DNA from: Demequina subtropica
GTDB lineage: Bacteria; Actinomycetota; Actinomycetes; Actinomycetales; Demequinaceae
Assembly (NCBI RefSeq): GCF_000971235.1
Contig: NZ_BBMB01000002.1
Coordinates: forward strand, 62,001-126,000
Direction: 5' to 3'
Length of the DNA stretch: 64,000 nucleotides
In this document: positions 1 to 64,000 of the stretch, in pieces
Position numbering within the stretch: position 1 is the stretch's first letter
Layout: each line of letters begins with the position of its first letter
Notes under the pieces: generated by a model
The model's input: the letters and a program-made list of their open reading frames with translations, nothing else
Databases searched by the model: none
What the model was told of the DNA's origin: nothing
Translations under genes and position numbers: made by a program

Positions 1-1074
1 GTCCTCGAAGTAGAAGGCCGTGGGCCTCCACTGCACCAGCCACGTCCACGGGTTCGACATGTAGTTGTGCTCGGACGTGAGGCCCGTGTGGAAGGTCCAC
101 ATCTGCTGGTGGTAGTGGACCAGGGAGTTGAGCGCATCCGGGAGCCACGTGATCCCCTCGCCCGGGTGCTGCTGCGCCCACGAGCGGTCGTACGAGCCGT
201 CGGTGAGGAACCAGTTCGCCCACGTGGCGACGTAGATCACGGGGACCAGGACGACGGTGGCGAGGGCGGCCGGGATCGCGCGCACGAAGGCGCCGACGGG
301 CCACAGGTCCCACCCCAGCCAGCGGCGTGCGAGGGCGTCCCACACCACCGACAGCACCAGGAAGGCGGCGGCGAAGTACAGGCCGTTCCACTTGGTCGAG
401 GCGGCGAGGGCGAAGGCGACGATCGCCGCGAGACGCCACCACCGGATGCCGGTGCTCGGCCCGGCGCCGGCGAGGGGCGCGTCGTCCGCGAGGCCGGCGC
501 GGGCGCGATGCTCGGCGGTGCGCCGCTCGAGCAGCGCGAAGGTGCGGTCGCGGTCGACCACCAGCAGCCAGAAGCCGAGCACCACGAAGAACGCGAGGAA
601 CCCGTCGAGCAGCGCGGTGCGCGACAGGACGATGAGCTCGCCGTCGATCGCGACGAGCACGCCCGCGACGGCGCCCCAGACCGTCGAGCGGAACAGTCGA
701 CGCGCGGTGAGCGCGACGAGCACGGCGAGCAGCGAGCCGAGCACCGCTCCCACGACGCGCCACCCGAAGGGCTCGTTCCCGAAGAGCTCGATGCCGAGCG
801 CGATGAGCAGCTTGCCCACCATGGGGTGGACCACGAAGTCGCCCTCGGTGCTCAGCCCCGACGTGTCGCCGGTGGCGAAGGCACCGTCGTCGCCCTCCCA
901 ATCGCCCTCGTAGCCGAGCTCGGTGAGCGAGTACGCGCCGCGCGCGTAGAAGACCTCGTCGAAGACCAGCGCGTGAGGGTCGGCGAGCGACGCGAGCCGC
1001 AGGAGGCCCGCGAGCAGGCCCACGCCGACGGCCATGAGGGTGGCGCGCCAGCGCCAGAGCGTCGCGAGATTCAC
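1..1074 (-). CDS. pmt: Dolichyl-phosphate-mannose-protein mannosyltransferase, partial
   Basis: Integral-membrane GT-C glycosyltransferase (GT39) that transfers mannose from a polyprenyl-phosphate carrier to Ser/Thr of proteins crossing the membrane. The reading frame begins at a GTG at 1074, nine bases downstream of an in-frame TAG, and runs off the left edge, so only the N-terminal part (about 358 residues) is visible. After a first membrane segment comes the catalytic loop VFDEVFYARGAYSL, with the acidic D-E pair typical of the family. This is followed by VHPMVGKLLIALG and several hydrophobic segments, one containing IDGELIVLSRTALLDGF, which matches the Pmt signature. In many actinobacteria pmt is divergent from and adjacent to rsmI. 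Here the two are separated by a 6.3 kb two-gene insertion. A second possible start is the ATG at 1035. Confidence 0.9.
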   Translation of the reverse strand, partial: MNLATLWRWRATLMAVGVGLLAGLLRLASLADPHALVFDEVFYARGAYSLTELGYEGDWEGDDGAFATGDTSGLSTEGDFVVHPMVGKLLIALGIELFGNEPFGWRVVGAVLGSLLAVLVALTARRLFRSTVWGAVAGVLVAIDGELIVLSRTALLDGFLAFFVVLGFWLLVVDRDRTFALLERRTAEHRARAGLADDAPLAGAGPSTGIRWWRLAAIVAFALAASTKWNGLYFAAAFLVLSVVWDALARRWLGWDLWPVGAFVRAIPAALATVVLVPVIYVATWANWFLTDGSYDRSWAQQHPGEGITWLPDALNSLVHYHQQMWTFHTGLTSEHNYMSNPWTWLVQWRPTAFYFED

Positions 1075-1214
1075 ACGCGAAGCCTAGTGGCGAGCCTTCG
1101 CGGAGCCTGCGGGGACGCGCGTGACGACTGTGGCGGCACCGGGTGCCGAAGCGCGGGATCCGGCTGTGCTAGCCTCCGGACCGACTCACTACTGCGCATG
1201 GGGCTGGGGGCTCG

Positions 1215-2570
1215 ATGAGGACATGTAGCAGGTGCGGCGCGTCCTTCGACGCCGCGCAGACCGGGGCGTGCCCCGCATGCGGAGCGCCCGCGGAGGCGCC
1301 TCAGACCGTCTTCGGCGCACCGCGCGTGCGCGAGCCTCGTCGCAAGCGCGCGCCGCGCGCCGATGCGATCCCTCCGACCCCCACGCCTGAGAGCGCCGCG
1401 CCGGCCGTCCCGGCTGCCCCGGCTGCCGCCGCACCCCAGACGCCCGCCCCCCAGGTCTCCGCCGCATCCCAGGCGCCGGCGCCCGCGACCGCCTTCCCGG
1501 TGCCGGCCGCTCCCGTCGCCCCCGCGCCCGTCGCCGCGGACGTCGCCCCCGGCGACGTCGAGCCTGCAGCGCATCCTCGCGCTCGCGGCGGCCGGGCCTC
1601 GCTCGTGACGTTCACGGTCGTCGCCGTGGTGGCCGCGATCGTCGCGGCCGGTGCCTTCGGCGCCGTCGCCGGCTGGTCTGTCGCCAACCGCACCGTGGTG
1701 AGCGGCGAGGCGGTCGGCACCACCAAGGTCGTCGCCGTCGACGTGCCCGCCTACGCTGCCGACGTCGTCGCGCTCATGCCGGACGTGCGCGGCCTCGACG
1801 AGGATCGCGCGCTTCAGACCATCGCCGATGCGGGTATCCCGGTCGATGCGGTGTCCGTGGCCACGCGCCCCGCGGCGGGCGGCAGCGGCCGGGTGGTCGA
1901 GCAGACGCCGGTCTTCGGGTCCACCAACCCGAGCGCGGTGCAGATCATCGTCTCCGAGGCGGCGACCGTGCCCGAGTACGAGGGACGCGACGCCGTCGAC
2001 GTCCTCGCGGACCTCGAGGCGCTCGGCACGCGCGTCACCCAGGAGCGTCGCTACGTGCCCGGTGTGGACCCGGGAGCCGTCGCGGAGCTGTCCGCGAAGC
2101 CCGGGACCGAGCTCCCCGATGCGGTCACCCTGGTGATCGCGGACACGCCGTCCACCGTCGAGCTCTCGGAGATCCAGCAGGGCGACAGCGGCTGGTGCGA
2201 TGAGGACGACGACGTGCTGATCGGCGGACAGCCGCTCGATGGCGCGCTCGAATGCGGCGTCGACGAGTCGGGTGCCATCTACGGCTTCACGCTCGGCGGC
2301 GCGATCGACCTGGTCGACGGCTCCTACGGCATCCAGGATGGCGAGGCGGGCGGCACCGTAACGGTGACGGTGTTCCTCGACGGATCCAAGGTCGACACGT
2401 GGAAGGTCTCCGCTGGAAAGGCGACGGACTTCTCGCTCGACACCTCCGGCGCAGAAGAGCTGACCATCGTGGTGAAGGGTTCGTACGAGGGTCCGTACGA
2501 GGTGACCCTGATCGGCGCGGCGGGCTCCGGCAGCGTCGACGCGGTGAGCGCGCTCCGAGCGGGGCTGTGA
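1215..2570 (+). CDS. Zinc-ribbon membrane protein with PASTA-like and NPCBM-like extracellular domains
   Basis: A 451-residue single-pass membrane protein not recognised as a named family. Residues 4-22 form a CxxC-x11-CxxC zinc ribbon (C4, C7, C19, C22). They are followed by an Ala/Pro-rich cytosolic linker and one membrane helix at about 129-153. Outside, residues about 188-250 (MPDVRGLDEDRALQTIADAG) read like a PASTA domain. A weaker second copy follows (about 252-314), and then a beta-rich C-terminal part (about 318-445) with a pattern resembling NPCBM-type carbohydrate-binding modules. PASTA domains bind peptidoglycan or muropeptides in known proteins, so an envelope-sensing or scaffold role is inferred. 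The TGA is followed one base later by the ATG of the giant VWA gene, so the two are almost certainly co-translated. A possible -10 box (TAGCCT) lies at about 1169. Confidence 0.75.
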   Translation: MRTCSRCGASFDAAQTGACPACGAPAEAPQTVFGAPRVREPRRKRAPRADAIPPTPTPESAAPAVPAAPAAAAPQTPAPQVSAASQAPAPATAFPVPAAPVAPAPVAADVAPGDVEPAAHPRARGGRASLVTFTVVAVVAAIVAAGAFGAVAGWSVANRTVVSGEAVGTTKVVAVDVPAYAADVVALMPDVRGLDEDRALQTIADAGIPVDAVSVATRPAAGGSGRVVEQTPVFGSTNPSAVQIIVSEAATVPEYEGRDAVDVLADLEALGTRVTQERRYVPGVDPGAVAELSAKPGTELPDAVTLVIADTPSTVELSEIQQGDSGWCDEDDDVLIGGQPLDGALECGVDESGAIYGFTLGGAIDLVDGSYGIQDGEAGGTVTVTVFLDGSKVDTWKVSAGKATDFSLDTSGAEELTIVVKGSYEGPYEVTLIGAAGSGSVDAVSALRAGL

Positions 2571-2571
2571 G

Positions 2572-5500
2572 ATGACGGACGAGGCGCCGCGGCCTCCCGC
2601 GCGTCGTCGCCGGGGTCTCAAGGTCACGGCGTGGGCCGTCGCCGGGGCCCTGGTCGCATCGGGCCTCGGCTGGGGTGCGATGACGCTGCTGGCGGAGGAC
2701 GCGAACGATGCGGGTCTCCTCGAGGCGCTCGACGCGGCACCGGATGGCGGGCTCTGGCGGGCGGTCGAGCCGGCCGCGGGCGCGCGGGCGACGCTCGCCG
2801 CCTCGTCCGCGCATCGCGTCTCGCTCCCCGACCTGGCGGATGCGGGCGCCGTGATGGTCGACCTCGCGATCGAGGCCGAGGAGCCGGGCTCCCTCGCGAC
2901 CGGCGACGGCACCGCGGTCGCGCGCTTCCCCGCGGGGACCTCGAGCGCGCAGCTCGTGATCGACGCGGACCAGGCCCTGACGCTCGAGTCCTCGACCGCT
3001 GCGACGGTCACCGCGACCGCGGTCGGCACGTTCACCGCGGTGGGCGCCGATGAGCGGCCCGCGCCGGGCGGCACGGTCGCGGTCGCGCCGGAGCCGCTGG
3101 TCGACACAGCCCTCGGGCTCGGCGGTACCGGCGAGGCGCAGCCGTTCACGCCGCTCGGTCAGGGCGCCGTGCCGACCACGGGTGTGAGCGCCGTCTGGGT
3201 GTCGGTGGCGACCGGGGGCGACGGAGGCGCGCGCATCGCCTCGCGCGACGGGGACCGCGCCTACGTCGAGCTCCCCGCGGGCGATGCGCAGGCGCTCGCG
3301 CTCGTGCCGCTCGATGCCGACGGCTTCGCCACATGGGAGGTCCTCGGGTCGCCCGATGCGGTGGAGATCACCGTGCTCGGGTGGGTCGGCGCCTCAGCCG
3401 CGACGGACGACGCGTCGGCGCTCGTCGGCTCGACGGTCGCGGTCGGCTCACGCGACGTCACGCTCGGCTCGGGCCCGGGCGACATCTCCATCGGCGCGGA
3501 GGACATCGACGGACTTCCGAGCGCCGGCATCGGCGCCCTGGTGCTCGACCTCGACACCTCGGGCGACGGCATGGTCGACGGCGGCCGCGCCGCGGGAGAG
3601 GGCGACCTCGCGAGCGCCCACGCGGTCAGCGGGACCGATCGCGTGCTTGCGACGGCGGCGGTCGCCGACGGCTCCGCGACGCTCGCGGTCGACGGCGCGG
3701 CGACGGTCGAGTCGGCGCGCGTGGTCGCCTACCTGCCGGGCGAGCCGACCGCCGGGGACGATGCGGTCGAGGTGGTCATCGACACCCCGGAGCAGGGCGG
3801 GTCGATCGACCTCGCCGAGACGGGCGCGACGCTCACGATCGCAGGTCGCATCACGCGGTCCTCCGCGCCCGTGGCGGTGGTCGAGATCATGGTGGGCGAC
3901 AGGTACGTCGGTTCGGCGGCGGTCGACGCCACGCAGGACGAGCCCGCCTTCGCGCTCACCGTCCCCGCACCCGACGGCGAGGTCACGCTGACCGCGCGAG
4001 CCCGCGACCTCGCCGGCGCGACCGGGGAGGCTCGGGTCACCGTCGACCTGGTCGCTCCCGAGCCGGAGGCCGACGTCGTGGCCGCCGATGTCGAGGTGAT
4101 CGAGGGCGATGCCGTCCTCGCGAGCAGCGACACCGCCATCGAGACCAGCGGGCCGATCGCGGCCGCGGTGGGTGACGTCATCGTCGTCGACCGCTCCGAC
4201 ATCCTTCCCACCGGCGCGCTGCGCCGCGTGAGCGCGGTCCATGTCGACGGGGACAGCGTGGTCTACGAGACCGAGCAGGCCGCGCTCACCGATGTGTTCC
4301 TCCAGCTCCACGTCGCGATCGAGGACGAGCCGGTGCTGCCGGTGCAGGACGACATCGAGGCCGCCGCGGCGACCGCCGGGGGCAGGGGCGCGCTGGGCAC
4401 GGTGCGCCGCTCGGCGCCGTCGCTCGTGCTGCCCGCCGACGGCGAGGAGTCCGATCGACGCGACGTCGCCGAGGTGTCGGTGAGCCTCGCGGGCGCGCTC
4501 AAGTCCGGCGAGTTCGACGAGGGCGAGTACACCGGCGAGGAGGAGCGCGACGACGGCCTCTCCGTCGAGGGCGAGCTCGGCTGGGAGATCGGGTACGAGT
4601 TCACCCTCACCACGACCCTCTCGGCGACCATCGACATCGACTTCGCGCGCGGCTGGTTCACCGAGGAGTCGGTGATCGAGACGTTCGAGATGGCGCAGAC
4701 GACCACGTTCGAGACCAAGACCTCGATCTTCACCTACGCCAAGGTCGAGGCGAAGGTCACCAAGCCGCTCCCGGAGGTGCTGCTCGGCACGGTGCCGATC
4801 CCCGCGCCCGTGCCCACCTATGTCACGCTCAAGCTCCTGCCCGAGGTCTATGCCTCCGCGGAGATCACGGGCAAGGTCGGGTTCAAGGTCGAGGGCACCT
4901 ACACCGACACCATCGGCATCAGCTACCGCGACGGACGGTGGGAGCCGGTCGACGAGCCCGTCTCCTCCGAGTCCACCGCGGACGTCCCGAGCGTGACCAT
5001 CGACCTCGAGGGCAAGGTCGGCCTGGCCGGAACCGTGAAGTTCCTCCTGTGGGACGTGGTCGGGGTCACCGCGACCATCGATGCGGGCGCCGTGGTCGAG
5101 GTCAAGGTCGACGTCGGCGAGGGCGGCGAGTGGGAGTTCTACGCCGAGGTCGGTGCCGAGGTCGGCGTCGTGGCGCAGGCCTTCAACCATGTCCTCGTGG
5201 AGCACTCCGTCGAGATCGCGGTCTTCACGATCCCGATCGCGAGCGGCGAGTGGGGCGAGGACGATGCCCCGACCGCGAGCTTCGTCGATACCGACGCCAC
5301 CACGGGTCCGGGCTCGAGGCCGCTCGTGCTCATCGTCGACACGTCGGGCTCGATGGGCGACGAGGACGGCAACGGCACGGTGAAGATGGCGGCCGCGCAG
5401 GCCGCGATCGGCTCCCTGCTCGACGAGCAGCCGCTCGGCTCCGAGCTGGGCATCTACACCTACCCGAGCTCGAACGCGAGCTGCGCGCCTGGCCAGTGGG

Positions 5501-7500
5501 CGATGCCCGTGCAGCGCGTCCTGAGCACCGGTGAGGCGATGGGCGAGGTCTACGGGCTGACCCCCGACGGCGACACCCCGACCGCAGAGGCGCTGCGCGC
5601 CGCGGCCGACGACCTTCGCGGTCAGGGCATCGAGGGCGCGACCATCGTGCTCGTCTCCGACGGCGAGTACAGCTGCGAGGACCCGTGCCCGGCGGCGGCC
5701 GAGATCCGCGCGAGCGGCTTCGACCTCCAGGTCATCGGCATCGCGCTCGACAACAGCGACGCGGGCCGCGAGCAGCTGGAGTGCGTGAGCGACGCGACCG
5801 GCGGCGAGACCTACAGCGTCGAGGACGGCGATGAGCTGCTCGAGAAGGTGCAGGAGCTCGCCGCCCCGGTGCTCGAGACCGAGGTCTCGCTGCCGTCGCG
5901 GATCCCCGCGGACGGCTCCGCGGTCGTCGAGGTGACGGTGCGCAACGCCGCAGGTCGCGACGCCGAGGACGTCCGCGTCGCGCTCGACGCGGAGGGCTCC
6001 GGCGTCGAGATCACCACCGAGCCGGGCCGCACCGCGAGCCTGGGCAACATCCCCGTGGGCGGTGAGGTGACGTTCCGGTGGACGCTCGCCTCGCCCGGCG
6101 ACCGCGAGGGCACGGTCGCGCTCACGCTCCACACGTGGGGCACCGGTGTGCGCCAGACCGTGTCGGAGGCCGACGTGCCCGTCGCGGCGCGCACCACCCT
6201 GGCCGTCGACACCGCGGGCCCCGCGCTCGAGGACGCGCTGGGCGCGGGCGCGGACGTGGTGCTCGTGGGCGACGGCGTGGGCCTCGCCGCAGGGGAGGTC
6301 GACGGCTGCGCCGACGCCCTCGGGGACGCGCTGGCGTCGGTCATCGGCCCGGACCGCGTGCGCGACGAGTCCTGCGCGGGCGCGACGATCGCGGCGATCC
6401 TCGAGGGTGAGCCGGGCGGCACCGCCCAGCTCGATGTGCTCGAGGAGGTCGAGCCTGGCCTGGTGATCGCGACGCTCGGCGCCGCGGACATCGGCCTCGG
6501 CGACCTGCTCGCCACCTGCGCCGATCCCGACGCCGACGCCCTGTCATGCACGTGGGCGGACCCGCTCGCGGTCCGCGCCATGACGGCCGCGCAGGTGATC
6601 GACCTGCGCGCCGTGCTGCGCGAGATCGTGAAGGCCGCGCAGGACGCCGCGGGCGGCGCGGCCGTCCCCGTGGTGGTGCTCGAGTATCCGCAGCTGCTGC
6701 CCGGCGGCGTCGCGGCGTCGTGCGCCGCGCCGTGGTCGGCCTCGCGCGTCGAGGTGGTCAACACCGTCGTCGCGGAGCTCGACCGCGCGCTCGCCGACGC
6801 CGCCGCGGCGCTCGCCGCGCAGGGCCTTCCCGTGCGCATCGCGGCCACGTCCGCCGCGTTCCAGCCGAACCACACGTGGTGCGACGCGTCCCCGGCGCTC
6901 GAGGTGGGCGGCGCCGGCGCCTGGACCGCGGTGCCGACCGCTGACGGGGCCGAGGCGATCCTCACGGCGGCGTGGGAGTGGAGCGGGACGCAGGACGCGA
7001 TCCGCGGCACCGCCGCGGAGCCCGTCGACGAGCCGCTGCTGGTGGAGCTCGCGCACGGCTGGGGCGACGCCCTCGCGGACGTGCTCCCGGATGACGCCGC
7101 GGTCGCTCTCGAGGCGGAGGACACCGTCGAGGCGCAGGCCACGGCGGGCGGCGCCCTCGCCGTGAGCGGCGACGGCTTCACCCCCGGCTCGTCCGTGCTG
7201 GTGTCCCTCGACGGCGGCACGGTCCCGTTGGGCACGCTCCGCGTGGACTCCGCGGGCGCGCTCGATGCATCGGTCACCCTCCCGGCGGAGCTCGCCAACG
7301 GGTCTCACGAGCTCACCGTGGCAGGCGTCGACCCGGACGGGGCGCGCACGCTCACCGGGGTGCTGCGGGTCGGCTCGCCGTACCCGTGGTGGATCGGCTA
7401 CGCCGGGATCGTCTCGGTGATCGCGGCGGCCGTGGCCCTGATCTTCGGGTTCCTCGCCTTCCGCACGGCGGTCGCGCGGCGCGAGCCGGCCGAGGGCTGA
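2572..7500 (+). CDS. Giant membrane-anchored VWA-domain surface protein
   Basis: A 1642-residue surface protein with an N-terminal basic stretch and membrane helix (about 17-40) and a C-terminal helix followed by a short basic tail (about 1605-1642). Reading inward: three tandem ~105-residue beta domains (about 54-392) resembling the 'VLDTR' repeats of actinobacterial secreted proteins; an Ig-like domain (about 400-490); a long beta-rich region; and a von Willebrand A domain (about 917-1095) with MIDAS motif DTSGSMG at about 923 and DGDTPTAEAL downstream. A CARDB-like domain (about 1098-1190) follows. Residues about 1225-1440 then follow the layout of secreted SGNH hydrolases, but GDS is GDG, GGND is GAAD, and only the NHTWCD segment keeps its His. 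No enzymatic role is therefore expected there. A metal-dependent adhesion or envelope scaffold role is inferred, in partnership with the upstream gene. Confidence 0.8.
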   Translation: MTDEAPRPPARRRRGLKVTAWAVAGALVASGLGWGAMTLLAEDANDAGLLEALDAAPDGGLWRAVEPAAGARATLAASSAHRVSLPDLADAGAVMVDLAIEAEEPGSLATGDGTAVARFPAGTSSAQLVIDADQALTLESSTAATVTATAVGTFTAVGADERPAPGGTVAVAPEPLVDTALGLGGTGEAQPFTPLGQGAVPTTGVSAVWVSVATGGDGGARIASRDGDRAYVELPAGDAQALALVPLDADGFATWEVLGSPDAVEITVLGWVGASAATDDASALVGSTVAVGSRDVTLGSGPGDISIGAEDIDGLPSAGIGALVLDLDTSGDGMVDGGRAAGEGDLASAHAVSGTDRVLATAAVADGSATLAVDGAATVESARVVAYLPGEPTAGDDAVEVVIDTPEQGGSIDLAETGATLTIAGRITRSSAPVAVVEIMVGDRYVGSAAVDATQDEPAFALTVPAPDGEVTLTARARDLAGATGEARVTVDLVAPEPEADVVAADVEVIEGDAVLASSDTAIETSGPIAAAVGDVIVVDRSDILPTGALRRVSAVHVDGDSVVYETEQAALTDVFLQLHVAIEDEPVLPVQDDIEAAAATAGGRGALGTVRRSAPSLVLPADGEESDRRDVAEVSVSLAGALKSGEFDEGEYTGEEERDDGLSVEGELGWEIGYEFTLTTTLSATIDIDFARGWFTEESVIETFEMAQTTTFETKTSIFTYAKVEAKVTKPLPEVLLGTVPIPAPVPTYVTLKLLPEVYASAEITGKVGFKVEGTYTDTIGISYRDGRWEPVDEPVSSESTADVPSVTIDLEGKVGLAGTVKFLLWDVVGVTATIDAGAVVEVKVDVGEGGEWEFYAEVGAEVGVVAQAFNHVLVEHSVEIAVFTIPIASGEWGEDDAPTASFVDTDATTGPGSRPLVLIVDTSGSMGDEDGNGTVKMAAAQAAIGSLLDEQPLGSELGIYTYPSSNASCAPGQWAMPVQRVLSTGEAMGEVYGLTPDGDTPTAEALRAAADDLRGQGIEGATIVLVSDGEYSCEDPCPAAAEIRASGFDLQVIGIALDNSDAGREQLECVSDATGGETYSVEDGDELLEKVQELAAPVLETEVSLPSRIPADGSAVVEVTVRNAAGRDAEDVRVALDAEGSGVEITTEPGRTASLGNIPVGGEVTFRWTLASPGDREGTVALTLHTWGTGVRQTVSEADVPVAARTTLAVDTAGPALEDALGAGADVVLVGDGVGLAAGEVDGCADALGDALASVIGPDRVRDESCAGATIAAILEGEPGGTAQLDVLEEVEPGLVIATLGAADIGLGDLLATCADPDADALSCTWADPLAVRAMTAAQVIDLRAVLREIVKAAQDAAGGAAVPVVVLEYPQLLPGGVAASCAAPWSASRVEVVNTVVAELDRALADAAAALAAQGLPVRIAATSAAFQPNHTWCDASPALEVGGAGAWTAVPTADGAEAILTAAWEWSGTQDAIRGTAAEPVDEPLLVELAHGWGDALADVLPDDAAVALEAEDTVEAQATAGGALAVSGDGFTPGSSVLVSLDGGTVPLGTLRVDSAGALDASVTLPAELANGSHELTVAGVDPDGARTLTGVLRVGSPYPWWIGYAGIVSVIAAAVALIFGFLAFRTAVARREPAEG

Positions 7501-7540
7501 CCGGCCCGGGACCGCGCGACCCGTGTGGGACGCTGGAGCC

Positions 7541-8383
7541 ATGACTGGCCGCATCGTCCTCGCCGCGACTCCGATCGGCAACGTGGACGATGCGTCGCCA
7601 CGCCTGCGTGAGGCGCTCGAGACCGCGGAGATCGTCGCGGCGGAGGACACGCGCCGCGTGCGTGACCTCGCGACGCGGCTCGGGATCCGCATCGGCGGCT
7701 CCGTGGTGGCGCATCACGACCACAACGAGGCCGCCTCCGCGGCGGAGCTGGTCGCCCGGGCCCGCGACGGCGCGATGATCGTGGTGGTCTCGGATGCGGG
7801 GATGCCGGCGGTGTCCGACCCTGGCTTCCGCGTGGTCGAGGCCGCCGTCCGCGAGGGGGTCGAGGTCACGGTGCTGCCGGGGCCGTCCGCGGCCCTCGCG
7901 GCGCTTGCGCTCTCCGGGCTGCCCACCGATCGGTTCTGCTTCGAGGGCTTCCTCCCTCGCAGGCCCGGCGAGCGCTCGGCGCGGCTCGCCTCGCTGGCGC
8001 TCGAGGAGCGGACGATGCTGTTCTTCGAGGCGCCGCACCGTCTGGCCGCGACGCTCGCGGCGATGGGGGAGACGCTCGGAGCCGACCGGCCCGCGGCCGT
8101 GTCCCGTGAGATCACCAAGACCTACGAGGAGACCCGGCGCGGCACGCTCGGCGAGCTCGCCGCATGGGCCGGGGAGAAGGAGCCGCGCGGCGAGATCGTC
8201 GTCACCGTCGCGGGCCGGGCCGCCGCAGCGCTCACCGTCGAGGCGCTCGTGGCCGAGGTGCTCGCGCGCGTCGCGACGGGCGAGCGGGCCAAGTCGGCGG
8301 TGGCCGATGTGGCGGCCACCGCGGGTGTCCCGAGCCGCGAGCTCTATGCAGCCGTGCTCGCGGCTCGGGACGCTACCGCCTAG
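7541..8383 (+). CDS. rsmI: 16S rRNA (cytidine(1402)-2'-O)-methyltransferase
   Basis: RsmI 2'-O-methylates C1402 in the decoding centre of 16S rRNA using S-adenosylmethionine. The 280-residue protein starts MTGRIVLAATPIGNVDDASPRL, the classic N-terminus of this tetrapyrrole-methylase-fold family, and contains AAEDTRRVRDL, VSDAGMPAVSDPG and LPGPSAALAALALSGLP in the usual order. The ATG at 7541 is preferred over an in-frame ATG 18 bases upstream because it matches the family start. It also lies 6 nt after a GACGCT box, consistent with a leaderless transcript. Its TAG stop overlaps the stop of the convergent gene on the other strand (shared CTAG at 8380-8383). Two copies of the GGACGATGC motif lie in the first 60 bases. 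Confidence 0.95.
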   Translation: MTGRIVLAATPIGNVDDASPRLREALETAEIVAAEDTRRVRDLATRLGIRIGGSVVAHHDHNEAASAAELVARARDGAMIVVVSDAGMPAVSDPGFRVVEAAVREGVEVTVLPGPSAALAALALSGLPTDRFCFEGFLPRRPGERSARLASLALEERTMLFFEAPHRLAATLAAMGETLGADRPAAVSREITKTYEETRRGTLGELAAWAGEKEPRGEIVVTVAGRAAAALTVEALVAEVLARVATGERAKSAVADVAATAGVPSRELYAAVLAARDATA

Positions 8384-9993
8384 GAGCGCTGCGCGAGGGC
8401 CGCGTCCACCTCGGGGTCACCGAGGGAGCCCAGCCACTGGAGCAGGTCCGGGTAGGCGTTCGGGTGCGCGGCCACGGCCGCCCGCAGCGACGGGGCCTCG
8501 GCGGCGATGCGGTGGAGCGTCGCCGCGTCGGTCGCCGGGTCGTGAGCCGCGGCGACCAGCGCCGGGTCGACCGCGGGTGCCGGCGGCGCCGGGGGAGCGG
8601 TCGGTGCCGGGGGAGCCGGAGGCGCGGGCGGAGCGGCCGCGGCCGGAGCCGAGGTCGGCACGGTCGGGATCGGCCCGGTGGCCGGTGCGGCGACGGGACG
8701 GGCCGGCGCGAACTGGCCGTAGTAGGCGCGCACGCTCGCGGGCACCAGCAGCATGACGGCGATCGCGATCGGCGCGCCGAAGGCGAGCAGCAGCTGCGTG
8801 CGGTCGACGGCCGCGTAGCCGTCCGACGCGTTGGCCGTGACCACCAGCAGCACGATGCCGAGCACCGCGACGGCGCCGAGCACCGCGAGCACGGTGTTCC
8901 GGTTGGTGCCGCCGTCACGCATCAGCGCCGCGCGCGCCACGAGCAGCGCGATCCCGATGACGGCGGTCAGCACCAGGATCGTCGCCATGGTGCCCGTCGC
9001 GGTATCGCCCGCGGCAAGGATGAGCACGTACGTGAACGCCTCGGCGAACGCCAGCACCGAGAACCCCAGCAGCAGGATCGACGCGGCGGGAAGGTACAGG
9101 TGCGGGCCCTCGGCGGGCGTCACGAAGTCGCGCGCAGACGGCGCGACGAGCACCGCTCCGAGCGCCAGCACGGCCCACAGCGCCGGCATGTTCGCGCTGA
9201 CGGACTCGATGCCGTTGCCGGAGCCTTCGCTCATGAGCGAGATCAGCTGAGCGCCGAGGAGCGCGCCGGCGAAGGCGATGGCCGCGGTCCGTGCGGGCGC
9301 GGTGCGGAGCACGAACGGCGCGCACATGGCGAGGACCATGGCGAGACTGGTGAGCGCGCGCACCCAGATGAGCGTGATGAGCCACCCGCCGAACCACCGG
9401 TAGTCGTCTCCGATGGAGTGCACGAGCAGCGCGATGAGCGCGATGGTCGAGCTCACGAGTGCAAGGCCGGCGACGCCGAGGCCGACGCGGCGCCACAGCT
9501 CGGCGATCCGCGCCCGATCCGTCGAGGCGGCGAGCTCGCACTCACGAGGCTGCGCCGCGAGGATCGCACCCGCGAGGCCCAGCGCGAGGCCGGGGCCCAC
9601 GCCGACGTAGTCGTAGGCGCTGTCCTCGCCGAACGCGCTCGCGAAGTCGAGGATCAGGTGGATCACGACCACCACGAGGTACGGGGCGTTGGCGAGCGCA
9701 CGGAGCATCCCCACGCGGTCCGCGGTCAGCGTCGGCGGGATCACGCCCGACCGGTGCAGGTACATCGCCGACAGCGACAGCACGCTGAGGATGGTGAGGA
9801 GGAGCACCTCGATGCGGTCGCTCGCCTGGTCGGCCGCGTTCCACGGCAGCGCGAGCGACGTGAGGAGCAGCACGAGCGCCGCGCCGTCCCGCACGTAGTC
9901 CGCGACGGGGATCCCGCTGAAGATGCTTGCCTGCGCGTGCCCCGGCGGCGCCGCCTGCGGCTGCCCGTATCCGTAGCCCTGCTGCTGTTCCAT
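8380..9993 (-). CDS. Multi-pass membrane protein with C-terminal variant leucine-rich repeat domain
   Basis: A 537-residue protein starting MEQQQGYGYGQPQAAPPG. A short Gln/Gly/Pro-rich cytosolic head is followed by roughly 12 hydrophobic segments (about residues 30-450), a Pro/Ala linker (about 455-495) and a C-terminal helical module with the pattern HDPATDAATLHRIAAEAPSLRAAVAAHPNAYPDLL. That module matches the variant leucine-rich repeat ('LRV'-like) domain common in actinobacterial membrane proteins. Function unknown. The ATG at 9993 is chosen over an in-frame ATG 66 bases upstream because an AGGGGAGG ribosome site precedes it. A minus-strand -10 box TATAGT (10069-10064) lies about 70 bases upstream. 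The stop codon overlaps that of rsmI. Confidence 0.75.
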   Translation of the reverse strand: MEQQQGYGYGQPQAAPPGHAQASIFSGIPVADYVRDGAALVLLLTSLALPWNAADQASDRIEVLLLTILSVLSLSAMYLHRSGVIPPTLTADRVGMLRALANAPYLVVVVIHLILDFASAFGEDSAYDYVGVGPGLALGLAGAILAAQPRECELAASTDRARIAELWRRVGLGVAGLALVSSTIALIALLVHSIGDDYRWFGGWLITLIWVRALTSLAMVLAMCAPFVLRTAPARTAAIAFAGALLGAQLISLMSEGSGNGIESVSANMPALWAVLALGAVLVAPSARDFVTPAEGPHLYLPAASILLLGFSVLAFAEAFTYVLILAAGDTATGTMATILVLTAVIGIALLVARAALMRDGGTNRNTVLAVLGAVAVLGIVLLVVTANASDGYAAVDRTQLLLAFGAPIAIAVMLLVPASVRAYYGQFAPARPVAAPATGPIPTVPTSAPAAAAPPAPPAPPAPTAPPAPPAPAVDPALVAAAHDPATDAATLHRIAAEAPSLRAAVAAHPNAYPDLLQWLGSLGDPEVDAALAQRS

Positions 9994-10194
9994 GGCCCGC
10001 GGGCCTCCCCTCTGATGGTCCTGGGTGGTGGCCGCGCGCCTTCGGGACGCCCCGGCCATGCCGACTATATCGGCGGCGACAGACCTCGTAGACGGGCTCC
10101 GGCGGTGGTTCCGCGAGGCCGTGCCGGATATCTCGGGAACGTCCGGAAGGTCGCTGCGGCGTGCGGCCTGCGCGGGGAGCCGCCGGGCCGCACG

Positions 10195-10200
10195 TACAGT
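10195..10200 (+). promoter_or_regulatory. -10 box for leaderless leader ORF upstream of carboxypeptidase
   Basis: TACAGT lies six bases before the GTG at 10207, the spacing expected when transcription starts on the first base of the start codon. The same arrangement (TANNNT, 6-7 nt, start codon) recurs at many genes in this window. No clear -35 box is seen. Confidence 0.5.
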
Positions 10201-10206
10201 CGAGGC

Positions 10207-10257
10207 GTGATCGACGTGACCCGCCCTCGTGCGCCCCGGACGGACGGTGCCGCATGA
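10207..10257 (+). CDS. Candidate leaderless 16-residue leader peptide coupled to the VanY-type gene
   Basis: GTG at 10207 opens a frame of 16 codons ([16 protein letters not shown]) ending in TGA at 10255-10257. That stop overlaps the ATG of the carboxypeptidase at 10254 in an ATGA. The start is placed exactly 6 nt behind a TACAGT -10 box, whereas the carboxypeptidase ATG has no convincing ribosome site. I infer that ribosomes enter on the leaderless GTG and reinitiate on the main gene. Leader peptide status is a proposal: no conservation data are available here. Confidence 0.4.
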   Translation: MIDVTRPRAPRTDGAA

Positions 10258-11150
10258 GGGTCTCGCGTGAGCCGGTCTACGTCTACCGCCGGCGGAGGTT
10301 GGGCGCCACCGTGGCGGTCATGGTGGTGGGGACCCTCGCGGGCTTCGGCTCGGCCGAGCTGGCGAGCCGGGTCCTCGGCACGGACGAGCCCGCCGTGGCC
10401 GCGCTCGTGACGTCCCCCGCCGCCGGCACCACCCCCGCATCGTCGACCCCCGCCTCGTCCACCCCGGACCCGAGCCCGACGCCCGAGGCGACCGCCGAGG
10501 CGACGGTCTCTGCCGCCGCGACGCCCGAGCCGAGCACGACGCCGGAGCCCGCCTTCGACCTCGCCGCCTTCTCGGTGGACGATCCGGACTCGCCCTGGGT
10601 CGTCGTGAACAAGCGCCGCCCGCTCGACCCGGCCGACTACGCGCCCGCGGACCTTGTCGACGTGACCGGCGTCCCGGGCGGGGCGACGATGCGCGAGGAG
10701 GCGGCCGCCGCGATGCAGGGCCTCTACCGCGCGGCCGAGGAGGCAGGCGCGGCGTTCTCCATCACCACGGGCTACCGCGACCGCGGCCTGCAGCAGTACC
10801 TCTACGACGGCTACGTCGCCGAGAGCGGGAAGGATGCGGCCGACCGCTTCTCCGCGCGGCCCGGGTACTCGGAGCACCAGACGGGCCTCGCCGTGGACAT
10901 CCGCGCGGGAGGCTGCGAGCTCCAGCAGTGCTTCGCCGACACCGCCGCGGGGCTCTACGTCGCCGAGCATGCGTGGGAGCACGGGTTCATCATCCGCTAC
11001 CCCGAAGGCGCGGAGGACGTGACGGGCTACATCTACGAGCCGTGGCACCTGCGCTACGTGGGCGCGCGGCTCGCCGCGCACATGCACGAGGAGGGGATCG
11101 CGACCCTCGAGGAGCTGTTCTCGCTCAAGGCGGCGCCCGAGTACGGCTGA
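10254..11150 (+). CDS. D-alanyl-D-alanine carboxypeptidase, VanY-type (peptidase M15B)
   Basis: A zinc carboxypeptidase that trims the terminal D-Ala of peptidoglycan stem peptides outside the membrane. The 298-residue protein has a basic N-terminus and a signal-anchor helix (about 18-40), a Thr/Ser/Pro-rich spacer (about 55-105) and a C-terminal VanY catalytic domain. Zinc ligands are visible in [11 protein letters not shown] (His and Asp) and EPWHLRYVG (His). The TGYRDRGLQ segment is also typical. The ATG at 10254 is favoured because it places the anchor correctly and overlaps the stop of the upstream leader ORF. The gene is separated from metG by about 40 bases carrying metG's own promoter. 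Confidence 0.88.
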
Positions 11151-11175
11151 GCGGGGAGGGGTCCTCCTCGAACAC

Positions 11176-11181
11176 TAGGAT
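11176..11181 (+). promoter_or_regulatory. -10 box for metG
   Basis: TAGGAT, seven bases before the ATG of metG, implying a leaderless metG mRNA. The identical spacing and almost identical sequence (TAGGATGG-CGCCATG type) recur in front of the lipoprotein gene at 43698. Confidence 0.6.
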
Positions 11182-11188
11182 GGACGCC

Positions 11189-12976
11189 ATGTCACGCATC
11201 CTGTCCGCGGTCGCCTGGCCGTATGCCAACGGCCCTCGTCACATCGGTCACGTCGCCGGGTTCGGCGTCCCCTCGGACGTCTTCAGCCGCTACATGCGCC
11301 TCGCGGGTCACGACGTCCTGATGGTCTCGGGCACGGACGAGCACGGCACGCCCATCCTGGTGCAGGCCGAGGGCGAGGGCGTGAGCCCCCAGGAGCTTGC
11401 GGACCGCTACAACCGGGTCATCGTCGAGGACCTCACGCAGCTGGGCCTCAGCTACGACCTCTTCACGCGCACCACCACCGGCAACCACTACGCGGTGGCG
11501 CAGGCGATGTTCAAGGCCGTGCACAAGAACGGCTACATGATCTCGGAGACCACGCGCGGCGCGATCTCCCCGTCGACCGGCCGCACGCTGCCCGACCGCT
11601 ACATCGAGGGCACGTGCCCCATCTGCGGCTCGGACGGCGCGCGCGGCGACCAGTGCGACAGCTGCGGCAACCAGCTCGATGCGATCGACCTCAAGAACCC
11701 GGTGAGCCGCATCAACGGCGAGACTCCCAAGTTCATCGAGACCGAGCACTTCTTCCTCGACCTGCCCTCGCTGGTGCAGCCGCTCACCGACTGGCTGGGC
11801 GCGCGCCACGGCTGGCGCCCCAACGTGCTCAACTTCTCGCGCAACCTGCTGGTGGACGTGCGTCCGCGCGCCATGACGCGCGACATCGACTGGGGCATCC
11901 CCGTCCCGCTCGACGGCTGGTCGGACAACCCCAACAAGCGGCTCTACGTGTGGTTCGACGCGGTCATCGGCTACCTCAGCGCCTCGATCGAGTGGGCCCG
12001 CCGCACGGGCGACGCCGACGCATGGCGCCAGTGGTGGAACAACCCCGAGGCGCTGTCCTACTACTTCATGGGCAAGGACAACATCACCTTCCACTCGCAG
12101 ATCTGGCCGGGCGAGCTCATCGCCGCCAACGGTCGCGGCGCGCGCGGGGGAGAGCTGAGCGAGTTCGGCGACCTCCAGCTGCCCACCGAGGTGGTCTCGA
12201 GCGAGTTCCTCACGATGGAGTCCGCCAAGTTCTCCTCGTCCCGCGGCCACGTCATCTACGTGCGCGACATGCTCTCCCGCTACCAGCCCGACGCGCTGCG
12301 CTACTTCATCGCGGTGGCCGGGCCGGAGACCTCCGACGCCGACTTCACGTGGTCGGAGTTCAAGCGCCGCAACAACGACGAGCTCGTCGCGGGCTGGGGC
12401 AACCTGGTCAACCGCACCGCGTCTCTGCTGCACAAGAACGTCGGTGAGATCCCCGCGCTGGGCGATCTCCAGGACATCGACCGCGCCGCGCTCGCGGCCT
12501 CGGAGGCGGCGTTCGGCACGGTCGGCGACCACATCCGCACCCAGCGCCAGCGCGCGGCCATCAGCGAGACGATGCGCGTGATCGGCGACGCGAACAAGTA
12601 CCTCGCGGACACGGCGCCGTGGAAGCTCAAGAACGAGGACCCGGAGCGCATGCGCACCGTGCTCGCGGTCGCGGCGCAGCTGGTGTCGGACGCGAACACC
12701 ATGATGTCGCCGTTCCTGCCGCACAGCGCGCAGAAGGTCCACGAGGCGCTCGGCGGCACCGGGGTGCTCGCGCCCATGCCGCAGATGAACGAGGTCCAGG
12801 ACCTCGACCTCGCGGACCGCAGCTACCCGGTCATCCAGGGCGACTACTCGTCGGTGACCGGCTGGGGCCGCAGCGACCTCGTCGCCGGCACCGCGGTCCC
12901 CGCGCCGTCCCCGATCTTCCAGAAGCTCGACGACGAGATGGTCGAGGCGGAGCTCGAGCGGATGGCGGACGAGTAG
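11189..12976 (+). CDS. metG: Methionine-tRNA ligase
   Basis: Charges initiator and elongator tRNA-Met. The 595-residue protein starts [21 protein letters not shown], containing the class I HIGH motif (HIGH). Knuckle cysteines [17 protein letters not shown] (about 142-159) form the zinc site, and the KMSKS-equivalent lies in the segment [15 protein letters not shown], where the family often reads K(F/M)S(S/K)S. Length and C-terminal anticodon-binding helices fit the MetG1 type without the C-terminal dimerisation domain. The ATG at 11189 is preferred to an ATG nine bases upstream because it matches the family start and the -10 spacing. tatD follows after three bases. Confidence 0.96.
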
Positions 12977-12979
12977 ACG

Positions 12980-13828
12980 ATGCGTCCGGGAGCCTGGCCC
13001 CCCGCGCCTGAGGCGCTGCCCGTCCCGGTGGTGGACAACCACTGCCACCTCGAGTTCCCCGCGGGGGAGCCCGAGCTCACGGTCGAGCAGCGCCTCGCGG
13101 ACGCGGCCGCCGTCGGGGTGGACCGCATCGTCCAGGTCGGCTGCGAGCTCGCCTCGGCGCGGTGGACCGCCGACGCCGTCGAGCGCCACCCGTCGATGCT
13201 CGGCGCCGTGGCGCTCCACCCCAACGAGGCGCCCCTGCACGCCTCCGGCGAGCACGAGAGCGGGATCTCCTACGAGGACGCGTTCGCGGAGATCGCGTCG
13301 CTCGCCCGCCGCGGACGGATCCGCGCGATCGGCGAGACGGGCCTCGACTTCTCCCGCACGGGGGAGGAGGGGCGCGCGGCGCAGGTCCGCTCGTTCCGCG
13401 ACCACATCGCGCTGGCCAAGGAGCTGGACCTGCCGATGCAGATCCATGACCGCGATGCGCACGCCGAGGTGCTCGAGGTGCTCGAGCGCGACGGCGCTCC
13501 CGAGCGCACGGTGTTCCATTGCTACTCGGGGGACGCCGGCATGGCGCGGCTGTGCGTCGACCGCGGGTACTACCTGTCCTTCGCGGGCACCGTGACGTTC
13601 AAGAACGCCGAGGGGCTGCGCGCGGCGCTCGCGGTCACGCCGCTCGACAGGGTGATGGTCGAGACTGACGCGCCGTTCCTCACCCCGCACCCGCACCGTG
13701 GCGCTCCCAACGCCCCGTATCTGGTGCCGCTGACGATGCGGACCGTCGCGACCGTCCTCGACATCGACCTGGCGGTGGCCTGCGCGGCGATCTCTACAAC
13801 GTCGGAAAAGATCTATGGTCCCTGGTAG
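12980..13828 (+). CDS. tatD: TatD family metal-dependent hydrolase
   Basis: A 282-residue TIM-barrel nuclease of the TatD family (magnesium-dependent 3'-5' exonuclease activity in characterised members). The metal-binding motifs appear in order: DNHCHLEF near residue 18, GETGLDFSRTG (glutamate ligand), IHDRDAHAEV, HCYSGDAGMA and ETDAPFLTPHPHRG. The ATG lies three bases after the metG stop, so the two genes are co-transcribed. This adjacency is standard in actinobacteria. No unusual features. Confidence 0.93.
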   Translation: MRPGAWPPAPEALPVPVVDNHCHLEFPAGEPELTVEQRLADAAAVGVDRIVQVGCELASARWTADAVERHPSMLGAVALHPNEAPLHASGEHESGISYEDAFAEIASLARRGRIRAIGETGLDFSRTGEEGRAAQVRSFRDHIALAKELDLPMQIHDRDAHAEVLEVLERDGAPERTVFHCYSGDAGMARLCVDRGYYLSFAGTVTFKNAEGLRAALAVTPLDRVMVETDAPFLTPHPHRGAPNAPYLVPLTMRTVATVLDIDLAVACAAISTTSEKIYGPW

Positions 13829-13837
13829 TCGCCGGGG

Positions 13838-13853
13838 TGTGACGCATGTCACA
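13838..13853. promoter_or_regulatory. Crp/GlxR-type operator upstream of the Rpf-like gene
   Basis: TGTGACGCATGTCACA, a 16-bp site that matches the Crp/GlxR consensus TGTGA-N6-TCACA at every conserved position. It lies about 112 bases upstream of the G5/transglycosylase gene. A TTGGAC box (13875-13880) and an AT-rich stretch with a TTATC/GATAA inverted repeat (13888-13904) follow, which is where the promoter core would lie. In mycobacteria and corynebacteria, rpf genes are known members of the Crp/GlxR regulon. That this site is bound here is inferred. Confidence 0.65.
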
Positions 13854-13964
13854 GGACGTTGGTCTCAAGCGGGGTTGGACGACGCCGTTATCAATATGAG
13901 ATAAAAGGCGTCAGACAGCGCGGCCTCGCCCCCCAGGCATCGGTCCGCAAGACGAGAGGACCAC

Positions 13965-14783
13965 GTGAGCTACCGACGTTCCAACCCCCTGCCGGGAGGC
14001 CGCCGCGAGCGGCGCACCCGGCGCGGTGCGCGAACCCGCGTGCTGACCCAGGTCGGCACCGCCGTCGCGCTCGGCTCGTTCGCCATCGGCTCGTTCGCAG
14101 CCGCCGCCACCCCGGCGTTCGACGCGCCGAGCCGCACCACCGTCCAGGCCGATCTCGCGGCCCTGCCGGAGATCGAGACGCAGGTCGACGACGCTCCCGT
14201 CGTGACCACCGAGACCAAGTCCGTCGCCATCAAGCCCGACTCCGTCAAGGAGGAGGACCCCGACCTCGAGAAGGGTGTCGAGGAGGTCGTGACCGAGGGC
14301 GAGCCCGGCGAGCAGGTCATCACCTACGACGTCACCTACGTCGACGGCGTCGAGGTCTCTCGCGTCGAGTCGCTCAAGCTCACCGTCTCCCAGCCCACCG
14401 ACGAGGTCATCGCGGTCGGCACCAAGGAGGAGGAAGAGGTCGCGAGCACCTCGGTCCCCGCCACCTCGAACGTCTCGCCCGGCACCGCGCGTGCGCTGGG
14501 CCAGCAGATGGCCGCCGACATCTACGGCTGGTCGGGCGACCAGTGGTCGTGCCTCGACGCGCTGTGGGCTCGCGAGTCGGGCTGGAACCCCAACGCCCAC
14601 AACCCGTACTCCGGTGCGCACGGCATCCCGCAGGCCCTCCCGGGCTCGAAGATGGCGAGCGCCGGGGCCGACTGGGCGACCAACCCGGCTACGCAGATCC
14701 GCTGGGGCCTCGGCTACATCAAGGGCCGCTACGGCACGCCGTGCGGCGCGTGGGGCCACTCGCAGTCGAAGGGCTGGTACTGA
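13965..14783 (+). CDS. Resuscitation-promoting-factor-like secreted protein: G5 domain plus transglycosylase domain
   Basis: Secreted peptidoglycan-remodelling protein of 272 residues. A twin-Arg-rich basic N-terminus and hydrophobic segment (about 22-45) precede a G5 domain (about 60-150; [15 protein letters not shown]). A short acidic/Ser-Thr linker and a C-terminal lysozyme-fold domain follow, containing [32 protein letters not shown], where the Glu of RESGW is the expected catalytic residue. The closing [13 protein letters not shown] is typical. GTG at 13965 follows a GAGAGGA ribosome site. The position just before rsmA-ispE is where rpfB sits in mycobacteria, which supports an Rpf-like role. 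Probably under Crp-type control (site at 13838). Confidence 0.88.
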
Positions 14784-14788
14784 GCCCG

Positions 14789-15646
14789 GTGGCGAACCTC
14801 CTGGGTCCCACCGACATCCGGCTCCTGGCCCAGTCGCTCGACACCGCCCCGCACAAGAAGTGGGGTCAGAACTTCGTGGTCGACGCCGGCACCGTGCGGC
14901 GCATCGCGCGCCTGTCGGGCGTCGGTGAAGGCGACCGCGTGGTCGAGGTCGGGCCCGGCCTGGGCTCGCTCACCCTCGCGCTCCTCGAGACCGGCGCTGA
15001 CGTCACCGCGGTCGAGATCGACCCGGTGCTCGCCGGTGCCCTCCCCGCGACCGTCGCGGAGCGCGCCCCGGAGGCGGCGTCCCGCTTCGACGTGATCCAC
15101 CAGGACGCGCTCAAGGTCGAGGCGCTCCCGTCAGCGCCGCGCGCGCTGGTCGCCAACCTGCCCTACAACGTCTCCGTGCCGGTGATCCTGCACTTCCTCG
15201 AGATCTTCCCCAGCCTCGAGCGCGTGCTCGTGATGGTGCAGGCCGAGGTCGCGGACAGGCTCGCGGCGCCGCCCGGCTCGCGCACGTACGGCGTGCCGTC
15301 CGCCAAGGCCGCCTGGTACTGCGCCGTGCGCACCGCGGGCGACGTCGGGCGTGCCGTGTTCTGGCCCGTGCCGCGCGTCGACAGCCGGCTGGTGCTGATG
15401 GAGCGGCGCGAGCCGCCGACCACGACCGCGACGCGCGAGGACGTGTTCGCCGTGATCGACGCGGCGTTCTCGCAGCGACGCAAGGCGCTGCGCGGCGCGC
15501 TGTCCGGCATCGCGGGCTCCGCCGCCGCGGCCGAGGACGCGCTCAGGGCCGCCGGCATCGAGCCGTTGACGCGCGGCGAGCAGCTCACCGTGGAGGACTT
15601 CTCCCGCATCGCCGAAGCGCTTCGCTCTGGCACAGTGGGGGCATGA
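14789..15646 (+). CDS. rsmA: 16S rRNA (adenine(1518)-N6/adenine(1519)-N6)-dimethyltransferase
   Basis: RsmA (KsgA) dimethylates two adjacent adenines in helix 45 of 16S rRNA. The 285-residue protein contains [11 protein letters not shown] at the N-terminus, the SAM-binding [17 protein letters not shown], the acidic VEIDP, and [11 protein letters not shown] with the catalytic NLPY motif. The GTG at 14789 lies five bases after the previous stop. Its TGA overlaps the ispE ATG (ATGA at 15643-15646), giving translational coupling in the conserved Rpf-rsmA-ispE order. Confidence 0.96.
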
Positions 15647-16575
15647 CCCGTACCGTCCGTGCGAAGGCGCCCGCGAAGGTGAACCTTCAGCTCACCGTGG
15701 GGCCTCCCCGCGAGGACGGCTACCACCCCCTTGTCACCGTCTTCCAGGCGCTGGACCTGTGGGAGGTGGTCGAGGCGACGCCTCGCGACGACGGCGAGAT
15801 CCGCATCACCGTGGACGTCGCGGCGGGGGCCCCGGTCGATGTCAGCGGGGTGCCGCTCGACGAGTCGAACCTCGCGTGGCGCGCGGCGGACCTGCTCGCG
15901 CGGCACTACGGCATCGGCGATGGGATCGACCTGCACGTGATCAAGGGCGTGCCCGTCGCGGGAGGCATGGCCGGCGGGTCCGCGGACGCCGCGGCCGCGC
16001 TGGTCGCGTGCGCGGAGGCGTGGGACACGGGGGCGACGCGCAGCGAGCTCGCCGCCCTCGGCGCGCAGCTCGGCGCCGACGTGCCGTTCAGCCTCCACGG
16101 CCACACCGCTGTGGGGCTCGGCCGGGGCGACGAGCTCACGCCCGCGATGTCCCACGGCGAGTTCCACTGGGTGCTCGCGACGCAGACCACGGGCCTGTCC
16201 ACGCCCACCGTGTTCGCGGAGCTCGACCGCCGCATCGCCGTGCGCGAGCAGGTGTGGTCGGAGTTCGAGGTGGATCGCGAGGTCATGGCGGCGCTCATGG
16301 CCGGTGACGCGGTCGAGCTGGGGCGCTGCCTCACCAACGACCTCGAGGGGCCGGCGATCTCGCTGATGCCGCGCCTGTCCGACGTGCTCGACGTCGCCGA
16401 TGGTGCCGACGCCTGCGGCGCGATCGTGTCCGGCTCGGGCCCGACCGTCGCGGTGCTCGCGCGCTCGCGCCAGCACGCGCTCACCATCGCCGCGCATCTG
16501 CGCGCCTCCCGCCTGGCCGATGCGGTGGTGACGGCGTCCGGACCCGCCTCGGGGACCGTGCTGATCCAGGACTAG
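15643..16575 (+). CDS. ispE: 4-diphosphocytidyl-2-C-methyl-D-erythritol kinase
   Basis: GHMP-family kinase that phosphorylates CDP-methylerythritol in the non-mevalonate (MEP) route to isoprenoids. The 310-residue protein has the substrate segment [20 protein letters not shown] at the N-terminus. The ATP-binding glycine loop is [18 protein letters not shown] (about residue 105), and the C-terminal motif is [15 protein letters not shown]. The ATG overlaps the rsmA stop. The gene ends in a short hairpin shared with convergent mscL. Confidence 0.95.
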
Positions 16576-16578
16576 GGG

Positions 16579-16596
16579 CGTCCGCTCAGGCGGACG
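16579..16596. terminator. Small hairpin at the ispE/mscL convergence
   Basis: CGTCCGC-tcag-GCGGACG, a 7-bp stem with a 4-nt loop. It sits directly after the ispE stop and covers the last codons and stop of mscL. It is weak by itself; a shared terminator is the simplest reading. Confidence 0.35.
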
Positions 16597-16981
16597 GCTT
16601 CTCGCGCAGCGCGTCGCGGATCTCGGTGAGCAGCGCGATCTCGGTGGGGGCGACGGGCTCGTCGGGCGCGGGCTCGTCCTTCCTGCGCATCTCCGCCAGC
16701 TTGTTGAGCGGCGTGACGATGAGGAAGTAGACCGCGGCGGCCACGGCAAGGAAGTTGATGAGCGCCTGCAGGATGAGGCCGATGCTGAACGTCGAGTTGT
16801 TGATGGTGAACGCCATCACCCCGCTGATGTCGTGCGCGCCGAAGATCGCGGCGATGAGCGGGTTGATCAGACCGTCGACGACCGACGTCACCAACGAGCC
16901 GAAGGCCGCGCCGATGACCACGGCGACCGCGAGGTCGACGACGTTGCCCCGCATGATGAAGTCCTTGAAGCCCTTGAGCAT
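16586..16981 (-). CDS. mscL: Large-conductance mechanosensitive channel
   Basis: Homopentameric channel that opens under membrane tension on hypo-osmotic shock. The 131-residue protein begins MLKGFKDFIMRGNVVDLAVAVVIGAAFGSLV, the highly conserved N-terminal helix and TM1. A periplasmic loop, TM2 (about 70-95) and a charged cytosolic helix (LLTEIRDALREKPSA) follow. A GGGGAGGGA ribosome site precedes the ATG at 16981. Length fits the family. Confidence 0.95.
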   Translation of the reverse strand: MLKGFKDFIMRGNVVDLAVAVVIGAAFGSLVTSVVDGLINPLIAAIFGAHDISGVMAFTINNSTFSIGLILQALINFLAVAAAVYFLIVTPLNKLAEMRRKDEPAPDEPVAPTEIALLTEIRDALREKPSA

Positions 16982-17087
16982 GGCGGTCCCTCCCCGGAGA
17001 TGCTGGGGACGCCCGGCGGGCGTCCTGTTCCGCACCCTACGACGCCGGGCGTCGTCCCCGCATTCCCAGGGACGATGCGGGATCGGC

Positions 17088-17720
17088 TCAGCTCGAGGGG
17101 AGGTCGGGCCGGCGCTCGATCGAGGACAGCCCGTTCCACGCGAGGTTGACCAGGTGCGCGGCGACCACCTGCTTCGACGGCTCTCGCACCTCCGCCCAGT
17201 GCTGACCGGTGAGCGCGACCATGCCCACGAGCATCTGCGAGTAGAAGGGGGCGACCACGGGGTCGAGCCCACGCTTGCGGAACTGGTCCGCGAGCAGGCC
17301 CTCGACCTGCGCGGAGACGTCGCCGAGCAGCGAGGAGAAGGTGCCGGAGGCCTGCGCGACGGGCGAGTCGCGCGCGAGGATGCGGAAGCCGTCGGGGGAG
17401 TCCTCGATGTAGCCGAGCAGCGCGAGCGCCGCGCGCTCGACCAGCTGGCGGGGGTGAGCCTTCTGCGCGAGAGCGCCCGTGAGCGCCCCCAGGAGCGCCT
17501 CGACCTCGCGGTCGACGATGACGGCGTACATGCCCTCCTTGCCGCCGAAGTGCTCGTAGACCACGGGCTTCGAGACGTCGGCGCGCGAGGCGATCTCCTC
17601 GACCGAGGTGCCCTCGAAGCCCTTCTCCGCGAACAGCGCACGTCCCACGGTGAGGAGCTGCTCGCGGCGCTCGCGCGCGGTCATGCGGGAGCGGGGGGCG
17701 CGGCGCGGTTCGAGGGTCAC
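17088..17720 (-). CDS. TetR family transcriptional regulator
   Basis: A 210-residue one-component repressor. The N-terminal helix-turn-helix (about 28-60) is of TetR type: LFAEKGFEGTSVEEIASRADVSKPVVYEHFGGKEGMYAVI. The C-terminal ligand domain gives no clue to its effector. The GTG at 17720 is used because a CACACT box lies 6 nt upstream (leaderless arrangement). An internal ATG 36 bases downstream, at the usual family start, is the alternative. Neighbours are mscL and tRNA-Gln, so its target is not obvious; autoregulation is possible. Confidence 0.85.
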   Translation of the reverse strand: MTLEPRRAPRSRMTARERREQLLTVGRALFAEKGFEGTSVEEIASRADVSKPVVYEHFGGKEGMYAVIVDREVEALLGALTGALAQKAHPRQLVERAALALLGYIEDSPDGFRILARDSPVAQASGTFSSLLGDVSAQVEGLLADQFRKRGLDPVVAPFYSQMLVGMVALTGQHWAEVREPSKQVVAAHLVNLAWNGLSSIERRPDLPSS

Positions 17721-17792
17721 GGCTCAAGTGTGCCGTGAATCCTGGCAGACTTGACGCCCGGGTGCGGCGAGCCTTGCGCATGTCGCACCAGT

Positions 17793-17864
17793 TCCGCCCT
17801 GGTGTAATGGCAGCATGCGGGCCTTTGGAGCCCTGCGGTAGAGGTTCGAATCCTCTGGGCGGAG
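17793..17864 (+). tRNA. tRNA-Gln(UUG)
   Basis: A 72-nt cloverleaf. The acceptor stem is TCCGCCC/GGGCGGA and the D-arm GTGT/GCAT-type. The anticodon loop CTTTGGA has U33 and anticodon UUG, and the T-arm is AGAGG-TTCGAAT-CCTCT. The discriminator is G73, as expected for glutamine. CCA is not encoded. The outer pair of the anticodon stem (27-43) is C/U rather than Watson-Crick. Confidence 0.9.
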
Positions 17865-17915
17865 CCGCGATCGCGACCGGGACCCTGTGCGGCCTGCGCG
17901 GTGTTCACCGAACGT

Positions 17916-17921
17916 TAGACT
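17916..17921 (+). promoter_or_regulatory. Probable -10 box of the glmU-prs operon
   Basis: TAGACT within AACGTTAGACTTGCC, about 54 bases before the glmU start and after tRNA-Gln. The same hexamer serves as the apparent -10 of eno and other genes here. Confidence 0.45.
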
Positions 17922-17974
17922 TGCCGAGTCCAGCCTTCATGCCCCTGCAAGGGTGCGCCACGTGAGGAGATCGT

Positions 17975-19561
17975 GTGTCCCCGACTCCACCCGCAGCCGT
18001 GATGATCCTGGCCGCAGGTGCTGGCACGCGGATGCGATCGGCCACGCCGAAGGTCCTTCACCGGATCGCGGGCCGCACGCTCGTCGCGCATGCGCTGACC
18101 GCCGCCGCCGAGCTGAACCCCGGCCGCACCGTCGTGGTGGTGCGCCACGAGCGTCAGGCCGTCGCCGCACAGGTGGCCGAGGTCGCGCCCGATGCGCTCA
18201 TCGCGGACCAGGACGATGTCCCGGGCACCGGGAGCGCGGTGCGCTGCGGGCTCTCGACGCTCGACGCCACCACCATCGCCGCGGCGGTCGCCGCCGGCGG
18301 CGCCGACCAGGCGCACCTCGACAACCAGGTGCACGGCGCGATCGTGGTGACCAGCGGCGACGTCCCGCTCGTCGACGGGGCGCTGCTCGGCTCGCTCGTC
18401 GAGACCCATGAGCGTCAGGGCAACGCGGTCACGGTCCTCACCGCGCAGGTGCCCGACGCGACCGGCTACGGGCGCATCGTCCGTGCCGAGGACGGCGCTG
18501 TGCTGCGGATCGTCGAGCACAAGGACGCGTCCGATGCCGAGCGCCTCATCGGCGAGATCAACGCTGGCATCTACGTCTTCGACGCGACGCATCTCCGCGA
18601 GGCCCTCGCGCGGCTCACCACCGACAACGCGCAGGGCGAGCTGTACCTCACCGACGTGCTCGCCCTGGCCCGCGAGGCCGGCGGCCGCGTCGGTGCCATG
18701 GTCGCCCCGGAGGCCTCGGCGGTCGAGGGAGTCAACGACCGCGTCCAGCTCGCCTCGGCGGGCGCGGCGCTCAACCGCCGCATCGTCGAGTCGTGGATGC
18801 GCGCCGGTGTCACCGTCGTGGATCCCGCGACCACCTGGATCGATGTCGACGTCACCCTCGAGGCCGACGCGACCCTGCTGCCCGGCACCCAGCTCCACGG
18901 CGCGACGCGCATCGGCGCGCATGCGACCGTCGGCCCGGACTCGACGCTGACCGATGTGGTGGTGGGCGACGGGGCGACCGTGACCCGCGTGCACGGCTCG
19001 AGCGCGGTCATCGGCCCCCGCGCGACGGTGGGCCCCTTCACCTACCTGCGCCCGGGCACCGTGCTGGGGGAGAAGGGCAAGATCGGCGCCTTCGTCGAGA
19101 CCAAGAACGCGAGCATCGGCGCCCATTCGAAGGTGCCGCACCTCAGCTACGTCGGCGACGCCACCGTGGGCGAGCACTCCAACGTCGGAGCGGGCACCAT
19201 CTTCGTCAACTACGACGGCGTCGCGAAGTCGAGCTCGCGCGTGGGCGACCACGTGCGCATCGGCTCCGACAACACCCTGATCGCGCCCGTCGAGATCGGG
19301 GACGGCGCGTACACCGGCGCCGGAGCGACCATCCGGCACGACGTCCCCGCGGGGGCGCTCGCGCTCAACGCGGTGCAGCAGCGCGTGGTCGAGGGCTGGG
19401 TGGAGCGTCGACGGCCCGGGACGCCGTCCGCCGCCGCGGCACGCGCCGCGAAGGATGAGGATCTTGCACGCGGGCTATCGTCCGGGGCACAGGAGGAGCG
19501 AGCGGCCACCGCCGCCGAGCACGAGGCGGCCGCGGCCGCCGATCACAAGGGAGAAGCATGA
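17975..19561 (+). CDS. glmU: Bifunctional UDP-N-acetylglucosamine pyrophosphorylase / glucosamine-1-phosphate N-acetyltransferase
   Basis: Performs the last two steps to UDP-GlcNAc for peptidoglycan. The 528-residue protein has an N-terminal nucleotidyltransferase domain with MILAAGAGTRMRSATPKVLH (about 9-28) and the GDVPLV magnesium/sugar site. The C-terminal left-handed beta-helix (about 270-450) has hexapeptide repeats. Acetyltransferase motifs include FTYLRPG, NVGAGTIFVNYDG and ALNAVQQR. A GAGGAGA ribosome site precedes the GTG at 17975. Beyond residue 455 there is an Ala/Glu-rich tail of about 70 residues, as in other Micrococcales. Its stop overlaps the prs ATG. Confidence 0.96.
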   Translation: MSPTPPAAVMILAAGAGTRMRSATPKVLHRIAGRTLVAHALTAAAELNPGRTVVVVRHERQAVAAQVAEVAPDALIADQDDVPGTGSAVRCGLSTLDATTIAAAVAAGGADQAHLDNQVHGAIVVTSGDVPLVDGALLGSLVETHERQGNAVTVLTAQVPDATGYGRIVRAEDGAVLRIVEHKDASDAERLIGEINAGIYVFDATHLREALARLTTDNAQGELYLTDVLALAREAGGRVGAMVAPEASAVEGVNDRVQLASAGAALNRRIVESWMRAGVTVVDPATTWIDVDVTLEADATLLPGTQLHGATRIGAHATVGPDSTLTDVVVGDGATVTRVHGSSAVIGPRATVGPFTYLRPGTVLGEKGKIGAFVETKNASIGAHSKVPHLSYVGDATVGEHSNVGAGTIFVNYDGVAKSSSRVGDHVRIGSDNTLIAPVEIGDGAYTGAGATIRHDVPAGALALNAVQQRVVEGWVERRRPGTPSAAAARAAKDEDLARGLSSGAQEERAATAAEHEAAAAADHKGEA

Positions 19562-20538
19562 ATGCCGTGATCTCGAACCCGAGCGAGCGCCGACTCGTCC
19601 TCGCGAGCGGTCGGGCCCACCCCGAGCTCGCCGAGTCGGTGGCCGAGCACCTCGGGATCGACCTCCTGCCGACCACGGCGTACACGTTCGCGAACGGCGA
19701 GCTCTACGTGCGCTTCGGCGAGTCGGTGCGCGGCGCCGACGCCTTCGTCCTGCAGTCCCACGCGGCGCCCATCAACGAGGCGATCATGGAGCAGCTCATC
19801 ATGATCGACGCGATGAAGCGCGCGTCGGCCAAGCGCATCACCGTGATCATCCCCATGTACGGCTACGCCCGCCAGGACAAGAAGCACAAGGGCCGCGAGC
19901 CGATCTCCGCTCGCCTCATGGCGGACCTCTTCAAGACCGCAGGCGCGGACCGCGTCATGTCGGTCGACCTCCACACGTCCCAGATCCAGGGCTTCTTCGA
20001 CGGCCCGGTCGACCACCTGTGGGCCATGCCGCTGCTCGCGGACTACGTGAAGTCCCGCGTCTCGCCCGGCAACCTCACCATCGTGTCGCCCGATGCCGGC
20101 CGCGTGCGCCTCGCCGACCAATGGTCGGACCACCTGGGCGCGCCGCTCGCGATCATCCACAAGCGTCGCGACCCCTCGGTGCCCAACCAGGTGAAGGTCC
20201 ACGAGCTCGTCGGCGAGGTCAAGGACCGCACGTGCGTGCTGGTGGACGACATGATCGACACCGGCGGCACCATCGTCCAGGCCGCGGAGGCGCTGTTCGA
20301 GAACGGCGCCAAGGACGTCATCGTCGCCTCGACCCACGGCCTACTGTCGGGCCCCGCGGTCGAGCGCCTGTCGAAGTCGGGCGTGTCCGAGGTGGTCATC
20401 ACCGACACGCTGCCCATCTCCGAGGAGAAGCAGTTCGACAAGCTCACGATCCTGTCGATCGCGCCGCTCATCGCGCGCGCGGTCCGCGAGGTCTTCGACG
20501 ACGGCTCGGTCACCTCGCTGTTCGACGGCCACGTCTGA
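19558..20538 (+). CDS. prs: Ribose-phosphate pyrophosphokinase
   Basis: Makes PRPP from ribose-5-phosphate and ATP, feeding purine, pyrimidine, His and Trp synthesis. The 326-residue protein contains the class I motifs YGYARQDKKHKGREPISA, the flexible loop region after SVDLHTSQIQGFFD, and the PRPP-binding loop VLVDDMIDTGGT. It is translationally coupled to glmU by ATGA, the usual actinobacterial pairing. A long perfect hairpin follows the stop. Confidence 0.97.
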   Translation: MNAVISNPSERRLVLASGRAHPELAESVAEHLGIDLLPTTAYTFANGELYVRFGESVRGADAFVLQSHAAPINEAIMEQLIMIDAMKRASAKRITVIIPMYGYARQDKKHKGREPISARLMADLFKTAGADRVMSVDLHTSQIQGFFDGPVDHLWAMPLLADYVKSRVSPGNLTIVSPDAGRVRLADQWSDHLGAPLAIIHKRRDPSVPNQVKVHELVGEVKDRTCVLVDDMIDTGGTIVQAAEALFENGAKDVIVASTHGLLSGPAVERLSKSGVSEVVITDTLPISEEKQFDKLTILSIAPLIARAVREVFDDGSVTSLFDGHV

Positions 20539-20560
20539 GCCTCCACGGCGCCTGACGCGA

Positions 20561-20601
20561 GAACGGGGCCCGCGCATCGTCGCGATGCGCGGGCCCCGTT
20601 C
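20561..20601. terminator. Strong bidirectional terminator hairpin after prs
   Basis: Perfect 19-bp stem: GAACGGGGCCCGCGCATCG at 20561-20579 and its complement at 20583-20601, with a TCG loop. It lies between prs (+) and the convergent gene ending at 20623 (-), so it can serve both. GCATCGTC, close to the recurrent 9-mer, spans the loop. Confidence 0.85.
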
Positions 20602-20622
20602 TGCGTGTGCGGTGCGGTCGGG

Positions 20623-21966
20623 TCAGCAACCGGCGACGATGGACAGGTCACGGTCGATCTCGACGAACCAGCCGTCGGCGGTCGGTGCTGGTGCCGCGAG
20701 GATTGCCGGCAGGTCGAGGTAGTCCTGAAACGTGGGTTCCACCTCACCGAACGGGCCGAAGGGCAGGTCTCCGCCTTCCTCCTGGTAGTACTCGAGCGCT
20801 CCCTCATGGCGGGACAGCCACTCGTCGTACACCGCACGTGCCAGCGTGTTGTCGGCGGTGGGAGCATAGACGGCGCCGCGCGAGGTCGAGCCGATCTCGG
20901 TCCACCAGCCGTCCGCCGTGCCCTGCACGTAGGTGGTCCATTCTGGCGTCGCCGCGCACGAGCCGTCCGAGAGCTCGTGGAAGCGGTCCTCAGAGCCGAG
21001 CACCGTGCCGTCGGTGAGCGTGACGTCGCTCGTCTCGGTACCGAGCGGGTCGGCGGAGGCGAGAGAGAACGCCTGACCGTTCGGGTCGAGGATCGCGTAG
21101 CCGAGCGTGGTCGAGGAGACCCCTTCCGGCACCTGGGTCCCGAGCATGTTGTTGTCCAGCCTGATGATGCTGGCGTTCCCTGCCGTCCCTACCTGGGTGT
21201 TGGTGAGGCCCCAGTAGAGGTTGACCGGCGCGCCGCCCCAGCCGAGGGTGAGCTCGAGGCCCTCGGGCGACGTCCAGCGCGAGGGCAGGGCAAGCGAGTC
21301 GTAGTAGACGTCGCTCTCCTCGACGCCGTCGAGGTAGGGCTGCGCGTCCGGGACGCCGTCCGGCCATTCCGGCATGGGATCCGAGGGCCGCGGCGACGAG
21401 ACGCCGCTGAGCGTCCCGTCGGGTGCGAGCTCGAGGAGCGTCCAGCCGATGAATACCGCCTGCTCGACGCTGTAGATCTCGATGTCGCCTCGCGATCCGA
21501 CGAGGTACCAGGTGATGCCCTCGTCATTCCACGGCAGGTCGACCGGAGGCTCGACCTCGACCGGTTCATCGAGCCAGACCTCGCCGGTGGCCGGGTGCTC
21601 GGCGCGGTAGAGGGCCTCCTCGTCGCTCATGTCGGGGTTGCGGGCCTCGTTGACGATCGGGTCGGGGGACGGGGTCGCGCTCGGGGTCGCGCTGGGCGTG
21701 GGCGTGGGGCTCTCGCTCGGCGTGGTGACCGGGACCGCCGGGGCGATCGGGGCCGGCTCCTGACCCAACAGCACGAAGGCTCCGGCGGCGAGCACGGCGA
21801 CGCACGCGACGGTGGTGGTGGAGCGCACGATCGCCCGTCCGCGCCGCTTGCCGGTGACGGTGCGCAGCGCGACGGCCTCGTCGAACTCGTCGGCGTGGCG
21901 CATCGAGGTGGCGAGCTCGTGGTGGCGCTGGTGGAGCACGTGGCGCAGGTCGGGCTGCTCGTTCAT
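20623..21966 (-). CDS. Single-pass membrane protein partnered with an ECF sigma factor
   Basis: A 447-residue protein of unknown family. The short cytosolic N-terminus (MNEQPDLRHVLHQRHHELAT, about 1-45) precedes one membrane helix (about 50-70). A Thr/Pro/Ser spacer and a large acidic extracellular domain rich in Trp/Tyr and Gly follow. The layout (small cytosolic head, one helix, outer sensor) and the ATGA overlap with the sigma gene suggest an anti-sigma or co-sensor role. No ZAS zinc motif (HxxxCxxC) is present in the head, so classical anti-sigma activity is not shown. A GAGAGGAG ribosome site supports the ATG at 21966. Confidence 0.7.
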   Translation of the reverse strand: MNEQPDLRHVLHQRHHELATSMRHADEFDEAVALRTVTGKRRGRAIVRSTTTVACVAVLAAGAFVLLGQEPAPIAPAVPVTTPSESPTPTPSATPSATPSPDPIVNEARNPDMSDEEALYRAEHPATGEVWLDEPVEVEPPVDLPWNDEGITWYLVGSRGDIEIYSVEQAVFIGWTLLELAPDGTLSGVSSPRPSDPMPEWPDGVPDAQPYLDGVEESDVYYDSLALPSRWTSPEGLELTLGWGGAPVNLYWGLTNTQVGTAGNASIIRLDNNMLGTQVPEGVSSTTLGYAILDPNGQAFSLASADPLGTETSDVTLTDGTVLGSEDRFHELSDGSCAATPEWTTYVQGTADGWWTEIGSTSRGAVYAPTADNTLARAVYDEWLSRHEGALEYYQEEGGDLPFGPFGEVEPTFQDYLDLPAILAAPAPTADGWFVEIDRDLSIVAGC

Positions 21967-22502
21967 CGTGCGCTCCTCTCTGCGGTGGAGGCTGTCTCGG
22001 TGGTGACGTCGCTGAACCCGGTGCCCAGGTAGGCGTTCATGGCCTTGAGGCCGTCGGAGACGTAGCGCTTGACGGCGCCTTCGGACAGGCCCAACGTGTG
22101 GGCGGTCTCGTGGACGGAGAGGTCCTCGAGGTAGCGCAGCACCACGCACGCGCGGACGCGGGGCGGGAGCTGCGCGAGCGCGGCGTCCACGGTGTGGGCG
22201 GCGACGATGCGCTCGGTGGCATCGGGCACGGCCTCGGGGCGGGCGTTGCGGCGGGCCCGCTCGCGATCGGCCTTCTCCTTGCGCTTGGCGTCGATGAAGC
22301 GTGTCGCGATCGCGCGGCGCACGTACTGCTCGGCCTGAGCGACGCTGTCGAAGCGCCGCTGGCGGGAGAACACCGCGATCACGGCCTCCTGGATGAGGTC
22401 GTCGGCCTCGCTCGGCCCGGCGAGCATCGTCGCGAACGCCGTGAGGCGTCCCATGCGTTGCCCGGCCAGCTCGTGCAGCATCGGCTGCCACGTCACGCTC
22501 AT
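21963..22502 (-). CDS. ECF-type RNA polymerase sigma factor
   Basis: A 179-residue sigma-70 family protein with region 2 (FATMLAGPSEADDLIQEAVIAVFSR, about 23-48) and region 4 (LPPRVRACVVLRYLEDLSVHETAHTLGLSEGAVKRYVSDGL, about 112-152, containing the helix-turn-helix). Regions 1 and 3 are absent, as in extracytoplasmic-function sigmas. GGGGGA precedes the ATG at 22502. It is co-transcribed with the downstream membrane protein, its likely signal partner. The regulon is not visible. Confidence 0.9.
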   Translation of the reverse strand: MSVTWQPMLHELAGQRMGRLTAFATMLAGPSEADDLIQEAVIAVFSRQRRFDSVAQAEQYVRRAIATRFIDAKRKEKADRERARRNARPEAVPDATERIVAAHTVDAALAQLPPRVRACVVLRYLEDLSVHETAHTLGLSEGAVKRYVSDGLKAMNAYLGTGFSDVTTETASTAERSAR

Positions 22503-22725
22503 CTTGATCCCCCAGTCATGCCCCGATAACGGAGCCGCCCCGCGATCGGTTGGGTCGCATCCTGCCAGCGATGCGACGCGCCTCGCGGCAGGGCCAGACG
22601 GCGCGCCGCGCGCGCCGGCCGCGGTCGCGCGCGGCTCCTGGGTCCTTGGTCACTCGCGGCGCGCCGCGTGCCGGCCCTAGCCTGCGAGAAGGTCCCCAAG
22701 ACCGTGATCTCCCAGGGGTAAAAGA

Positions 22726-25221
22726 ATGTTCCAAAGGCGGAACCCGACCTTGTTCCGAGCCGGCGCGATCGGCGCGGGCGTGCTCGTCCTCTCCGGCTGC
22801 ACCGGCCACATCGACGGGGGCGAGGCGAGCCTCGAGCTCCCCGACCTGTCGGGCGTCGCCGTCGGGGGAGGGATCTCCGGCACCGCGCTGCTGATCGTCG
22901 GCCTGCTGGTCACGGTGCTCGGGCTGGGCTTCGGGGTCGCCGTCCTGCGCCAGGTGCGCAACCTCCCCGTGCACCGCTCGATGCGCGAGGTCTCGGAGCT
23001 CATCTACGAGACGTCGAAGGCCTACCTGATCCAGCAGGGCAAGTTCCTCCTGGGCCTGTGGGCGGTCATCGCCGCGGTCATCGTGCTCTACTACGGCGTC
23101 CTGGTCGGGTTCTCGTGGGGCCGCGTCGCGGTCGTGATCGCCTTCAGCCTCATCGGCATGGCCGGGTCCTACTCCGTCGCGTGGTTCGGCATCCGCGTCA
23201 ACACCTACGCGAACTCGCGGACCTCCTTCGCGGCGCTCGAGGGCAAGCCCCTCCCGGTGCACCGCATCCCGCTCAAGGCGGGCATGAGCATCGGCATGGT
23301 GCTCATCAGCCTCGAGCTGCTCATGATGCTGGTGATCCTGCTCTTCCTGCCGCGCGACATCGCCGGGGCCTGCTTCATCGGCTTCGCCATCGGCGAGTCC
23401 CTGGGCGCGGCGGCGCTTCGCATCGCGGGCGGCATCTTCACCAAGATCGCGGACATCGGCTCCGACCTCATGAAGATCGCCTTCAAGATCAAGGAGGACG
23501 ACGCCCGCAACCCCGGCGTCATCGCCGACTGCACGGGCGACAACGCGGGCGACTCCGTGGGCCCCTCGGCGGACGGCTTCGAGACGTACGGCGTCACCGG
23601 CGTCGCGCTGGTGACCTTCCTGCTCCTCGCGGTCCACGACCCGGCTATCCAGGCGACGCTGCTCGTGTGGATCTTCGCGGTGCGCGCGGTGATGCTCATC
23701 GCCTCGGTGCTGTCCTACGCCGCCAACGACCTGTGGGTCCGTCGCCGCTTCGCCACGGCCGACCGCATGAACTTCGAGCACCCGCTGACGTCGCTGGTCT
23801 GGCTCACCTCCGCGGTGTCGATCGCCGCGACCTACGCGAGCGCCGCGTGGCTCATCTCCGACCTGGGCGACGGCCTCTGGTGGAAGCTCGCGACCATCAT
23901 CAGCTGCGGCACGCTCGCGGGCGCCCTCATCCCCGAGCTCGTCAAGGTCTTCACCTCGACCAACAGCCGCCACGTGCGCGAGGTGGTGAAGAGCTCGCGC
24001 GAGGGCGGACCCTCGCTCAACATCCTGTCGGGCCTGGTCGCGGGCAACTTCTCGGGCTACTGGCTGGGCATCTGCATCGTCGCCCTCATGGGCGCGGCGT
24101 ACCTGATCTCCGGGCTCGGCCTCGACCAGATCATGCTCGCCCCCGCGGTCTTCGCCTTCGGGCTCGTCGCCTTCGGCTTCCTCGGCATGGGCCCGGTCAC
24201 CATCGCGGTCGACTCGTACGGCCCGGTCACGGACAACGCGCAGAGCGTCTACGAGCTGTCGGTCATCGAGGAGATCGAGGGCATCGACGCCGAGGTCGAG
24301 CAGGACTTCGGCTTCGCGCCCCGCTGGGACAGCGCCAAGCGCATGCTCGAGGAGAACGACGGCGCCGGCAACACGTTCAAGGCGACCGCGAAGCCGGTGC
24401 TCATCGGCACGGCGGTGGTCGGCGCGACCACGATGATCTTCTCGATCATCATCTCGCTCACCGACGGCCTCACCACCGGCATCGAGAACCTCTCGCTCAT
24501 CCACCCGCCGTTCCTGCTGGGCCTCATCGCGGGCGGCGCGACCATCTACTGGTTCACGGGCGCCTCGATCCAGGCGGTCACCACCGGCTCCTACCGCGCG
24601 GTCGAGTACATCAAGGAGACCATCAAGCTCGACGGCGAGACCAAGGCTTCCACCGAGGACTCGCGCAAGGTGGTCGAGATCTGCACGCAGTACGCGCAGC
24701 AGGGCATGCTCAACATCTTCCTCGCGGTGTTCTTCGTGACGCTGTCGCTCGCGTTCGTCGAGCCCTACCTGTTCATCGGGTACCTCATCTCGATCGCGCT
24801 GTTCGGCCTCTACCAGGCGATCTTCATGGCGAACGCCGGTGGTGCGTGGGACAACGCCAAGAAGATCGTCGAGGTGGACCTCCACGCCAAGGGCACCGCG
24901 CTGCATGATGCGACGATCGTCGGCGACACCGTGGGCGACCCCTACAAGGACACGTCGTCCGTCGCGCTCAACCCGGTCATCAAGTTCACCACGCTCTTCG
25001 GCCTCCTCGCCGTCGAGCTCGCGGTGGGCCTCGCCGAGCAGGGCAGCCACGTGCTCGTCTACTCGCTCTCGGCGGTGTTCTTCGTGATCTCCGCCTTCTT
25101 CGTCCACCGCTCGTTCTACGGCATGCGCATCAAGGCGTCGCTCGAGGGCGACGACGAGGCGCCGGTCACGGACGATGCCCCGGTCGCCCCGCGCGCCGAG
25201 GCGAAGATCTCGGTCGACTGA
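22726..25221 (+). CDS. hppA: Membrane-bound proton-translocating pyrophosphatase with a lipoprotein-like N-terminus
   Basis: Couples hydrolysis of pyrophosphate to ion pumping. The 831-residue, about 16-helix protein contains the substrate motif ARNPGVIADCTGDNAGDSVGP (about 261-281) and, later, a second acidic substrate site. The GDNAGDSVGP(S/T)ADGFETYGVTG form is, as I recall, that of the divergent Na+-regulated H+-pumping group described from Cellulomonas and Chlorobium rather than the classical K+-dependent type. Unusually, the N-terminus is a signal peptide ending in the lipobox LSGC (Cys25) before the first pump helix. A TAGCCT box at about 22677 and AGGGG site precede the ATG. The next gene starts on the last base of the stop. 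Confidence 0.93.
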   Translation: MFQRRNPTLFRAGAIGAGVLVLSGCTGHIDGGEASLELPDLSGVAVGGGISGTALLIVGLLVTVLGLGFGVAVLRQVRNLPVHRSMREVSELIYETSKAYLIQQGKFLLGLWAVIAAVIVLYYGVLVGFSWGRVAVVIAFSLIGMAGSYSVAWFGIRVNTYANSRTSFAALEGKPLPVHRIPLKAGMSIGMVLISLELLMMLVILLFLPRDIAGACFIGFAIGESLGAAALRIAGGIFTKIADIGSDLMKIAFKIKEDDARNPGVIADCTGDNAGDSVGPSADGFETYGVTGVALVTFLLLAVHDPAIQATLLVWIFAVRAVMLIASVLSYAANDLWVRRRFATADRMNFEHPLTSLVWLTSAVSIAATYASAAWLISDLGDGLWWKLATIISCGTLAGALIPELVKVFTSTNSRHVREVVKSSREGGPSLNILSGLVAGNFSGYWLGICIVALMGAAYLISGLGLDQIMLAPAVFAFGLVAFGFLGMGPVTIAVDSYGPVTDNAQSVYELSVIEEIEGIDAEVEQDFGFAPRWDSAKRMLEENDGAGNTFKATAKPVLIGTAVVGATTMIFSIIISLTDGLTTGIENLSLIHPPFLLGLIAGGATIYWFTGASIQAVTTGSYRAVEYIKETIKLDGETKASTEDSRKVVEICTQYAQQGMLNIFLAVFFVTLSLAFVEPYLFIGYLISIALFGLYQAIFMANAGGAWDNAKKIVEVDLHAKGTALHDATIVGDTVGDPYKDTSSVALNPVIKFTTLFGLLAVELAVGLAEQGSHVLVYSLSAVFFVISAFFVHRSFYGMRIKASLEGDDEAPVTDDAPVAPRAEAKISVD

Positions 25222-26273
25222 TGGCCGCGCTCGCGATCCTCTGCGACGGCGTGACCGTCGTGGAGGGTCGTGTCGCGGGGCACGATGCAGGGGCGACCCT
25301 GGTGCGCCGCCTCCAACGGCTGTTCCCCGGGGCCTCGCTCGTGGGGCCGCGCGCGCAGCGGGCCGACGGCTTCGACGTGGTCCCGCTCGAGCTCATCGAC
25401 CCCCGCGAGACGGTGGTCATCACGATGGACGTCGTGAACGCCCCCGCGGTGTGGCGCACCCTGGCCGCGGGCGGGGCCGAGCCCCGGATCATGAACTTCG
25501 TCTGGTGGAACACCTCGCAGTTCACGCATCCGGTGCAGCGCGCGTCCCTCGCGCTCTCGTGCGCGCTGTTCCCCACGTTCGCGAACTCGCTGAGGACCGC
25601 CACGGAGGTGCGCGAGATCGTCTTCGCGCTCACGGTGCCCCAGCTCGCGGAGCGCGCGCGCATCGACTGGGCGAACCTGGGCATCCGGCTCGACCACGTG
25701 CAGCCACGCGAGGAGCCGGCGGTCCCGGTGGTGCTCTACCCGGCCATCCGCCTCTCGGAGCGCAAGGACCCGCAGCTGTTCCTCGACGTGGTCGAGCGCG
25801 TGCACAAGCGCACGCCCATCCAGGTGGAGATGCGCCTCCAGGAGTCGCACCTCATCTCGGAGCGGGCGATCCGTCTGTCGCGCAAGGACTGGGCGTGGGT
25901 GGGCCCCCTCACCGCGACCCGCGAGGACTACTACTACCGCCTCGCGCGCACCACGGCGTTCCTCGCGACGGCACGCGACGAGTCCTACGGCCTCGAGTAC
26001 GTCGAGGCGATGGTCGCGGGGGCCATCGGGGTGCTGCCCGACCGGCCCTGGGCCCGCGCGATCCTGCCCGAGGGGTACCCGTACCTCTACGCCGATGCCG
26101 CGGAGGCGGAGGACCTGCTCGTGCGGGCCGTCACCGAGCCGGCAGCGTGCCGTGCCGAGCTCGACCGCCTGGTGGGCGGCGACTTCGTGGGCTGGCTGCG
26201 GAGCCGGCACGACGACACGGAGTTCGAGGAGCGCTTCGCGGCGGCCGTCGCCCGATGGTTCCCGGAGGCGTGA
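25221..26273 (+). CDS. GT-B fold glycosyltransferase (family 4-like)
   Basis: A 350-residue cytosolic protein whose C-terminal half shows the GT4 donor-site signature. VVLYPAIRLSERKDPQLFLDVVE begins the second Rossmann domain, and ARDESYGLEYVEAMVAGAIGVLPDRPW contains the conserved E-x7-E pattern region. The N-terminal half is atypical (ILCDGVTVVEGRVAGHD). The acceptor is unknown. The start overlaps the hppA stop (TGATG), implying coupled translation, but no biochemical link to pyrophosphatase is evident. Confidence 0.7.
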   Translation: MAALAILCDGVTVVEGRVAGHDAGATLVRRLQRLFPGASLVGPRAQRADGFDVVPLELIDPRETVVITMDVVNAPAVWRTLAAGGAEPRIMNFVWWNTSQFTHPVQRASLALSCALFPTFANSLRTATEVREIVFALTVPQLAERARIDWANLGIRLDHVQPREEPAVPVVLYPAIRLSERKDPQLFLDVVERVHKRTPIQVEMRLQESHLISERAIRLSRKDWAWVGPLTATREDYYYRLARTTAFLATARDESYGLEYVEAMVAGAIGVLPDRPWARAILPEGYPYLYADAAEAEDLLVRAVTEPAACRAELDRLVGGDFVGWLRSRHDDTEFEERFAAAVARWFPEA

Positions 26274-26286
26274 GACCCGCCCCGGT

Positions 26287-27078
26287 TCACATCCGCGCGT
26301 AGCGCGTGCGGGCGATCGCGAAGAGCCCGTACGCGGCGAAGCCGAGCCCCACCGCGATCACGATGGCGGGCCCACCCGGGGCGTCGCGCAGCCGCTCGAC
26401 CGCGCCGTCGATGCCCTCCGCCTTGTCGGGGTCCGCGGCGATCGCGGCGAATGTGAACAGCGCGCCGACCACGCCGAGAGCGAGGCCCTTAGCGACGTAG
26501 CCGACGGTGCCGAGCCAGCGGATCCCCAGGCCGACCTCCCGGCGTGTGGGGGAGCGCAGCTCCTCCTCGAAGCGGCGGGTCACGCCCTTGACCACATGGA
26601 AGGCCCCGGCGGCGACGATCCCGAGACCGACGGCGCCGACCAGGATCCGGCCCGCCGGCGCTCCCATGAGCGTGCCGGCGATGCCGTGCGCCTGGCTGTC
26701 CTGGTCCTGGGCCGCGGAGCCGAGCGCGATCGACACGGCCGTCGCGGCGAGCGCGAGGTAGACCGCGGCCTTGCCCGCCGCCTTGACGCGGTCGCGCGCC
26801 TCCGAGGTGCGGACCGCATCGGCCGCCTGCCACGCGGCGAGGGCGAGCAGCGCCGCTCCGGCGGCCACCAGCAGCACGCGTCCGAGCGCGCCGTCGCCGA
26901 CGCTCGCGAGCAGCCGCGACTGGTCCGCCTCGCCGCCGGCGCCGATCCCGATGCGCACGATCACCGCGCCGAGCGCGACATGAAGCAGCCCCGAGACCGC
27001 GTAGCCGGCGCGCGCCGCGCGCTCCCACGCGTCGCCGCTCCGGCCCGTGCGGGCGGCGCTGAGGCTGGGTGAGGACAT
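26287..27078 (-). CDS. DUF1206 membrane protein
   Basis: A 263-residue protein made of three successive two-helix units (AARAGYAVSGLLHVALGAVIV; KAAGKAAVYLALAATAVSIALG; IRWLGTVGYVAKGLALGVVGAL), the triplication that defines DUF1206. Function unknown. The ATG at 27078 gives the normal family length; upstream in-frame sequence is intergenic. It is divergent from rplY, with a GCATCGTCC motif in the shared intergenic region at 27122. Confidence 0.85.
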   Translation of the reverse strand: MSSPSLSAARTGRSGDAWERAARAGYAVSGLLHVALGAVIVRIGIGAGGEADQSRLLASVGDGALGRVLLVAAGAALLALAAWQAADAVRTSEARDRVKAAGKAAVYLALAATAVSIALGSAAQDQDSQAHGIAGTLMGAPAGRILVGAVGLGIVAAGAFHVVKGVTRRFEEELRSPTRREVGLGIRWLGTVGYVAKGLALGVVGALFTFAAIAADPDKAEGIDGAVERLRDAPGGPAIVIAVGLGFAAYGLFAIARTRYARM

Positions 27079-27141
27079 GCCAGCCCCAACCGGAGGCGCG
27101 ACCGCGCCATTCCCGTGTGGCGCATCGTCCCCGGACCCAGG

Positions 27142-27147
27142 TATAGT
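27142..27147 (+). promoter_or_regulatory. -10 box of rplY
   Basis: TATAGT in GGTATAGTTATCC, an exceptionally AT-rich spot in this genome, about 100 bases before the rplY start. This leaves a ~100-nt leader that could hold an autoregulatory site, since L25 proteins bind 5S rRNA. No specific structure was identified in it. Confidence 0.55.
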
Positions 27148-27253
27148 TATCCGGTTCCTCGGCGAGGGAGGCCACGCGGCTCTCCGTGATCGACGCGGCA
27201 GATGCGTGCAGCCTGCCTTGCCCTGGCCCCATCTGACGTAAGAGGAGAACCGC

Positions 27254-27847
27254 ATGTCCGACCAGATCACGCTCGCCGCAGAGAAGCGCACCGAGTTCGG
27301 CAAGGGCTTCGCCCGCCGCGCCCGCGCCGCCGGCAAGATCCCCGCCGTCATCTACGGCCACGGCACCGAGCCCGTCCACATCCTGCTCCCGGGCCACGAC
27401 ACGATGATGGCGCTCAAGCACTCGAACGCGCTCCTCACGATCGACCTCGACGGCAAGTCCGAGATGGTCATCGCCAAGGACGTCCAGACCGAGCCCGTGC
27501 GCCGCATCATCGAGCACGTCGACCTCCTCATCGTGAAGAAGGGCGAGAAGGTCACCGTCGACGTCCCCGTGCACGTCGTGGGCGAGTCCTTCGCCGGCAC
27601 CATCCACGTGGTCGAGCACGGCTCGATCCAGGTCGCGGCCGAGGCCACGCACCTCCCCGAGTCGCTCGAGGTCTCCATCGAGGGCCTCACCGAGGGCTCC
27701 GTCGTCCACGCCAAGGACGTCGTCCTCCCGAAGGGCGCCGAGCTCGTGACCGACGGTGACATCACCATCGTCACCATCTCCGTCCCGCGCGGCGCCGGTG
27801 CCGACGAGGCCGAGGCCGCCGAGGCGACCGAGGCCGCCGCGGAGTAA
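27254..27847 (+). CDS. rplY: 50S ribosomal protein L25/general stress protein Ctc
   Basis: Binds 5S rRNA in the large subunit. The 197-residue protein has the N-terminal L25 beta-barrel (AEKRTEFGKGFARRARAAGKIPAVIYG) and the C-terminal TL5 domain. An acidic Ala/Glu tail (EAEAAEATEAAAE) ends it, matching the long Ctc form. AGAGGAGAA precedes the ATG. It forms the conserved rplY-pth pair. Confidence 0.97.
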   Translation: MSDQITLAAEKRTEFGKGFARRARAAGKIPAVIYGHGTEPVHILLPGHDTMMALKHSNALLTIDLDGKSEMVIAKDVQTEPVRRIIEHVDLLIVKKGEKVTVDVPVHVVGESFAGTIHVVEHGSIQVAAEATHLPESLEVSIEGLTEGSVVHAKDVVLPKGAELVTDGDITIVTISVPRGAGADEAEAAEATEAAAE

Positions 27848-27860
27848 TCTCACCGATGAT

Positions 27861-27894
27861 CGCCCGGCTCGCCCGACTGTGGGCGGGCCGGGCG
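27861..27894 (+). terminator. Hairpin between rplY and pth
   Basis: A 14-bp GC-rich stem (27861-27874 with 27881-27894, one G-U) and a 6-nt loop, beginning 13 bases after the rplY stop. It can act as a terminator or attenuator that reduces read-through into pth. It also argues that pth starts downstream at 27931 rather than at the in-frame ATG at 27856. Confidence 0.6.
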
Positions 27895-27930
27895 TCGTCG
27901 TCTGTGGGACAGGGAGAAGAGGGAGCACAC

Positions 27931-28503
27931 GTGGAGAACCTGGTCATCGGCCTGGGCAACCCCGGGCCGGAGTACGCCGAGACGCGTCACAACATCGGCC
28001 AGATGGTGATCGACGAGCTCGCGCGCCGCGGCGCCTCCTCGCTGTCCGTGCAGAAGAAGACGCACACGCGCAACGCGACCGTCCGCCTCGCCGGTCGCCC
28101 CGTGGTGGTCGGCGTCCCGATGTCCTACATGAACGTCTCCGGCGGCCCCACGTCCTCGCTCATGAAGTACTGCTCGGTCGCCCCGACCGACGTCATCGTG
28201 GTCCATGACGAGCTCGACATCCCGTTCGGCACGGTGAAGATCAAGCGCGGCGGCGGCTCCGCGGGCCACAACGGGCTCAAGGACGTCACCAAGGCGCTCG
28301 GCACGCCCGACTACATCCGGGTGCGCGTCGGGATCGGCCGCCCGCCGGGCCGCATGGAGGCCGCGACGTTCGTGCTCAAGCCGTTCAGCGCCGCCGAGCG
28401 CAAGGACCTGCCGTTCCTGGTGGACGATGCGGCGGACGCCGTCGAGGCGATCCTCGAGCACGGCGTGGAGGCCGCGCAGATGCGCTTCCACACCAAGGGC
28501 TGA
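27931..28503 (+). CDS. pth: Peptidyl-tRNA hydrolase
   Basis: Recycles tRNA from prematurely released peptidyl-tRNA. The 190-residue protein begins VENLVIGLGNPGPEYAETRHNIGQMV, with the catalytic His in ETRHN, and contains MSYMNVSGGP, VVHDELDIPFG and GGSAGHNGLKD. All essential residues of the family are present. GTG at 27931 follows AGGGAG and gives normal length. Confidence 0.96.
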   Translation: MENLVIGLGNPGPEYAETRHNIGQMVIDELARRGASSLSVQKKTHTRNATVRLAGRPVVVGVPMSYMNVSGGPTSSLMKYCSVAPTDVIVVHDELDIPFGTVKIKRGGGSAGHNGLKDVTKALGTPDYIRVRVGIGRPPGRMEAATFVLKPFSAAERKDLPFLVDDAADAVEAILEHGVEAAQMRFHTKG

Positions 28504-28716
28504 GCCGCCGCGGGCAATCCCGCCCCGCCTCGCCCGGCTCGTCCCGTCCCGTCCCCTCCCGCCCCCGAATTGGTTGATGGTGGTCGGTTCTGCGAGGTTT
28601 CGCCATCGCAGTGGTGGCTCTTGGTCGCCCGGCGCGGGGAGGCGACCATGAGCCACCACTGGGGTGCATCGATCTCTCAGAAGCGACGCTGACGTACCAC
28701 TTTCGTGACGGCGGTC
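28504..28716. other. Intergenic region with a long inverted repeat
   Basis: 213 bases between pth (+) and a convergent gene (-). The first 60 bases are C-rich with no reading frame of interest. A 21-bp inverted repeat occupies 28609-28661 (listed separately). No promoter or RNA gene was recognised. Confidence 0.6.
28609..28661. repeat. 21-bp inverted repeat (hairpin) between convergent genes
   Basis: Arms 28609-28629 and 28641-28661 are complementary at 20 of 21 positions (starting CAGTGGTGGCTC and ending GAGCCACCACTG), with an 11-nt loop. The position between two converging genes suits a bidirectional terminator. The length and AT/GC-mixed arms also fit a mobile palindromic element. Confidence 0.75.
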
Positions 28717-29337
28717 TCAGTCGACCACGGTCGCGCCGAGGTGCGCGGCGAGGTCCGGTCCGAGCGTCATCGCCTGGGAGGCGGAGAGCGTGAGCCCGTG
28801 CATGGCGCGCGGCTCGAGGATCCTGCCGAGCTCGGTGCCGGACACGTCGCATCCCTCGACGTCGGCGCGCGACGGCGCCAGCTCCTCGATGGAGCCGCCC
28901 TCGACCGAGAGCTCGCGGATCCGTGCGTTCGTGAGGTCGAGCAGCCCGATCTGGCAGTCGACGATCTCGAGCCTGCGCACCTTCGCATCGCGCAGCGACA
29001 GCACGTCGATACGCGACGAGGCGATCCGATGGACGGAGACGTCGGCGCCGTCCATGAGCAGCGCCCCGATCCGCACACCCTCGAGCCTTCCGGCGACCAC
29101 GGTCGCGCCGGGCGCCGCGAACATCGCGACCGAGGACCCGATCACCGTGGTGCCCGTGATCCGGAGGTTCGGGAGCCTGCATTCGCCGGCCTGGGTGTCG
29201 CTCACCACGCACTCGAGCAGCTCGACATCCGCCGCCTCGACATCGCCCAGCACGCCGCCGTCGAGGTGACGCTGCTCGAGCACCGCGCCGGGCGTCAGGT
29301 CCTCGGCGAGCATCGGCTCGAGCCCCGCGCTGTCCAT
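28717..29337 (-). CDS. Pentapeptide-repeat-like beta-helix protein
   Basis: A 206-residue cytosolic protein with a repetitive 5/20-residue pattern of small and hydrophobic residues: RLPNLRITGTTVIGSSVAMFAAPGATVV, LRDAKVRRLEIVDCQIGLLDLTNARIRELSVEGGSIEEL. This resembles a degenerate pentapeptide-repeat quadrilateral beta-helix. Function unknown; some relatives interact with DNA gyrase, but nothing here shows that. A minus-strand TAGAGT box lies 6 nt before the ATG, so the mRNA is probably leaderless. Confidence 0.6.
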   Translation of the reverse strand: MDSAGLEPMLAEDLTPGAVLEQRHLDGGVLGDVEAADVELLECVVSDTQAGECRLPNLRITGTTVIGSSVAMFAAPGATVVAGRLEGVRIGALLMDGADVSVHRIASSRIDVLSLRDAKVRRLEIVDCQIGLLDLTNARIRELSVEGGSIEELAPSRADVEGCDVSGTELGRILEPRAMHGLTLSASQAMTLGPDLAAHLGATVVD

Positions 29338-29534
29338 GCCACCACTCTAGGTGAGCGGCGCGGCGGCGGGCCGGGCGCATCGTCCTCGGTGCCTCGAGGT
29401 TCCTCGACACCGCCCCCACCCCCGTGGCTACTATCGAGGTGACGTGCCGCGCGTGCCGCCGAAACAATCCTCGGGGTGCGCGCGTTCGACCGGATGCCAG
29501 GCATTCGACCGATCCACGAGCTGAAGGGAGAACC

Positions 29535-30287
29535 GTGACGACCGAGAACGGCCCGTGGCACCTTCCCCAGGTGCCCGATGCGAGCTTCGCCGCCGCCCTG
29601 TTCGACCTGGACGGGGTGCTCACCCCGACCGCGGACGTGCACATGGACGCGTGGAGGCGCATGTTCACCGACTACTTCGAGTCGCACGGGATCACGCCCG
29701 CGTACACCGACGCCGACTACTTCGCCTACGTCGACGGCAAGCCGCGCTACGACGGCGTGCGCTCGTGCCTCGCGTCGCGCGGCGTGACGCTGCCCGACGG
29801 GACGCCGGACGATGCGGCGGGCACCGAGACCGTGTGCGGCCTGGGCAACGCGAAGAACGACATGTTCTCGGCGATCCTGCGGGAGGAGGGCGTGAAGCCC
29901 TATCCCGGCTCGGTCGCGCTGATCGACCACCTCGAGAGCGTCGGGTGCGCGATGGCCGTCGTGTCGAGCTCGCGCAATGCGCCCGCCGTGCTCGAGGCGG
30001 CGGGGCTCGCCCACCGCTTCGAGGTGGTGGTGGACGGCCAGGTGGCCGCGGACACCGGACTGCCGGGCAAGCCCGCGCCCGACACCTACCTCCGGGGCGC
30101 CGAGCTGCTCGGCGTGCCCAAGGAGCAGGCGGTGGTGCTCGAGGACGCGATGTCCGGCGTCGCCGCGGGCCGCGCGGGAGCGTTCGGCCTGGTGGTCGGC
30201 GTCGATCGCGGCGCCGGTGCTGAGGACCTGGCTGCGGGCGGCGCGGACATCGTGGTCCAGGACCTTGAGGAGCTGGTGGAGCGATGA
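29535..30287 (+). CDS. Beta-phosphoglucomutase family HAD hydrolase
   Basis: HAD-superfamily phosphotransferase of 250 residues. Motif I is FDLDGVLTPTADVH (nucleophile Asp and acid/base Asp), motif II VVSSS, and the Lys of motif III is in GKPAPDTYL. Motif IV reads VLEDAMSGVAAGRAG. A cap domain lies at about 35-110. It probably converts beta-glucose-1-phosphate, made by the next gene, to glucose-6-phosphate. GTG at 29535 follows AAGGGAG. A TACTAT box lies about 100 bases upstream (29429), and the leader contains a direct repeat TTCGACCGGAT / TTCGACCGATC. The stop overlaps the next ATG. Confidence 0.9.
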   Translation: MTTENGPWHLPQVPDASFAAALFDLDGVLTPTADVHMDAWRRMFTDYFESHGITPAYTDADYFAYVDGKPRYDGVRSCLASRGVTLPDGTPDDAAGTETVCGLGNAKNDMFSAILREEGVKPYPGSVALIDHLESVGCAMAVVSSSRNAPAVLEAAGLAHRFEVVVDGQVAADTGLPGKPAPDTYLRGAELLGVPKEQAVVLEDAMSGVAAGRAGAFGLVVGVDRGAGAEDLAAGGADIVVQDLEELVER

Positions 30288-32803
30288 AGGCGGCTCAGCG
30301 CGCGCTCGGGGACATGAGCGCGCCCGACTACGTGGACCGGTTGCGCTTCCCTGCCGATCCGTGGCGGCTCATCGAGAGCGAGTTCGACGAGGACAACCTC
30401 GGCGCGACGGAGACCCTGTTCTCGGTCGGGAACGGCTACCTGGGCCTGCGCGGCAACATCGAGGAGGGCCACGACGCACACGCGCACGGCACCTTCATCA
30501 ACGGCTTCCACGAGACGTGGCGCATCCGCCACGCCGAGGAGGCGTACGGCTTCGCGCGGACGGGCCAGACCATCGTCAACGTGCCGGATCCCAAGATCAT
30601 CCGGCTCTACGTCGACGACGAGCCGCTGCTGCTGTCGATCGCGGACCTCCCCGAGTACTCGCGCACCCTCGACATGCGCACCGGGGTGCTCACGCGCGAC
30701 CTGCTGTGGCGCACGCCCGCCGGCAACCGGGTCCGCGTGCGCTCGCGGCGCATGGTCTCGTTCCGGCAGCGCCACCTGGCGATCATGCAGTTCGAGGTGA
30801 CGCTGCTCGACCACGAGGCGCCCGTCGCGATCTCGTCGCAGCTGCTCAACCGGCAGGCCGGCGCCGACGAGTACCGCTCGAGCCCCGGCACCTCCGCGGG
30901 GTTCGACCCGCGCAAGTCGGAGGCCTTCGAGGAGCGCGTGCTCGAGCCCCGCCTGCATCGTGCCCACGACGACCACCAGCTGCTCGGGTACCAGTGCGTG
31001 AACTCGAAGATGACGCTCGCCGTCGCGATGGAGCACATGTACGAGTTCGACGGCGACGTCGAGACCGAGTCGGAGGTCCAGCCCGACTATGCGAAGTCGG
31101 TGTTCCGGTTCCGCGCCGCTCCCGGCCGGACCTTCTCGCTCACCAAGGTGGTCACGTATCACACGTCCCGGGCGGTGCCCGCGCGCGAGCTGGGCGACCG
31201 CTGCCACCGCACGCTGGCGCGCGTGCGCGAGGAGGGCGTGGAGAAGCAGTTCGCGGACCAGGAGGAGTGGCTCGCGGACTTCTGGGACAGGTCGGACGTC
31301 GAGGTCGACGGCGACGACCGCATCCAGCAGGCGGTGCGCTGGAACCTGTTCCAGCTCGCGCAGGCGGCGGCGCGCGGCGACGGCCAGGGGGTCGCGGCCA
31401 AGGGCGTCACCGGCTCCGGCTACAGCGGCCACTACTTCTGGGACACCGAGATCTACGTGGTGCCGTTCTTCGTCTACACGTCGCCGGGCATCGCGCGCAA
31501 CGCGCTGAGGTACCGCTACCGCATGCTGCCCAAGGCGATCGAGCGCGCGGGCGAGCTCGCCCAGCACGGCGCGCTGTTCCCGTGGCGCACCATCAACGGC
31601 GAGGAGGCCTCGGCGTACTACGCGGCCGGCACGGCGCAGTACCACATCGACGCCGACATCTCCTTCGCGATCGACAAGTACGTCAAGGCGACGGGGGACG
31701 ACGAGTTCCTCGCGCGCGAGGGCATCGACATCCTGGTCCAGACCGCGCGCATGTGGGCGGACCTGGGGTTCTGGCGCAACCTCCGCGGCGACGGCTCGAG
31801 CTTCCGCATCCACGGGGTCACCGGTCCCGACGAGTACACCACGGTGGTGAACGACAACCTCTACACGAACGTCATGGCGCGCTTCAACCTGCGCGCCGCC
31901 GCGGCGTCCGTGCGCAAGCTCGCCTCGATGTGGCCCGACCAGTACCGGCGCATGGTCGCCCGGCTCGGGCTCGAGGAGGCCGAGGTCATCGAGTGGGAGT
32001 CCGCCGCGGAGGCGATGGCGATCCTGTGGGACGACGACCTTGGCATCCACCCGCAGGACGCGCTGTTCCACGAGCGGGAGCTGTGGGACCTCGAGAACAC
32101 GCCGCCCGAGCAGCGGCCGCTGCTGCTGCACTTCCACCCGCTGGTGATCTACCGGTTCCAGGTGCTCAAGCAGGCGGACGTGGTGCTCGCGCTGTTCCTC
32201 CAGGGCGATCAGTTCTCCTTCGAGGAGAAGAAGGCGGACTTCGACTACTACGACCCCATCACCACGGGCGACTCGACGCTGTCGGGCGTGGTGCAGTCGA
32301 TCATGGCGGCGGAGGTCGGGTACCACGAGCTCGCGCTGCGGTACTTCTGGGACGGGCTGTTCGTCGACATCGCGGACCTGCACTCGAACACCGCGGACGG
32401 CGTGCATGTGGCCTCGGCGGGCGGCGTGTGGTCCGCGCTGGTGCACGGCTTCGGCGGCATGCGGGACTACGGCGGCGTGCTGTCCTTCGACCCGCGCCTG
32501 CCCGAGCCCTGGCCTGAGATGCGGTTCCGCCTCACCCAGAAGGGCACGCGCCTGCGCGTGACGGTGCGGCCCGAGGAGATCGCCTTCACGGTCGAGGAGG
32601 GCCAGGGCCTCACGGTCATGGTCCGGGGACAGCGCGTGAGCGTCCTGCGGGGCGAGGACGTGGTGGTGCCGCTCGCGGATCAGGGTCCACGGCTCCCGGG
32701 CGCGCCCGACGCGGCCGCCTTCCACGGGACGATGCGCTCGGACGGCTCGGTGGTGACGGCGTCGCTTCCCGCGGTGGTGGACCAGGACGTCGAGCTCGAC
32801 TAG
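30284..32803 (+). CDS. GH65 disaccharide phosphorylase (maltose/trehalose/kojibiose type)
   Basis: Inverting phosphorylase of 839 residues that would cleave an alpha-glucosyl disaccharide with phosphate to glucose and beta-glucose-1-phosphate. Family landmarks in order: LFSVGNGYLGLRGN (about 45), an N-terminal beta-sandwich, and the (alpha/alpha)6 catalytic barrel with SGHYFWDTEIYVVPFF. The general-acid Glu lies in VTGPDEYTTVVNDN, and a C-terminal beta-sheet domain follows. Coupling to a beta-phosphoglucomutase (ATGA overlap) is the standard pairing. Maltose, trehalose and kojibiose specificities cannot be separated by eye. A palindromic repeat follows the stop after five bases. Confidence 0.92.
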   Translation: MKAAQRALGDMSAPDYVDRLRFPADPWRLIESEFDEDNLGATETLFSVGNGYLGLRGNIEEGHDAHAHGTFINGFHETWRIRHAEEAYGFARTGQTIVNVPDPKIIRLYVDDEPLLLSIADLPEYSRTLDMRTGVLTRDLLWRTPAGNRVRVRSRRMVSFRQRHLAIMQFEVTLLDHEAPVAISSQLLNRQAGADEYRSSPGTSAGFDPRKSEAFEERVLEPRLHRAHDDHQLLGYQCVNSKMTLAVAMEHMYEFDGDVETESEVQPDYAKSVFRFRAAPGRTFSLTKVVTYHTSRAVPARELGDRCHRTLARVREEGVEKQFADQEEWLADFWDRSDVEVDGDDRIQQAVRWNLFQLAQAAARGDGQGVAAKGVTGSGYSGHYFWDTEIYVVPFFVYTSPGIARNALRYRYRMLPKAIERAGELAQHGALFPWRTINGEEASAYYAAGTAQYHIDADISFAIDKYVKATGDDEFLAREGIDILVQTARMWADLGFWRNLRGDGSSFRIHGVTGPDEYTTVVNDNLYTNVMARFNLRAAAASVRKLASMWPDQYRRMVARLGLEEAEVIEWESAAEAMAILWDDDLGIHPQDALFHERELWDLENTPPEQRPLLLHFHPLVIYRFQVLKQADVVLALFLQGDQFSFEEKKADFDYYDPITTGDSTLSGVVQSIMAAEVGYHELALRYFWDGLFVDIADLHSNTADGVHVASAGGVWSALVHGFGGMRDYGGVLSFDPRLPEPWPEMRFRLTQKGTRLRVTVRPEEIAFTVEEGQGLTVMVRGQRVSVLRGEDVVVPLADQGPRLPGAPDAAAFHGTMRSDGSVVTASLPAVVDQDVELD

Positions 32804-32808
32804 CCCTC

Positions 32809-32906
32809 CTGACAGTTCCAACGGAGTTCACCGCGACACGCCGGGTCATCGGCGCATCGTGCCCCGAATCGCGGCGTGCCGCCAGCAGATCCGTGGGAAC
32901 TGTCAG
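32809..32906. repeat. Dispersed ~99-bp palindromic element, copy 1
   Basis: 98 bp bounded by CTGACAGTTCCAACGGA (32809-32825) and its near-perfect reverse complement (32890-32906, one mismatch). Inner arms are GCGACACGCCG and CGGCGTGCCGC, with GCGCATCGTG at the centre. It fills the gap between convergent genes. Related copies are at 40029-40128 and 58545-58643. Confidence 0.85.
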
Positions 32907-32916
32907 CGTGGGGGCG

Positions 32917-33669
32917 CTAACGGTGGGTGACGCGCGCGAGGAACTCGCGGGTCTCGGGCTGCTGCGGGTCTCCGAAGATCTGCTCGGGGGTGCCCACCTC
33001 GAGCGGGCGGCCGCTGTGCATGAAGACGATGCGGTCGGCCACCGAGCGCGCGAAGCTCATCTCGTGCGTCGCCATGAGCATGGTGGAGCCCTGCTCCTTG
33101 AGGTCGCGGACCAGGTCGAGCACCTCGCCCACGAGCATCGGGTCGAGCGCCGACGTGATCTCGTCGAGCAGGAGCAGCTCGGGCTCGGTCATGATCGCGC
33201 GCACGATCGCCACGCGCTGCTGCTGGCCGCCCGAGAGCCGGTCCGGGTAGTCGTCGACCTTCTCGCCCAGCCCGAACTTCTCGAGCAGGCCGATCGCGCG
33301 GTCGCGCGCGACGTCGGGCTCGATGCCGTGCACCTTGCGCGCCGCGAGCGTGACGTTGTCGATCACGCGCATGTGCGGGAACAGGTTGAAGTGCTGGAAG
33401 ACCACGCCGATGCGCGCGCGCACCTTGTCGACGTCCACCGCGGGGTCGGTGATGTCATCGCCCGAGAGCAGGATGCGGCCGTCGTCGACGCGCTCGATCA
33501 GGTTGATCGTGCGCATGAGGGTGGACTTGCCGGAGCCGGAGGCGCCGATCACCACGACCACCTCGTGGCTGGCGATCTCGAGGTCCACGCCCTTGAGGAC
33601 GTGGTTGTCGCCGAAGAGCTTGTGGACGCCGTCCAGCTTGAGCACGGTCGCGCGGTCGGCGGCGGTCAT
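32917..33669 (-). CDS. Polar amino-acid ABC transporter ATP-binding protein
   Basis: Nucleotide-binding subunit (250 residues) with Walker A GASGSGKST, Q-loop VFQHFNLFPHM, signature LSGGQQQR, Walker B LLLLDEITSALDP and the switch His in ATHEMSF. The sequence is of the GlnQ/HisP type. Its ATG overlaps the stop of the permease. This is the third gene of a binding protein-permease-ATPase operon read leftward. Confidence 0.95.
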   Translation of the reverse strand: MTAADRATVLKLDGVHKLFGDNHVLKGVDLEIASHEVVVVIGASGSGKSTLMRTINLIERVDDGRILLSGDDITDPAVDVDKVRARIGVVFQHFNLFPHMRVIDNVTLAARKVHGIEPDVARDRAIGLLEKFGLGEKVDDYPDRLSGGQQQRVAIVRAIMTEPELLLLDEITSALDPMLVGEVLDLVRDLKEQGSTMLMATHEMSFARSVADRIVFMHSGRPLEVGTPEQIFGDPQQPETREFLARVTHR

Positions 33670-34544
33670 ACGGTCCCTCCCTGCTGCTCGCGCGCGGCCA
33701 TGCGGGCGGACACCGCGTCGGTGAGGCGGATCATCGGGAAGCTCATCGCCACGAACAGCAGGCCCGCGACCACGTACGGCGTGAAGTTGTAGGTCTGCGC
33801 CTGCGCGATCTGCGCGGCGCGGACGGCGTCGACGGCGCCGAGCACCGAGATGAGGCCCACGTCCTTCTGCATCGACACGAAGTCGTTCATGAGCGCGGGG
33901 ACCACCTTGCGCAGGGCCTGCGGGATCACCACCATGCGCAGCGTCTGCGCGTGCGAGAGGCCCAGCGACCGGGCCGCGATGCGCTGCGACGGGTGGACGG
34001 CCTCCATGCCGGCGCGGAGCACCTCGGCGACGTAGGCCGAGTAGCACAGCGAGATCGCGATGGTGCCGAGCACCGCGACGGGGATGCGGACCTCGGTGTT
34101 GAGGCCGGGGATCCCGAATCCCACCAGGTACAGCACGATCAGCACGGGCAGGCCGCGGAACAGGTCGGTGTAGCCGGTGGCGAGCGCGCGCAGGGGGAAG
34201 AACACAGGGCCGCGCAGCGACCGCATCGTCGCCAGCAGCGTCGCGACCACCGCGACCGCGATGGTCGCGAAGAACAGCACGCGGATGTTGAGCCAGAGGC
34301 CCTCGAGGATCTTGGGGAACGAGCTCTTGGCGATCTCGACGTTGAAGAACGTGTTCCTGACCGTCTCCCAGTCGGGCGAGCTGACGACGAGCCAGCCGGC
34401 GACGGCCGCGAACGCGACCGTCGAGACGAGCGCGACAAGGACCGAACGGCGGGACGCGCGGCGGCGCTGCAGCCTGCGGTCGAGCTCGAGCTCGCTGGGC
34501 TGCCAGGCCTCCATCGTCGTCACCGCCGTCCGGTCCTGCGTCAC
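33666..34544 (-). CDS. Polar amino-acid ABC transporter permease
   Basis: A 292-residue HisM/GlnP-type permease with an N-terminal extension of about 30 residues and a first helix (about 35-53). The core is five-helical, and the EAA loop reads AARSLGLSHAQTLRMVVIPQALRKVVPAL. A single permease gene suggests a homodimer. GTG at 34544 lies three bases after the binding-protein stop. Confidence 0.94.
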   Translation of the reverse strand: MTQDRTAVTTMEAWQPSELELDRRLQRRRASRRSVLVALVSTVAFAAVAGWLVVSSPDWETVRNTFFNVEIAKSSFPKILEGLWLNIRVLFFATIAVAVVATLLATMRSLRGPVFFPLRALATGYTDLFRGLPVLIVLYLVGFGIPGLNTEVRIPVAVLGTIAISLCYSAYVAEVLRAGMEAVHPSQRIAARSLGLSHAQTLRMVVIPQALRKVVPALMNDFVSMQKDVGLISVLGAVDAVRAAQIAQAQTYNFTPYVVAGLLFVAMSFPMIRLTDAVSARMAAREQQGGTV

Positions 34545-34547
34545 GTC

Positions 34548-35426
34548 TTAGCCGAGGACCGGGACGTCGACGGCCTCGGACAGCCACTCGGACTCGAGCG
34601 ACGTGAGGACGCCGTTGTCGCGCAGGGCGTCGACCGCCTCGGTGACGGGCTCGGTCAGCGCCGAGTCCTTCGGGAGGACGATGCCGAACTCGTCGCCGCC
34701 CTCGGAGCCGGCGAACTGGCCCAGGATGGCGCCGTTGTCGACCTCGACGTAGGCCGAGTAGAAGGCGCCCGGGAGGTCGGTCACGAACGCGTCGATCTGG
34801 CCGGCGTTGAGCGCCGCCACCACGTCGGCGACCGAGTTGTAGACCGCGAGGTCGTCGTCGCCGAGCTTCTCGACGGCGACGTCGTAGGACGTGGTGCCGA
34901 CCGCGACGCCCACCTTGGCGCCCGCGAGGTCCGCGATGGTGGTCGCGCCCGCGAAGGGCGAGTCCCCGGTCGCGACGACGGCCTGCGTGGTCGTGTAGTA
35001 CGGGCTCGAGAAGTCGACGGCCTGCTTGCGCTCGTCGGTGATCGAGAACTGCTGGATGTTGAGGTCCCAGTCCTTGGCGCCGGGTGCGATCGCCTCGTCG
35101 AAGCCGGTGCGGACCCACACGACGTCGGAGTCGTCGAAGCCGAGCTCCTCTGCCACGGCGTACGCCACGGCCGCCTCGAAGCCCTCGCCGGTCTCGGGGG
35201 CGTCGCCCACGACCCACGGCTCGTAGGCGGGCTCGCCGGTCGCGATGGTGAGCTTGCCCTCGGTGACGGTCTCGAGCGCGGTCTCGACCGGCGCGGTCGC
35301 GGTGGCGTCCGCGGACGAAGCGGCGGTGGGCTCGGCCTCGGGGGACGAGGAGGAGCAGCCCGCCAGCATCATCGCCGAGAAGGCGGTCGTCGCGAACAGG
35401 CCTGCGCGCACACGTGTGCTGATCAT
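34548..35426 (-). CDS. Amino-acid ABC transporter substrate-binding lipoprotein
   Basis: SBP family 3 lipoprotein of 292 residues, with signal peptide and lipobox LAGC and then a Ser/Ala linker. The mature domain contains TIATGEPAYEPWVV, WDLNIQQFSITDERKQAVDFSSPYY and GVAVGTTSYDVA, the bilobal polar amino-acid binder pattern. The ATG at 35426 is chosen over one 12 bases upstream because GAGGAG sits at the right distance only for the inner start. A minus-strand TAGACT box is at 35496-35491. Between it and the start lies a run of eight G (35452-35459) next to five A. Confidence 0.92.
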   Translation of the reverse strand: MISTRVRAGLFATTAFSAMMLAGCSSSSPEAEPTAASSADATATAPVETALETVTEGKLTIATGEPAYEPWVVGDAPETGEGFEAAVAYAVAEELGFDDSDVVWVRTGFDEAIAPGAKDWDLNIQQFSITDERKQAVDFSSPYYTTTQAVVATGDSPFAGATTIADLAGAKVGVAVGTTSYDVAVEKLGDDDLAVYNSVADVVAALNAGQIDAFVTDLPGAFYSAYVEVDNGAILGQFAGSEGGDEFGIVLPKDSALTEPVTEAVDALRDNGVLTSLESEWLSEAVDVPVLG

Positions 35427-35520
35427 GATGCTCCTCATCAGAGTCCAAAAAGGGGGGGGATGGTGGGGCCGTCGTCGGCCACGCGCGCACAGTCTACTCG
35501 CGCGCCGGGCGGCTCCTGTC

Positions 35521-35578
35521 GGCGTCGCGCCTCAGGCGAGCCTCCAGTCGGCGTCGCGCCTCAGGCGAGCCTCCAGTC
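35521..35578. repeat. 29-bp perfect tandem duplication covering the end of the cupin gene
   Basis: 35521-35549 and 35550-35578 are identical. Each copy holds, on the minus strand, the codons DWRLA and a TGA, so the end and stop codon of the cupin gene are present twice. The distal copy is outside the reading frame. Confidence 0.9.
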
Positions 35579-35986
35579 GGCGAAGTCGAAGCCGGGCGAG
35601 ACCGCGCAGCTCACGAGGACCTCCTGGTCGCCACCCAGCCGCGCCGCCTGCCACGTGCCGGCGGGCACCAGGACATGCGCGACCTGTCCGGCCGCGAGGT
35701 CCGGCCCGAGCGTGACGGTCGTGGGCGCATCGTCCGGCGCGTCGCCGCTGCCCCCCAGGCTGAGCTCGAGCGTGCCGGGGCCGTGCCACAGCCAGACCTC
35801 GTCCGACGTGACGACGTGCCACGCGCTCTCCTCGCCGGGGGTGAGGAGGTAGTGGATGATCGTCGCCGCGGGGCGCGCGCCGCCCGCGGTCTCGACGGGC
35901 ACCTGGGACGTGTAGTAGCGGCGGAACCAGCCGCCCTCGGGATGGGGCTCGAGGCCCAGCAGGGTCGCGGTGGCAGGGGTGGTCAT
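35561..35986 (-). CDS. Cupin, DUF985 family
   Basis: A 141-residue single-domain cupin of the DUF985 type: LGLEPHPEGGWFRRYYTS at the start, ATIIHYLLTPGEESAWHVVTSDEVWLWHGPG in the middle with candidate metal/ligand His and Glu, and AGTWQAARLGGDQEVLVSCAVSPGFDFADWRLA at the end. Function not established. Its ATG overlaps the stop of the amidohydrolase, so it is the last gene of the leftward SAH-related operon. The stop lies in a tandem duplication. Confidence 0.85.
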   Translation of the reverse strand: MTTPATATLLGLEPHPEGGWFRRYYTSQVPVETAGGARPAATIIHYLLTPGEESAWHVVTSDEVWLWHGPGTLELSLGGSGDAPDDAPTTVTLGPDLAAGQVAHVLVPAGTWQAARLGGDQEVLVSCAVSPGFDFADWRLA

Positions 35987-37287
35987 GCGAGGGACGCTCC
36001 GGTCTGGTCGGTGAAGGCGGGCGTGGCGTGGCGCAGGCGGCCGCCGATGACGGTGGCGGCGGCGTGGCCGTCGCCGGCGCGCGCGAGGTCGTCGATCGCC
36101 GTCGCGAGGTCGCCCACGGGCACGTCGAGGAAGGCGAGGTCGGCCCGGGCTCCCACCGCGAGGTGACCCGTGCGGTCGGGACCCATGTGCAGACCCATCG
36201 CGCGCGCGCCGCCCAGCGTGACGGCCGCGAGCAGGCGCTCCGCGAGGTCGGGCTGGGCGTAGCCCTGGCCACGGGCCATCGAGTAGAGCGCGGCGACGTC
36301 CCCCATGGGGTCCAAGGACGGCGCGCTGGAGAGGGAGTCGGTGCCTACCGAGATGGGGCTGCCCTCGGTGAGGTACGCGGCGACGGGAGGCTCGTCGAGG
36401 CCGATCACCTCGTTCGAGCGCGGGCAGAGCGCCACCGACGTGCCGCGGGCGCGGAGGATCGCCCGGTCCTTGGCGCTCAGGTAGACGCCGTGCGCGATGT
36501 GGCAGTCGGGTCCGAGCACGCCCAGGTGATCTACGTAGTCCGTCGCCGAGGTGCCGTAGCCCGCGGAGCGCAGCTCGGACAGCGAGCCCAGGTTCTTCGC
36601 CTGCCACGGCTCGTCCACCGTGTGCGAGAACTCGCGCTCGATCGCGGACTCGCCCAGGTGGATGTGGATCCGGCTGCCGCGCTCGCGGACGATGTCGGGG
36701 ATGTCGAGCAGCGGCACGATCTCAAGCGAGTACGGCGCGTGAGGGCTCAGCCCGGTGCCGGGCGGGGTGGGGAGCGCATCGAGCGCCGCCTCGACCTGCG
36801 CGCGACCGCGCTCGCGCCAGTCGGCGTTGGTCCAGTCCATGACCTCCCAGTAGGTGATGCCGTGGAGGCCCGCGTCGGCCAACGCGTACATGGCCTCGAG
36901 GTCGGTCACGATGTCCGCGACGGACGTGGTGCCGGACTCGACCGCCATGCGCGCGCCTGCGGCGGCGGCGGCGCGCCAGTCCTGGCCGCGCTCGTAGACG
37001 GGGTTGAAGGCCGTCGCCCAGTCCTCGAAGCCCTGGTAGCGGCCCTGGCCCACCTCGGCCATGCCCGTGTACTGCAGGTGCGTGTGGGCGTTGATGAGGC
37101 CCGGCATCAGCACGCCGTCCCACCGGTGCTCGGTGAAGGCGTGGCCGCTCTCGCGCAGCGCCGCGACCACCCACGCGCGCTCGCCCACGTGGACGATGCG
37201 CCGGCCACGGACGGCGATCGCGCCGTCAAGCACGGGGGGCGCGGTCATGGGCAGCACCAGGGCGGCGCTGTAGACGATCGTGCTCAT
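35983..37287 (-). CDS. Amidohydrolase, probable adenosyl-compound deaminase (SAH/MTA deaminase type)
   Basis: A 434-residue TrzA/AtzA-group metal hydrolase. Metal and catalytic residues are seen in GLINAHTHLQY (HxH), IHIHLGESAIE (His and the proton-shuttling Glu), IAHGVYLS and SVGTDSLSS (Asp). MTA/SAH deaminases and aminofutalosine deaminases belong to this group and deaminate the adenine ring to hypoxanthine. Overlap by ATGA with the SAH-hydrolase-like gene upstream and proximity to luxS-mtn favour SAH or related adenosyl waste as substrate. An aminofutalosine (menaquinone) role is the main alternative. Confidence 0.8.
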   Translation of the reverse strand: MSTIVYSAALVLPMTAPPVLDGAIAVRGRRIVHVGERAWVVAALRESGHAFTEHRWDGVLMPGLINAHTHLQYTGMAEVGQGRYQGFEDWATAFNPVYERGQDWRAAAAAGARMAVESGTTSVADIVTDLEAMYALADAGLHGITYWEVMDWTNADWRERGRAQVEAALDALPTPPGTGLSPHAPYSLEIVPLLDIPDIVRERGSRIHIHLGESAIEREFSHTVDEPWQAKNLGSLSELRSAGYGTSATDYVDHLGVLGPDCHIAHGVYLSAKDRAILRARGTSVALCPRSNEVIGLDEPPVAAYLTEGSPISVGTDSLSSAPSLDPMGDVAALYSMARGQGYAQPDLAERLLAAVTLGGARAMGLHMGPDRTGHLAVGARADLAFLDVPVGDLATAIDDLARAGDGHAAATVIGGRLRHATPAFTDQTGASLA

Positions 37288-38759
37288 GCGTCGATGTCCC
37301 GGTAGCGGCGGGACCGCCAGTCCGCGTCCGCCGCGGACGATGCGGGCGCCGCGTCGAGCGCGACGCCCCGCACGTGGGCGGCCGTCGCCGCGACATGGCC
37401 CACCGCATCGTCCGGGAGGGCGTGGACGCCGATGCCGGGGCGCTCCTCGACCAGGCTTCGGATCGCCGCGAGCTGGGTCGCGAAGCTGAGGTCCATGATC
37501 TCGATGGGGTTGCCCTCGGCTGCGGTGACGTTGATGCAGCCGCCGCGGTCCAGGACGAGCGTGCCGCGCTCGACGTCCACGTCGAGGTGTGGCACGGGCG
37601 CGCCGGCCACCACGACGGGCTGCAGCGAGGACTCGTCGAGGTCCACCTCGCCGGGCACGCCGCCCGCGACGGCGACGATGCCCGCGAGCTCGAGCAGCTC
37701 GCGCGTCACGGTGCCCGCGACGCCGGTGCAGGACACCACGAGCGCGCCGTGCGCGAGGTCCTCCGCGCGACCGACCTCGTAGCCGTCGTGCGTGGCGAGC
37801 AGTGCGCGCAGGGGGTCGATCTCCGCGACGCTCACGTGCGCGCCTAGCGCCGTGAGGTGCGCCGCGACGCCCACGCCCACCGGCCCGTAGCCGATCACCA
37901 GCACGGGCAGGTCGCGCACCGTGGCGTCGACGTGCTCGATGAGGTCCGCGATCGCGAGCACGCAGCTCTGGCCGGTGCCGTAGCGGTTGTCGAAGCCGGT
38001 CTTGGTCGCGGCGTCGTTCACTGCGACCACGGGCGTGCGCAGCAGGCCCGCCGCGTGCAACGCCCGCAGGGGGGTGAGCCCCGAGGTGGTCTCCTCGGTC
38101 ACGCCGATCCAGCCCTCGATCAGCTCGGGCGCGGCCTCGTGCGCGAGGCGCACCAGGTGGCTGCCGTCGTCGACCACCACGTCGAAGCCGCGGCGCAGCC
38201 ACGCGAGGGCGGCCTCGCGCTCCGCGGTCCCGGACAGGTCGGGGTCGGCGTCCACGGGCACGCCGCGCTCGCGGAGCGCCTGGGCGACCGCGGGGTCCGT
38301 CTCGTCCGGATGCGCGTAGACCGCGACGTCGGCGCCGGCGTCCGCGAGCAGCAGGGCGAGGTTGGCGGTCTTGGGCTCGAGCGTCATGGAGACGCCGATG
38401 CGCAGCCCTCGCACGGTCCCGGCCTCGCGGATCTCCGTGGCGAGCGCATTGGACACGGGCATGTGCGCGCGGGCGAAGTCGAGCCGGCCCGCGGCGTCCC
38501 CCCGCGGCGCCAGGGGAGCGCCGCCCAGCGACAGCGCGGCATTGTCGCCGTCGATCTCGATGTCGAGCACATCGGGCCCGGTCGCATCGTCCTCCACGAG
38601 CCGCGCGCCGAGCGCGCGGGCCATGCCGGCGACGGCGAGGGCGGTGGCGGTGTCCTCGGCCTCGGCGGAGACGCGGATGGGCCGTCCTGCGATGAGGAGG
38701 TTGGTGTCGCGGGCGAAGCGGCGGAGGATCCGCTCGGCCGTCGCGTGCGGGTCGGTCAT
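37284..38759 (-). CDS. Divergent adenosylhomocysteinase-family protein (possible S-inosylhomocysteine hydrolase)
   Basis: NAD-dependent hydrolase family protein of 491 residues. Residues about 95-470 follow SAH hydrolase: [18 protein letters not shown] (197-201), EETTSG (222-227), [11 protein letters not shown] (248-258, keeping the catalytic Lys and Asp) and the NAD-binding GYGPVGVG (290-297), then [14 protein letters not shown]. Two things differ. There is a ~90-residue N-terminal extension, and the substrate segment that normally reads LHMT is [10 protein letters not shown] (about 123-132), lacking the conserved His. The C-terminal KPDHYRY-type tail is also absent. TAGACT lies 7 nt before the ATG (leaderless). 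It is first gene of the operon with the amidohydrolase and cupin, divergent from luxS. Confidence 0.82.
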
Positions 38760-38831
38760 GGGCAGAAGTCTAGAAGCGCATCGCTTGCCGCATTACGCTT
38801 GGTGAGCCGTCGACCAGCCGAAGGAACCCAC

Positions 38832-39302
38832 GTGACCGAGCCCCGCAAGATGAACGTCGAGTCGTTCAACCTCGACCACACCGCGGTGGCCGCACCGTTC
38901 ATCCGCCTCGCGGACCGCAAGGAGCTGCCGCACGGCGACGTGCTCACCAAGTTCGACGTGCGCTTCACGCAGCCGAACGTCGCGCACCTGGAGATGGACG
39001 CGGTGCACTCGATCGAGCACTCGTTCGCGGAGTGCGTGCGCGACCACAGCGCGCAGGTGATCGACTTCGGCCCCATGGGCTGCCAGACGGGCTTCTACCT
39101 CATCATGTCGGGCGATCACGCTCCCGAGGACATCCGCGACCTGGTGCTCGCCACCATGGCCCAGATGCTCGAGCTGACCGAGGTCCCCGCCGCCAACGAG
39201 GTGCAGTGCGGTTGGGGCGCGCACCACTCCCTGGACGCGATGCGTGCCGCGGTCGAGGAGTTCACCGCGCACGCCGACGAGCTGCTCGCGGTGATGCGCT
39301 GA
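38832..39302 (+). CDS. luxS: S-ribosylhomocysteine lyase
   Basis: Iron enzyme that splits S-ribosylhomocysteine into homocysteine and DPD, the precursor of AI-2. The 156-residue protein has the metal-binding HSIEH (His59, Glu62, His63) and catalytic Cys84 in GCQTGFY. The third ligand Cys126 is in [14 protein letters not shown] lies 7 nt before the GTG at 38832, and a possible -10 (TACGCT) is at 38794. The next gene, encoding the enzyme that supplies its substrate, starts on the last base of the stop codon. Confidence 0.95.
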
Positions 39303-40015
39303 TGCCCGGCGCGATGCCCGCGGTCCTGGTCGCGATGGCGGAGGAGGCGCAGGGCTTCCTCGACCTCTCGGACACCCACGAGGGCCTCAACGCGCCGGAC
39401 GATGCGTGGATCGTCACGGCCGGCGACGTCACCTACCTGCTGGTGGTCACCGGCATCGGCATGGTGTCCGCCGCGCGCGCGGCGACGCTGGTCTCGCACG
39501 GGGTCATCGGCGGGATCACCGCCACCACCATCGTCTCCGCGGGCACGTGCGGCGGCATCCCCGGCCACGTGAGCGTCGGCGACCTGGTGGCGCCGTGCTG
39601 CTCGCTCGACTGGTCCGCCGACTCGACGTCGATCGGCTACGAGTACGGGCAGGTGCCCGGTCATGCGGAGTTCCACGAGTCCGACGAGGCGCTGGTCGAC
39701 CTCGCCGTCGAGATGGGCGCCAAGAAGGGCTACCTCGCCTCCGCGAACGCATTCGCGGTGGCCGAGACGGTCGACCTCATCCGCGAGCGGTTCCCCAAGG
39801 TCATCGCGACGGACATGGAGTCCGCGGCGGTGTCGCAGGTCGCGGCCGCGTCCGGCATCCCGTTCCTGTCGCTGCGCTGCGTGTCCGATATGTGCCAGGG
39901 CGACGGGGGAGTCGAGTTCGACGAGCACCTGGACGATGCCGCGGCCCGGTCCGCGAAGGCGACGCTGGATCTGCTCGCCCGCGTCGCCTCGGAGGCCGCG
40001 CCCGCCGCGTCCTGA
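39302..40015 (+). CDS. mtn: 5'-methylthioadenosine/S-adenosylhomocysteine nucleosidase
   Basis: Releases adenine from SAH or MTA. The 237-residue phosphorylase-fold protein shows VLVAMAEEAQGFL (catalytic Glu region), TGIGMVSAARA, SAGTCGGIPGHVSVGDLV and ATDMESAAVSQVAA (the DMExAA substrate motif). Overlap with luxS (TGATG) makes a two-step SAH to homocysteine pathway in one operon. Futalosine hydrolase is a related family but does not fit the luxS context. Confidence 0.92.
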   Translation: MPGAMPAVLVAMAEEAQGFLDLSDTHEGLNAPDDAWIVTAGDVTYLLVVTGIGMVSAARAATLVSHGVIGGITATTIVSAGTCGGIPGHVSVGDLVAPCCSLDWSADSTSIGYEYGQVPGHAEFHESDEALVDLAVEMGAKKGYLASANAFAVAETVDLIRERFPKVIATDMESAAVSQVAAASGIPFLSLRCVSDMCQGDGGVEFDEHLDDAAARSAKATLDLLARVASEAAPAAS

Positions 40016-40028
40016 GTCCCGCCCCTCC

Positions 40029-40128
40029 CTGACACTCCCAACGGAGCTGGTCCCGGGTCCGCGGCGTGTCGGGCGCGTCGTGGCGCCGGAGCCCCGCGTG
40101 CCGACTCGAGATCCGTTGGCACTGTCCG
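40029..40128. repeat. Dispersed ~99-bp palindromic element, copy 2
   Basis: 100 bp bounded by CTGACACTCCCAACGGA (40029-40045) and TCCGTTGGCACTGTCCG (40112-40128), with GCGGCGTGTCGGG inside. It lies between mtn and mfd, both on the plus strand, 13 bases after the mtn stop. Confidence 0.8.
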
Positions 40129-40144
40129 GGGGGACGGGCGTGCC

Positions 40145-40150
40145 TAGGAT
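40145..40150 (+). promoter_or_regulatory. -10 box of mfd
   Basis: TAGGAT about 49 bases before the mfd GTG. A GGAGG ribosome site (about 40187) lies between, so mfd is likely translated from a short leader rather than leaderless. Confidence 0.5.
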
Positions 40151-40198
40151 GTCTGTGCCGGATTTCCCGGTTCTTCGTCGTGCCCTGGAGGACCTCCT

Positions 40199-43100
40199 GT
40201 GACCGCTCAGCCGCTCGCCCCCCTGCTCGGAGACTGGGCGGACTCGCGCCTCGGGGACGTCACGAGCATCCAGGCACCCGGCGCCGCCGCGGCGCCGCTC
40301 ATCGCTCGTGCGGCGCTGACCGACGACGCCCCGATCGTGGCCGTCGCGGCGACGTCCGGCGACGCCGAGCAGCTCGCGCGGGCGCTCACGGCCTACCTGG
40401 ACCCGGCGGAGGTCACCACGTTCCCCAGCTGGGAGACGCTGCCGCATGAGCGCCTCAGCCCGCGCTCCGACACCGTCGCGCGCCGCCTCGCGACGCTGCG
40501 ACGCGTGGTCCACCCCGCCGAGGCCGCCGCGGAGTCGGGGCTTCCCGTCCCGCGCGTGGTGGTCGCGCCGCTGCGCGCGATGCTCCAGCCGCTCGTCCCC
40601 GGTCTGGCCGACCTCGAGCCGGTGCTCGTGAGGAAGGGCGACGAGCGCGACCTCACCGACCTCACCGAGGCGCTCGCGGCGGCCGCGTACACGCGCGTCG
40701 ACATGGTCGAGCGGCGCGGCGAGTTCGCGGTCCGCGGCGGGATCGTCGACGTCTTCCCGCCCACCGACCCGCACCCGATCCGCGTCGAGTTCTTCGGCGA
40801 CGAGGTCGAGAGCCTGCGTTTCTTCTCCGTCGCGGACCAGCGTTCGCTGGACTCCGTGGGTCGCCTGTGGGCGCCGCCGTGCCGCGAGCTGCTGCTCACC
40901 GAGGACGTGCGTGCCCGCGCCGCGCAGCTCGCCGAGCAGATCCCCGCGGCGGGCGACATGCTCGCCCGCATCGCCGACGGCCACGCCGTCGAGGGCATGG
41001 AGTCGCTCATCCCCGTGCTGCTCACGCGCCTCACGCCCGTGACGGACGTGCTGCCGGTGGGGACGCGCATCGTCGCCCTCGAGCCCGAGCGCCTCGCCCG
41101 CCGCGCCGAGGATCTCCAGCACACCGCGCAGGAGTTCCTGCAGGCCGCGTGGGTCAGCGCCGCCGCCGGGGCGGACTCGCCCATCGAGGCGCACGGTTCT
41201 GAGAGCCACGGCGGGTTCCTGGGGCTCGAGGATGTCGAGGTCTCCGCCGCCGAGCGTGGCCTGGGCTGGACCGCGATCGGGCCGTTCGGCACCGTGGCGG
41301 CCGAGGTGCCGGGCATCGCGGAGATCGAGGACTTCCGCGGCAGGCTCGCGGCGGTGCTCGACCTCATCAACGCGCGCCTCTCGGAGGGCTGGCGCGTGGT
41401 CATCGCCGCAGCAGGCACGGGCTCCGCCCACCGCATCGTCGAGCAGTGCGCCGAGCGCTCGATCCCGGCGCGGGCCGCGTCGCACGGGGACGATGCGGAC
41501 GCCGGGGTCGTCGCGGTGCTCGCGGGCGTCGACGCCCGCGGGTTCCAGGTGCCGGACGCAAGGCTCCTGGTGCTGCACGAGAGCGACCTCACAGGTCGAT
41601 CCGCGTCCGCCGCCGGTCCGAAGGTGAAGGTGCCCAGCCGTCGCCGCACGGCGGTGGACCCGCTGCAGCTGCGCCCCGGCGACTTCGTGGTCCACGAGAC
41701 CCACGGCGTCGGACGCTTCGTCGAGCTCACCAAGCGCACCGTGCGCGGCATCGAGCGCGAGTACCTGGTGATCGAGTATGCGGCGTCCAAGCGCGGCGGG
41801 CCCGCGGACAGGCTCTCCGTCCCCACGGACCAGCTGGACCTCATCACCAAGTACGTGGGCGGCGAGGCGCCGAGCGTCAACAAGATGGGCGGCGCCGACT
41901 GGTCGAAGACCAAGGGTCGCGCGCGCAAGGCGGTCAAGGAGATCGCCGCGGAGCTCATCCGGCTCTACAGCGCGCGCATGGCCACCAAGGGCCGCGAGTT
42001 CGGCCCCGACACCCCGTGGCAGCGCGAGCTCGAGGAGTCCTTCGCGTACGTCGAGACCCCCGACCAGCTCTCCACCATCGACGAGGTCAAGGCGGACATG
42101 GAGAAGGCGGTCCCGATGGACCGCCTGGTCTGCGGCGACGTGGGCTTCGGCAAGACCGAGATCGCCGTGCGTGCCGCCTTCAAGGCCATCCAGGACGGCA
42201 CCCAGGTCGCGATCCTGTGCCCCACCACGCTGCTGGTGAAGCAGCACGTCGACACCTTCTCCGAGCGCTTCGCGCAGTTCCCCGTCAAGGTCGCGGCGCT
42301 GTCGCGCTTCCAGACGGACAAGGAGGCCAAGGAGATCATCGACCAGCTCGGCAAGGGCGAGATCGACCTGGTGGTCGGCACGCACCGCCTCATCACCGGC
42401 TCGGTGCGCTTCAAGAAGCTCGGCCTCATCATCATCGACGAGGAGCAGCGCTTCGGCGTCGAGCACAAGGAGACGCTCAAGGCCATGCGCACCGACGTCG
42501 ACGTGCTCGCGATGTCCGCGACCCCGATCCCGCGCACTCTCGAGATGGCGGTCACCGGCATCCGTGAGATGTCGACGCTGGCCACCCCGCCCGAGGAGCG
42601 CCACCCGATCCTGACGTATGTGGGACCGCACGAGGACGCCCAGGTGATCGCCGCGATCCGCCGCGAGCTGCTGCGGGACGGCCAGGTGTTCTACATCCAC
42701 AACTCGGTCAAGACCATCACGCGCGCCGCGCTCAAGATCGGCGAGCTGGTGCCCGAGGCGCGCGTCGCGGTCGCGCACGGCCAGATGAGCGAGAAGCAGC
42801 TCGAGCAGGTGATCGTCGACTACTACGACAAGAAGTACGACGTCCTCGTCTGCACCACCATCGTCGAGACCGGCCTGGACATCTCCAACGCCAACACCCT
42901 GCTCGTCGAGCGGGCCGACACGTTCGGCCTGTCCCAGCTCCACCAGCTCCGCGGGCGCGTGGGCCGCGGCCGCGAGCGGGCCTACGCGTACTTCCTCTAC
43001 CCGCCGGAGCGCACGCTCACGGAGACCGCGCACGACCGCCTCCAGACCATCGCGGCGAACACCGACCTGGGCTCCGGCATGGCGGTCGCGATGAAGGACC

Positions 43101-43687
43101 TCGAGATCCGCGGCGCGGGCAACCTCCTGGGCGCCGAGCAGTCGGGCCACATCGAGGGCGTGGGCTTCGACCTCTACATCCGCATGGTGGGGGAGGCCGT
43201 CGCGGGCTTCCGCGGCGAGGAGGTCGAGGACCGCGCGCCGATGACGGTCGACCTTCCCATCGACGCGCACATCCCCACGTCCTACATCGAGCACGAGCGG
43301 CTGCGCCTCGAGGCCTACCGCAAGGTCGCCGACGCGGACACGGCGGACGTGCTCGACCAGGTCGAGGAGGAGCTCGACGACCGCTACGGCACGCTGCCCG
43401 AGCCGGTCGCGAACCTCCTCGCGGTCGCGCGCCTGCGGCTCGAGCTGCGTGCCGCGGGCGTCCACGACGTGGTGGCCCAGGGCAAGTACATCCGCTTCAG
43501 CCCGGTCGAGCTCCCGGACTCCGCCGCGATGCGCCTGAACCGCCTCTACCCGGGCACGCTCATCAAGCCGGCGGTGCGGCAGATCCTGGTGCCCGCGCCC
43601 ATGACGGCGCGCCTCGGCGGCAAGCCCGTCGAGGGCCTCCCGGTGCTGGACTGGGTGCGCGATCTGCTCGCGGCGATCCGACACTAG
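40199..43687 (+). CDS. mfd: Transcription-repair coupling factor
   Basis: ATP-dependent translocase that removes stalled RNA polymerase and recruits UvrA. The 1162-residue protein has the UvrB-homology N-terminal part (SWETLPHERLSP, VRGGIVDVFPPTDPHPIRVEFFGDEVESLRFF) and the RNA-polymerase-interaction domain around residue 490 (RPGDFVVHETHGVGRFVEL). Helicase motifs follow: Walker A GDVGFGKTE (about 647), DEEQ box (about 748) and SATPIPRTLEMA. The TRCF domain is C-terminal. GTG at 40199 follows GGAGG. The TAG stop doubles as the start of the next gene's -10 box. Confidence 0.97.
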   Translation: MTAQPLAPLLGDWADSRLGDVTSIQAPGAAAAPLIARAALTDDAPIVAVAATSGDAEQLARALTAYLDPAEVTTFPSWETLPHERLSPRSDTVARRLATLRRVVHPAEAAAESGLPVPRVVVAPLRAMLQPLVPGLADLEPVLVRKGDERDLTDLTEALAAAAYTRVDMVERRGEFAVRGGIVDVFPPTDPHPIRVEFFGDEVESLRFFSVADQRSLDSVGRLWAPPCRELLLTEDVRARAAQLAEQIPAAGDMLARIADGHAVEGMESLIPVLLTRLTPVTDVLPVGTRIVALEPERLARRAEDLQHTAQEFLQAAWVSAAAGADSPIEAHGSESHGGFLGLEDVEVSAAERGLGWTAIGPFGTVAAEVPGIAEIEDFRGRLAAVLDLINARLSEGWRVVIAAAGTGSAHRIVEQCAERSIPARAASHGDDADAGVVAVLAGVDARGFQVPDARLLVLHESDLTGRSASAAGPKVKVPSRRRTAVDPLQLRPGDFVVHETHGVGRFVELTKRTVRGIEREYLVIEYAASKRGGPADRLSVPTDQLDLITKYVGGEAPSVNKMGGADWSKTKGRARKAVKEIAAELIRLYSARMATKGREFGPDTPWQRELEESFAYVETPDQLSTIDEVKADMEKAVPMDRLVCGDVGFGKTEIAVRAAFKAIQDGTQVAILCPTTLLVKQHVDTFSERFAQFPVKVAALSRFQTDKEAKEIIDQLGKGEIDLVVGTHRLITGSVRFKKLGLIIIDEEQRFGVEHKETLKAMRTDVDVLAMSATPIPRTLEMAVTGIREMSTLATPPEERHPILTYVGPHEDAQVIAAIRRELLRDGQVFYIHNSVKTITRAALKIGELVPEARVAVAHGQMSEKQLEQVIVDYYDKKYDVLVCTTIVETGLDISNANTLLVERADTFGLSQLHQLRGRVGRGRERAYAYFLYPPERTLTETAHDRLQTIAANTDLGSGMAVAMKDLEIRGAGNLLGAEQSGHIEGVGFDLYIRMVGEAVAGFRGEEVEDRAPMTVDLPIDAHIPTSYIEHERLRLEAYRKVADADTADVLDQVEEELDDRYGTLPEPVANLLAVARLRLELRAAGVHDVVAQGKYIRFSPVELPDSAAMRLNRLYPGTLIKPAVRQILVPAPMTARLGGKPVEGLPVLDWVRDLLAAIRH

Positions 43688-43690
43688 GAT
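43685..43690 (+). promoter_or_regulatory. -10 box built on the mfd stop codon
   Basis: TAGGAT begins with the TAG stop of mfd and ends 7 nt before the ATG at 43698, mirroring the metG promoter. Confidence 0.55.
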
Positions 43691-43697
43691 GGCGGCC

Positions 43698-44301
43698 ATG
43701 CGTTCGTCTCGCCTCGCCGTCCTCGCCGCATCGTCCCTCCTGCTCGCCGGCTGCGCCGTGCCGGGCCAGGACGGCGCCCCGGGCGTCGCCCTGCAGACGG
43801 ACGATGCGACCGTCACCACCGCCGACCTCGACGCGATCGCCGCGGCGTGGGAGGAGGACAGCGATGGCGCGGTGGTCCCCGACCGCCAGGCGCTCGCGAC
43901 CGCCGAGCTGCTCGGGCCCGGCCTCCTCGCGGCGGCCGCCGAGAACGGCGCCGTGATCAACGAGGGCGTGGCCCGGACCTTCGCGACCGAGTGGCTGCGG
44001 TACGTCGGCATCGAGGACCCCGAGCCCAGCGACGCCGTGATCGCATCCACCGAGAACGTGCTCGCGCTCTACGTCGCCACCTACGCCGATACGAACGGCA
44101 CCATCCTCGAGGCGGCGGTGGCCGAGCTCCCCGAGTCGACGGTGATCTCGCCCCGCCTGGGAGAGCTGGACGCCGACACGCTGGTGACGTCCGCGCAGGG
44201 CGCCGTCGGCGACGCCGAGGTGATGGGCCTGGGCAACTACTCGTTCACCGCGTTCATCGACGTCAACGGCTTCACCGCGGGAACCGGCTCCTGGGCGGCG
44301 C

Positions 44302-44309
<8 letters not shown>
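43698..44309 (+). CDS. SurA N-terminal-like lipoprotein
   Basis: A 203-residue predicted lipoprotein with signal MRSSRLAVLAASSLLLAGC and lipobox Cys. The mature part has helices (TTADLDAIAAAWEEDSDG..., GPGLLAAAAENGAVINEGVARTFATEWLRYVG) like the chaperone-type SurA N-domain, and no rotamase domain. Lipoproteins of this kind commonly sit between mfd and mazG in actinobacteria. The ATG at 43698 is chosen over one nine bases upstream because of its spacing from TAGGAT. It overlaps mazG by eight bases. Confidence 0.75.
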
Positions 44310-46319
<2,010 letters not shown>

Positions 46320-46339
46320 GCAGCGGCGCAAGGCTCAGG

Positions 46340-46371
46340 ACGGGCGCGTCTCCCTCGGGAGGCGCGCCCGT
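46340..46371 (+). terminator. Terminator of eno
   Basis: 15-bp stem (ACGGGCGCGTCTCCC with its complement, one G-U) and a tiny loop, 20 bases after the eno stop, followed by TTCC. Confidence 0.75.
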
Positions 46372-46449
46372 TCCGCATTCCGGGAGGATCTGCGCGACTC
46401 GCGGGCGCGACGGTCCGGCGGAGGGCGCGCGACCGGGGACAATAGCGGC

Positions 46450-47106
46450 GTGACCGACCCGACCCGCCGCCCCCACGCCCCTGGCGTGCGCGGCTCGGCG
46501 CGTCCCCGCTCGACCGCCTCCCGCACCGCGCCGTCGACCGGCGGCGTGCGGATCCCCAAGGCGCGCGCCTCGAGCCGTCCCGGCGGTGCGAGCCGCAGCG
46601 GCCGGTCGGCGCCCGCGCGCAACCGGATCGAGCCCGTGCAGATCCGCGGCTCCTGGCTCACCGCGGTGTCGGTCCGAGCCTTCGTGCTGGTCGGTGTGGT
46701 GGTGCTCGCCGCCGCCGTGGTGCTGCCCTCGCTGCGCGCATACTTCCGCCAGCAGGAGGAGCTCGCCGACCTCCGTGCGGACGCCGTCGCGGCCCAGGAC
46801 TCGGTCGACGACCTCACGGCGGAGCTCGCGCGCTGGGACGATCCCGCGTACGTCGAGGCCCAGGCGCGTGAGCGCCTCGCGTACGTCTACCCGGGCGAGA
46901 CCGCGTACCGCGTGATCGACCCCGAGACCGTCGAGGACGCCGTCGAGGGGTCGCAGGCCGCGGAGACGGGCAGCACGCTCGAGGACGACGGCACCTGGTA
47001 CACGCGCCTGTGGGGATCGGTCGAGGAGGCCGGGGAGGCCCCGGTCGATGCCGGCGTCGATGACGAGGCGGCGGCCCCCGCATCGTCCGAGGGCGACGCC
47101 GACTAG
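46450..47106 (+). CDS. Septum formation initiator (FtsB/DivIC) family protein
   Basis: Bitopic divisome protein of 218 residues. There is a long basic Arg/Ser/Pro-rich cytosolic tail (1-70) and one helix (about 75-95, SVRAFVLVGVVVLAAAVVLPSL). An extracytoplasmic coiled coil RQQEELADLRADAVAAQDSVDDLTAELARWDDPAYVEAQARERLAYVYPGE follows, which is the DivIC signature, and then an acidic tail. It is expected to bind FtsL and FtsQ. GTG at 46450 sits 6 nt after GACAAT (leaderless pattern). A GCATCGTCC motif lies in the last codons, encoded with the rare Ala codon GCA. Confidence 0.88.
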   Translation: MTDPTRRPHAPGVRGSARPRSTASRTAPSTGGVRIPKARASSRPGGASRSGRSAPARNRIEPVQIRGSWLTAVSVRAFVLVGVVVLAAAVVLPSLRAYFRQQEELADLRADAVAAQDSVDDLTAELARWDDPAYVEAQARERLAYVYPGETAYRVIDPETVEDAVEGSQAAETGSTLEDDGTWYTRLWGSVEEAGEAPVDAGVDDEAAAPASSEGDAD

Positions 47107-47109
47107 ACT
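47104..47109 (+). promoter_or_regulatory. -10 box built on the FtsB/DivIC-gene stop codon
   Basis: TAGACT begins with the TAG stop of the upstream gene and ends exactly 6 nt before the GTG of the DUF501 gene. Confidence 0.55.
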
Positions 47110-47115
47110 CGCGGG

Positions 47116-47634
47116 GTGAACGACACCCCCGCCACCGAGCGCGACGTCGCCGTCCTCGCGGCCCAGCTGGGACGCGAGCCGCGAGGCATCGTGGCCATCG
47201 CCGCGCGTTGCGCGTGCGGCAACCCGACCGTGGTGCACACCGCCCCGCGCCTGCCGGACGGCACGCCCTTCCCTACGCAGTACTACCTCACGCACCCGGA
47301 CGCCGTCGCGGCCGTCTCGACGCTCGAGGCGAACGGCGTCATGAAGACGATGCAGGAGCGGCTGCAGTCGGGCGACGAGCCTGAGCTGGTCGCCGCCTAC
47401 CGGGCCGCCCACGAGCGCTACCTCGAGGAGCGCTACGCGCTCGGCGACGTCCCCGAGATCCACGGCATCTCGGCGGGCGGCATGCCCGATCGCGTCAAGT
47501 GCCTCCACGTGCTCGTGGGTCACGCGCTCGCCGCCGGTCCCGGCGTGAACCCGCTGGGAGACGAGGCGCTCGCGCTCATCTCCGACTCGTTCAGCCCCGA
47601 CCGTTGCACGTGCGCGGTCGAGATCGACGGATAG
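47116..47634 (+). CDS. DUF501 domain protein
   Basis: A 172-residue protein of the conserved actinobacterial DUF501 family, always found between the FtsB/DivIC-like gene and ppx. Cysteines in RCACGNPTVV and at the C-terminus (CTCAVEIDG), together with His in KCLHVLVGHALAAGPGVNPLGDEAL, could form a metal site. Function unknown. GTG at 47116 is 6 nt behind TAGACT, so a leaderless mRNA is likely. Confidence 0.9.
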   Translation: MNDTPATERDVAVLAAQLGREPRGIVAIAARCACGNPTVVHTAPRLPDGTPFPTQYYLTHPDAVAAVSTLEANGVMKTMQERLQSGDEPELVAAYRAAHERYLEERYALGDVPEIHGISAGGMPDRVKCLHVLVGHALAAGPGVNPLGDEALALISDSFSPDRCTCAVEIDG

Positions 47635-47637
47635 TCT
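47632..47637 (+). promoter_or_regulatory. -10 box built on the DUF501 stop codon
   Basis: TAGTCT starts with the TAG stop of the DUF501 gene and ends 6 nt before the ppx ATG. Confidence 0.5.
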
Positions 47638-47643
47638 CGAGCC

Positions 47644-48597
47644 ATGCGTGTAGCCGCCATCGACTGTGGGACCAACTCGATCCGCCTGCTCGTCGCGGAC
47701 GTCGACCTCGCCTCCGGCACCCTCACGGATGTGGTGCGCACCATGACCGTGGTGCGCCTGGGGCAGGGCGTGGACCGGACCGGCGAGTTCGCGGAGGAGG
47801 CGCTCGAGCGCACGTTCGCGGCGACCGACGAGTACGCGGCGGCGTGCCGGTCGCATGGAGTGGAGGCGATCCGCTTCGTCGCGACCTCCGCGACGCGTGA
47901 CGCCCGCAACCGGGACGTCTTCCTGTCGGGGATCGAGTCGCGGCTCGGCGTGGTCCCCGAGGTGATCTCCGGTGCCGAGGAGGCCGCGCTGTCCTTCCGC
48001 GGTGCGACCGGCGCGCTCGACGCCGCGCACGACGCACCGTTCCTGGTGGTCGACCTGGGCGGCGGGTCCACCGAGGTGGTGCTGGGCGTGGAGCGCCCGG
48101 AGTTCGCGCATTCCATGGACGTCGGCTGCGTGCGCATGACCGAGCGCCACCTCGCGGGCGACCCTCCGTCCGACGAGCAGGTCGCGGCGGCCGAGGCCGA
48201 CGTGCACGATGCGATCGACCTCGCCTTCGCGGGCGTCCCGGTCGAGCGCACCGCCACGCTCGTGGGGCTCGCGGGCACCATCACCACCGTCACGGCGCAC
48301 GCGCTGGGGCTGCCCGAGTACGACCGCGACGCGATCAACGGCGCGATCATCGACATCGACGACGCCATCCGCGCCTGCGACGAGCTCCTCGCGGCCTCGC
48401 GGGCGGAGAAGTCCGCGCTCGGCTTCATGCACCCCGGCCGCGTCGACGTGATCGGTGCGGGCGCGCTGGTGTGGCGCACCGTGATGACTCGTGTCCGCGA
48501 CTCGGTGGTCGCCGCCGGGGGAGCGTTACCGCACGTGGTGACGAGCGAGCACGACATCCTCGACGGCATCGCGTTCTCGGCGGCCGAGCGGGGCTGA
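47644..48597 (+). CDS. ppx: Exopolyphosphatase, Ppx/GppA family
   Basis: A 317-residue ASKHA-fold phosphatase acting on polyphosphate (or pppGpp). Motifs: AAIDCGTNSIRLLVADV (phosphate 1), FVATSATRDARN, ISGAEEAALSF, VVDLGGGSTEVVLG (phosphate 2) and LVGLAGTITTVTA. It is the short form lacking the C-terminal HD domain, as is common for the actinobacterial enzyme beside DUF501. ATG at 47644 is leaderless by position. Confidence 0.93.
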   Translation: MRVAAIDCGTNSIRLLVADVDLASGTLTDVVRTMTVVRLGQGVDRTGEFAEEALERTFAATDEYAAACRSHGVEAIRFVATSATRDARNRDVFLSGIESRLGVVPEVISGAEEAALSFRGATGALDAAHDAPFLVVDLGGGSTEVVLGVERPEFAHSMDVGCVRMTERHLAGDPPSDEQVAAAEADVHDAIDLAFAGVPVERTATLVGLAGTITTVTAHALGLPEYDRDAINGAIIDIDDAIRACDELLAASRAEKSALGFMHPGRVDVIGAGALVWRTVMTRVRDSVVAAGGALPHVVTSEHDILDGIAFSAAERG

Positions 48598-48615
48598 CGG
48601 GCGCATCGTCCCGCC

Positions 48616-48689
48616 GCCCCCGTAGCCCAACTGGCAGAGGCAGCCGGCTTAAACCCGGCCCAGTGCGGGTTCGAACCCCGCCGGGGGCA
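48616..48689 (+). tRNA. tRNA-Leu(UAA), short variable loop
   Basis: Cloverleaf with acceptor GCCCCCG/CGGGGGC and A73. The D-stem is GCC/GGC, the anticodon stem GCCGG/CCGGC with loop CTTAAAC (U33, anticodon UAA), and the T-arm GCGGG-TTCGAAC-CCCGC. All stems are perfect apart from the fourth D-stem pair. The variable loop is only CCAGT, whereas leucine tRNAs normally have a long variable arm. CCA is not encoded. Confidence 0.88.
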
Positions 48690-48705
48690 CGTACGCTGGT
48701 GCGTC

Positions 48706-49245
48706 ATGGCTGCCGGCGCGACTGTTCACACGTTCGACATCACGCTCGCGGACGTGGACCGCGGCGTCTACGAGGACCTGTCGCTGCGCGTCGCGCGTCA
48801 TCCCTCCGAGACCGCGCTGTTCATGATCACGCGGGTGCTCGCGTACTGCCTCGAGCACGAGGACGGCATCACGTTCTCCGAGGGAATCTCCACCGCCGAG
48901 GAGCCTGCCGTCCTGGTGCGCGACCTCACCGGTCTCATCGCGGCGTGGATCGAGGTGGGGCAGCCCGAGGCGGAGCGCCTGCACCGGGGCTCCAGGCTCG
49001 CAGACCGTGCCGCGGTGTACACCCAGCACGATCCCGCGAAGGTGCTCGCCCGCTGGGAGGGCAAGAAGATCCATCAGCGCGAGCGCATCACGCTCCACAG
49101 CTTCGACCCGGGCTTCATCGAGGCGGCCGCCGGACTGATCGAGCGCCGCAACGCCATGACCGTCTCTGTGACCGAGCGCCACCTGTACCTCGAGCTCAAC
49201 GGCGCGTCCGTGGACTCCGCGATCCACTCGGTGCCGCTCGGCTGA
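48706..49245 (+). CDS. YaeQ family protein
   Basis: A 179-residue protein of the YaeQ family (PD-(D/E)xK-like fold). It contains HTFDITLADVDRGVYEDLSLRVARHPSETALFMITRVLAYCLEHEDGITFSEGIS, then WIEVGQPEAERLHRGSR, the candidate catalytic core with D/E-x-G. Function in the cell is not established. A TACGCT box lies eight bases before the ATG, directly after the tRNA. Confidence 0.88.
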   Translation: MAAGATVHTFDITLADVDRGVYEDLSLRVARHPSETALFMITRVLAYCLEHEDGITFSEGISTAEEPAVLVRDLTGLIAAWIEVGQPEAERLHRGSRLADRAAVYTQHDPAKVLARWEGKKIHQRERITLHSFDPGFIEAAAGLIERRNAMTVSVTERHLYLELNGASVDSAIHSVPLG

Positions 49246-49280
49246 GCCGCGCCTTCGCACGCGCATCTCTCGCGCAATTG

Positions 49281-49416
49281 GTGCGGATCGTGTTGATCGG
49301 CGGCTTCGTGCGCCGTCAACGCGTGCGGATCGTGTGATCCCGACAGGGAGTGCGGACACGATCAGCACGCGTTGACCCCTCACGCGCCCCGTCATCGACA
49401 CGATCAGCACGCGTTG
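49281..49416. repeat. Cluster of four copies of a 13-19 bp sequence in an intergenic region
   Basis: In the 291-base gap 49246-49536: GTGCGGATCGTGT at 49281-49293; CAACGCGTGCGGATCGTGT at 49317-49335; and ACACGATCAGCACGCGTTG at 49356-49374 and again at 49398-49416. The second and third form an inverted repeat matching at 18 of 19 positions, with a 20-nt loop. The third and fourth are exact direct repeats. Confidence 0.85.
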
Positions 49417-49477
49417 CTGCGCCGCGGAGCGCTGGGTTCGTGATGCCGACGACGCCTCCTCACCCCTTGCGCCCTCA

Positions 49478-49521
49478 CTACTCAGTGTTACTATCTAGTG
49501 GTAGTCAGCAATACTGAGTAG
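49478..49521. promoter_or_regulatory. Promoter and operator of the PadR operon
   Basis: CTACTCAGT (49478-49486) and ACTGAGTAG (49513-49521) are perfect 9-bp inverted arms flanking an AT-richer core with TTACTATCTAGTGG. The site ends 15 bases before the padR ATG. The TACT...AGTA arms resemble PadR-family operators, so autorepression is inferred. Confidence 0.65.
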
Positions 49522-49536
49522 CCACGGGAGGCCCGC

Positions 49537-49866
49537 ATGGGCAAGCAGATGACGGAGATGCTCAAGGGCACGCTGGAAGGCATCGTCCTGGCGCTCCTCG
49601 GCCTCGGCCCGGCCTACGGGTACGAGATCACCGCGAGGCTGCGCGACCAGGGCTTCGCCGACATCGCGGAGGGCACCGTGTACGCGCTGCTGGTCCGCAT
49701 CGAGCAGCGCGGCCTGGTCGACGTGGAGAAGGTGCCCTCGGAGAAGGGCCCGCCACGCAAGGTGTTCACCCTCAACGCCCAGGGCCGGGAGGCGCTGGAC
49801 GAGTTCTGGAGCAGCTGGGGCTTCCTCGCCGACCGGCTCGCCCACCTCAAGGCAGAAGGAGAGTAG
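49537..49866 (+). CDS. PadR family transcriptional regulator
   Basis: A 109-residue winged-helix repressor: LKGTLEGIVLALLGLGPAYGYEITARLRDQGFADIAEGTVYALLVRIEQRGLVDVEK, the PadR HTH and wing, then a short C-terminal dimerisation helix. GGGAGG precedes the ATG. First gene of a four-gene operon with a DUF1048 protein and an ABC exporter, which it probably represses until a toxic ligand binds. Confidence 0.93.
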   Translation: MGKQMTEMLKGTLEGIVLALLGLGPAYGYEITARLRDQGFADIAEGTVYALLVRIEQRGLVDVEKVPSEKGPPRKVFTLNAQGREALDEFWSSWGFLADRLAHLKAEGE

Positions 49867-49868
49867 TC

Positions 49869-50228
49869 ATGTCCTGGATCGAGAAGCTCACGGGCTCGCT
49901 GGAGCAGAAGAAGCAGTTCAAGGCCGACAGACGACGCATCGAGGCCCTGCCCGCGCCGTACTCGGAGGCGGCGGCCGCGCTGCTGCGGTACTTCATGTAC
50001 TACGGCGGCGTCACGGACGGCGACACGATGATCACCATGGTCGGCGACCTCGCGGACCTCTGGGAGCGCGCGGCCGCGGACGGGACCCCCGTGCGCGACA
50101 TCGTCGGCGCCGACCCGGTGGACTTCGCCGAGACGTTCGCCGAGGCCTACACGGGCCGTCGCTGGATCGACAAGGAGCGCGCGCGGCTGGTCGAGGCGAT
50201 GGACCGCGCCGCGGGGGACGCGACATGA
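49869..50228 (+). CDS. DUF1048 family protein
   Basis: A 119-residue helical protein (WIEKLTGSLEQKKQFKADRRRIEALPAPYSEAAAALLRYFMYYGG) of the DUF1048 family, which typically sits between a PadR regulator and an ABC exporter. Function unknown. It starts three bases after padR and its stop overlaps the ATPase ATG. Confidence 0.88.
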   Translation: MSWIEKLTGSLEQKKQFKADRRRIEALPAPYSEAAAALLRYFMYYGGVTDGDTMITMVGDLADLWERAAADGTPVRDIVGADPVDFAETFAEAYTGRRWIDKERARLVEAMDRAAGDAT

Positions 50229-50986
50229 CCGCGCCGGCCATCGCGGTGGGCGGGCTGCGCCACAGCTACGGCGACCTCGACGTGCTCGAGGGAGTCGACC
50301 TCGAGGTCGCTCCCGGCACCATCCACGCCCTGCTGGGATCCAACGGAGCCGGCAAGACCACCCTGATCCGCATCCTCAGCACCTTGCTGAAGGCCGATGC
50401 GGGCGAGGCCCGGGTGGCGGGGCACGACGTCGCCTCCGCGCCCGCCGAGGTCCGCGCGGCGATCAGCCTCACGGGCCAGCACTCCGCCGTCGACGACGTG
50501 CTGAGCGGGCGCGAGAACCTCGTGCTGATCGCGCGCCTGCGGCGCGTCCCCGATCCGGGGGCGGTCGCCGATGCGCTGCTCGCGCGGTTCGGCCTCACCG
50601 AGGCGGGAGCGCGGCGCGCCAGCACCTACTCGGGAGGCATGCGGAGGCGCCTCGACATCGCGATGAGCCTCATCGGCGATCCGCGGGTGATCTTCCTCGA
50701 CGAGCCCACCACCGGGCTGGACCCGGAGGCCCGTCGCGAGGTGTGGGCCGCCGTGCGCGCGCTCGCCGACGGCGGCACCACCGTGCTGCTCACCACGCAG
50801 ACCCTGGACGAGGCGGAGCACCTCGCCGACCGCATCGCGATCCTCCACGAGGGCCGCATCATCGTCGACGGCACGCTGGCGGAGCTCAAGGCGCTCATCC
50901 CCGCGCCGACCGTCGAGTACGTCGAGAAGCAGCCGAGCCTCGAGGAGGTCTTCCTCGCGGTGGTCGGCGCCAAGGAGATGCCATGA
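50225..50986 (+). CDS. ABC exporter ATP-binding protein (drug-resistance type)
   Basis: A 253-residue DrrA-like ATPase with Walker A GSNGAGKTT, Q-loop SLTGQHSAVDDVLSGRENL, signature TYSGGMRRRLDIAMSLIG, Walker B VIFLDEPTTGLDPEAR and H-loop TTQTLDEAEHLADRI. The DEPTTGLDP and SGGMRRRL forms are typical of daunorubicin-type exporters. Coupled to the permease by ATGA. Confidence 0.94.
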   Translation: MTAPAIAVGGLRHSYGDLDVLEGVDLEVAPGTIHALLGSNGAGKTTLIRILSTLLKADAGEARVAGHDVASAPAEVRAAISLTGQHSAVDDVLSGRENLVLIARLRRVPDPGAVADALLARFGLTEAGARRASTYSGGMRRRLDIAMSLIGDPRVIFLDEPTTGLDPEARREVWAAVRALADGGTTVLLTTQTLDEAEHLADRIAILHEGRIIVDGTLAELKALIPAPTVEYVEKQPSLEEVFLAVVGAKEMP

Positions 50987-51738
50987 CCGCCATCGCCGAC
51001 ACCGCGATCCTCACCGGCCGCTCGCTGCGCCACATCACGCGCAGCCCGGACACCATCATCACCACCGCGCTTATGCCGATCGCGTTCCTGCTGCTGTTCG
51101 TCTACGTGCTGGGCGGCGCGATCGACGCCGGCGCGGACCGCTACGCGACCTACCTGCTGCCGGGCATCCTGGTCATCACGATCGCGTCGAGCGTCTCGTA
51201 CACCGCGTTCCGGCTGTTCGTGGACCTCCAGGGCGGGATCTTCGAGCGCTTCCACTCGATGCCCGTCGCTCGGCCCGCGGTGCTGTGGGCCCACGTGCTG
51301 ACGTCGCTGGTGGCGACGCTCGTCTCGCTCGGCGTGGTGGTCCTCGCCGCGCTCGCGATGGGCTTCCGCTCGAGCGCCGGCCTCGGCGCATGGCTCGCGA
51401 CCGCGGGCATCCTCGCCTTCCTCACGCTCGCGCTCACGTGGCTCGCGATCCTGCCGGGCCTCACCGCCACGACGGTCGAGGGCGCGAGCGCGTTCGCGTA
51501 CCCGCTCATCCTGCTGCCCTTCGTGAGCTCCGCCTTCGTGCCGACGGAGACGATGCCGGGACCGGTGCGCTGGTTCGCCGAGAACCAGCCCGTCACGGCG
51601 GTCGTCGACTCGGTGCGCGCGCTGCTGGCCGGCGAGCCGGTGGGAGCGGACCTCGCGGTCGCGCTCGCCTGGATCGCGGGCATCCTCGTCGTGGCGTACG
51701 CCCTGGCGAAGGCGGCCTATCGTCGGCGGATCGGCTAG
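50983..51738 (+). CDS. ABC-2 type exporter permease
   Basis: A 251-residue six-helix ABC-2 membrane subunit (DrrB-like) with ALMPIAFLLLFVYVLGGAI, YATYLLPGILVITIASSVSY and a late LILLPFVSSAFVPTETMPGPVRWFAENQPVTAVVDSVRALL, the conserved ABC-2 signature. Substrate unknown; a hydrophobic drug or lipid is likely. Its TAG overlaps the stop of the convergent MetF-like gene (CTAG at 51735-51738). Confidence 0.92.
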   Translation: MTAIADTAILTGRSLRHITRSPDTIITTALMPIAFLLLFVYVLGGAIDAGADRYATYLLPGILVITIASSVSYTAFRLFVDLQGGIFERFHSMPVARPAVLWAHVLTSLVATLVSLGVVVLAALAMGFRSSAGLGAWLATAGILAFLTLALTWLAILPGLTATTVEGASAFAYPLILLPFVSSAFVPTETMPGPVRWFAENQPVTAVVDSVRALLAGEPVGADLAVALAWIAGILVVAYALAKAAYRRRIG

Positions 51739-52598
51739 GCGGGCTTGGAGGCGTCGAGGGGCAGCGCCCGGACGGCGGCCCCCGCGATCCACCTGGAGGT
51801 CGCGGCGACGTCGCCGAACGCGTAGACGTGCAGGTGCACCTCGCCGTGGTGCGCGAGGTCGAGCCGCCCCGCCAGGTCGGCCACGAACCTGTCGGGCGTG
51901 GCCGTGCCCATGAGGTTGGTGAGAGAGAAGCCGTACTTGCGCACGATGCCCGCGCTGGACCCGACCCCGCATCGTCGCGCGAAGGCGAGCAGGCGCCCGA
52001 CCCCCGCCGGGCCCGGGACACCCACGCGGATCGGCGCGATCACACCCGCCTCGCGTACCCCCGAGATCCAGGCGACCACCGCATCGGCGTCGAAGGAGAA
52101 CTGCGAGGTGACCGTCGCGGCCATGCCCTGCTCCGCGATCGCGGCGGTCTTGGCGGCGAGCGCTTCCCACAGCTCGGCCTCGGGGATCGCCGGATGGCCC
52201 TCGGGGTAGCCGGCGATGCCGACCTCGCGCACGCCGTGGTCCGCGAGCAGACCCGAGCGGATCAGGTCGAGCGCGGAGGAGTACGGACCCGCGGGCGTGC
52301 GCGGGTCCCCGCCGATCACGAACACGCGCTCGTGGGCGCCGTGCTCGCGCAGCCCCGCGAGCGCGTCGCGGACCTGGTCCGCGTCCGCGAAACGCCGCGC
52401 GGACAGGTGGGGGACCGGCACCAGGCCCGCCGCCCCGACCGCGGCTGCGGCGTCGAGCCGGTCCTGCGCGGTCTCCGTTCCCAGGTGCGTGATGCTCACC
52501 CGCGTGCCTGCGGCGAGGCCCGCGCGGGCGAGCGCGGTGCGGTCGCGTGCGGTGACCTCGACGGAGAGGTCATGGAGCAATGCGGTGGTCCGGTGCAA
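51735..52598 (-). CDS. Methylenetetrahydrofolate reductase-like protein
   Basis: A 287-residue TIM-barrel protein of the MetF superfamily. HLSARRFADADQVRDALAGLREHGAHERVFVIGGDPRTPAGPYSSALDLI corresponds to the folate/FAD-binding core, and VGIAGYPEGHP to the typical segment after it. The N-terminus lacks the standard SFEFFPP start, so it is a paralogue rather than a certain biosynthetic MetF. The open frame has no ATG; TTG at 52598, 7 nt after AGGGGG, is the best start, with a TTG 18 bases later possible. It lies 69 bases downstream of ptsI and may be read with it. Confidence 0.7.
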   Translation of the reverse strand: MHRTTALLHDLSVEVTARDRTALARAGLAAGTRVSITHLGTETAQDRLDAAAAVGAAGLVPVPHLSARRFADADQVRDALAGLREHGAHERVFVIGGDPRTPAGPYSSALDLIRSGLLADHGVREVGIAGYPEGHPAIPEAELWEALAAKTAAIAEQGMAATVTSQFSFDADAVVAWISGVREAGVIAPIRVGVPGPAGVGRLLAFARRCGVGSSAGIVRKYGFSLTNLMGTATPDRFVADLAGRLDLAHHGEVHLHVYAFGDVAATSRWIAGAAVRALPLDASKPA

Positions 52599-52667
52599 CG
52601 ACGGGCCCCCTTCGGTCCGTTGAAGCAGGAGAGCGAGACCATTCTACGGCGGGTCTCCCGCGCGGGT

Positions 52668-54347
52668 TCAGAGGATCGCCGTGAGCTCCTCGCTCGCCGC
52701 CGCGCGCACGGCCTCGCGGGCCTCGGGCGCGGATGGCGCGTCCCGCGCGAGCACCGCGAGCGCACGGCACTCGTCGAGGCTGTGAAGCGACAGCGCGAAC
52801 CGCACCGCCGCGACCTTCTTGGGGGCCATCGACAGGCTCGACACGCCCAGACCGGCGAGCACCAGCGCGAGGAAGGGATCGCCCGCGGACTCGCCGCACA
52901 CGCCCACCGGCTTGCCGGTCTCGGCCCCACCGTCGCACGCCGCCGCGACCACGTCGAGCACCGCCGGCTGCCACGGATCCAGCAGATCGGACAGCTCGCC
53001 CTCCATGCGGTCCGCGGCCATCGTGTACTGCGCAAGATCGTTGGTGCCGAGCGAGCCGAAGTCGACCTCCGCGAGCACGTGCCGCGACCGCAGCGCGGCC
53101 GCCGGCACCTCGATCATCACGCCCGACTTCGGCAGCCCCGCCGCCGCGACCCGCGAGGCGAACCAGGCGGCCTCCTCGGCCGTCGCGACCATGGGCGCCA
53201 TCACGCGGACGTCCGCGCCGGTCTCCCGCGCGGCGAGGGCCAGCGCCTCCAGCTGCGAGTCGATGAGCTCCGGCTTCGCCTGGCACAGCCGCAGCCCGCG
53301 GCGTCCGAGCGCGGGGTTCTCCTCCTCGCCCAGGCTCGCGAAGGCGAGCGGCTTGTCGGCACCCGCGTCGAGCGTACGGACCACCACGCGACGGGTCCCG
53401 AACGGCTCCAGCACCTTGCGGTACACCTCGGCCTGCTCCTCCACGCTGGGCAGCGCGGCCGCGGAGAGGTACAGGAACTCGGTGCGGAACAGGCCGACGC
53501 CCTCGACGTCCTGCGCGCCGGCCGCGACCGCATCGTCCACCCCGCCGATGTTCGCGAGCAGGGCGACGGCGTGGCCATCGTTGGTGGCGCCCGGTCCGGA
53601 CACGCCGGCGAGCGCGGCGGCGCGCCGTTCGCGGCGCTCGCGCTGCGCCTCGAGGAGCGCCATGTCGGGGTCGAGCGTGACCTCGCCCGCCTCGCCGTCG
53701 ACGGCGACCGTGGTGCCGGCCGGGATGTCCGTGGCGCCGTGCACCTGGACCACCGCCGGGATGCCCATCTGCGCCGCGAGGATCGCGGTGTGCGACGTGC
53801 GCCCGCCCGCGGCGGTGACGATGCCCACCACGTGCGCGCGGTCGAGCGTCGCGGTCTCCGCTGGCGCGAGGTCCACGGCCACGATGACGGACGGCCCGTC
53901 GAGCGGCGGAACTCCGGGCGACGGCACCCCGAGCACATGCGCGATCGCGCGGTCGCCCACGTCCTTGAGGTCCGCGACGCGCTCGGCGAAGTATCCGCCG
54001 AGTGCCTCGAACTGCGCCGCGTACTCCGCGACGGCCGCCTCGATCGCGTGGGCGGGGCCGAGCCCGGCGGCGATGTGCTTGCCCGCGGCCTTCGCGAGGC
54101 CCTTGTCGCGAGCGATCATCGCGGTGGCCTTGAGGATCGGCTTGGCGTGCTCGTCGGCCGCCTCGACGCGCGCGTCGAGGTCGACAGCGACGGCAGCGAG
54201 CGACTCCAGCACCTGCGAGGTGGCCGCGTCCGGATCGTCCGGCGCGGGCTCGTCGGCCGGGGGCCGGACCGGCGGCGCGACCTGCACCACCGGCCCGACC
54301 GCCGTGCCGGGGCTGACGCCGACGCCGTGACGGGTGTCGCCGGACAT
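52668..54347 (-). CDS. ptsI: Phosphoenolpyruvate-protein phosphotransferase (enzyme I)
   Basis: First protein of the PTS cascade: autophosphorylates from PEP and passes phosphate to HPr. The 559-residue protein has the HPr-binding helical domain, the swivelling domain with active His in AAGGRTSHTAILAAQMGIPAVV, and a PEP-binding barrel. The barrel motifs are VGLFRTEFLYL, GRRGLRLCQ and VDFGSLGTNDLAQYTMAADR, with catalytic Cys in PVGVCGESAG. The ATG at 54347 lies one base after ptsH, whose end supplies the GAGGAGG ribosome site. Confidence 0.96.
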   Translation of the reverse strand: MSGDTRHGVGVSPGTAVGPVVQVAPPVRPPADEPAPDDPDAATSQVLESLAAVAVDLDARVEAADEHAKPILKATAMIARDKGLAKAAGKHIAAGLGPAHAIEAAVAEYAAQFEALGGYFAERVADLKDVGDRAIAHVLGVPSPGVPPLDGPSVIVAVDLAPAETATLDRAHVVGIVTAAGGRTSHTAILAAQMGIPAVVQVHGATDIPAGTTVAVDGEAGEVTLDPDMALLEAQRERRERRAAALAGVSGPGATNDGHAVALLANIGGVDDAVAAGAQDVEGVGLFRTEFLYLSAAALPSVEEQAEVYRKVLEPFGTRRVVVRTLDAGADKPLAFASLGEEENPALGRRGLRLCQAKPELIDSQLEALALAARETGADVRVMAPMVATAEEAAWFASRVAAAGLPKSGVMIEVPAAALRSRHVLAEVDFGSLGTNDLAQYTMAADRMEGELSDLLDPWQPAVLDVVAAACDGGAETGKPVGVCGESAGDPFLALVLAGLGVSSLSMAPKKVAAVRFALSLHSLDECRALAVLARDAPSAPEAREAVRAAASEELTAIL

Positions 54348-54348
54348 G

Positions 54349-54624
54349 TCAGCCCTCCTCGGCATCCAGGTCGCGCGACAGGAGCGCGACCAGGGACTCG
54401 AGGGCGGCGTCCGCGCCGTCGCCCTCGGCGGTGAGGATCACCTCCTCGCCGTGCTTGGCGCCCAGGGCCATGACGCCCAGGATGCTGGTGGCGTCGACGG
54501 CGTCCTCGCCGGCCCGGCCGATCTCGACGTCGAGCCCGGTCTCCTGGGCCGCCTCCACGAAGAGGGCGGCGGGGCGGGCGTGAAGCCCGACGGACGATGC
54601 GATGGTGACGGTGCGCTGAGACAT
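54349..54624 (-). CDS. ptsH: Phosphocarrier protein HPr
   Basis: A 91-residue phosphocarrier. Active-site His is in SVGLHARPAALF and the regulatory-Ser region reads ATSILGVMALGAKHG. It bridges enzyme I and the fructose EII. GAAGGAGAA precedes the ATG. It is the fourth gene of the fru-pts operon, 25 bases after the fruA end. Confidence 0.95.
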   Translation of the reverse strand: MSQRTVTIASSVGLHARPAALFVEAAQETGLDVEIGRAGEDAVDATSILGVMALGAKHGEEVILTAEGDGADAALESLVALLSRDLDAEEG

Positions 54625-54649
54625 GGTGGTTCTCCTTCGAACAGGGGGT

Positions 54650-56728
54650 TCAGACGGTCGCGACCGCGTCGACGGTCGCGAGCTTCTTGTCGCGGGACTT
54701 GAGGGTGACCACGATCGCGGTCATGAGCAGCACGCCGGCCGCGAGGGCGACCAGGAACCACAGGAAGCCGCCCATGAGGGGCAGGACCCAGATGCCGCCG
54801 TGCGGTGCGCGCAGGGTCACGCCGAACACCATGATCAGACCGCCGGTGAGGGCCGAGCCGATCACGGAGGAGACGATGACGCGGACCGGGTCGGCCGCCG
54901 CGAACGGGATCGCTCCCTCGGAGATGAACGAGGCGCCGAGGAGCCACGCAGCCTTGCCGTTCTCCCGCTCGGGCTCCGAGAAGAGCCTCGGGCGGACGGT
55001 GGTGGCGAGCGCCATGGCGAGCGGGGCGACCATGCCGGCGCCCATGACGGCCGCCATGATGGTGAGCGCGGTCGAGTCGGTCGCGGTCCCGGCGGCCGCC
55101 AGCCCTGCGGTGCCGAAGAAGTAGGCGACCTTGTTGACCGGGCCGCCCAGGTCGAAGCCCATCATCGCGCCGAGCACCACGCCGAGGATGAAGGCGCTGC
55201 CGCCCTGGAGGCCGGTGAGCCACTCGTTGAGGCCGTCGGAGAGCGCGGTGATGGGGCGTCCCAGGAGCGTGATGAACAGGCCCACGCTGATGAGGCTCGA
55301 CAGCAGCGGGATGACCACCACCGGCATCACGCCGCGCACGCCCTTGTGGACCTTCCACGAGGCGATCCACTTGGCGACCAGGCCGCCGAGCAGACCGGTG
55401 ACGATGCCGCCCAGGAAGCCGGCACCCATCCCTTAGGCGACGGAGCCGCCCACGATGCCGGGCACCAGCCCCGGTCGGTCGGCGATCGCGAAGGCGATGA
55501 AGCCCGACAGGATCGGGACCAGGAAGCCGAACGCCGCGCCGCCGATGACGAACAGCAGGGCAGCCCACGCGGTCAGCGAGGTGAAGTCGAAGTTCTGCGC
55601 GAGGTTGTACGGGTCGACCTCGGTGACGCTCGGGTCGACGTAGCTCGCGTGGTAATTGGTGATCTCGATCGCGCCGTTCTCCCCGAGCGCGAACTGCGCG
55701 AGCATGAAGGACAGAGCGATGAGGATGCCGCCCGCCGCGACGAACGGGATCATGTAGCTCACGCCCGTCATCAGCCACTGGCGCAGGCGGGTGCCGAGCC
55801 CGGCCTCCTTGTCGACCTTGGTCGCCAGCCCGGACGATGCGGAGGGTGCCGCGGCCTCGGCGTGCGGGTTGGTCTTCCACTCGGAGGACATCGCGACCGC
55901 TTGGGCGATCAGCGCGGGACCGTCGGAGATGGCCTTCTTCACGCCGACGTCGACGATGGGCTTGCCGGAGAAGCGCTCGGCGCTGCGCACCTCGACGTCG
56001 TGGGCGAAGATCACGGCATCGGCCGCGGCGATCTCCTCCGCCGTGAGCGGTGTCGCGCCTGCGGAGCCCTGCGTCTCGACCTTCATGGTGTGGCCCGCGT
56101 CCTTGGCAGCCCGCTCGAGCGCCTCGGCCGCCATGTAGGTGTGCGCGATGCCGGTGGGGCAGGACGTGACGCCCACGAGCGTGAGGCCGGACGATGCGGC
56201 GCGAACCGGCGCCGGCGCGACGGGCTCGGGCGCGGGCTCGGGGGCCTCGGCCGCCGGGGTCGGAACCGGCGGCGGCGAGACGACGACGTCCCCCACCTCC
56301 GCCTCGACGATCGCGACGACCTCGTCCGCGGTGGTCGCGGAGCGGAGCGCGCCCGTGAACTCCTTCTTCATGAGCGCCTTGGCCAGCCGCGGCAGCACCT
56401 TCATGTGCGCCTCTCCGGCGCCCTCGGGCGCGGCGATGAGGAACACGAGCGAGGCGGGGCCGTCCTTCGCGCCCCAGTCGATCCCGTCGGTGCGGGCGAA
56501 GGCGAGCGTCGGCTCGGTGATGGCGGCGCTGCGCGCGTGAGGGATGGCGATGCCGCCCGGGAGCCCGGTGGCCATCGTCTCCTCGCGCTTGCGGACATCC
56601 GCGACGAAGGCCTCGACGTCCGTGCAGCGCCCCGAGGCGACAAGTGTTCCGGCCAGCGCGCGTGTGGCCGCGTGGCGGTCCTCCGCGGCGAGGTCGAGGA
56701 TGACCTGATCAGCGGTGATCAGTGACAT
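54650..56728 (-). pseudogene. fruA: Fructose-specific PTS enzyme IIABC, split by an in-frame TAA
   Basis: Would phosphorylate and import fructose as fructose-1-phosphate. The first part (56728-55433, 431 residues) holds EIIA with active His64 (GIAIPHAR), EIIB with active Cys190 (GVTSCPTGIAHT) and the first helices of EIIC. At 55435-55433 a TAA follows VPGIVGGSVA. The same frame then continues from ATG 55429 as MGAGFLGGIVTGLLGGL to 54650 (259 residues), the rest of EIIC. Without the TAA the protein would be a normal ~692-residue FruA, so this is a single-codon interruption inside the membrane domain. A genuine nonsense mutation, a sequencing error, or stop-restart translation (TAA-GGG-ATG) are possible. 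All surrounding operon genes look intact. Confidence 0.85.
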
Positions 56729-56747
56729 GGGGGTGTTCCTTTCGGGG

Positions 56748-57698
56748 TCAGCGCTGACCGAGGGCCAGGCCTGCAGGGGGCGTGCGCGAGAGCTGCACGG
56801 TGATGCCGCGGAGGTCCGCGGGGGAGGGGACCCGGCTGCCGGGAAGGGTCACGGCAGCGGAGCCCCAGAGGACGCCCTCGGCGAGGGCGTCGGCGGGGGG
56901 CAGGCCTCGGGTGAGGCCGTGGAGGAGGCCGGCGAGCATGCAGTCGCCGGCTCCGACGGTCGAGACGGGCGCCGGGATCGACGCGCGTGCATGGATGGCG
57001 TGGGTCGCGTCGACGAGCAGGGCGCCGTCGCCGCCGAGGCTCACCACCACGGTCCGCACGCCCACGGCGACCAGGTCGCCCGCGGCGATCTGGACGTCGC
57101 CGAGGGTGGGGAGTGCGCGGCCGACCAGCTCGCACAGCTCCTCGTGGTTGGGCTTGATGAGGTCCGGGCGTGCCTCCACCGCCTCGGCGAGCGGCGCGCC
57201 GGAGCTGTCGATGGCGACGCGGGCGTCCCTGGCGCGGGCGTGCGCGATGAGGTCGCTGTAGAGAGAGTCGGGGGCGCCGGGAGGGAGGCTGCCGCACCCG
57301 ACCACCCACGCCGCTCCGCGTGCGCTCGCGGACGTCGCGTCGAGGAGGGCATCGACCTCCGCGGCCGAGAGCTCGGGTCCGGGCTCGTTGAGCTTGGTCG
57401 TGGTGCCGTCGGGCTCGAGCACCGAGATGTTCATCCGGGCGCTGCCGGCCACGGGAACCGGGCGGTGGGCCACCCCGGCGGCGGTGAGCAGCTCCTCGAG
57501 CAGGTGGCCCTCGGGGCCGCCGACGGGGAGGACCGCGACGGCGTCCCCGCCCTGCGCGGTGATGGCTCGTGCGACGTTGACGCCCTTGCCTCCCGCGTCG
57601 ACCCGCACCTCGGCGGCGCGGTTGACCTCGCCGCGCTCGAGCGCGGCGAGCGTGATGGCGCGGTCGACGCTCGGGTTGGGGGTGAGGGTGACGATCAT
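56748..57698 (-). CDS. fruK: 1-phosphofructokinase
   Basis: PfkB-family kinase of 316 residues turning fructose-1-phosphate into fructose-1,6-bisphosphate. It starts MIVTLTPNPSVDRAI, has AGGKGVNVARAITAQGG, and the catalytic anion hole STVGAGDCMLAGLLHGL (GAGD Asp). PNPSVD is diagnostic of the FruK/LacC branch. The ATG overlaps the fruR stop, and fruA begins 20 bases after its end. Confidence 0.95.
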   Translation of the reverse strand: MIVTLTPNPSVDRAITLAALERGEVNRAAEVRVDAGGKGVNVARAITAQGGDAVAVLPVGGPEGHLLEELLTAAGVAHRPVPVAGSARMNISVLEPDGTTTKLNEPGPELSAAEVDALLDATSASARGAAWVVGCGSLPPGAPDSLYSDLIAHARARDARVAIDSSGAPLAEAVEARPDLIKPNHEELCELVGRALPTLGDVQIAAGDLVAVGVRTVVVSLGGDGALLVDATHAIHARASIPAPVSTVGAGDCMLAGLLHGLTRGLPPADALAEGVLWGSAAVTLPGSRVPSPADLRGITVQLSRTPPAGLALGQR

Positions 57699-58456
57699 GC
57701 CGCCACGACCTCGGTGCCGGCCGCGCGGAGCTCGTCCGCGACGTCGTTCGCGAGCTCGGCGTCGGTGACGATGAGGTCCACCTCGTCGAGAGCGGCGAAG
57801 CGGTGCAGATGGTCGTCGCCGGCCTTCGACGAGTCGGCGGCGACGACGACGCGCCGTGCGGCCTTGACCATCGCGCGCTTCACGCGCGCCTCGTCCTGGT
57901 CCGGGGTGGTGAGACCCCGCGCCGCGGAGAAGCCGTTGGTGCCCACGACCGCGACGTCGGCGACGATGCCGGCGAGCGCATCGGTCGCCCAGTCGCCCAC
58001 CGCGGCGGCGGTGACGCCGCGGACGCGGCCGCCGAGCACGTAGAGCGAGATGCCCGGCCGGGTCGACAGGGCGCTCGCGGCGGGAAGCGAGTCGGTGATG
58101 ACCGTGAGGTCGATGTCGACGGGGAGCGCGTCGACGAGCGCCTGCGTGGTCGAGCCGGCGTCGAGGATGACGGTGCCGCCCGCCGGCAGCTCGGCGAGGA
58201 CGCGCGACGCGATGCGGCGCTTGACGTCGGGACGCAGGGTCGAGCGCGAGGCGAGCGTGGGCTCGAGCTCGAACCGCTCGACGGGGATCGCGCCGCCGTG
58301 GACCCGGCGCAGCGATCCGCGCCGCTCGAGAACCGTGAGGTCGCGGCGGATGGTCTCGGTGGTGACCGCCAGCGCCTCGGCGAGCGAGGCGACCTCGACG
58401 CGGCCCGCGGTGCGCGCCTCCGCAAGGATGCGCTGCTGTCGCTCCGTCGCGTACAT
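57695..58456 (-). CDS. fruR: DeoR-family regulator of the fructose operon
   Basis: A 253-residue repressor with the DeoR HTH (MYATERQQRILAEARTAGRVEVASLAEALAVTTETIRRDLTVLERRGSLRRVHGGAI) and a C-terminal sugar-phosphate domain (VILDAGSTTQALVD, VVGTNGFSAARGLTTPDQDEARVKRAMV). The first gene of fruR-fruK-fruA-ptsH-ptsI, so it probably represses its own operon until fructose-1-phosphate accumulates. The ATG at 58456 follows AAGGAG. Upstream in-frame codons are promoter DNA. Confidence 0.94.
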   Translation of the reverse strand: MYATERQQRILAEARTAGRVEVASLAEALAVTTETIRRDLTVLERRGSLRRVHGGAIPVERFELEPTLASRSTLRPDVKRRIASRVLAELPAGGTVILDAGSTTQALVDALPVDIDLTVITDSLPAASALSTRPGISLYVLGGRVRGVTAAAVGDWATDALAGIVADVAVVGTNGFSAARGLTTPDQDEARVKRAMVKAARRVVVAADSSKAGDDHLHRFAALDEVDLIVTDAELANDVADELRAAGTEVVAA

Positions 58457-58483
58457 GGATGACTCCTTTGTCCGGATTTCCAC

Positions 58484-58523
58484 ATAAAAACACAGAAACA
58501 AAGGGATTGCAACAGGAACAAAG
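58484..58523 (-). promoter_or_regulatory. fru operon promoter with two direct-repeat operators
   Basis: Read on the minus strand: -35 TTGCAA (58512-58507), a 17-base spacer and -10 TTTTAT (58489-58484), in a strikingly AT-rich stretch. Overlapping them, ACAGAAACAAAG (58492-58503) and ACAGGAACAAAG (58512-58523) are 12-bp direct repeats 20 bp apart, two helical turns, which suits a FruR dimer pair covering the promoter. Confidence 0.7.
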
Positions 58524-58544
58524 AAAAACGGGCGCCCCTCCCCT

Positions 58545-58643
58545 CCGACACTGCGAACGGATCTCGCCGCGACACGCCGCGCCGCCCCGCGCATCGTGCG
58601 CTCCGCGGCGGCGTGTCGGGCTCCACTCCGTTGTGGCTGTCAG
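58545..58643. repeat. Dispersed ~99-bp palindromic element, copy 3
   Basis: 99 bp bounded by CCGACACTGCGAACGGA (58545-58561) and TCCGTTGTGGCTGTCAG (58627-58643). Inner arms are GCGACACGCCGCG and CGGCGGCGTGTCGG, with GCGCATCGTGCG at the centre. Unlike the other copies it sits between divergent genes (fruR and the Bax1-like gene), so it is not simply a terminator. Confidence 0.85.
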
Positions 58644-58755
58644 GAGGGGAGGGGTGGGAGCGCTGGCGGTGCCTGGCGCGTTGTCCCCACGACGGCCCCG
58701 CCGCCGCGCGATGGCGCGTGTCTAGACTGGGGCGGTCATCCACTGAGGAGGAAAC

Positions 58756-59583
58756 GTGGCAAGTCCGGTGTTCAGCAACGCCCAGGAGTTCAAGGCCGAC
58801 CCGCTGCTGGCGGATCAGCCCAGCGCAGCCGACCTGGAGCGCCAGTACCAGGCGCCGTCCGCGGCGCCGGGCTACGTGGTCACGGAGCGGATGAGCTATC
58901 AGGGCGTCATCAACAAGACCGCCGGCCTCGGCATCGTCACGCTGGGCCTGGGAGCAGCGACGTACGTGTACGTCGCGCAGCAGCCCTCGGCGCTGCTGTT
59001 CGCGTTCGGCGCGGGCATCCTCGCGATGATCGTCGGCCTCGTCGCCGCCTTCAAGCGGACCCCCGGGCCCGCGCTCGTGGCCACGTACGCGGCGGCCGAG
59101 GGCGTGTTCCTCGGCGCGATCACCGTCGCCATCGAGACCTGGGCGGACGTGCCCGGCGCGGGCGTGCAGGCGCTGCTCGCGACCGGCCTCACGTTCATGA
59201 TCTGCCTGTGGCTGTACCGCTCGGGCAAGGTCCGCTACACCGCGAAGCTCAACAAGATCTTCATGATCGGCGCGATCTCGTACCTCGCGTTCAGCCTGGT
59301 CAACCTGGGCTACATGATCTTCAGCGACTCGAACCAGATGTTCGGCCTCTACTCGGTCGAGATCGCCGGCATCGGCGTCCCGCTCGGCGCGATCATCGGC
59401 CTGGTGGCGATCCTGCTCGCGTGCATCTCGCTCATCGGCGACTTCGACTTCATCGACAACGGCGTGAAGCGCGGCCTCGACAAGAAGATCGAGTGGAAGG
59501 CCGCGTTCGGCCTCATCGTGACGCTCGTGTGGCTCTACACCGAGTTCCTGCGTCTCATCGCGATCTTCTCCGGTCGCGACTGA
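58756..59583 (+). CDS. Bax inhibitor-1/YccA family membrane protein
   Basis: A 275-residue seven-helix protein with a hydrophilic N-terminus (1-50) and the BI-1 pattern: TAGLGIVTLGLGAATYVYV, VATYAAAEGVFLGAITVAIE, and GVPLGAIIGLVAILLACISLIGDFDFIDNGVKRGLDKKIEWKAAFGLIVTLVWLYTEFLRLI with the conserved Asp pair. Relatives act as pH-gated calcium leak channels; the role here is not known. GTG at 58756 follows GAGGAGGAAAC, and a TAGACT box lies about 27 bases upstream. Confidence 0.9.
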   Translation: MASPVFSNAQEFKADPLLADQPSAADLERQYQAPSAAPGYVVTERMSYQGVINKTAGLGIVTLGLGAATYVYVAQQPSALLFAFGAGILAMIVGLVAAFKRTPGPALVATYAAAEGVFLGAITVAIETWADVPGAGVQALLATGLTFMICLWLYRSGKVRYTAKLNKIFMIGAISYLAFSLVNLGYMIFSDSNQMFGLYSVEIAGIGVPLGAIIGLVAILLACISLIGDFDFIDNGVKRGLDKKIEWKAAFGLIVTLVWLYTEFLRLIAIFSGRD

Positions 59584-59594
59584 TCCCGGCGTCC

Positions 59595-59630
59595 ACGAAG
59601 GCCCCCGACCTCACGGTCGGGGGCCTTCGT
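59595..59630. terminator. Terminator between Bax1-like gene and convergent membrane gene
   Basis: Perfect 16-bp stem ACGAAGGCCCCCGACC with its complement and a TCAC loop, followed by CGTCC. Placed to serve both converging genes. Confidence 0.85.
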
Positions 59631-59649
59631 CGTCCTCGGCCGCGACGGG

Positions 59650-60078
59650 TCACGCGGTCCGCGCGTGCGGCCGGGCGAGCTCCGCGCGCGTCGCTCCGTC
59701 GCGGCGGCGGGGGAAGAGCCCGATCATCGCCACGATGAACACCAGCGGCATGTAGGAGGCCGTGGACACCTGCGACAGCGCGACCACGCCGCTCGCGACG
59801 GTCGCGATCGCCGCGATCCAGTCGATCGCCTGGACGCCGATCATCGCGACGATCCACGAGCGATGGCGGAAGGGGTCCCGGATCGCGAGCGCGAGGCCGT
59901 AGGCGAAGCCCAGGGCGCGGGCGCTGAAGAGGGCGAAGAGGAACGCCGTCCACGCGGGTGCGGCGGGGAGGTCGAGCATCTCGGCGAATCTCGCCGGGGC
60001 CGCGAGCAGGAGGACGGCGAAGAAGAGTTGGAAGGCGATCACCACGGTGAGCGTGATGCGGAGCAGCAGGGTGCGCAT
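59650..60078 (-). CDS. Small four-helix membrane protein of unknown function
   Basis: A 142-residue protein with four predicted helices (LLLRITLTVVIAFQLFFAVLLLA; TAFLFALFSARALGFAYGLAL; WIVAMIGVQAIDWIAAIATVASGVVAL; MPLVFIVAMIGLF). No family recognised. AGAGG precedes the ATG at 60078. It is divergent from an HxlR regulator across a short operator-rich region, so it is the likely target of that regulator. Confidence 0.7.
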   Translation of the reverse strand: MRTLLLRITLTVVIAFQLFFAVLLLAAPARFAEMLDLPAAPAWTAFLFALFSARALGFAYGLALAIRDPFRHRSWIVAMIGVQAIDWIAAIATVASGVVALSQVSTASYMPLVFIVAMIGLFPRRRDGATRAELARPHARTA

Positions 60079-60144
60079 GGTCGGACCTCTCGTCGGTGGT
60101 GTCGCCGTCGGTCGGCGACAGCACCACTGTCGCCGGATCGCTTC

Positions 60145-60175
60145 ACTTGCGGAAGTACGCACTTATGATGAAAGT
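60145..60175. promoter_or_regulatory. Probable HxlR operator/promoter region
   Basis: Overlapping inverted repeats ACTTgcggAAGT (60145-60156), AAGTacgcACTT (60153-60164) and ACTTatgatgaAAGT (60161-60175) in the divergent gap. They overlap TATGAT, a good -10 for the HxlR gene. Regularly repeated ACTT/AAGT half-sites suggest cooperative binding and control of both directions. Confidence 0.55.
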
Positions 60176-60199
60176 AGTATCCAGAAGGGAAGTTAGGCC

Positions 60200-60550
60200 G
60201 TGGGTGCACCCGGATGTCCCATCGAGCGCGCCGTGCGCGTGCTCGACGGCAAGTGGACGCTGCTGATCCTGCGGGAGCTGTTCGACGGCAAGCGAAGGTT
60301 CGGCGAGCTGCTCGCCTCGCTCCCCGGCGCGAGCCCCAAGACGCTGACCGACCGCCTGCGGGCCCTCGAGGCGCACGGGGTCGTCGCGCGCGAGGTCTTC
60401 CCCGAGATCCCGCCGCGCGTCGAGTACAGCCTCACGCCGCTTGGGCGCACGCTCGCCCCCGTCATCGACGCGCTGCGTGCGTGGGGCGAGGCCAACCCCG
60501 GAGCCGGCGGTGCCGTGCGCGTTCCCGAGGCCACGCGCGCACGCCCGTGA
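60200..60550 (+). CDS. HxlR family transcriptional regulator
   Basis: A 116-residue winged-helix protein: CPIERAVRVLDGKWTLLILRELFDGKRRFGELLASLPGASPKTLTDRLRALEAHGVVAREVFPEIPPRVEYSLTPLG, the full HxlR motif including the N-terminal Cys used as a redox/electrophile sensor in some members. GTG at 60200 is assigned because it directly precedes this motif. Divergent from the small membrane protein. Confidence 0.9.
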   Translation: MGAPGCPIERAVRVLDGKWTLLILRELFDGKRRFGELLASLPGASPKTLTDRLRALEAHGVVAREVFPEIPPRVEYSLTPLGRTLAPVIDALRAWGEANPGAGGAVRVPEATRARP

Positions 60551-60558
60551 CGCGACGA

Positions 60559-60582
60559 GGCCCCGACCCGGAGGTCGGGGCC
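60559..60582. terminator. Hairpin between hxlR and msrA
   Basis: Perfect 10-bp stem GGCCCCGACC / GGTCGGGGCC with a CGGA loop, nine bases after the HxlR stop and before the convergent msrA end. Confidence 0.7.
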
Positions 60583-60599
60583 CCGTCCGCGGTGCGCCG

Positions 60600-61244
60600 C
60601 TAGGAGAAGCTCACCTGGCAGAAGCCGTGGTTGCAGTAGCCGCCAGGATTCTTGTGCAGGTAGCCCTGGTGGTAGTCCTCGGCGTAGTAGAACGTGCCGT
60701 CGCCCGCCTGGTCCGCGCGCGCGATCTGCGTGGTGATCGCGCCGTAACCCTGCTCCGTGAGGCGGGCCTGGTAGCGCTCGCGCGAGGCCTCGGCGGCCTC
60801 GAGCTGGGCGTCCGTGGTCGCGAAGATCGCGCTGCGGTACTGCGTGCCGATGTCCCCGCCCTGGCGGTTGGCCGTGGTCGGGTCGTGGTTCTCCCAGAAC
60901 GCGGCCAGCAGGGTGTCCAGCGACACGGCCGCGGGGTCGTAGACCACCTGGACGGTCTCCGTGTGACCCGTGAGCGAGGTGCACGTCTCCTGGTAGTTGG
61001 GGTTGCGTGTCCAGCCGCCCATGTAGCCGGCGGCGGTCACGTGCACGCCGGGGATCTGCCAGAAGATGCGCTCCGCACCCCAGAAGCAGCCCATCCCGAC
61101 GTAGAGGACCTCGTGGCCCTCGGGCCAGGGACCCTTGAGGTCCGTGCCAAGCACCACGTGCTTGTCCGCGATCTGCATCTCCGCGTCCCGGCCCGAGAGG
61201 GCCTGGTCCGGCTTGATCATCACGGTCTTGTCGATTCCGAGCAT
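60600..61244 (-). CDS. msrA: Peptide-methionine (S)-S-oxide reductase
   Basis: Repairs oxidised methionine. The 214-residue protein has the catalytic GMGCFWGAERIF, GYMGGWTRNPNYQETC, GHTETVQVVYDP, FWENHDPTT and DIGTQYRSAIF. C-terminal resolving cysteines are in GGYCNHGFCQVSF. An AAGGGAG site precedes the ATG at 61244. Confidence 0.96.
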   Translation of the reverse strand: MLGIDKTVMIKPDQALSGRDAEMQIADKHVVLGTDLKGPWPEGHEVLYVGMGCFWGAERIFWQIPGVHVTAAGYMGGWTRNPNYQETCTSLTGHTETVQVVYDPAAVSLDTLLAAFWENHDPTTANRQGGDIGTQYRSAIFATTDAQLEAAEASRERYQARLTEQGYGAITTQIARADQAGDGTFYYAEDYHQGYLHKNPGGYCNHGFCQVSFS

Positions 61245-61325
61245 CCGTTGCTCCCTTCCGCTGAGACGAACGCCGATGCGCCCCGCCGTGTTCCTCACGT
61301 CCCCGGGCCCGGGCGCGCCGACGGC

Positions 61326-61331
61326 TAGGCT
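61326..61331 (+). promoter_or_regulatory. -10 box of the AI-2E gene
   Basis: TAGGCT seven bases before the ATG at 61339, consistent with a leaderless mRNA. Confidence 0.5.
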
Positions 61332-61338
61332 CCGAAGC

Positions 61339-62595
61339 ATGGCAGATGAGCCCGGTCCCCTGGACACCGACGAAGCGCCTGCCGACGTCGCGTCCGAGTA
61401 CGTGCCGCTGTGGCTGCGCGTCACCGCCGCATGGTCGTGGCGTCTCATCATCGTCGGCATCATCGCGTACGTCATGTTCGCGGGCTTCACCAACTTCGCG
61501 TCCATCATCCTGCCGCTCGCCATCGCCATGCTGATCGCAGCGCCCCTCGAGCAGGCGGTGAGCAGGCTCGAGAAGTGGCACGTCCCCCGCGCGCTCGGCG
61601 CAGCGCTCGCGATCCTCGCGCTTGTCACGGTGGTGCTCGGTCTTGCGGTCGCGGCCGGCAGCTCGATCGTGGCGGGCTTCGGCGACCTCCAGGAGGCGGC
61701 CGTCAAGGGCTTCGACCAGTTCCTCGACTGGCTCGTGGACGGTCCCGTGCACCTGTCCCGCGAGCAGATCGACGACATGCTCGGCAACGTCCAGAAGACG
61801 GTGCAGGACAATGCGTGGGGCGTGGCGACAGGCGCCTTCTCCGTGACAGGGACCATCGGATCGCTCTTCGCCGGCTCGATCGTCGCCCTGTTCTCGCTGT
61901 TCTTCTTCATGAAGGACGGCCGGAAGCTGTGGCTGTGGTTCGTGGGGCTCGTTCCCCGGTCCCGGAGCGAGCGCGTCGACAACGCCGGCATGACCGCGTG
62001 GCTCACGCTGCGGCGCTACACCGAGACGAGCGTGTTCGTCGCGTTCATCGATGCCGTCGGCATCGGCACCGGCGCATGGATCCTGGGGCTCCCGCTCGCG
62101 TTCCCCATCGCGATCTTCGTGTTCCTGCTGTCCTTCATCCCGCTGTTCGGCGCGACCCTGTCCGGCGCGATCGCGGTCCTCGTCGGCCTGTTCGACGGCG
62201 GCTGGCCCACGGCGCTGTGGATGCTCGCGATCGTGCTGCTGGTCCAGCAGATCGAGGGCAACGTGCTGTACCCGTGGCTGTTCGGCAAGGCCGCCTCGCT
62301 GCATCCGCTGGTGATCCTGCTGACGGTCTCCATGGGCACCCTGCTGCTGGGCCTCATCGGCGCCGTCATCGCCGTCCCGATCGTGTCCTTCGTCTATGCG
62401 TTCGGCCGCTCGCTCCACGCCCAGATGACGGCGGAGGCGGAGGTGCCTCCCGACACGGGCGCGGTGCTCACCGAGCATCCACGCGAGGCGATCAAGCGTG
62501 CGCGCGAGGCGATCGCCAAGACCGGCGAGATCCGCGTACGCCGCCGCCACCCCGAGGGTCACGACGACAGCGGGGACGATGCGCCGCACACCTGA
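61339..62595 (+). CDS. AI-2E family transporter
   Basis: A 418-residue multi-pass protein of the AI-2 exporter (TqsA/YdiK) superfamily. Eight helices are visible, with the conserved IFVFLLSFIPLFGATLSGAIAVLVGLFDGGWPTALWMLAIVLLVQQIEGNVLYPWLFGKAASLHPLVILLTVSMGTLLLGLIGAVIAVPI near the C-terminus. A charged cytosolic tail follows. Members export varied substrates (AI-2, Na+/H+). A luxS gene does occur 22 kb away, but a functional link is only a possibility. Confidence 0.88.
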   Translation: MADEPGPLDTDEAPADVASEYVPLWLRVTAAWSWRLIIVGIIAYVMFAGFTNFASIILPLAIAMLIAAPLEQAVSRLEKWHVPRALGAALAILALVTVVLGLAVAAGSSIVAGFGDLQEAAVKGFDQFLDWLVDGPVHLSREQIDDMLGNVQKTVQDNAWGVATGAFSVTGTIGSLFAGSIVALFSLFFFMKDGRKLWLWFVGLVPRSRSERVDNAGMTAWLTLRRYTETSVFVAFIDAVGIGTGAWILGLPLAFPIAIFVFLLSFIPLFGATLSGAIAVLVGLFDGGWPTALWMLAIVLLVQQIEGNVLYPWLFGKAASLHPLVILLTVSMGTLLLGLIGAVIAVPIVSFVYAFGRSLHAQMTAEAEVPPDTGAVLTEHPREAIKRAREAIAKTGEIRVRRRHPEGHDDSGDDAPHT

Positions 62596-62621
62596 GCGGC
62601 GGTCGCGCCTACACTCCTGAG

Positions 62622-63779
62622 GTGCGCTGCGCCTACTACGACTCGGGGGTGTGCCGCTCGTGCACCCTCATCGAGACGGCGCATGACGTCCAGGTCGCGG
62701 ACAAGCAGGCGCACCTCGAGGCGCTGCTGAGCGAGGCTATCGGCGAGCGCGCGGGCGGCATCGCCTGGGAGGCGCCGCTCATGAGCGCCGAGCAGGGCTT
62801 CCGCACCAAGGCGAAGATGGTGGTGGGCGGCACGATGGACGCCCCGACCATCGGCATCCTGGACGATGCGGGCCACGGCGTCGACCTGCGCGGGTGCCCG
62901 CTCTATCCCGAGCCTCTGGCCGCATCGTTCCCCGTGCTCGCGCGCTTCGTTCAGGTGGCGCGGCTCGAGCCCTACGACGTCCCGGCGCGTCGCGGCGAGC
63001 TCAAGAACGTCATCGTCACCCTCGCGCCGAACGGCGAGCTGATGGCCCGCCTGGTGCTGCGCTCGACCGAGGCGCTCACCCGCATCCAGAAGCACCTGCC
63101 GTGGCTCCTCGACGAGCTCCCGAGCCTCGCCGTGGTGACCGCCAACATCCTTCCCGAGCACAAGGCCGTGGTCGAAGGGGAGCGGGAGATCGTGCTCACC
63201 GAGCGCGCGTCGCTCGCGATGGAGATGGGCGAGGTGGTCCTCCACCTGCGCCCGCAGAGCTTCTTCCAGACCAACACAGCGATCGCGCGCGAGCTCTACG
63301 CGCAGGTGGCCGGCTGGGTGGACGATGCCGCGCCCACCACCGTGTGGGACCTCTACTGCGGCGTGGGCGGCTTCGCGCTGCACTGCCTGGCGGGCGGCCG
63401 GGCCGTCGTGGGCGTCGAGGTGAGCGAGCAGGCGATCGAGAGCGCGCGGCTCAGCGCCGAGGAGCTCGGGCGCGCCGGGCGCGAGGGCGCGGACGATGCG
63501 GTGTTCGTCGCCGCGGATGCGACCGCCTGGGCGCTCGCGCAGGAGCTGGTGCCCGACGTCGTGATCGTGAACCCGCCGCGGCGGGGGATCGGGGCGGAGC
63601 TCGCGGGGTGGCTTGAGGCGTCCGGGGCCGGGACCGTGGTCTACTCGAGCTGCAACGCGGTCACGCTCGCCAAGGACCTGGCGGCGATGCCGTCGCTGCG
63701 ACCCGTGCGCGGGCGGCTGCTCGACATGTTCCCCCATACCTCGCACTACGAGGCCGTGGTGCTGCTCCAGCGAGGCTGA
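62622..63779 (+). CDS. 23S rRNA (uracil-C5)-methyltransferase, RlmC/RlmCD-like
   Basis: TrmA-family RNA m5U methyltransferase of 385 residues. N-terminal cysteines (VRCAYYDSGVCRSC and RGCPLYP) form a 4Fe-4S site. The catalytic part has FFQTNTAIARELYAQV, SAM-binding DLYCGVGGFAL and VNPPRRG, and the nucleophilic Cys in YSSCNAVTLAKDL. No TRAM domain is present, which favours RlmC (U747) over RlmD. GTG at 62622 lies 6 nt after TACACT (leaderless pattern), 26 bases after the preceding gene. Confidence 0.9.
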   Translation: MRCAYYDSGVCRSCTLIETAHDVQVADKQAHLEALLSEAIGERAGGIAWEAPLMSAEQGFRTKAKMVVGGTMDAPTIGILDDAGHGVDLRGCPLYPEPLAASFPVLARFVQVARLEPYDVPARRGELKNVIVTLAPNGELMARLVLRSTEALTRIQKHLPWLLDELPSLAVVTANILPEHKAVVEGEREIVLTERASLAMEMGEVVLHLRPQSFFQTNTAIARELYAQVAGWVDDAAPTTVWDLYCGVGGFALHCLAGGRAVVGVEVSEQAIESARLSAEELGRAGREGADDAVFVAADATAWALAQELVPDVVIVNPPRRGIGAELAGWLEASGAGTVVYSSCNAVTLAKDLAAMPSLRPVRGRLLDMFPHTSHYEAVVLLQRG

Positions 63780-63783
63780 GACG

Positions 63784-63821
63784 CGACGATGCCCCCGGGG
63801 TCCTTCCCGAGGGCATCGTCG
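63784..63821. terminator. Terminator between the rRNA methyltransferase gene and greA
   Basis: Arms CGACGATGCCC and GGGCATCGTCG, continued by CGGG/CCCG across one C-A mismatch, with a 6-nt loop. It lies between convergent genes. GACGATGC and GCATCGTC occupy the two arms. Confidence 0.8.
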
Positions 63822-63836
63822 AAGCGTGCGAGGGTG

Positions 63837-64000
63837 TCAGCCGTTGAACGGCTCCGCGGCGACCACCTTGACGGAGATCTCCTTGCCGTTGGGCGCCACG
63901 TAGGACGTCTCATCGCCGGCGACGTGGCCGAGCAGCGCGGCGCCCAGCGGGGACTCGGCGCTGAAGACGTCGAGGTCGGTGCCCTCGGCGATCTCGCGCG
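63837..64000 (-). CDS. greA: Transcription elongation factor GreA, C-terminal part
   Basis: The last ~54 codons of greA enter from the right edge: VFSAESPLGAALLGHVAGDE followed by YVAPNGKEISVKVVAAEPF, the conserved FKBP-like C-terminal domain that docks on RNA polymerase. The stop is at 63839-63837. The coiled-coil N-terminal domain is outside the window. Confidence 0.93.
   Translation of the reverse strand, partial: REIAEGTDLDVFSAESPLGAALLGHVAGDETSYVAPNGKEISVKVVAAEPFNG

What the first reader, a model, noticed from the sequence alone, without database searches (positions are those of the whole stretch)
35561..40015. SAH locus with two apparent disposal routes: deaminase plus SAHH-like on one side, Mtn-LuxS on the other
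luxS and mtn form a standard SAH to homocysteine operon. Directly divergent is a leaderless operon of a SAH-hydrolase-family gene, an amidohydrolase of the SAH/MTA-deaminase group and a DUF985 cupin, all joined by 4-nt overlaps. The SAHH-like protein keeps the catalytic Lys, Asp and NAD motifs but lacks the conserved LHMT His and the usual C-terminal tail, and has an extra N-terminal ~90 residues. In Methanocaldococcus a deaminase and an SAHH homologue act in series as SAH to S-inosylhomocysteine to inosine plus homocysteine. A bacterial version beside LuxS/Mtn would be unusual.
Basis: partly seen in the sequence, partly recalled or inferred. Interest (0 to 1): 0.72.

Follow-up and report, generated by a model that had tools for sequence, protein, structure and literature searches.

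The report
Importer operon with altered SAH-hydrolase relative
Beside ordinary genes for recycling a methylation by-product, these bacteria carry a separate operon that probably imports a modified nucleoside and breaks it down with a relative of the recycling enzyme SAH hydrolase that has lost the residues handling the usual tail of the molecule.

Summary
The window is from Demequina (Actinomycetota). The SAHH-like protein belongs to a clade (23 of 23 rows, 100/100) apart from SAH and S-inosylhomocysteine (SIH) hydrolases. The clade keeps the NAD site, ribose-oxidising residues and E-x-K hypoxanthine signature, but has lost all three conserved His and other 5'-side (homocysteine, water) residues. 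An amidohydrolase of one family accompanies it at every clade locus examined; in one genome both share a frame. Importers differ between lineages (amino-acid ABC, ECF, sugar-type ABC). Two distant operons carry it in tandem with a His-bearing SIH-hydrolase-type paralogue. In Demequina the pair occurs with LuxS or with canonical SAHH, which never overlap (10 and 34 of 47; neither 3), so it is not the housekeeping SAH route. Best reading: import and salvage, deaminating an adenosine derivative, then oxidising and eliminating its 5' group. Substrate unknown.

The parts
37284..38759 (-). SAHH-superfamily protein of a distinct clade (491 aa): extra N-terminal domain, xLEPK motif (E128, K130), D198, E222, T224, K253, D257, NAD motif; H55/H301/H353 equivalents are T126, G367, N417
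35983..37287 (-). amidohydrolase (434 aa), deaminase type: HxH, HxxE, H, D metal/catalytic residues; nearest solved folds are MTA/SAH/adenosine deaminases, isocytosine deaminase and atrazine hydrolases at 19-25% identity
35561..35986 (-). DUF985 / Cupin_5 protein (141 aa)
34548..35438 (-). substrate-binding protein of the amino-acid type (SBP_bac_3); R137, aligned to the Arg of the ITxERK motif, is in 45 of 45 and D221 in 39 of 45 aligned sequences (window plus 44 loci, one genome twice)
33666..34544 (-). ABC permease, amino-acid type (BPD_transp_1)
32917..33669 (-). ABC ATPase, amino-acid type; ATG overlaps the permease stop by 4 nt
38767..38772 (-). conserved -10-like box (TAGACT) 7 nt before the ATG: leaderless start of the SAHH-like operon
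   Evidence: coordinates from the sequence
38832..39302 (+). luxS, S-ribosylhomocysteine lyase (HxxEH and Cys motifs seen by eye; motifs recalled)
39302..40015 (+). mtn, MTA/SAH nucleosidase

Best explanation
The operon is an import-and-salvage module, not a housekeeping SAH route. The ABC importer (or, in relatives, an ECF or sugar-type importer) brings in an adenosine derivative with a substituent on C5'; in the Demequina type the binding protein suggests that the ligand carries an amino-acid head, as SAH- or SAM-like compounds do. The amidohydrolase deaminates the adenine to hypoxanthine. The SAHH-like protein binds the 6-oxopurine through E128/K130, oxidises the 3'-OH with bound NAD (K253, D257, E222/T224), takes the 4'-H (D198) and expels the 5' substituent. 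Because the residues that bind homocysteine and activate water at C5' are gone, either the leaving group is not homocysteine (for example a sulfonium, which needs no acid) or water addition is left to another protein, such as the His-bearing paralogue found in two operons. Shown: gene order, conservation, clade, residue losses and retentions, importer differences. Inferred: deamination, import of this ligand, elimination chemistry. Unknown: the substrate and the role of the cupin.
For: Six-gene order recurs across several families: at 19 non-Demequina loci of the order, amidohydrolase adjacent in 19, SBP and permease in 17, cupin in 16. The same 34 of 47 family genomes hold both enzymes. One genome has both in a single 998-codon frame (L035). 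ECF genes take the importer's place in Rathayibacter, and a sugar-type ABC with nucleoside hydrolase and LacI regulator on plasmid NZ_CP084754.1. Clade monophyletic, 23 of 23 rows, 100/100. 46 of 46 proteins of the new type lack the three His that 75 of 75 SAHH/SIHH-type proteins keep (one genome counted twice, L085's N-terminus read as a separate piece). Positions conserved in 39 of 39 others but in none of 23 clade members: H126, N364, H367, H417; N150 in at most 2. The literature assigns His55 and His301 to the 5'-OH/water and Asn80 to the homocysteine channel (PMC4647836, passages), and ExK to hypoxanthine (PMC10978960, passages). SBP Arg 45 of 45.
Against: No substrate or activity is shown. 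An amino-acid SBP is not shared by the ECF and sugar-ABC versions, so the importers may serve something else, or the amino-acid head may be a wrong guess; the second SBP residue (D221) is missing in 6 of 45, among them Bifidobacterium reuteri. Other residues could take over the His roles. The Microbacterium-type loci (L038, L041, L086) have no amino-acid or ECF importer beside the pair; what looks by eye like a sugar-type binding protein lies beyond the nucleoside hydrolase and was not scanned. The amidohydrolase's substrate is open: no curated family cut-off is reached. In the tree, L083 and L162B sit on long branches.
Confidence: 0.5

Rival explanations
1. One reading: a true S-inosylhomocysteine pathway. 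The amidohydrolase turns SAH into SIH and the SAHH-like protein cleaves SIH to inosine and homocysteine, with other residues replacing the lost His.
For: ExK hypoxanthine signature kept throughout the clade; best solved relatives are T. maritima SAHH and inosine-bound archaeal enzymes; amidohydrolase adjacent in 19 of 19 non-Demequina loci and in the same 34 family genomes; luxS near the operon in all 10 luxS genomes, one of them on a separate contig that holds the operon's other end.
Against: Loss of all three His and N364 in 23 of 23 and of N150 in at least 21 of 23; a His-bearing SIH-hydrolase-type paralogue sits in tandem in two operons; redundant with SAHH or LuxS in all 34 genomes of the family that have the pair.
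Confidence: 0.25
2. The protein does another NAD-dependent reaction on a 6-oxopurine nucleoside without 5' chemistry: 3'-oxidation or epimerisation, or oxidation followed by loss of the base from C1' (a nucleosidase in the manner of glycosidase family 4; that comparison is recalled).
For: Ribose-redox and base-binding residues kept while the 5' side is gone. A Rubrobacter lineage lost the H55 and H301 equivalents outside this clade in the tree, and 3 of its 4 genes examined sit with an ECF importer whose S component matches, or resembles one that matches, the QueT (queuosine precursor) family; the fourth, on a plasmid, does not.
Against: D198, the 4'-H base, is kept throughout the clade, which fits 5' elimination; nucleoside hydrolases occur beside some members, which would make a second nucleosidase redundant.
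Confidence: 0.13
3. A partner or regulatory subunit: an enzymatically weak SAHH relative that assembles with a catalytic SAHH-type protein or with the deaminase.
For: Tandem occurrence with a His-bearing paralogue in two operons and the shared frame with the amidohydrolase in one genome.
Against: In the window genome PF05221 finds no other SAHH-family protein to partner; the checked redox residues are kept in all 46 proteins of the type.
Confidence: 0.08

Closest known systems
S-inosyl-L-homocysteine hydrolase with DadD/MTA-SAH deaminase (Methanocaldococcus jannaschii, Thermotoga maritima; from passages of PMC10978960)
   Same: ExK hypoxanthine-binding residues, NAD and ribose-redox residues, short C-terminus, a deaminase-type partner
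   Different: the three conserved His and the N150 and N364 equivalents lost; operon with an importer; extra N-terminal domain in 14 of 23 members; amidohydrolase only 21-26% identical to 13 amidohydrolases near SAHH/SIHH-type genes
Canonical S-adenosylhomocysteine hydrolase (HxTxE/Q)
   Same: fold (best PDB matches) and redox residues
   Different: base-binding motif, all three His, C-terminal tail; occurs alongside it in 24 family genomes
Mtn-LuxS SAH detoxification
   Same: present as an ordinary pair, divergent from the operon
   Different: unrelated proteins; within this family LuxS was found only in genomes without a canonical SAHH match
MTA/SAH and adenosine deaminases (4gbd, 4f0r, TM0936)
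   Same: fold and metal/catalytic residues
   Different: 20-25% identity; no curated family reached; substrate untested

Membership tests
S-inosylhomocysteine hydrolase (SIHH) | E and K of the HxExK base-binding motif | tested here: met
   E128 and K130; 45 of 45 readable proteins of the type, L085 in a separate piece
S-inosylhomocysteine hydrolase (SIHH) | the His of the HxExK motif (His55) | tested here: not met
   T126 in the window; T, V, I, F or M in the type, against His in 75 of 75 SAHH/SIHH-type proteins
S-inosylhomocysteine hydrolase (SIHH) | gate His-Phe (His301-Phe302) | tested here: not met
   G367 followed by V, I or A in 46 of 46; ROS_B has G-G and L162B M-G there
S-inosylhomocysteine hydrolase (SIHH) | cleaves SIH to inosine and homocysteine | not testable with these tools
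   needs an assay
S-inosylhomocysteine hydrolase (SIHH) | SAH deaminase partner | tested here: inconclusive
   a deaminase-type amidohydrolase is adjacent in 19 of 19; its substrate is unknown
Canonical SAH hydrolase | HxTxE/Q motif and curated NCBIfam cut-off | tested here: not met
   TLEPK; all five adenosylhomocysteinase models listed are below cut-off
SAHH superfamily | fold with NAD domain and catalytic Lys/Asp | tested here: met
   Pfam over cut-off; model pLDDT 91.8 with TM 0.74/0.90 to T. maritima SAHH
Aminofutalosine deaminase (amidohydrolase) | futalosine menaquinone pathway in the genome | tested here: not met
   no PF02621 match, MenD present
MTA/SAH deaminase (amidohydrolase) | curated family cut-off | tested here: not met
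   52.4 bits against 779 (MTA/SAH deaminase) and 100.6 against 522 (5'-deoxyadenosine deaminase); fold similar
LuxS and Mtn | curated model over cut-off | tested here: met
   LuxS 183.3 over 158; Mtn 99.1 over 73.8

The most novel reading that the evidence does not exclude
A third functional class of the SAHH superfamily: an NAD-dependent nucleoside 5'-lyase that does not add water, acting after a dedicated deaminase on imported SAM-type (sulfonium) or other nucleoside amino acids, with a His-bearing paralogue doing the hydration in some lineages. This would be a bacterial route for scavenging extracellular methyl-cycle nucleosides.
Probability: 0.25. Interest if true: 0.75.

Novelty: new variant of a known kind. 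Interest (0 to 1): 0.56.

Why it matters
The review and paper seen here read SAHH as two classes by base specificity, HxTxE/Q or HxExK. Here is a third, well-separated clade that keeps the second class's base-binding residues but has lost the 5' machinery, and that is found with importers and an amidohydrolase in Bifidobacterium, Microbacteriaceae and Demequina. The one annotated member seen is simply named adenosylhomocysteinase, a name that would mislead metabolic models. It makes a clear question testable: what does SAHH chemistry do without its water-activating His, and which nucleosides do these bacteria scavenge?

Tried and rejected
Rejected: a second housekeeping SAH route, because the pair is kept with SAHH or LuxS in all 34 family genomes that have it. 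Rejected for this genome: aminofutalosine deamination. No sign of a riboswitch: no Rfam match at gathering score in 11 clade loci, and only two tRNAs in the window. No sign of a defence system: no PADLOC match for the three enzymes. Consensus promoter and terminator scans gave nothing above chance: 0 promoters, 1 terminator-like site against 0.6 expected. Considered and left weak: luxS placement as proof of a link. It lies beside the operon in the 10 luxS genomes, 7 upstream and 3 downstream, one of these (G013) on a separate contig with the operon's other end, but on the operon tree luxS and SAHH alternate with at least 5 changes, so an old shared location repeatedly lost explains it as well (quick tree, no bootstrap). 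A phylum search with the plasmid protein was too loose: 235 of 396 genomes matched; of 8 stretches fetched only L162 showed the new type's GNP motif. Plasmid searches found no second operon of the XES5 type: the amidohydrolase matched that one record only, and no other record listed matched the SAHH-like protein above 41% (25 rows at most listed). Literature searches (titles and abstract starts seen) showed no description of this operon in the held library; PMC4524176 is not held.

Errors corrected on the way: my first reading of family f4 as Actinomyces was wrong; members of it group with Bifidobacterium reuteri, so it is probably Bifidobacteriaceae. The ATPase was scanned with 7 extra residues before its real ATG. 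My overlap filter may have hidden the ATPase in some loci, so no ATPase count is given. Rows dropped or cut: L047 and L062 (odd frame length); L035 cut to its first 508 residues; four Rubrobacter-type proteins set aside; L085's N-terminal piece lies in another frame and was aligned as misread. L058 and L080 are the same genome and both are counted.
Full report
WHAT IS THERE. The minus-strand operon runs on: SAHH-like 38759-37284, amidohydrolase 37287-35983, DUF985 cupin 35986-35561, then after 122 nt an SBP_bac_3 binding protein 35438-34548, a permease 34544-33666 and an ATPase 33669-32917, with 4-nt overlaps at three of the five junctions. The ABC genes match amino-acid-type importers (glutamine, arginine, cystine, ectoine) without reaching the cut-off of any of those equivalogs among the rows shown. 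The start is leaderless: a TANNNT box sits 6-8 nt before the ATG in 33 of 33 Demequina loci, one of them under a start codon 6 nt inside the one the script picked; outside them in 9 of 20.

GENUS-LEVEL PATTERN. Among 47 genomes of the family, the SAHH-like gene and the amidohydrolase occur in the same 34 (one of them, G011, is a fragmented 50%-complete assembly). A canonical SAHH match (the second, 32-43%-identical match class) occurs in 34, LuxS in 10 and neither in 3 (G037, G045, G046), with no overlap. Five of the 34 canonical genes were fetched and all five have HMTxQ; that of G011 is a fragment with stops. All 10 LuxS genomes have the pair, and 24 of the 34 SAHH genomes have it. So the pair is additional to whichever SAH route is present. 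The window genome has no canonical SAHH: PF05221 finds only the window's own gene. luxS lies just upstream of the operon in 7 genomes and at its downstream end in 3; in G013 that end is on a separate contig. On a tree of the two enzymes luxS and SAHH alternate with at least 5 changes.

BEYOND THE GENUS. In 396 genomes of the order, 49 have the protein at E up to 1e-45, 19 of them outside Demequina. At those 19 loci the amidohydrolase is adjacent in 19, SBP and permease in 17, the cupin in 16. In G271 (L035) both enzymes lie in one open frame of 998 codons. Named carriers are Curtobacterium, Canibacter, Rathayibacter, Microbacterium, Bifidobacterium reuteri and a Clostridiales bin; all 9 clade loci (L079-L087) hold the amidohydrolase, in Rathayibacter 3 kb away. 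Importers differ. Rathayibacter tanaceti has ECF genes with a PF07155 S component between the SAHH-like gene and the amidohydrolase. Plasmid NZ_CP084754.1, labelled Roseateles sp. XES5 and marked unverified, has a LacI regulator, two tandem SAHH-family genes, a sugar-type ABC importer, the amidohydrolase (about 42-46% identical to the others) and a nucleoside hydrolase. L038, L041 and L086 have a nucleoside-hydrolase-like gene convergent next door, identified by Pfam in L038 and by resemblance of the first residues in the other two.

THE PROTEIN. In 122 aligned proteins, 46 belong to the new type and 75 to SAHH or SIHH types, with one Rubrobacter protein in between (plasmid proteins). All 75 keep three His (positions 126, 367, 417 in window numbering; His55, His301, His353 of the mouse enzyme, mapped by motif). 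None of the 46 does: position 126 is T, V, I, F or M (L085's N-terminal piece lies in another frame and reads VLEPK), 367 is G and 417 is N. E128, K130, D198, E222, K253 and D257 are kept. In a curated comparison (23 clade members against 39 others, four Rubrobacter-type proteins set aside), H126, N364, H367 and H417 are in 39 of 39 others and in no clade member, and N150 is in 39 of 39 others and at most 2 of 23. A 66-row tree puts the 23 clade members on one side of one branch with 100/100 support and in all 200 bootstrap trees; L083 and L162B are long branches and 16 rows have an odd letter make-up. The tree is rooted for drawing only, so whether the clade arose from SIH hydrolases is not settled. 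The predicted fold is an SAHH (pLDDT 91.8); its best PDB matches are T. maritima and inosine-bound archaeal enzymes.

WHAT THE LOSSES MEAN. Passages of PMC4647836 say that in mouse SAHH the 2'-OH is held by Glu156 and Asp190, the 3'-OH by Thr157 and Lys186, the 5'-OH by His55, Asp131 and His301. His55 activates the water that adds at C5', His301 stabilises the intermediate, Cys79 and Asn80 line the homocysteine channel, and His353 binds the base through its main chain. Passages of PMC10978960 say that HxExK enzymes prefer SIH, with Glu at N1 and Lys at O6 of hypoxanthine, and that the motif's His matters for catalysis. So the clade keeps base, ribose and redox functions and has lost the 5'-side set. 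That predicts a 6-oxopurine nucleoside whose 5' group or fate differs from homocysteine plus water. It does not prove loss of activity.

THE TANDEM PAIR. In NZ_CP084754.1 the first gene (HLEAK, GHH, GHP) is of SIH-hydrolase type and the second (VLEPK, GGG, GNP) is of the new type. In L162, a distant actinobacterial genome, the same two types stand in tandem with a 4-nt overlap, the amidohydrolase behind them and an amino-acid-type ABC importer in front. The two His-bearing partners are sisters (100/99), the two new-type members are sisters (99/94) and split off first within the clade as drawn. This suggests an old division of labour, with only the new type kept in Demequina and its relatives.

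THE AMIDOHYDROLASE. It has the deaminase metal and catalytic residues and folds like MTA/SAH and adenosine deaminases (top matches 4dzh, 3lnp, 4f0r, 4dyk and 4gbd at 22-25% identity), but no curated family is reached. It shares 21-26% identity with 13 amidohydrolases found near SAHH/SIHH-type genes; such neighbours occur at 15 of the 71 non-clade loci, 14 of them with an ExK-type gene. Aminofutalosine is unlikely in this genome.

THE BINDING PROTEIN. R137, aligned with the Arg of the ITxERK motif of amino-acid-binding proteins, is in 45 of 45 aligned sequences; D221 is in 39 of 45. That these two hold the carboxylate and the amino group is recalled from solved amino-acid-binding proteins, not tested. 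The ligand of the ABC type therefore probably carries a carboxylate, less surely an amino group.

VERDICT. I file it as a new variant within the SAHH superfamily, working like an SAHH up to elimination (inferred), not as an SIH hydrolase. Papers: PMC10978960, PMC4647836, PMC13406329 and PMC11130926 were seen as passages only; all others as search listings. No description of the operon was seen in the searches.

Noticed in passing
Demequina and family genomes G000-G046: LuxS and canonical SAHH matches exclude each other exactly: 10 with LuxS, 34 with SAHH, 3 with neither, none with both of 47, with at least 5 switches on the operon tree of 33 of them.
   Followed up: partly
L088 3466-5565; L164; L168; L160: Rubrobacter-type genomes carry an SAHH relative (PIEAK, GGV, GHP where read in full) without the His55 and His301 equivalents, outside the new clade in the tree; three of four lie behind ECF genes with a QueT-like S component and no amidohydrolase match, the plasmid copy does not.
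   Followed up: partly
L053 8108-8971 (-): In a probable Bifidobacteriaceae genome an Mtn-like nucleosidase gene lies between cupin and binding protein, on the opposite strand.
   Followed up: no
window N-terminus of 37284-38759 (residues 1-90): Extra N-terminal domain with a conserved TNxxxAG-like motif, found in 14 of the 23 clade members and not in the plasmid and Microbacterium types; function unknown.
   Followed up: no
L085 98-1395: The Rathayibacter tanaceti SAHH-like gene is split by a frame change near 330-343, either an assembly error or a broken gene.
   Followed up: no
window 29424-32803 and 40199-46319: The operon sits between HAD/GH65 genes and an mfd, surA-like, mazG, enolase block (names by eye), and mfd flanks it in most Demequina loci.
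   Followed up: no
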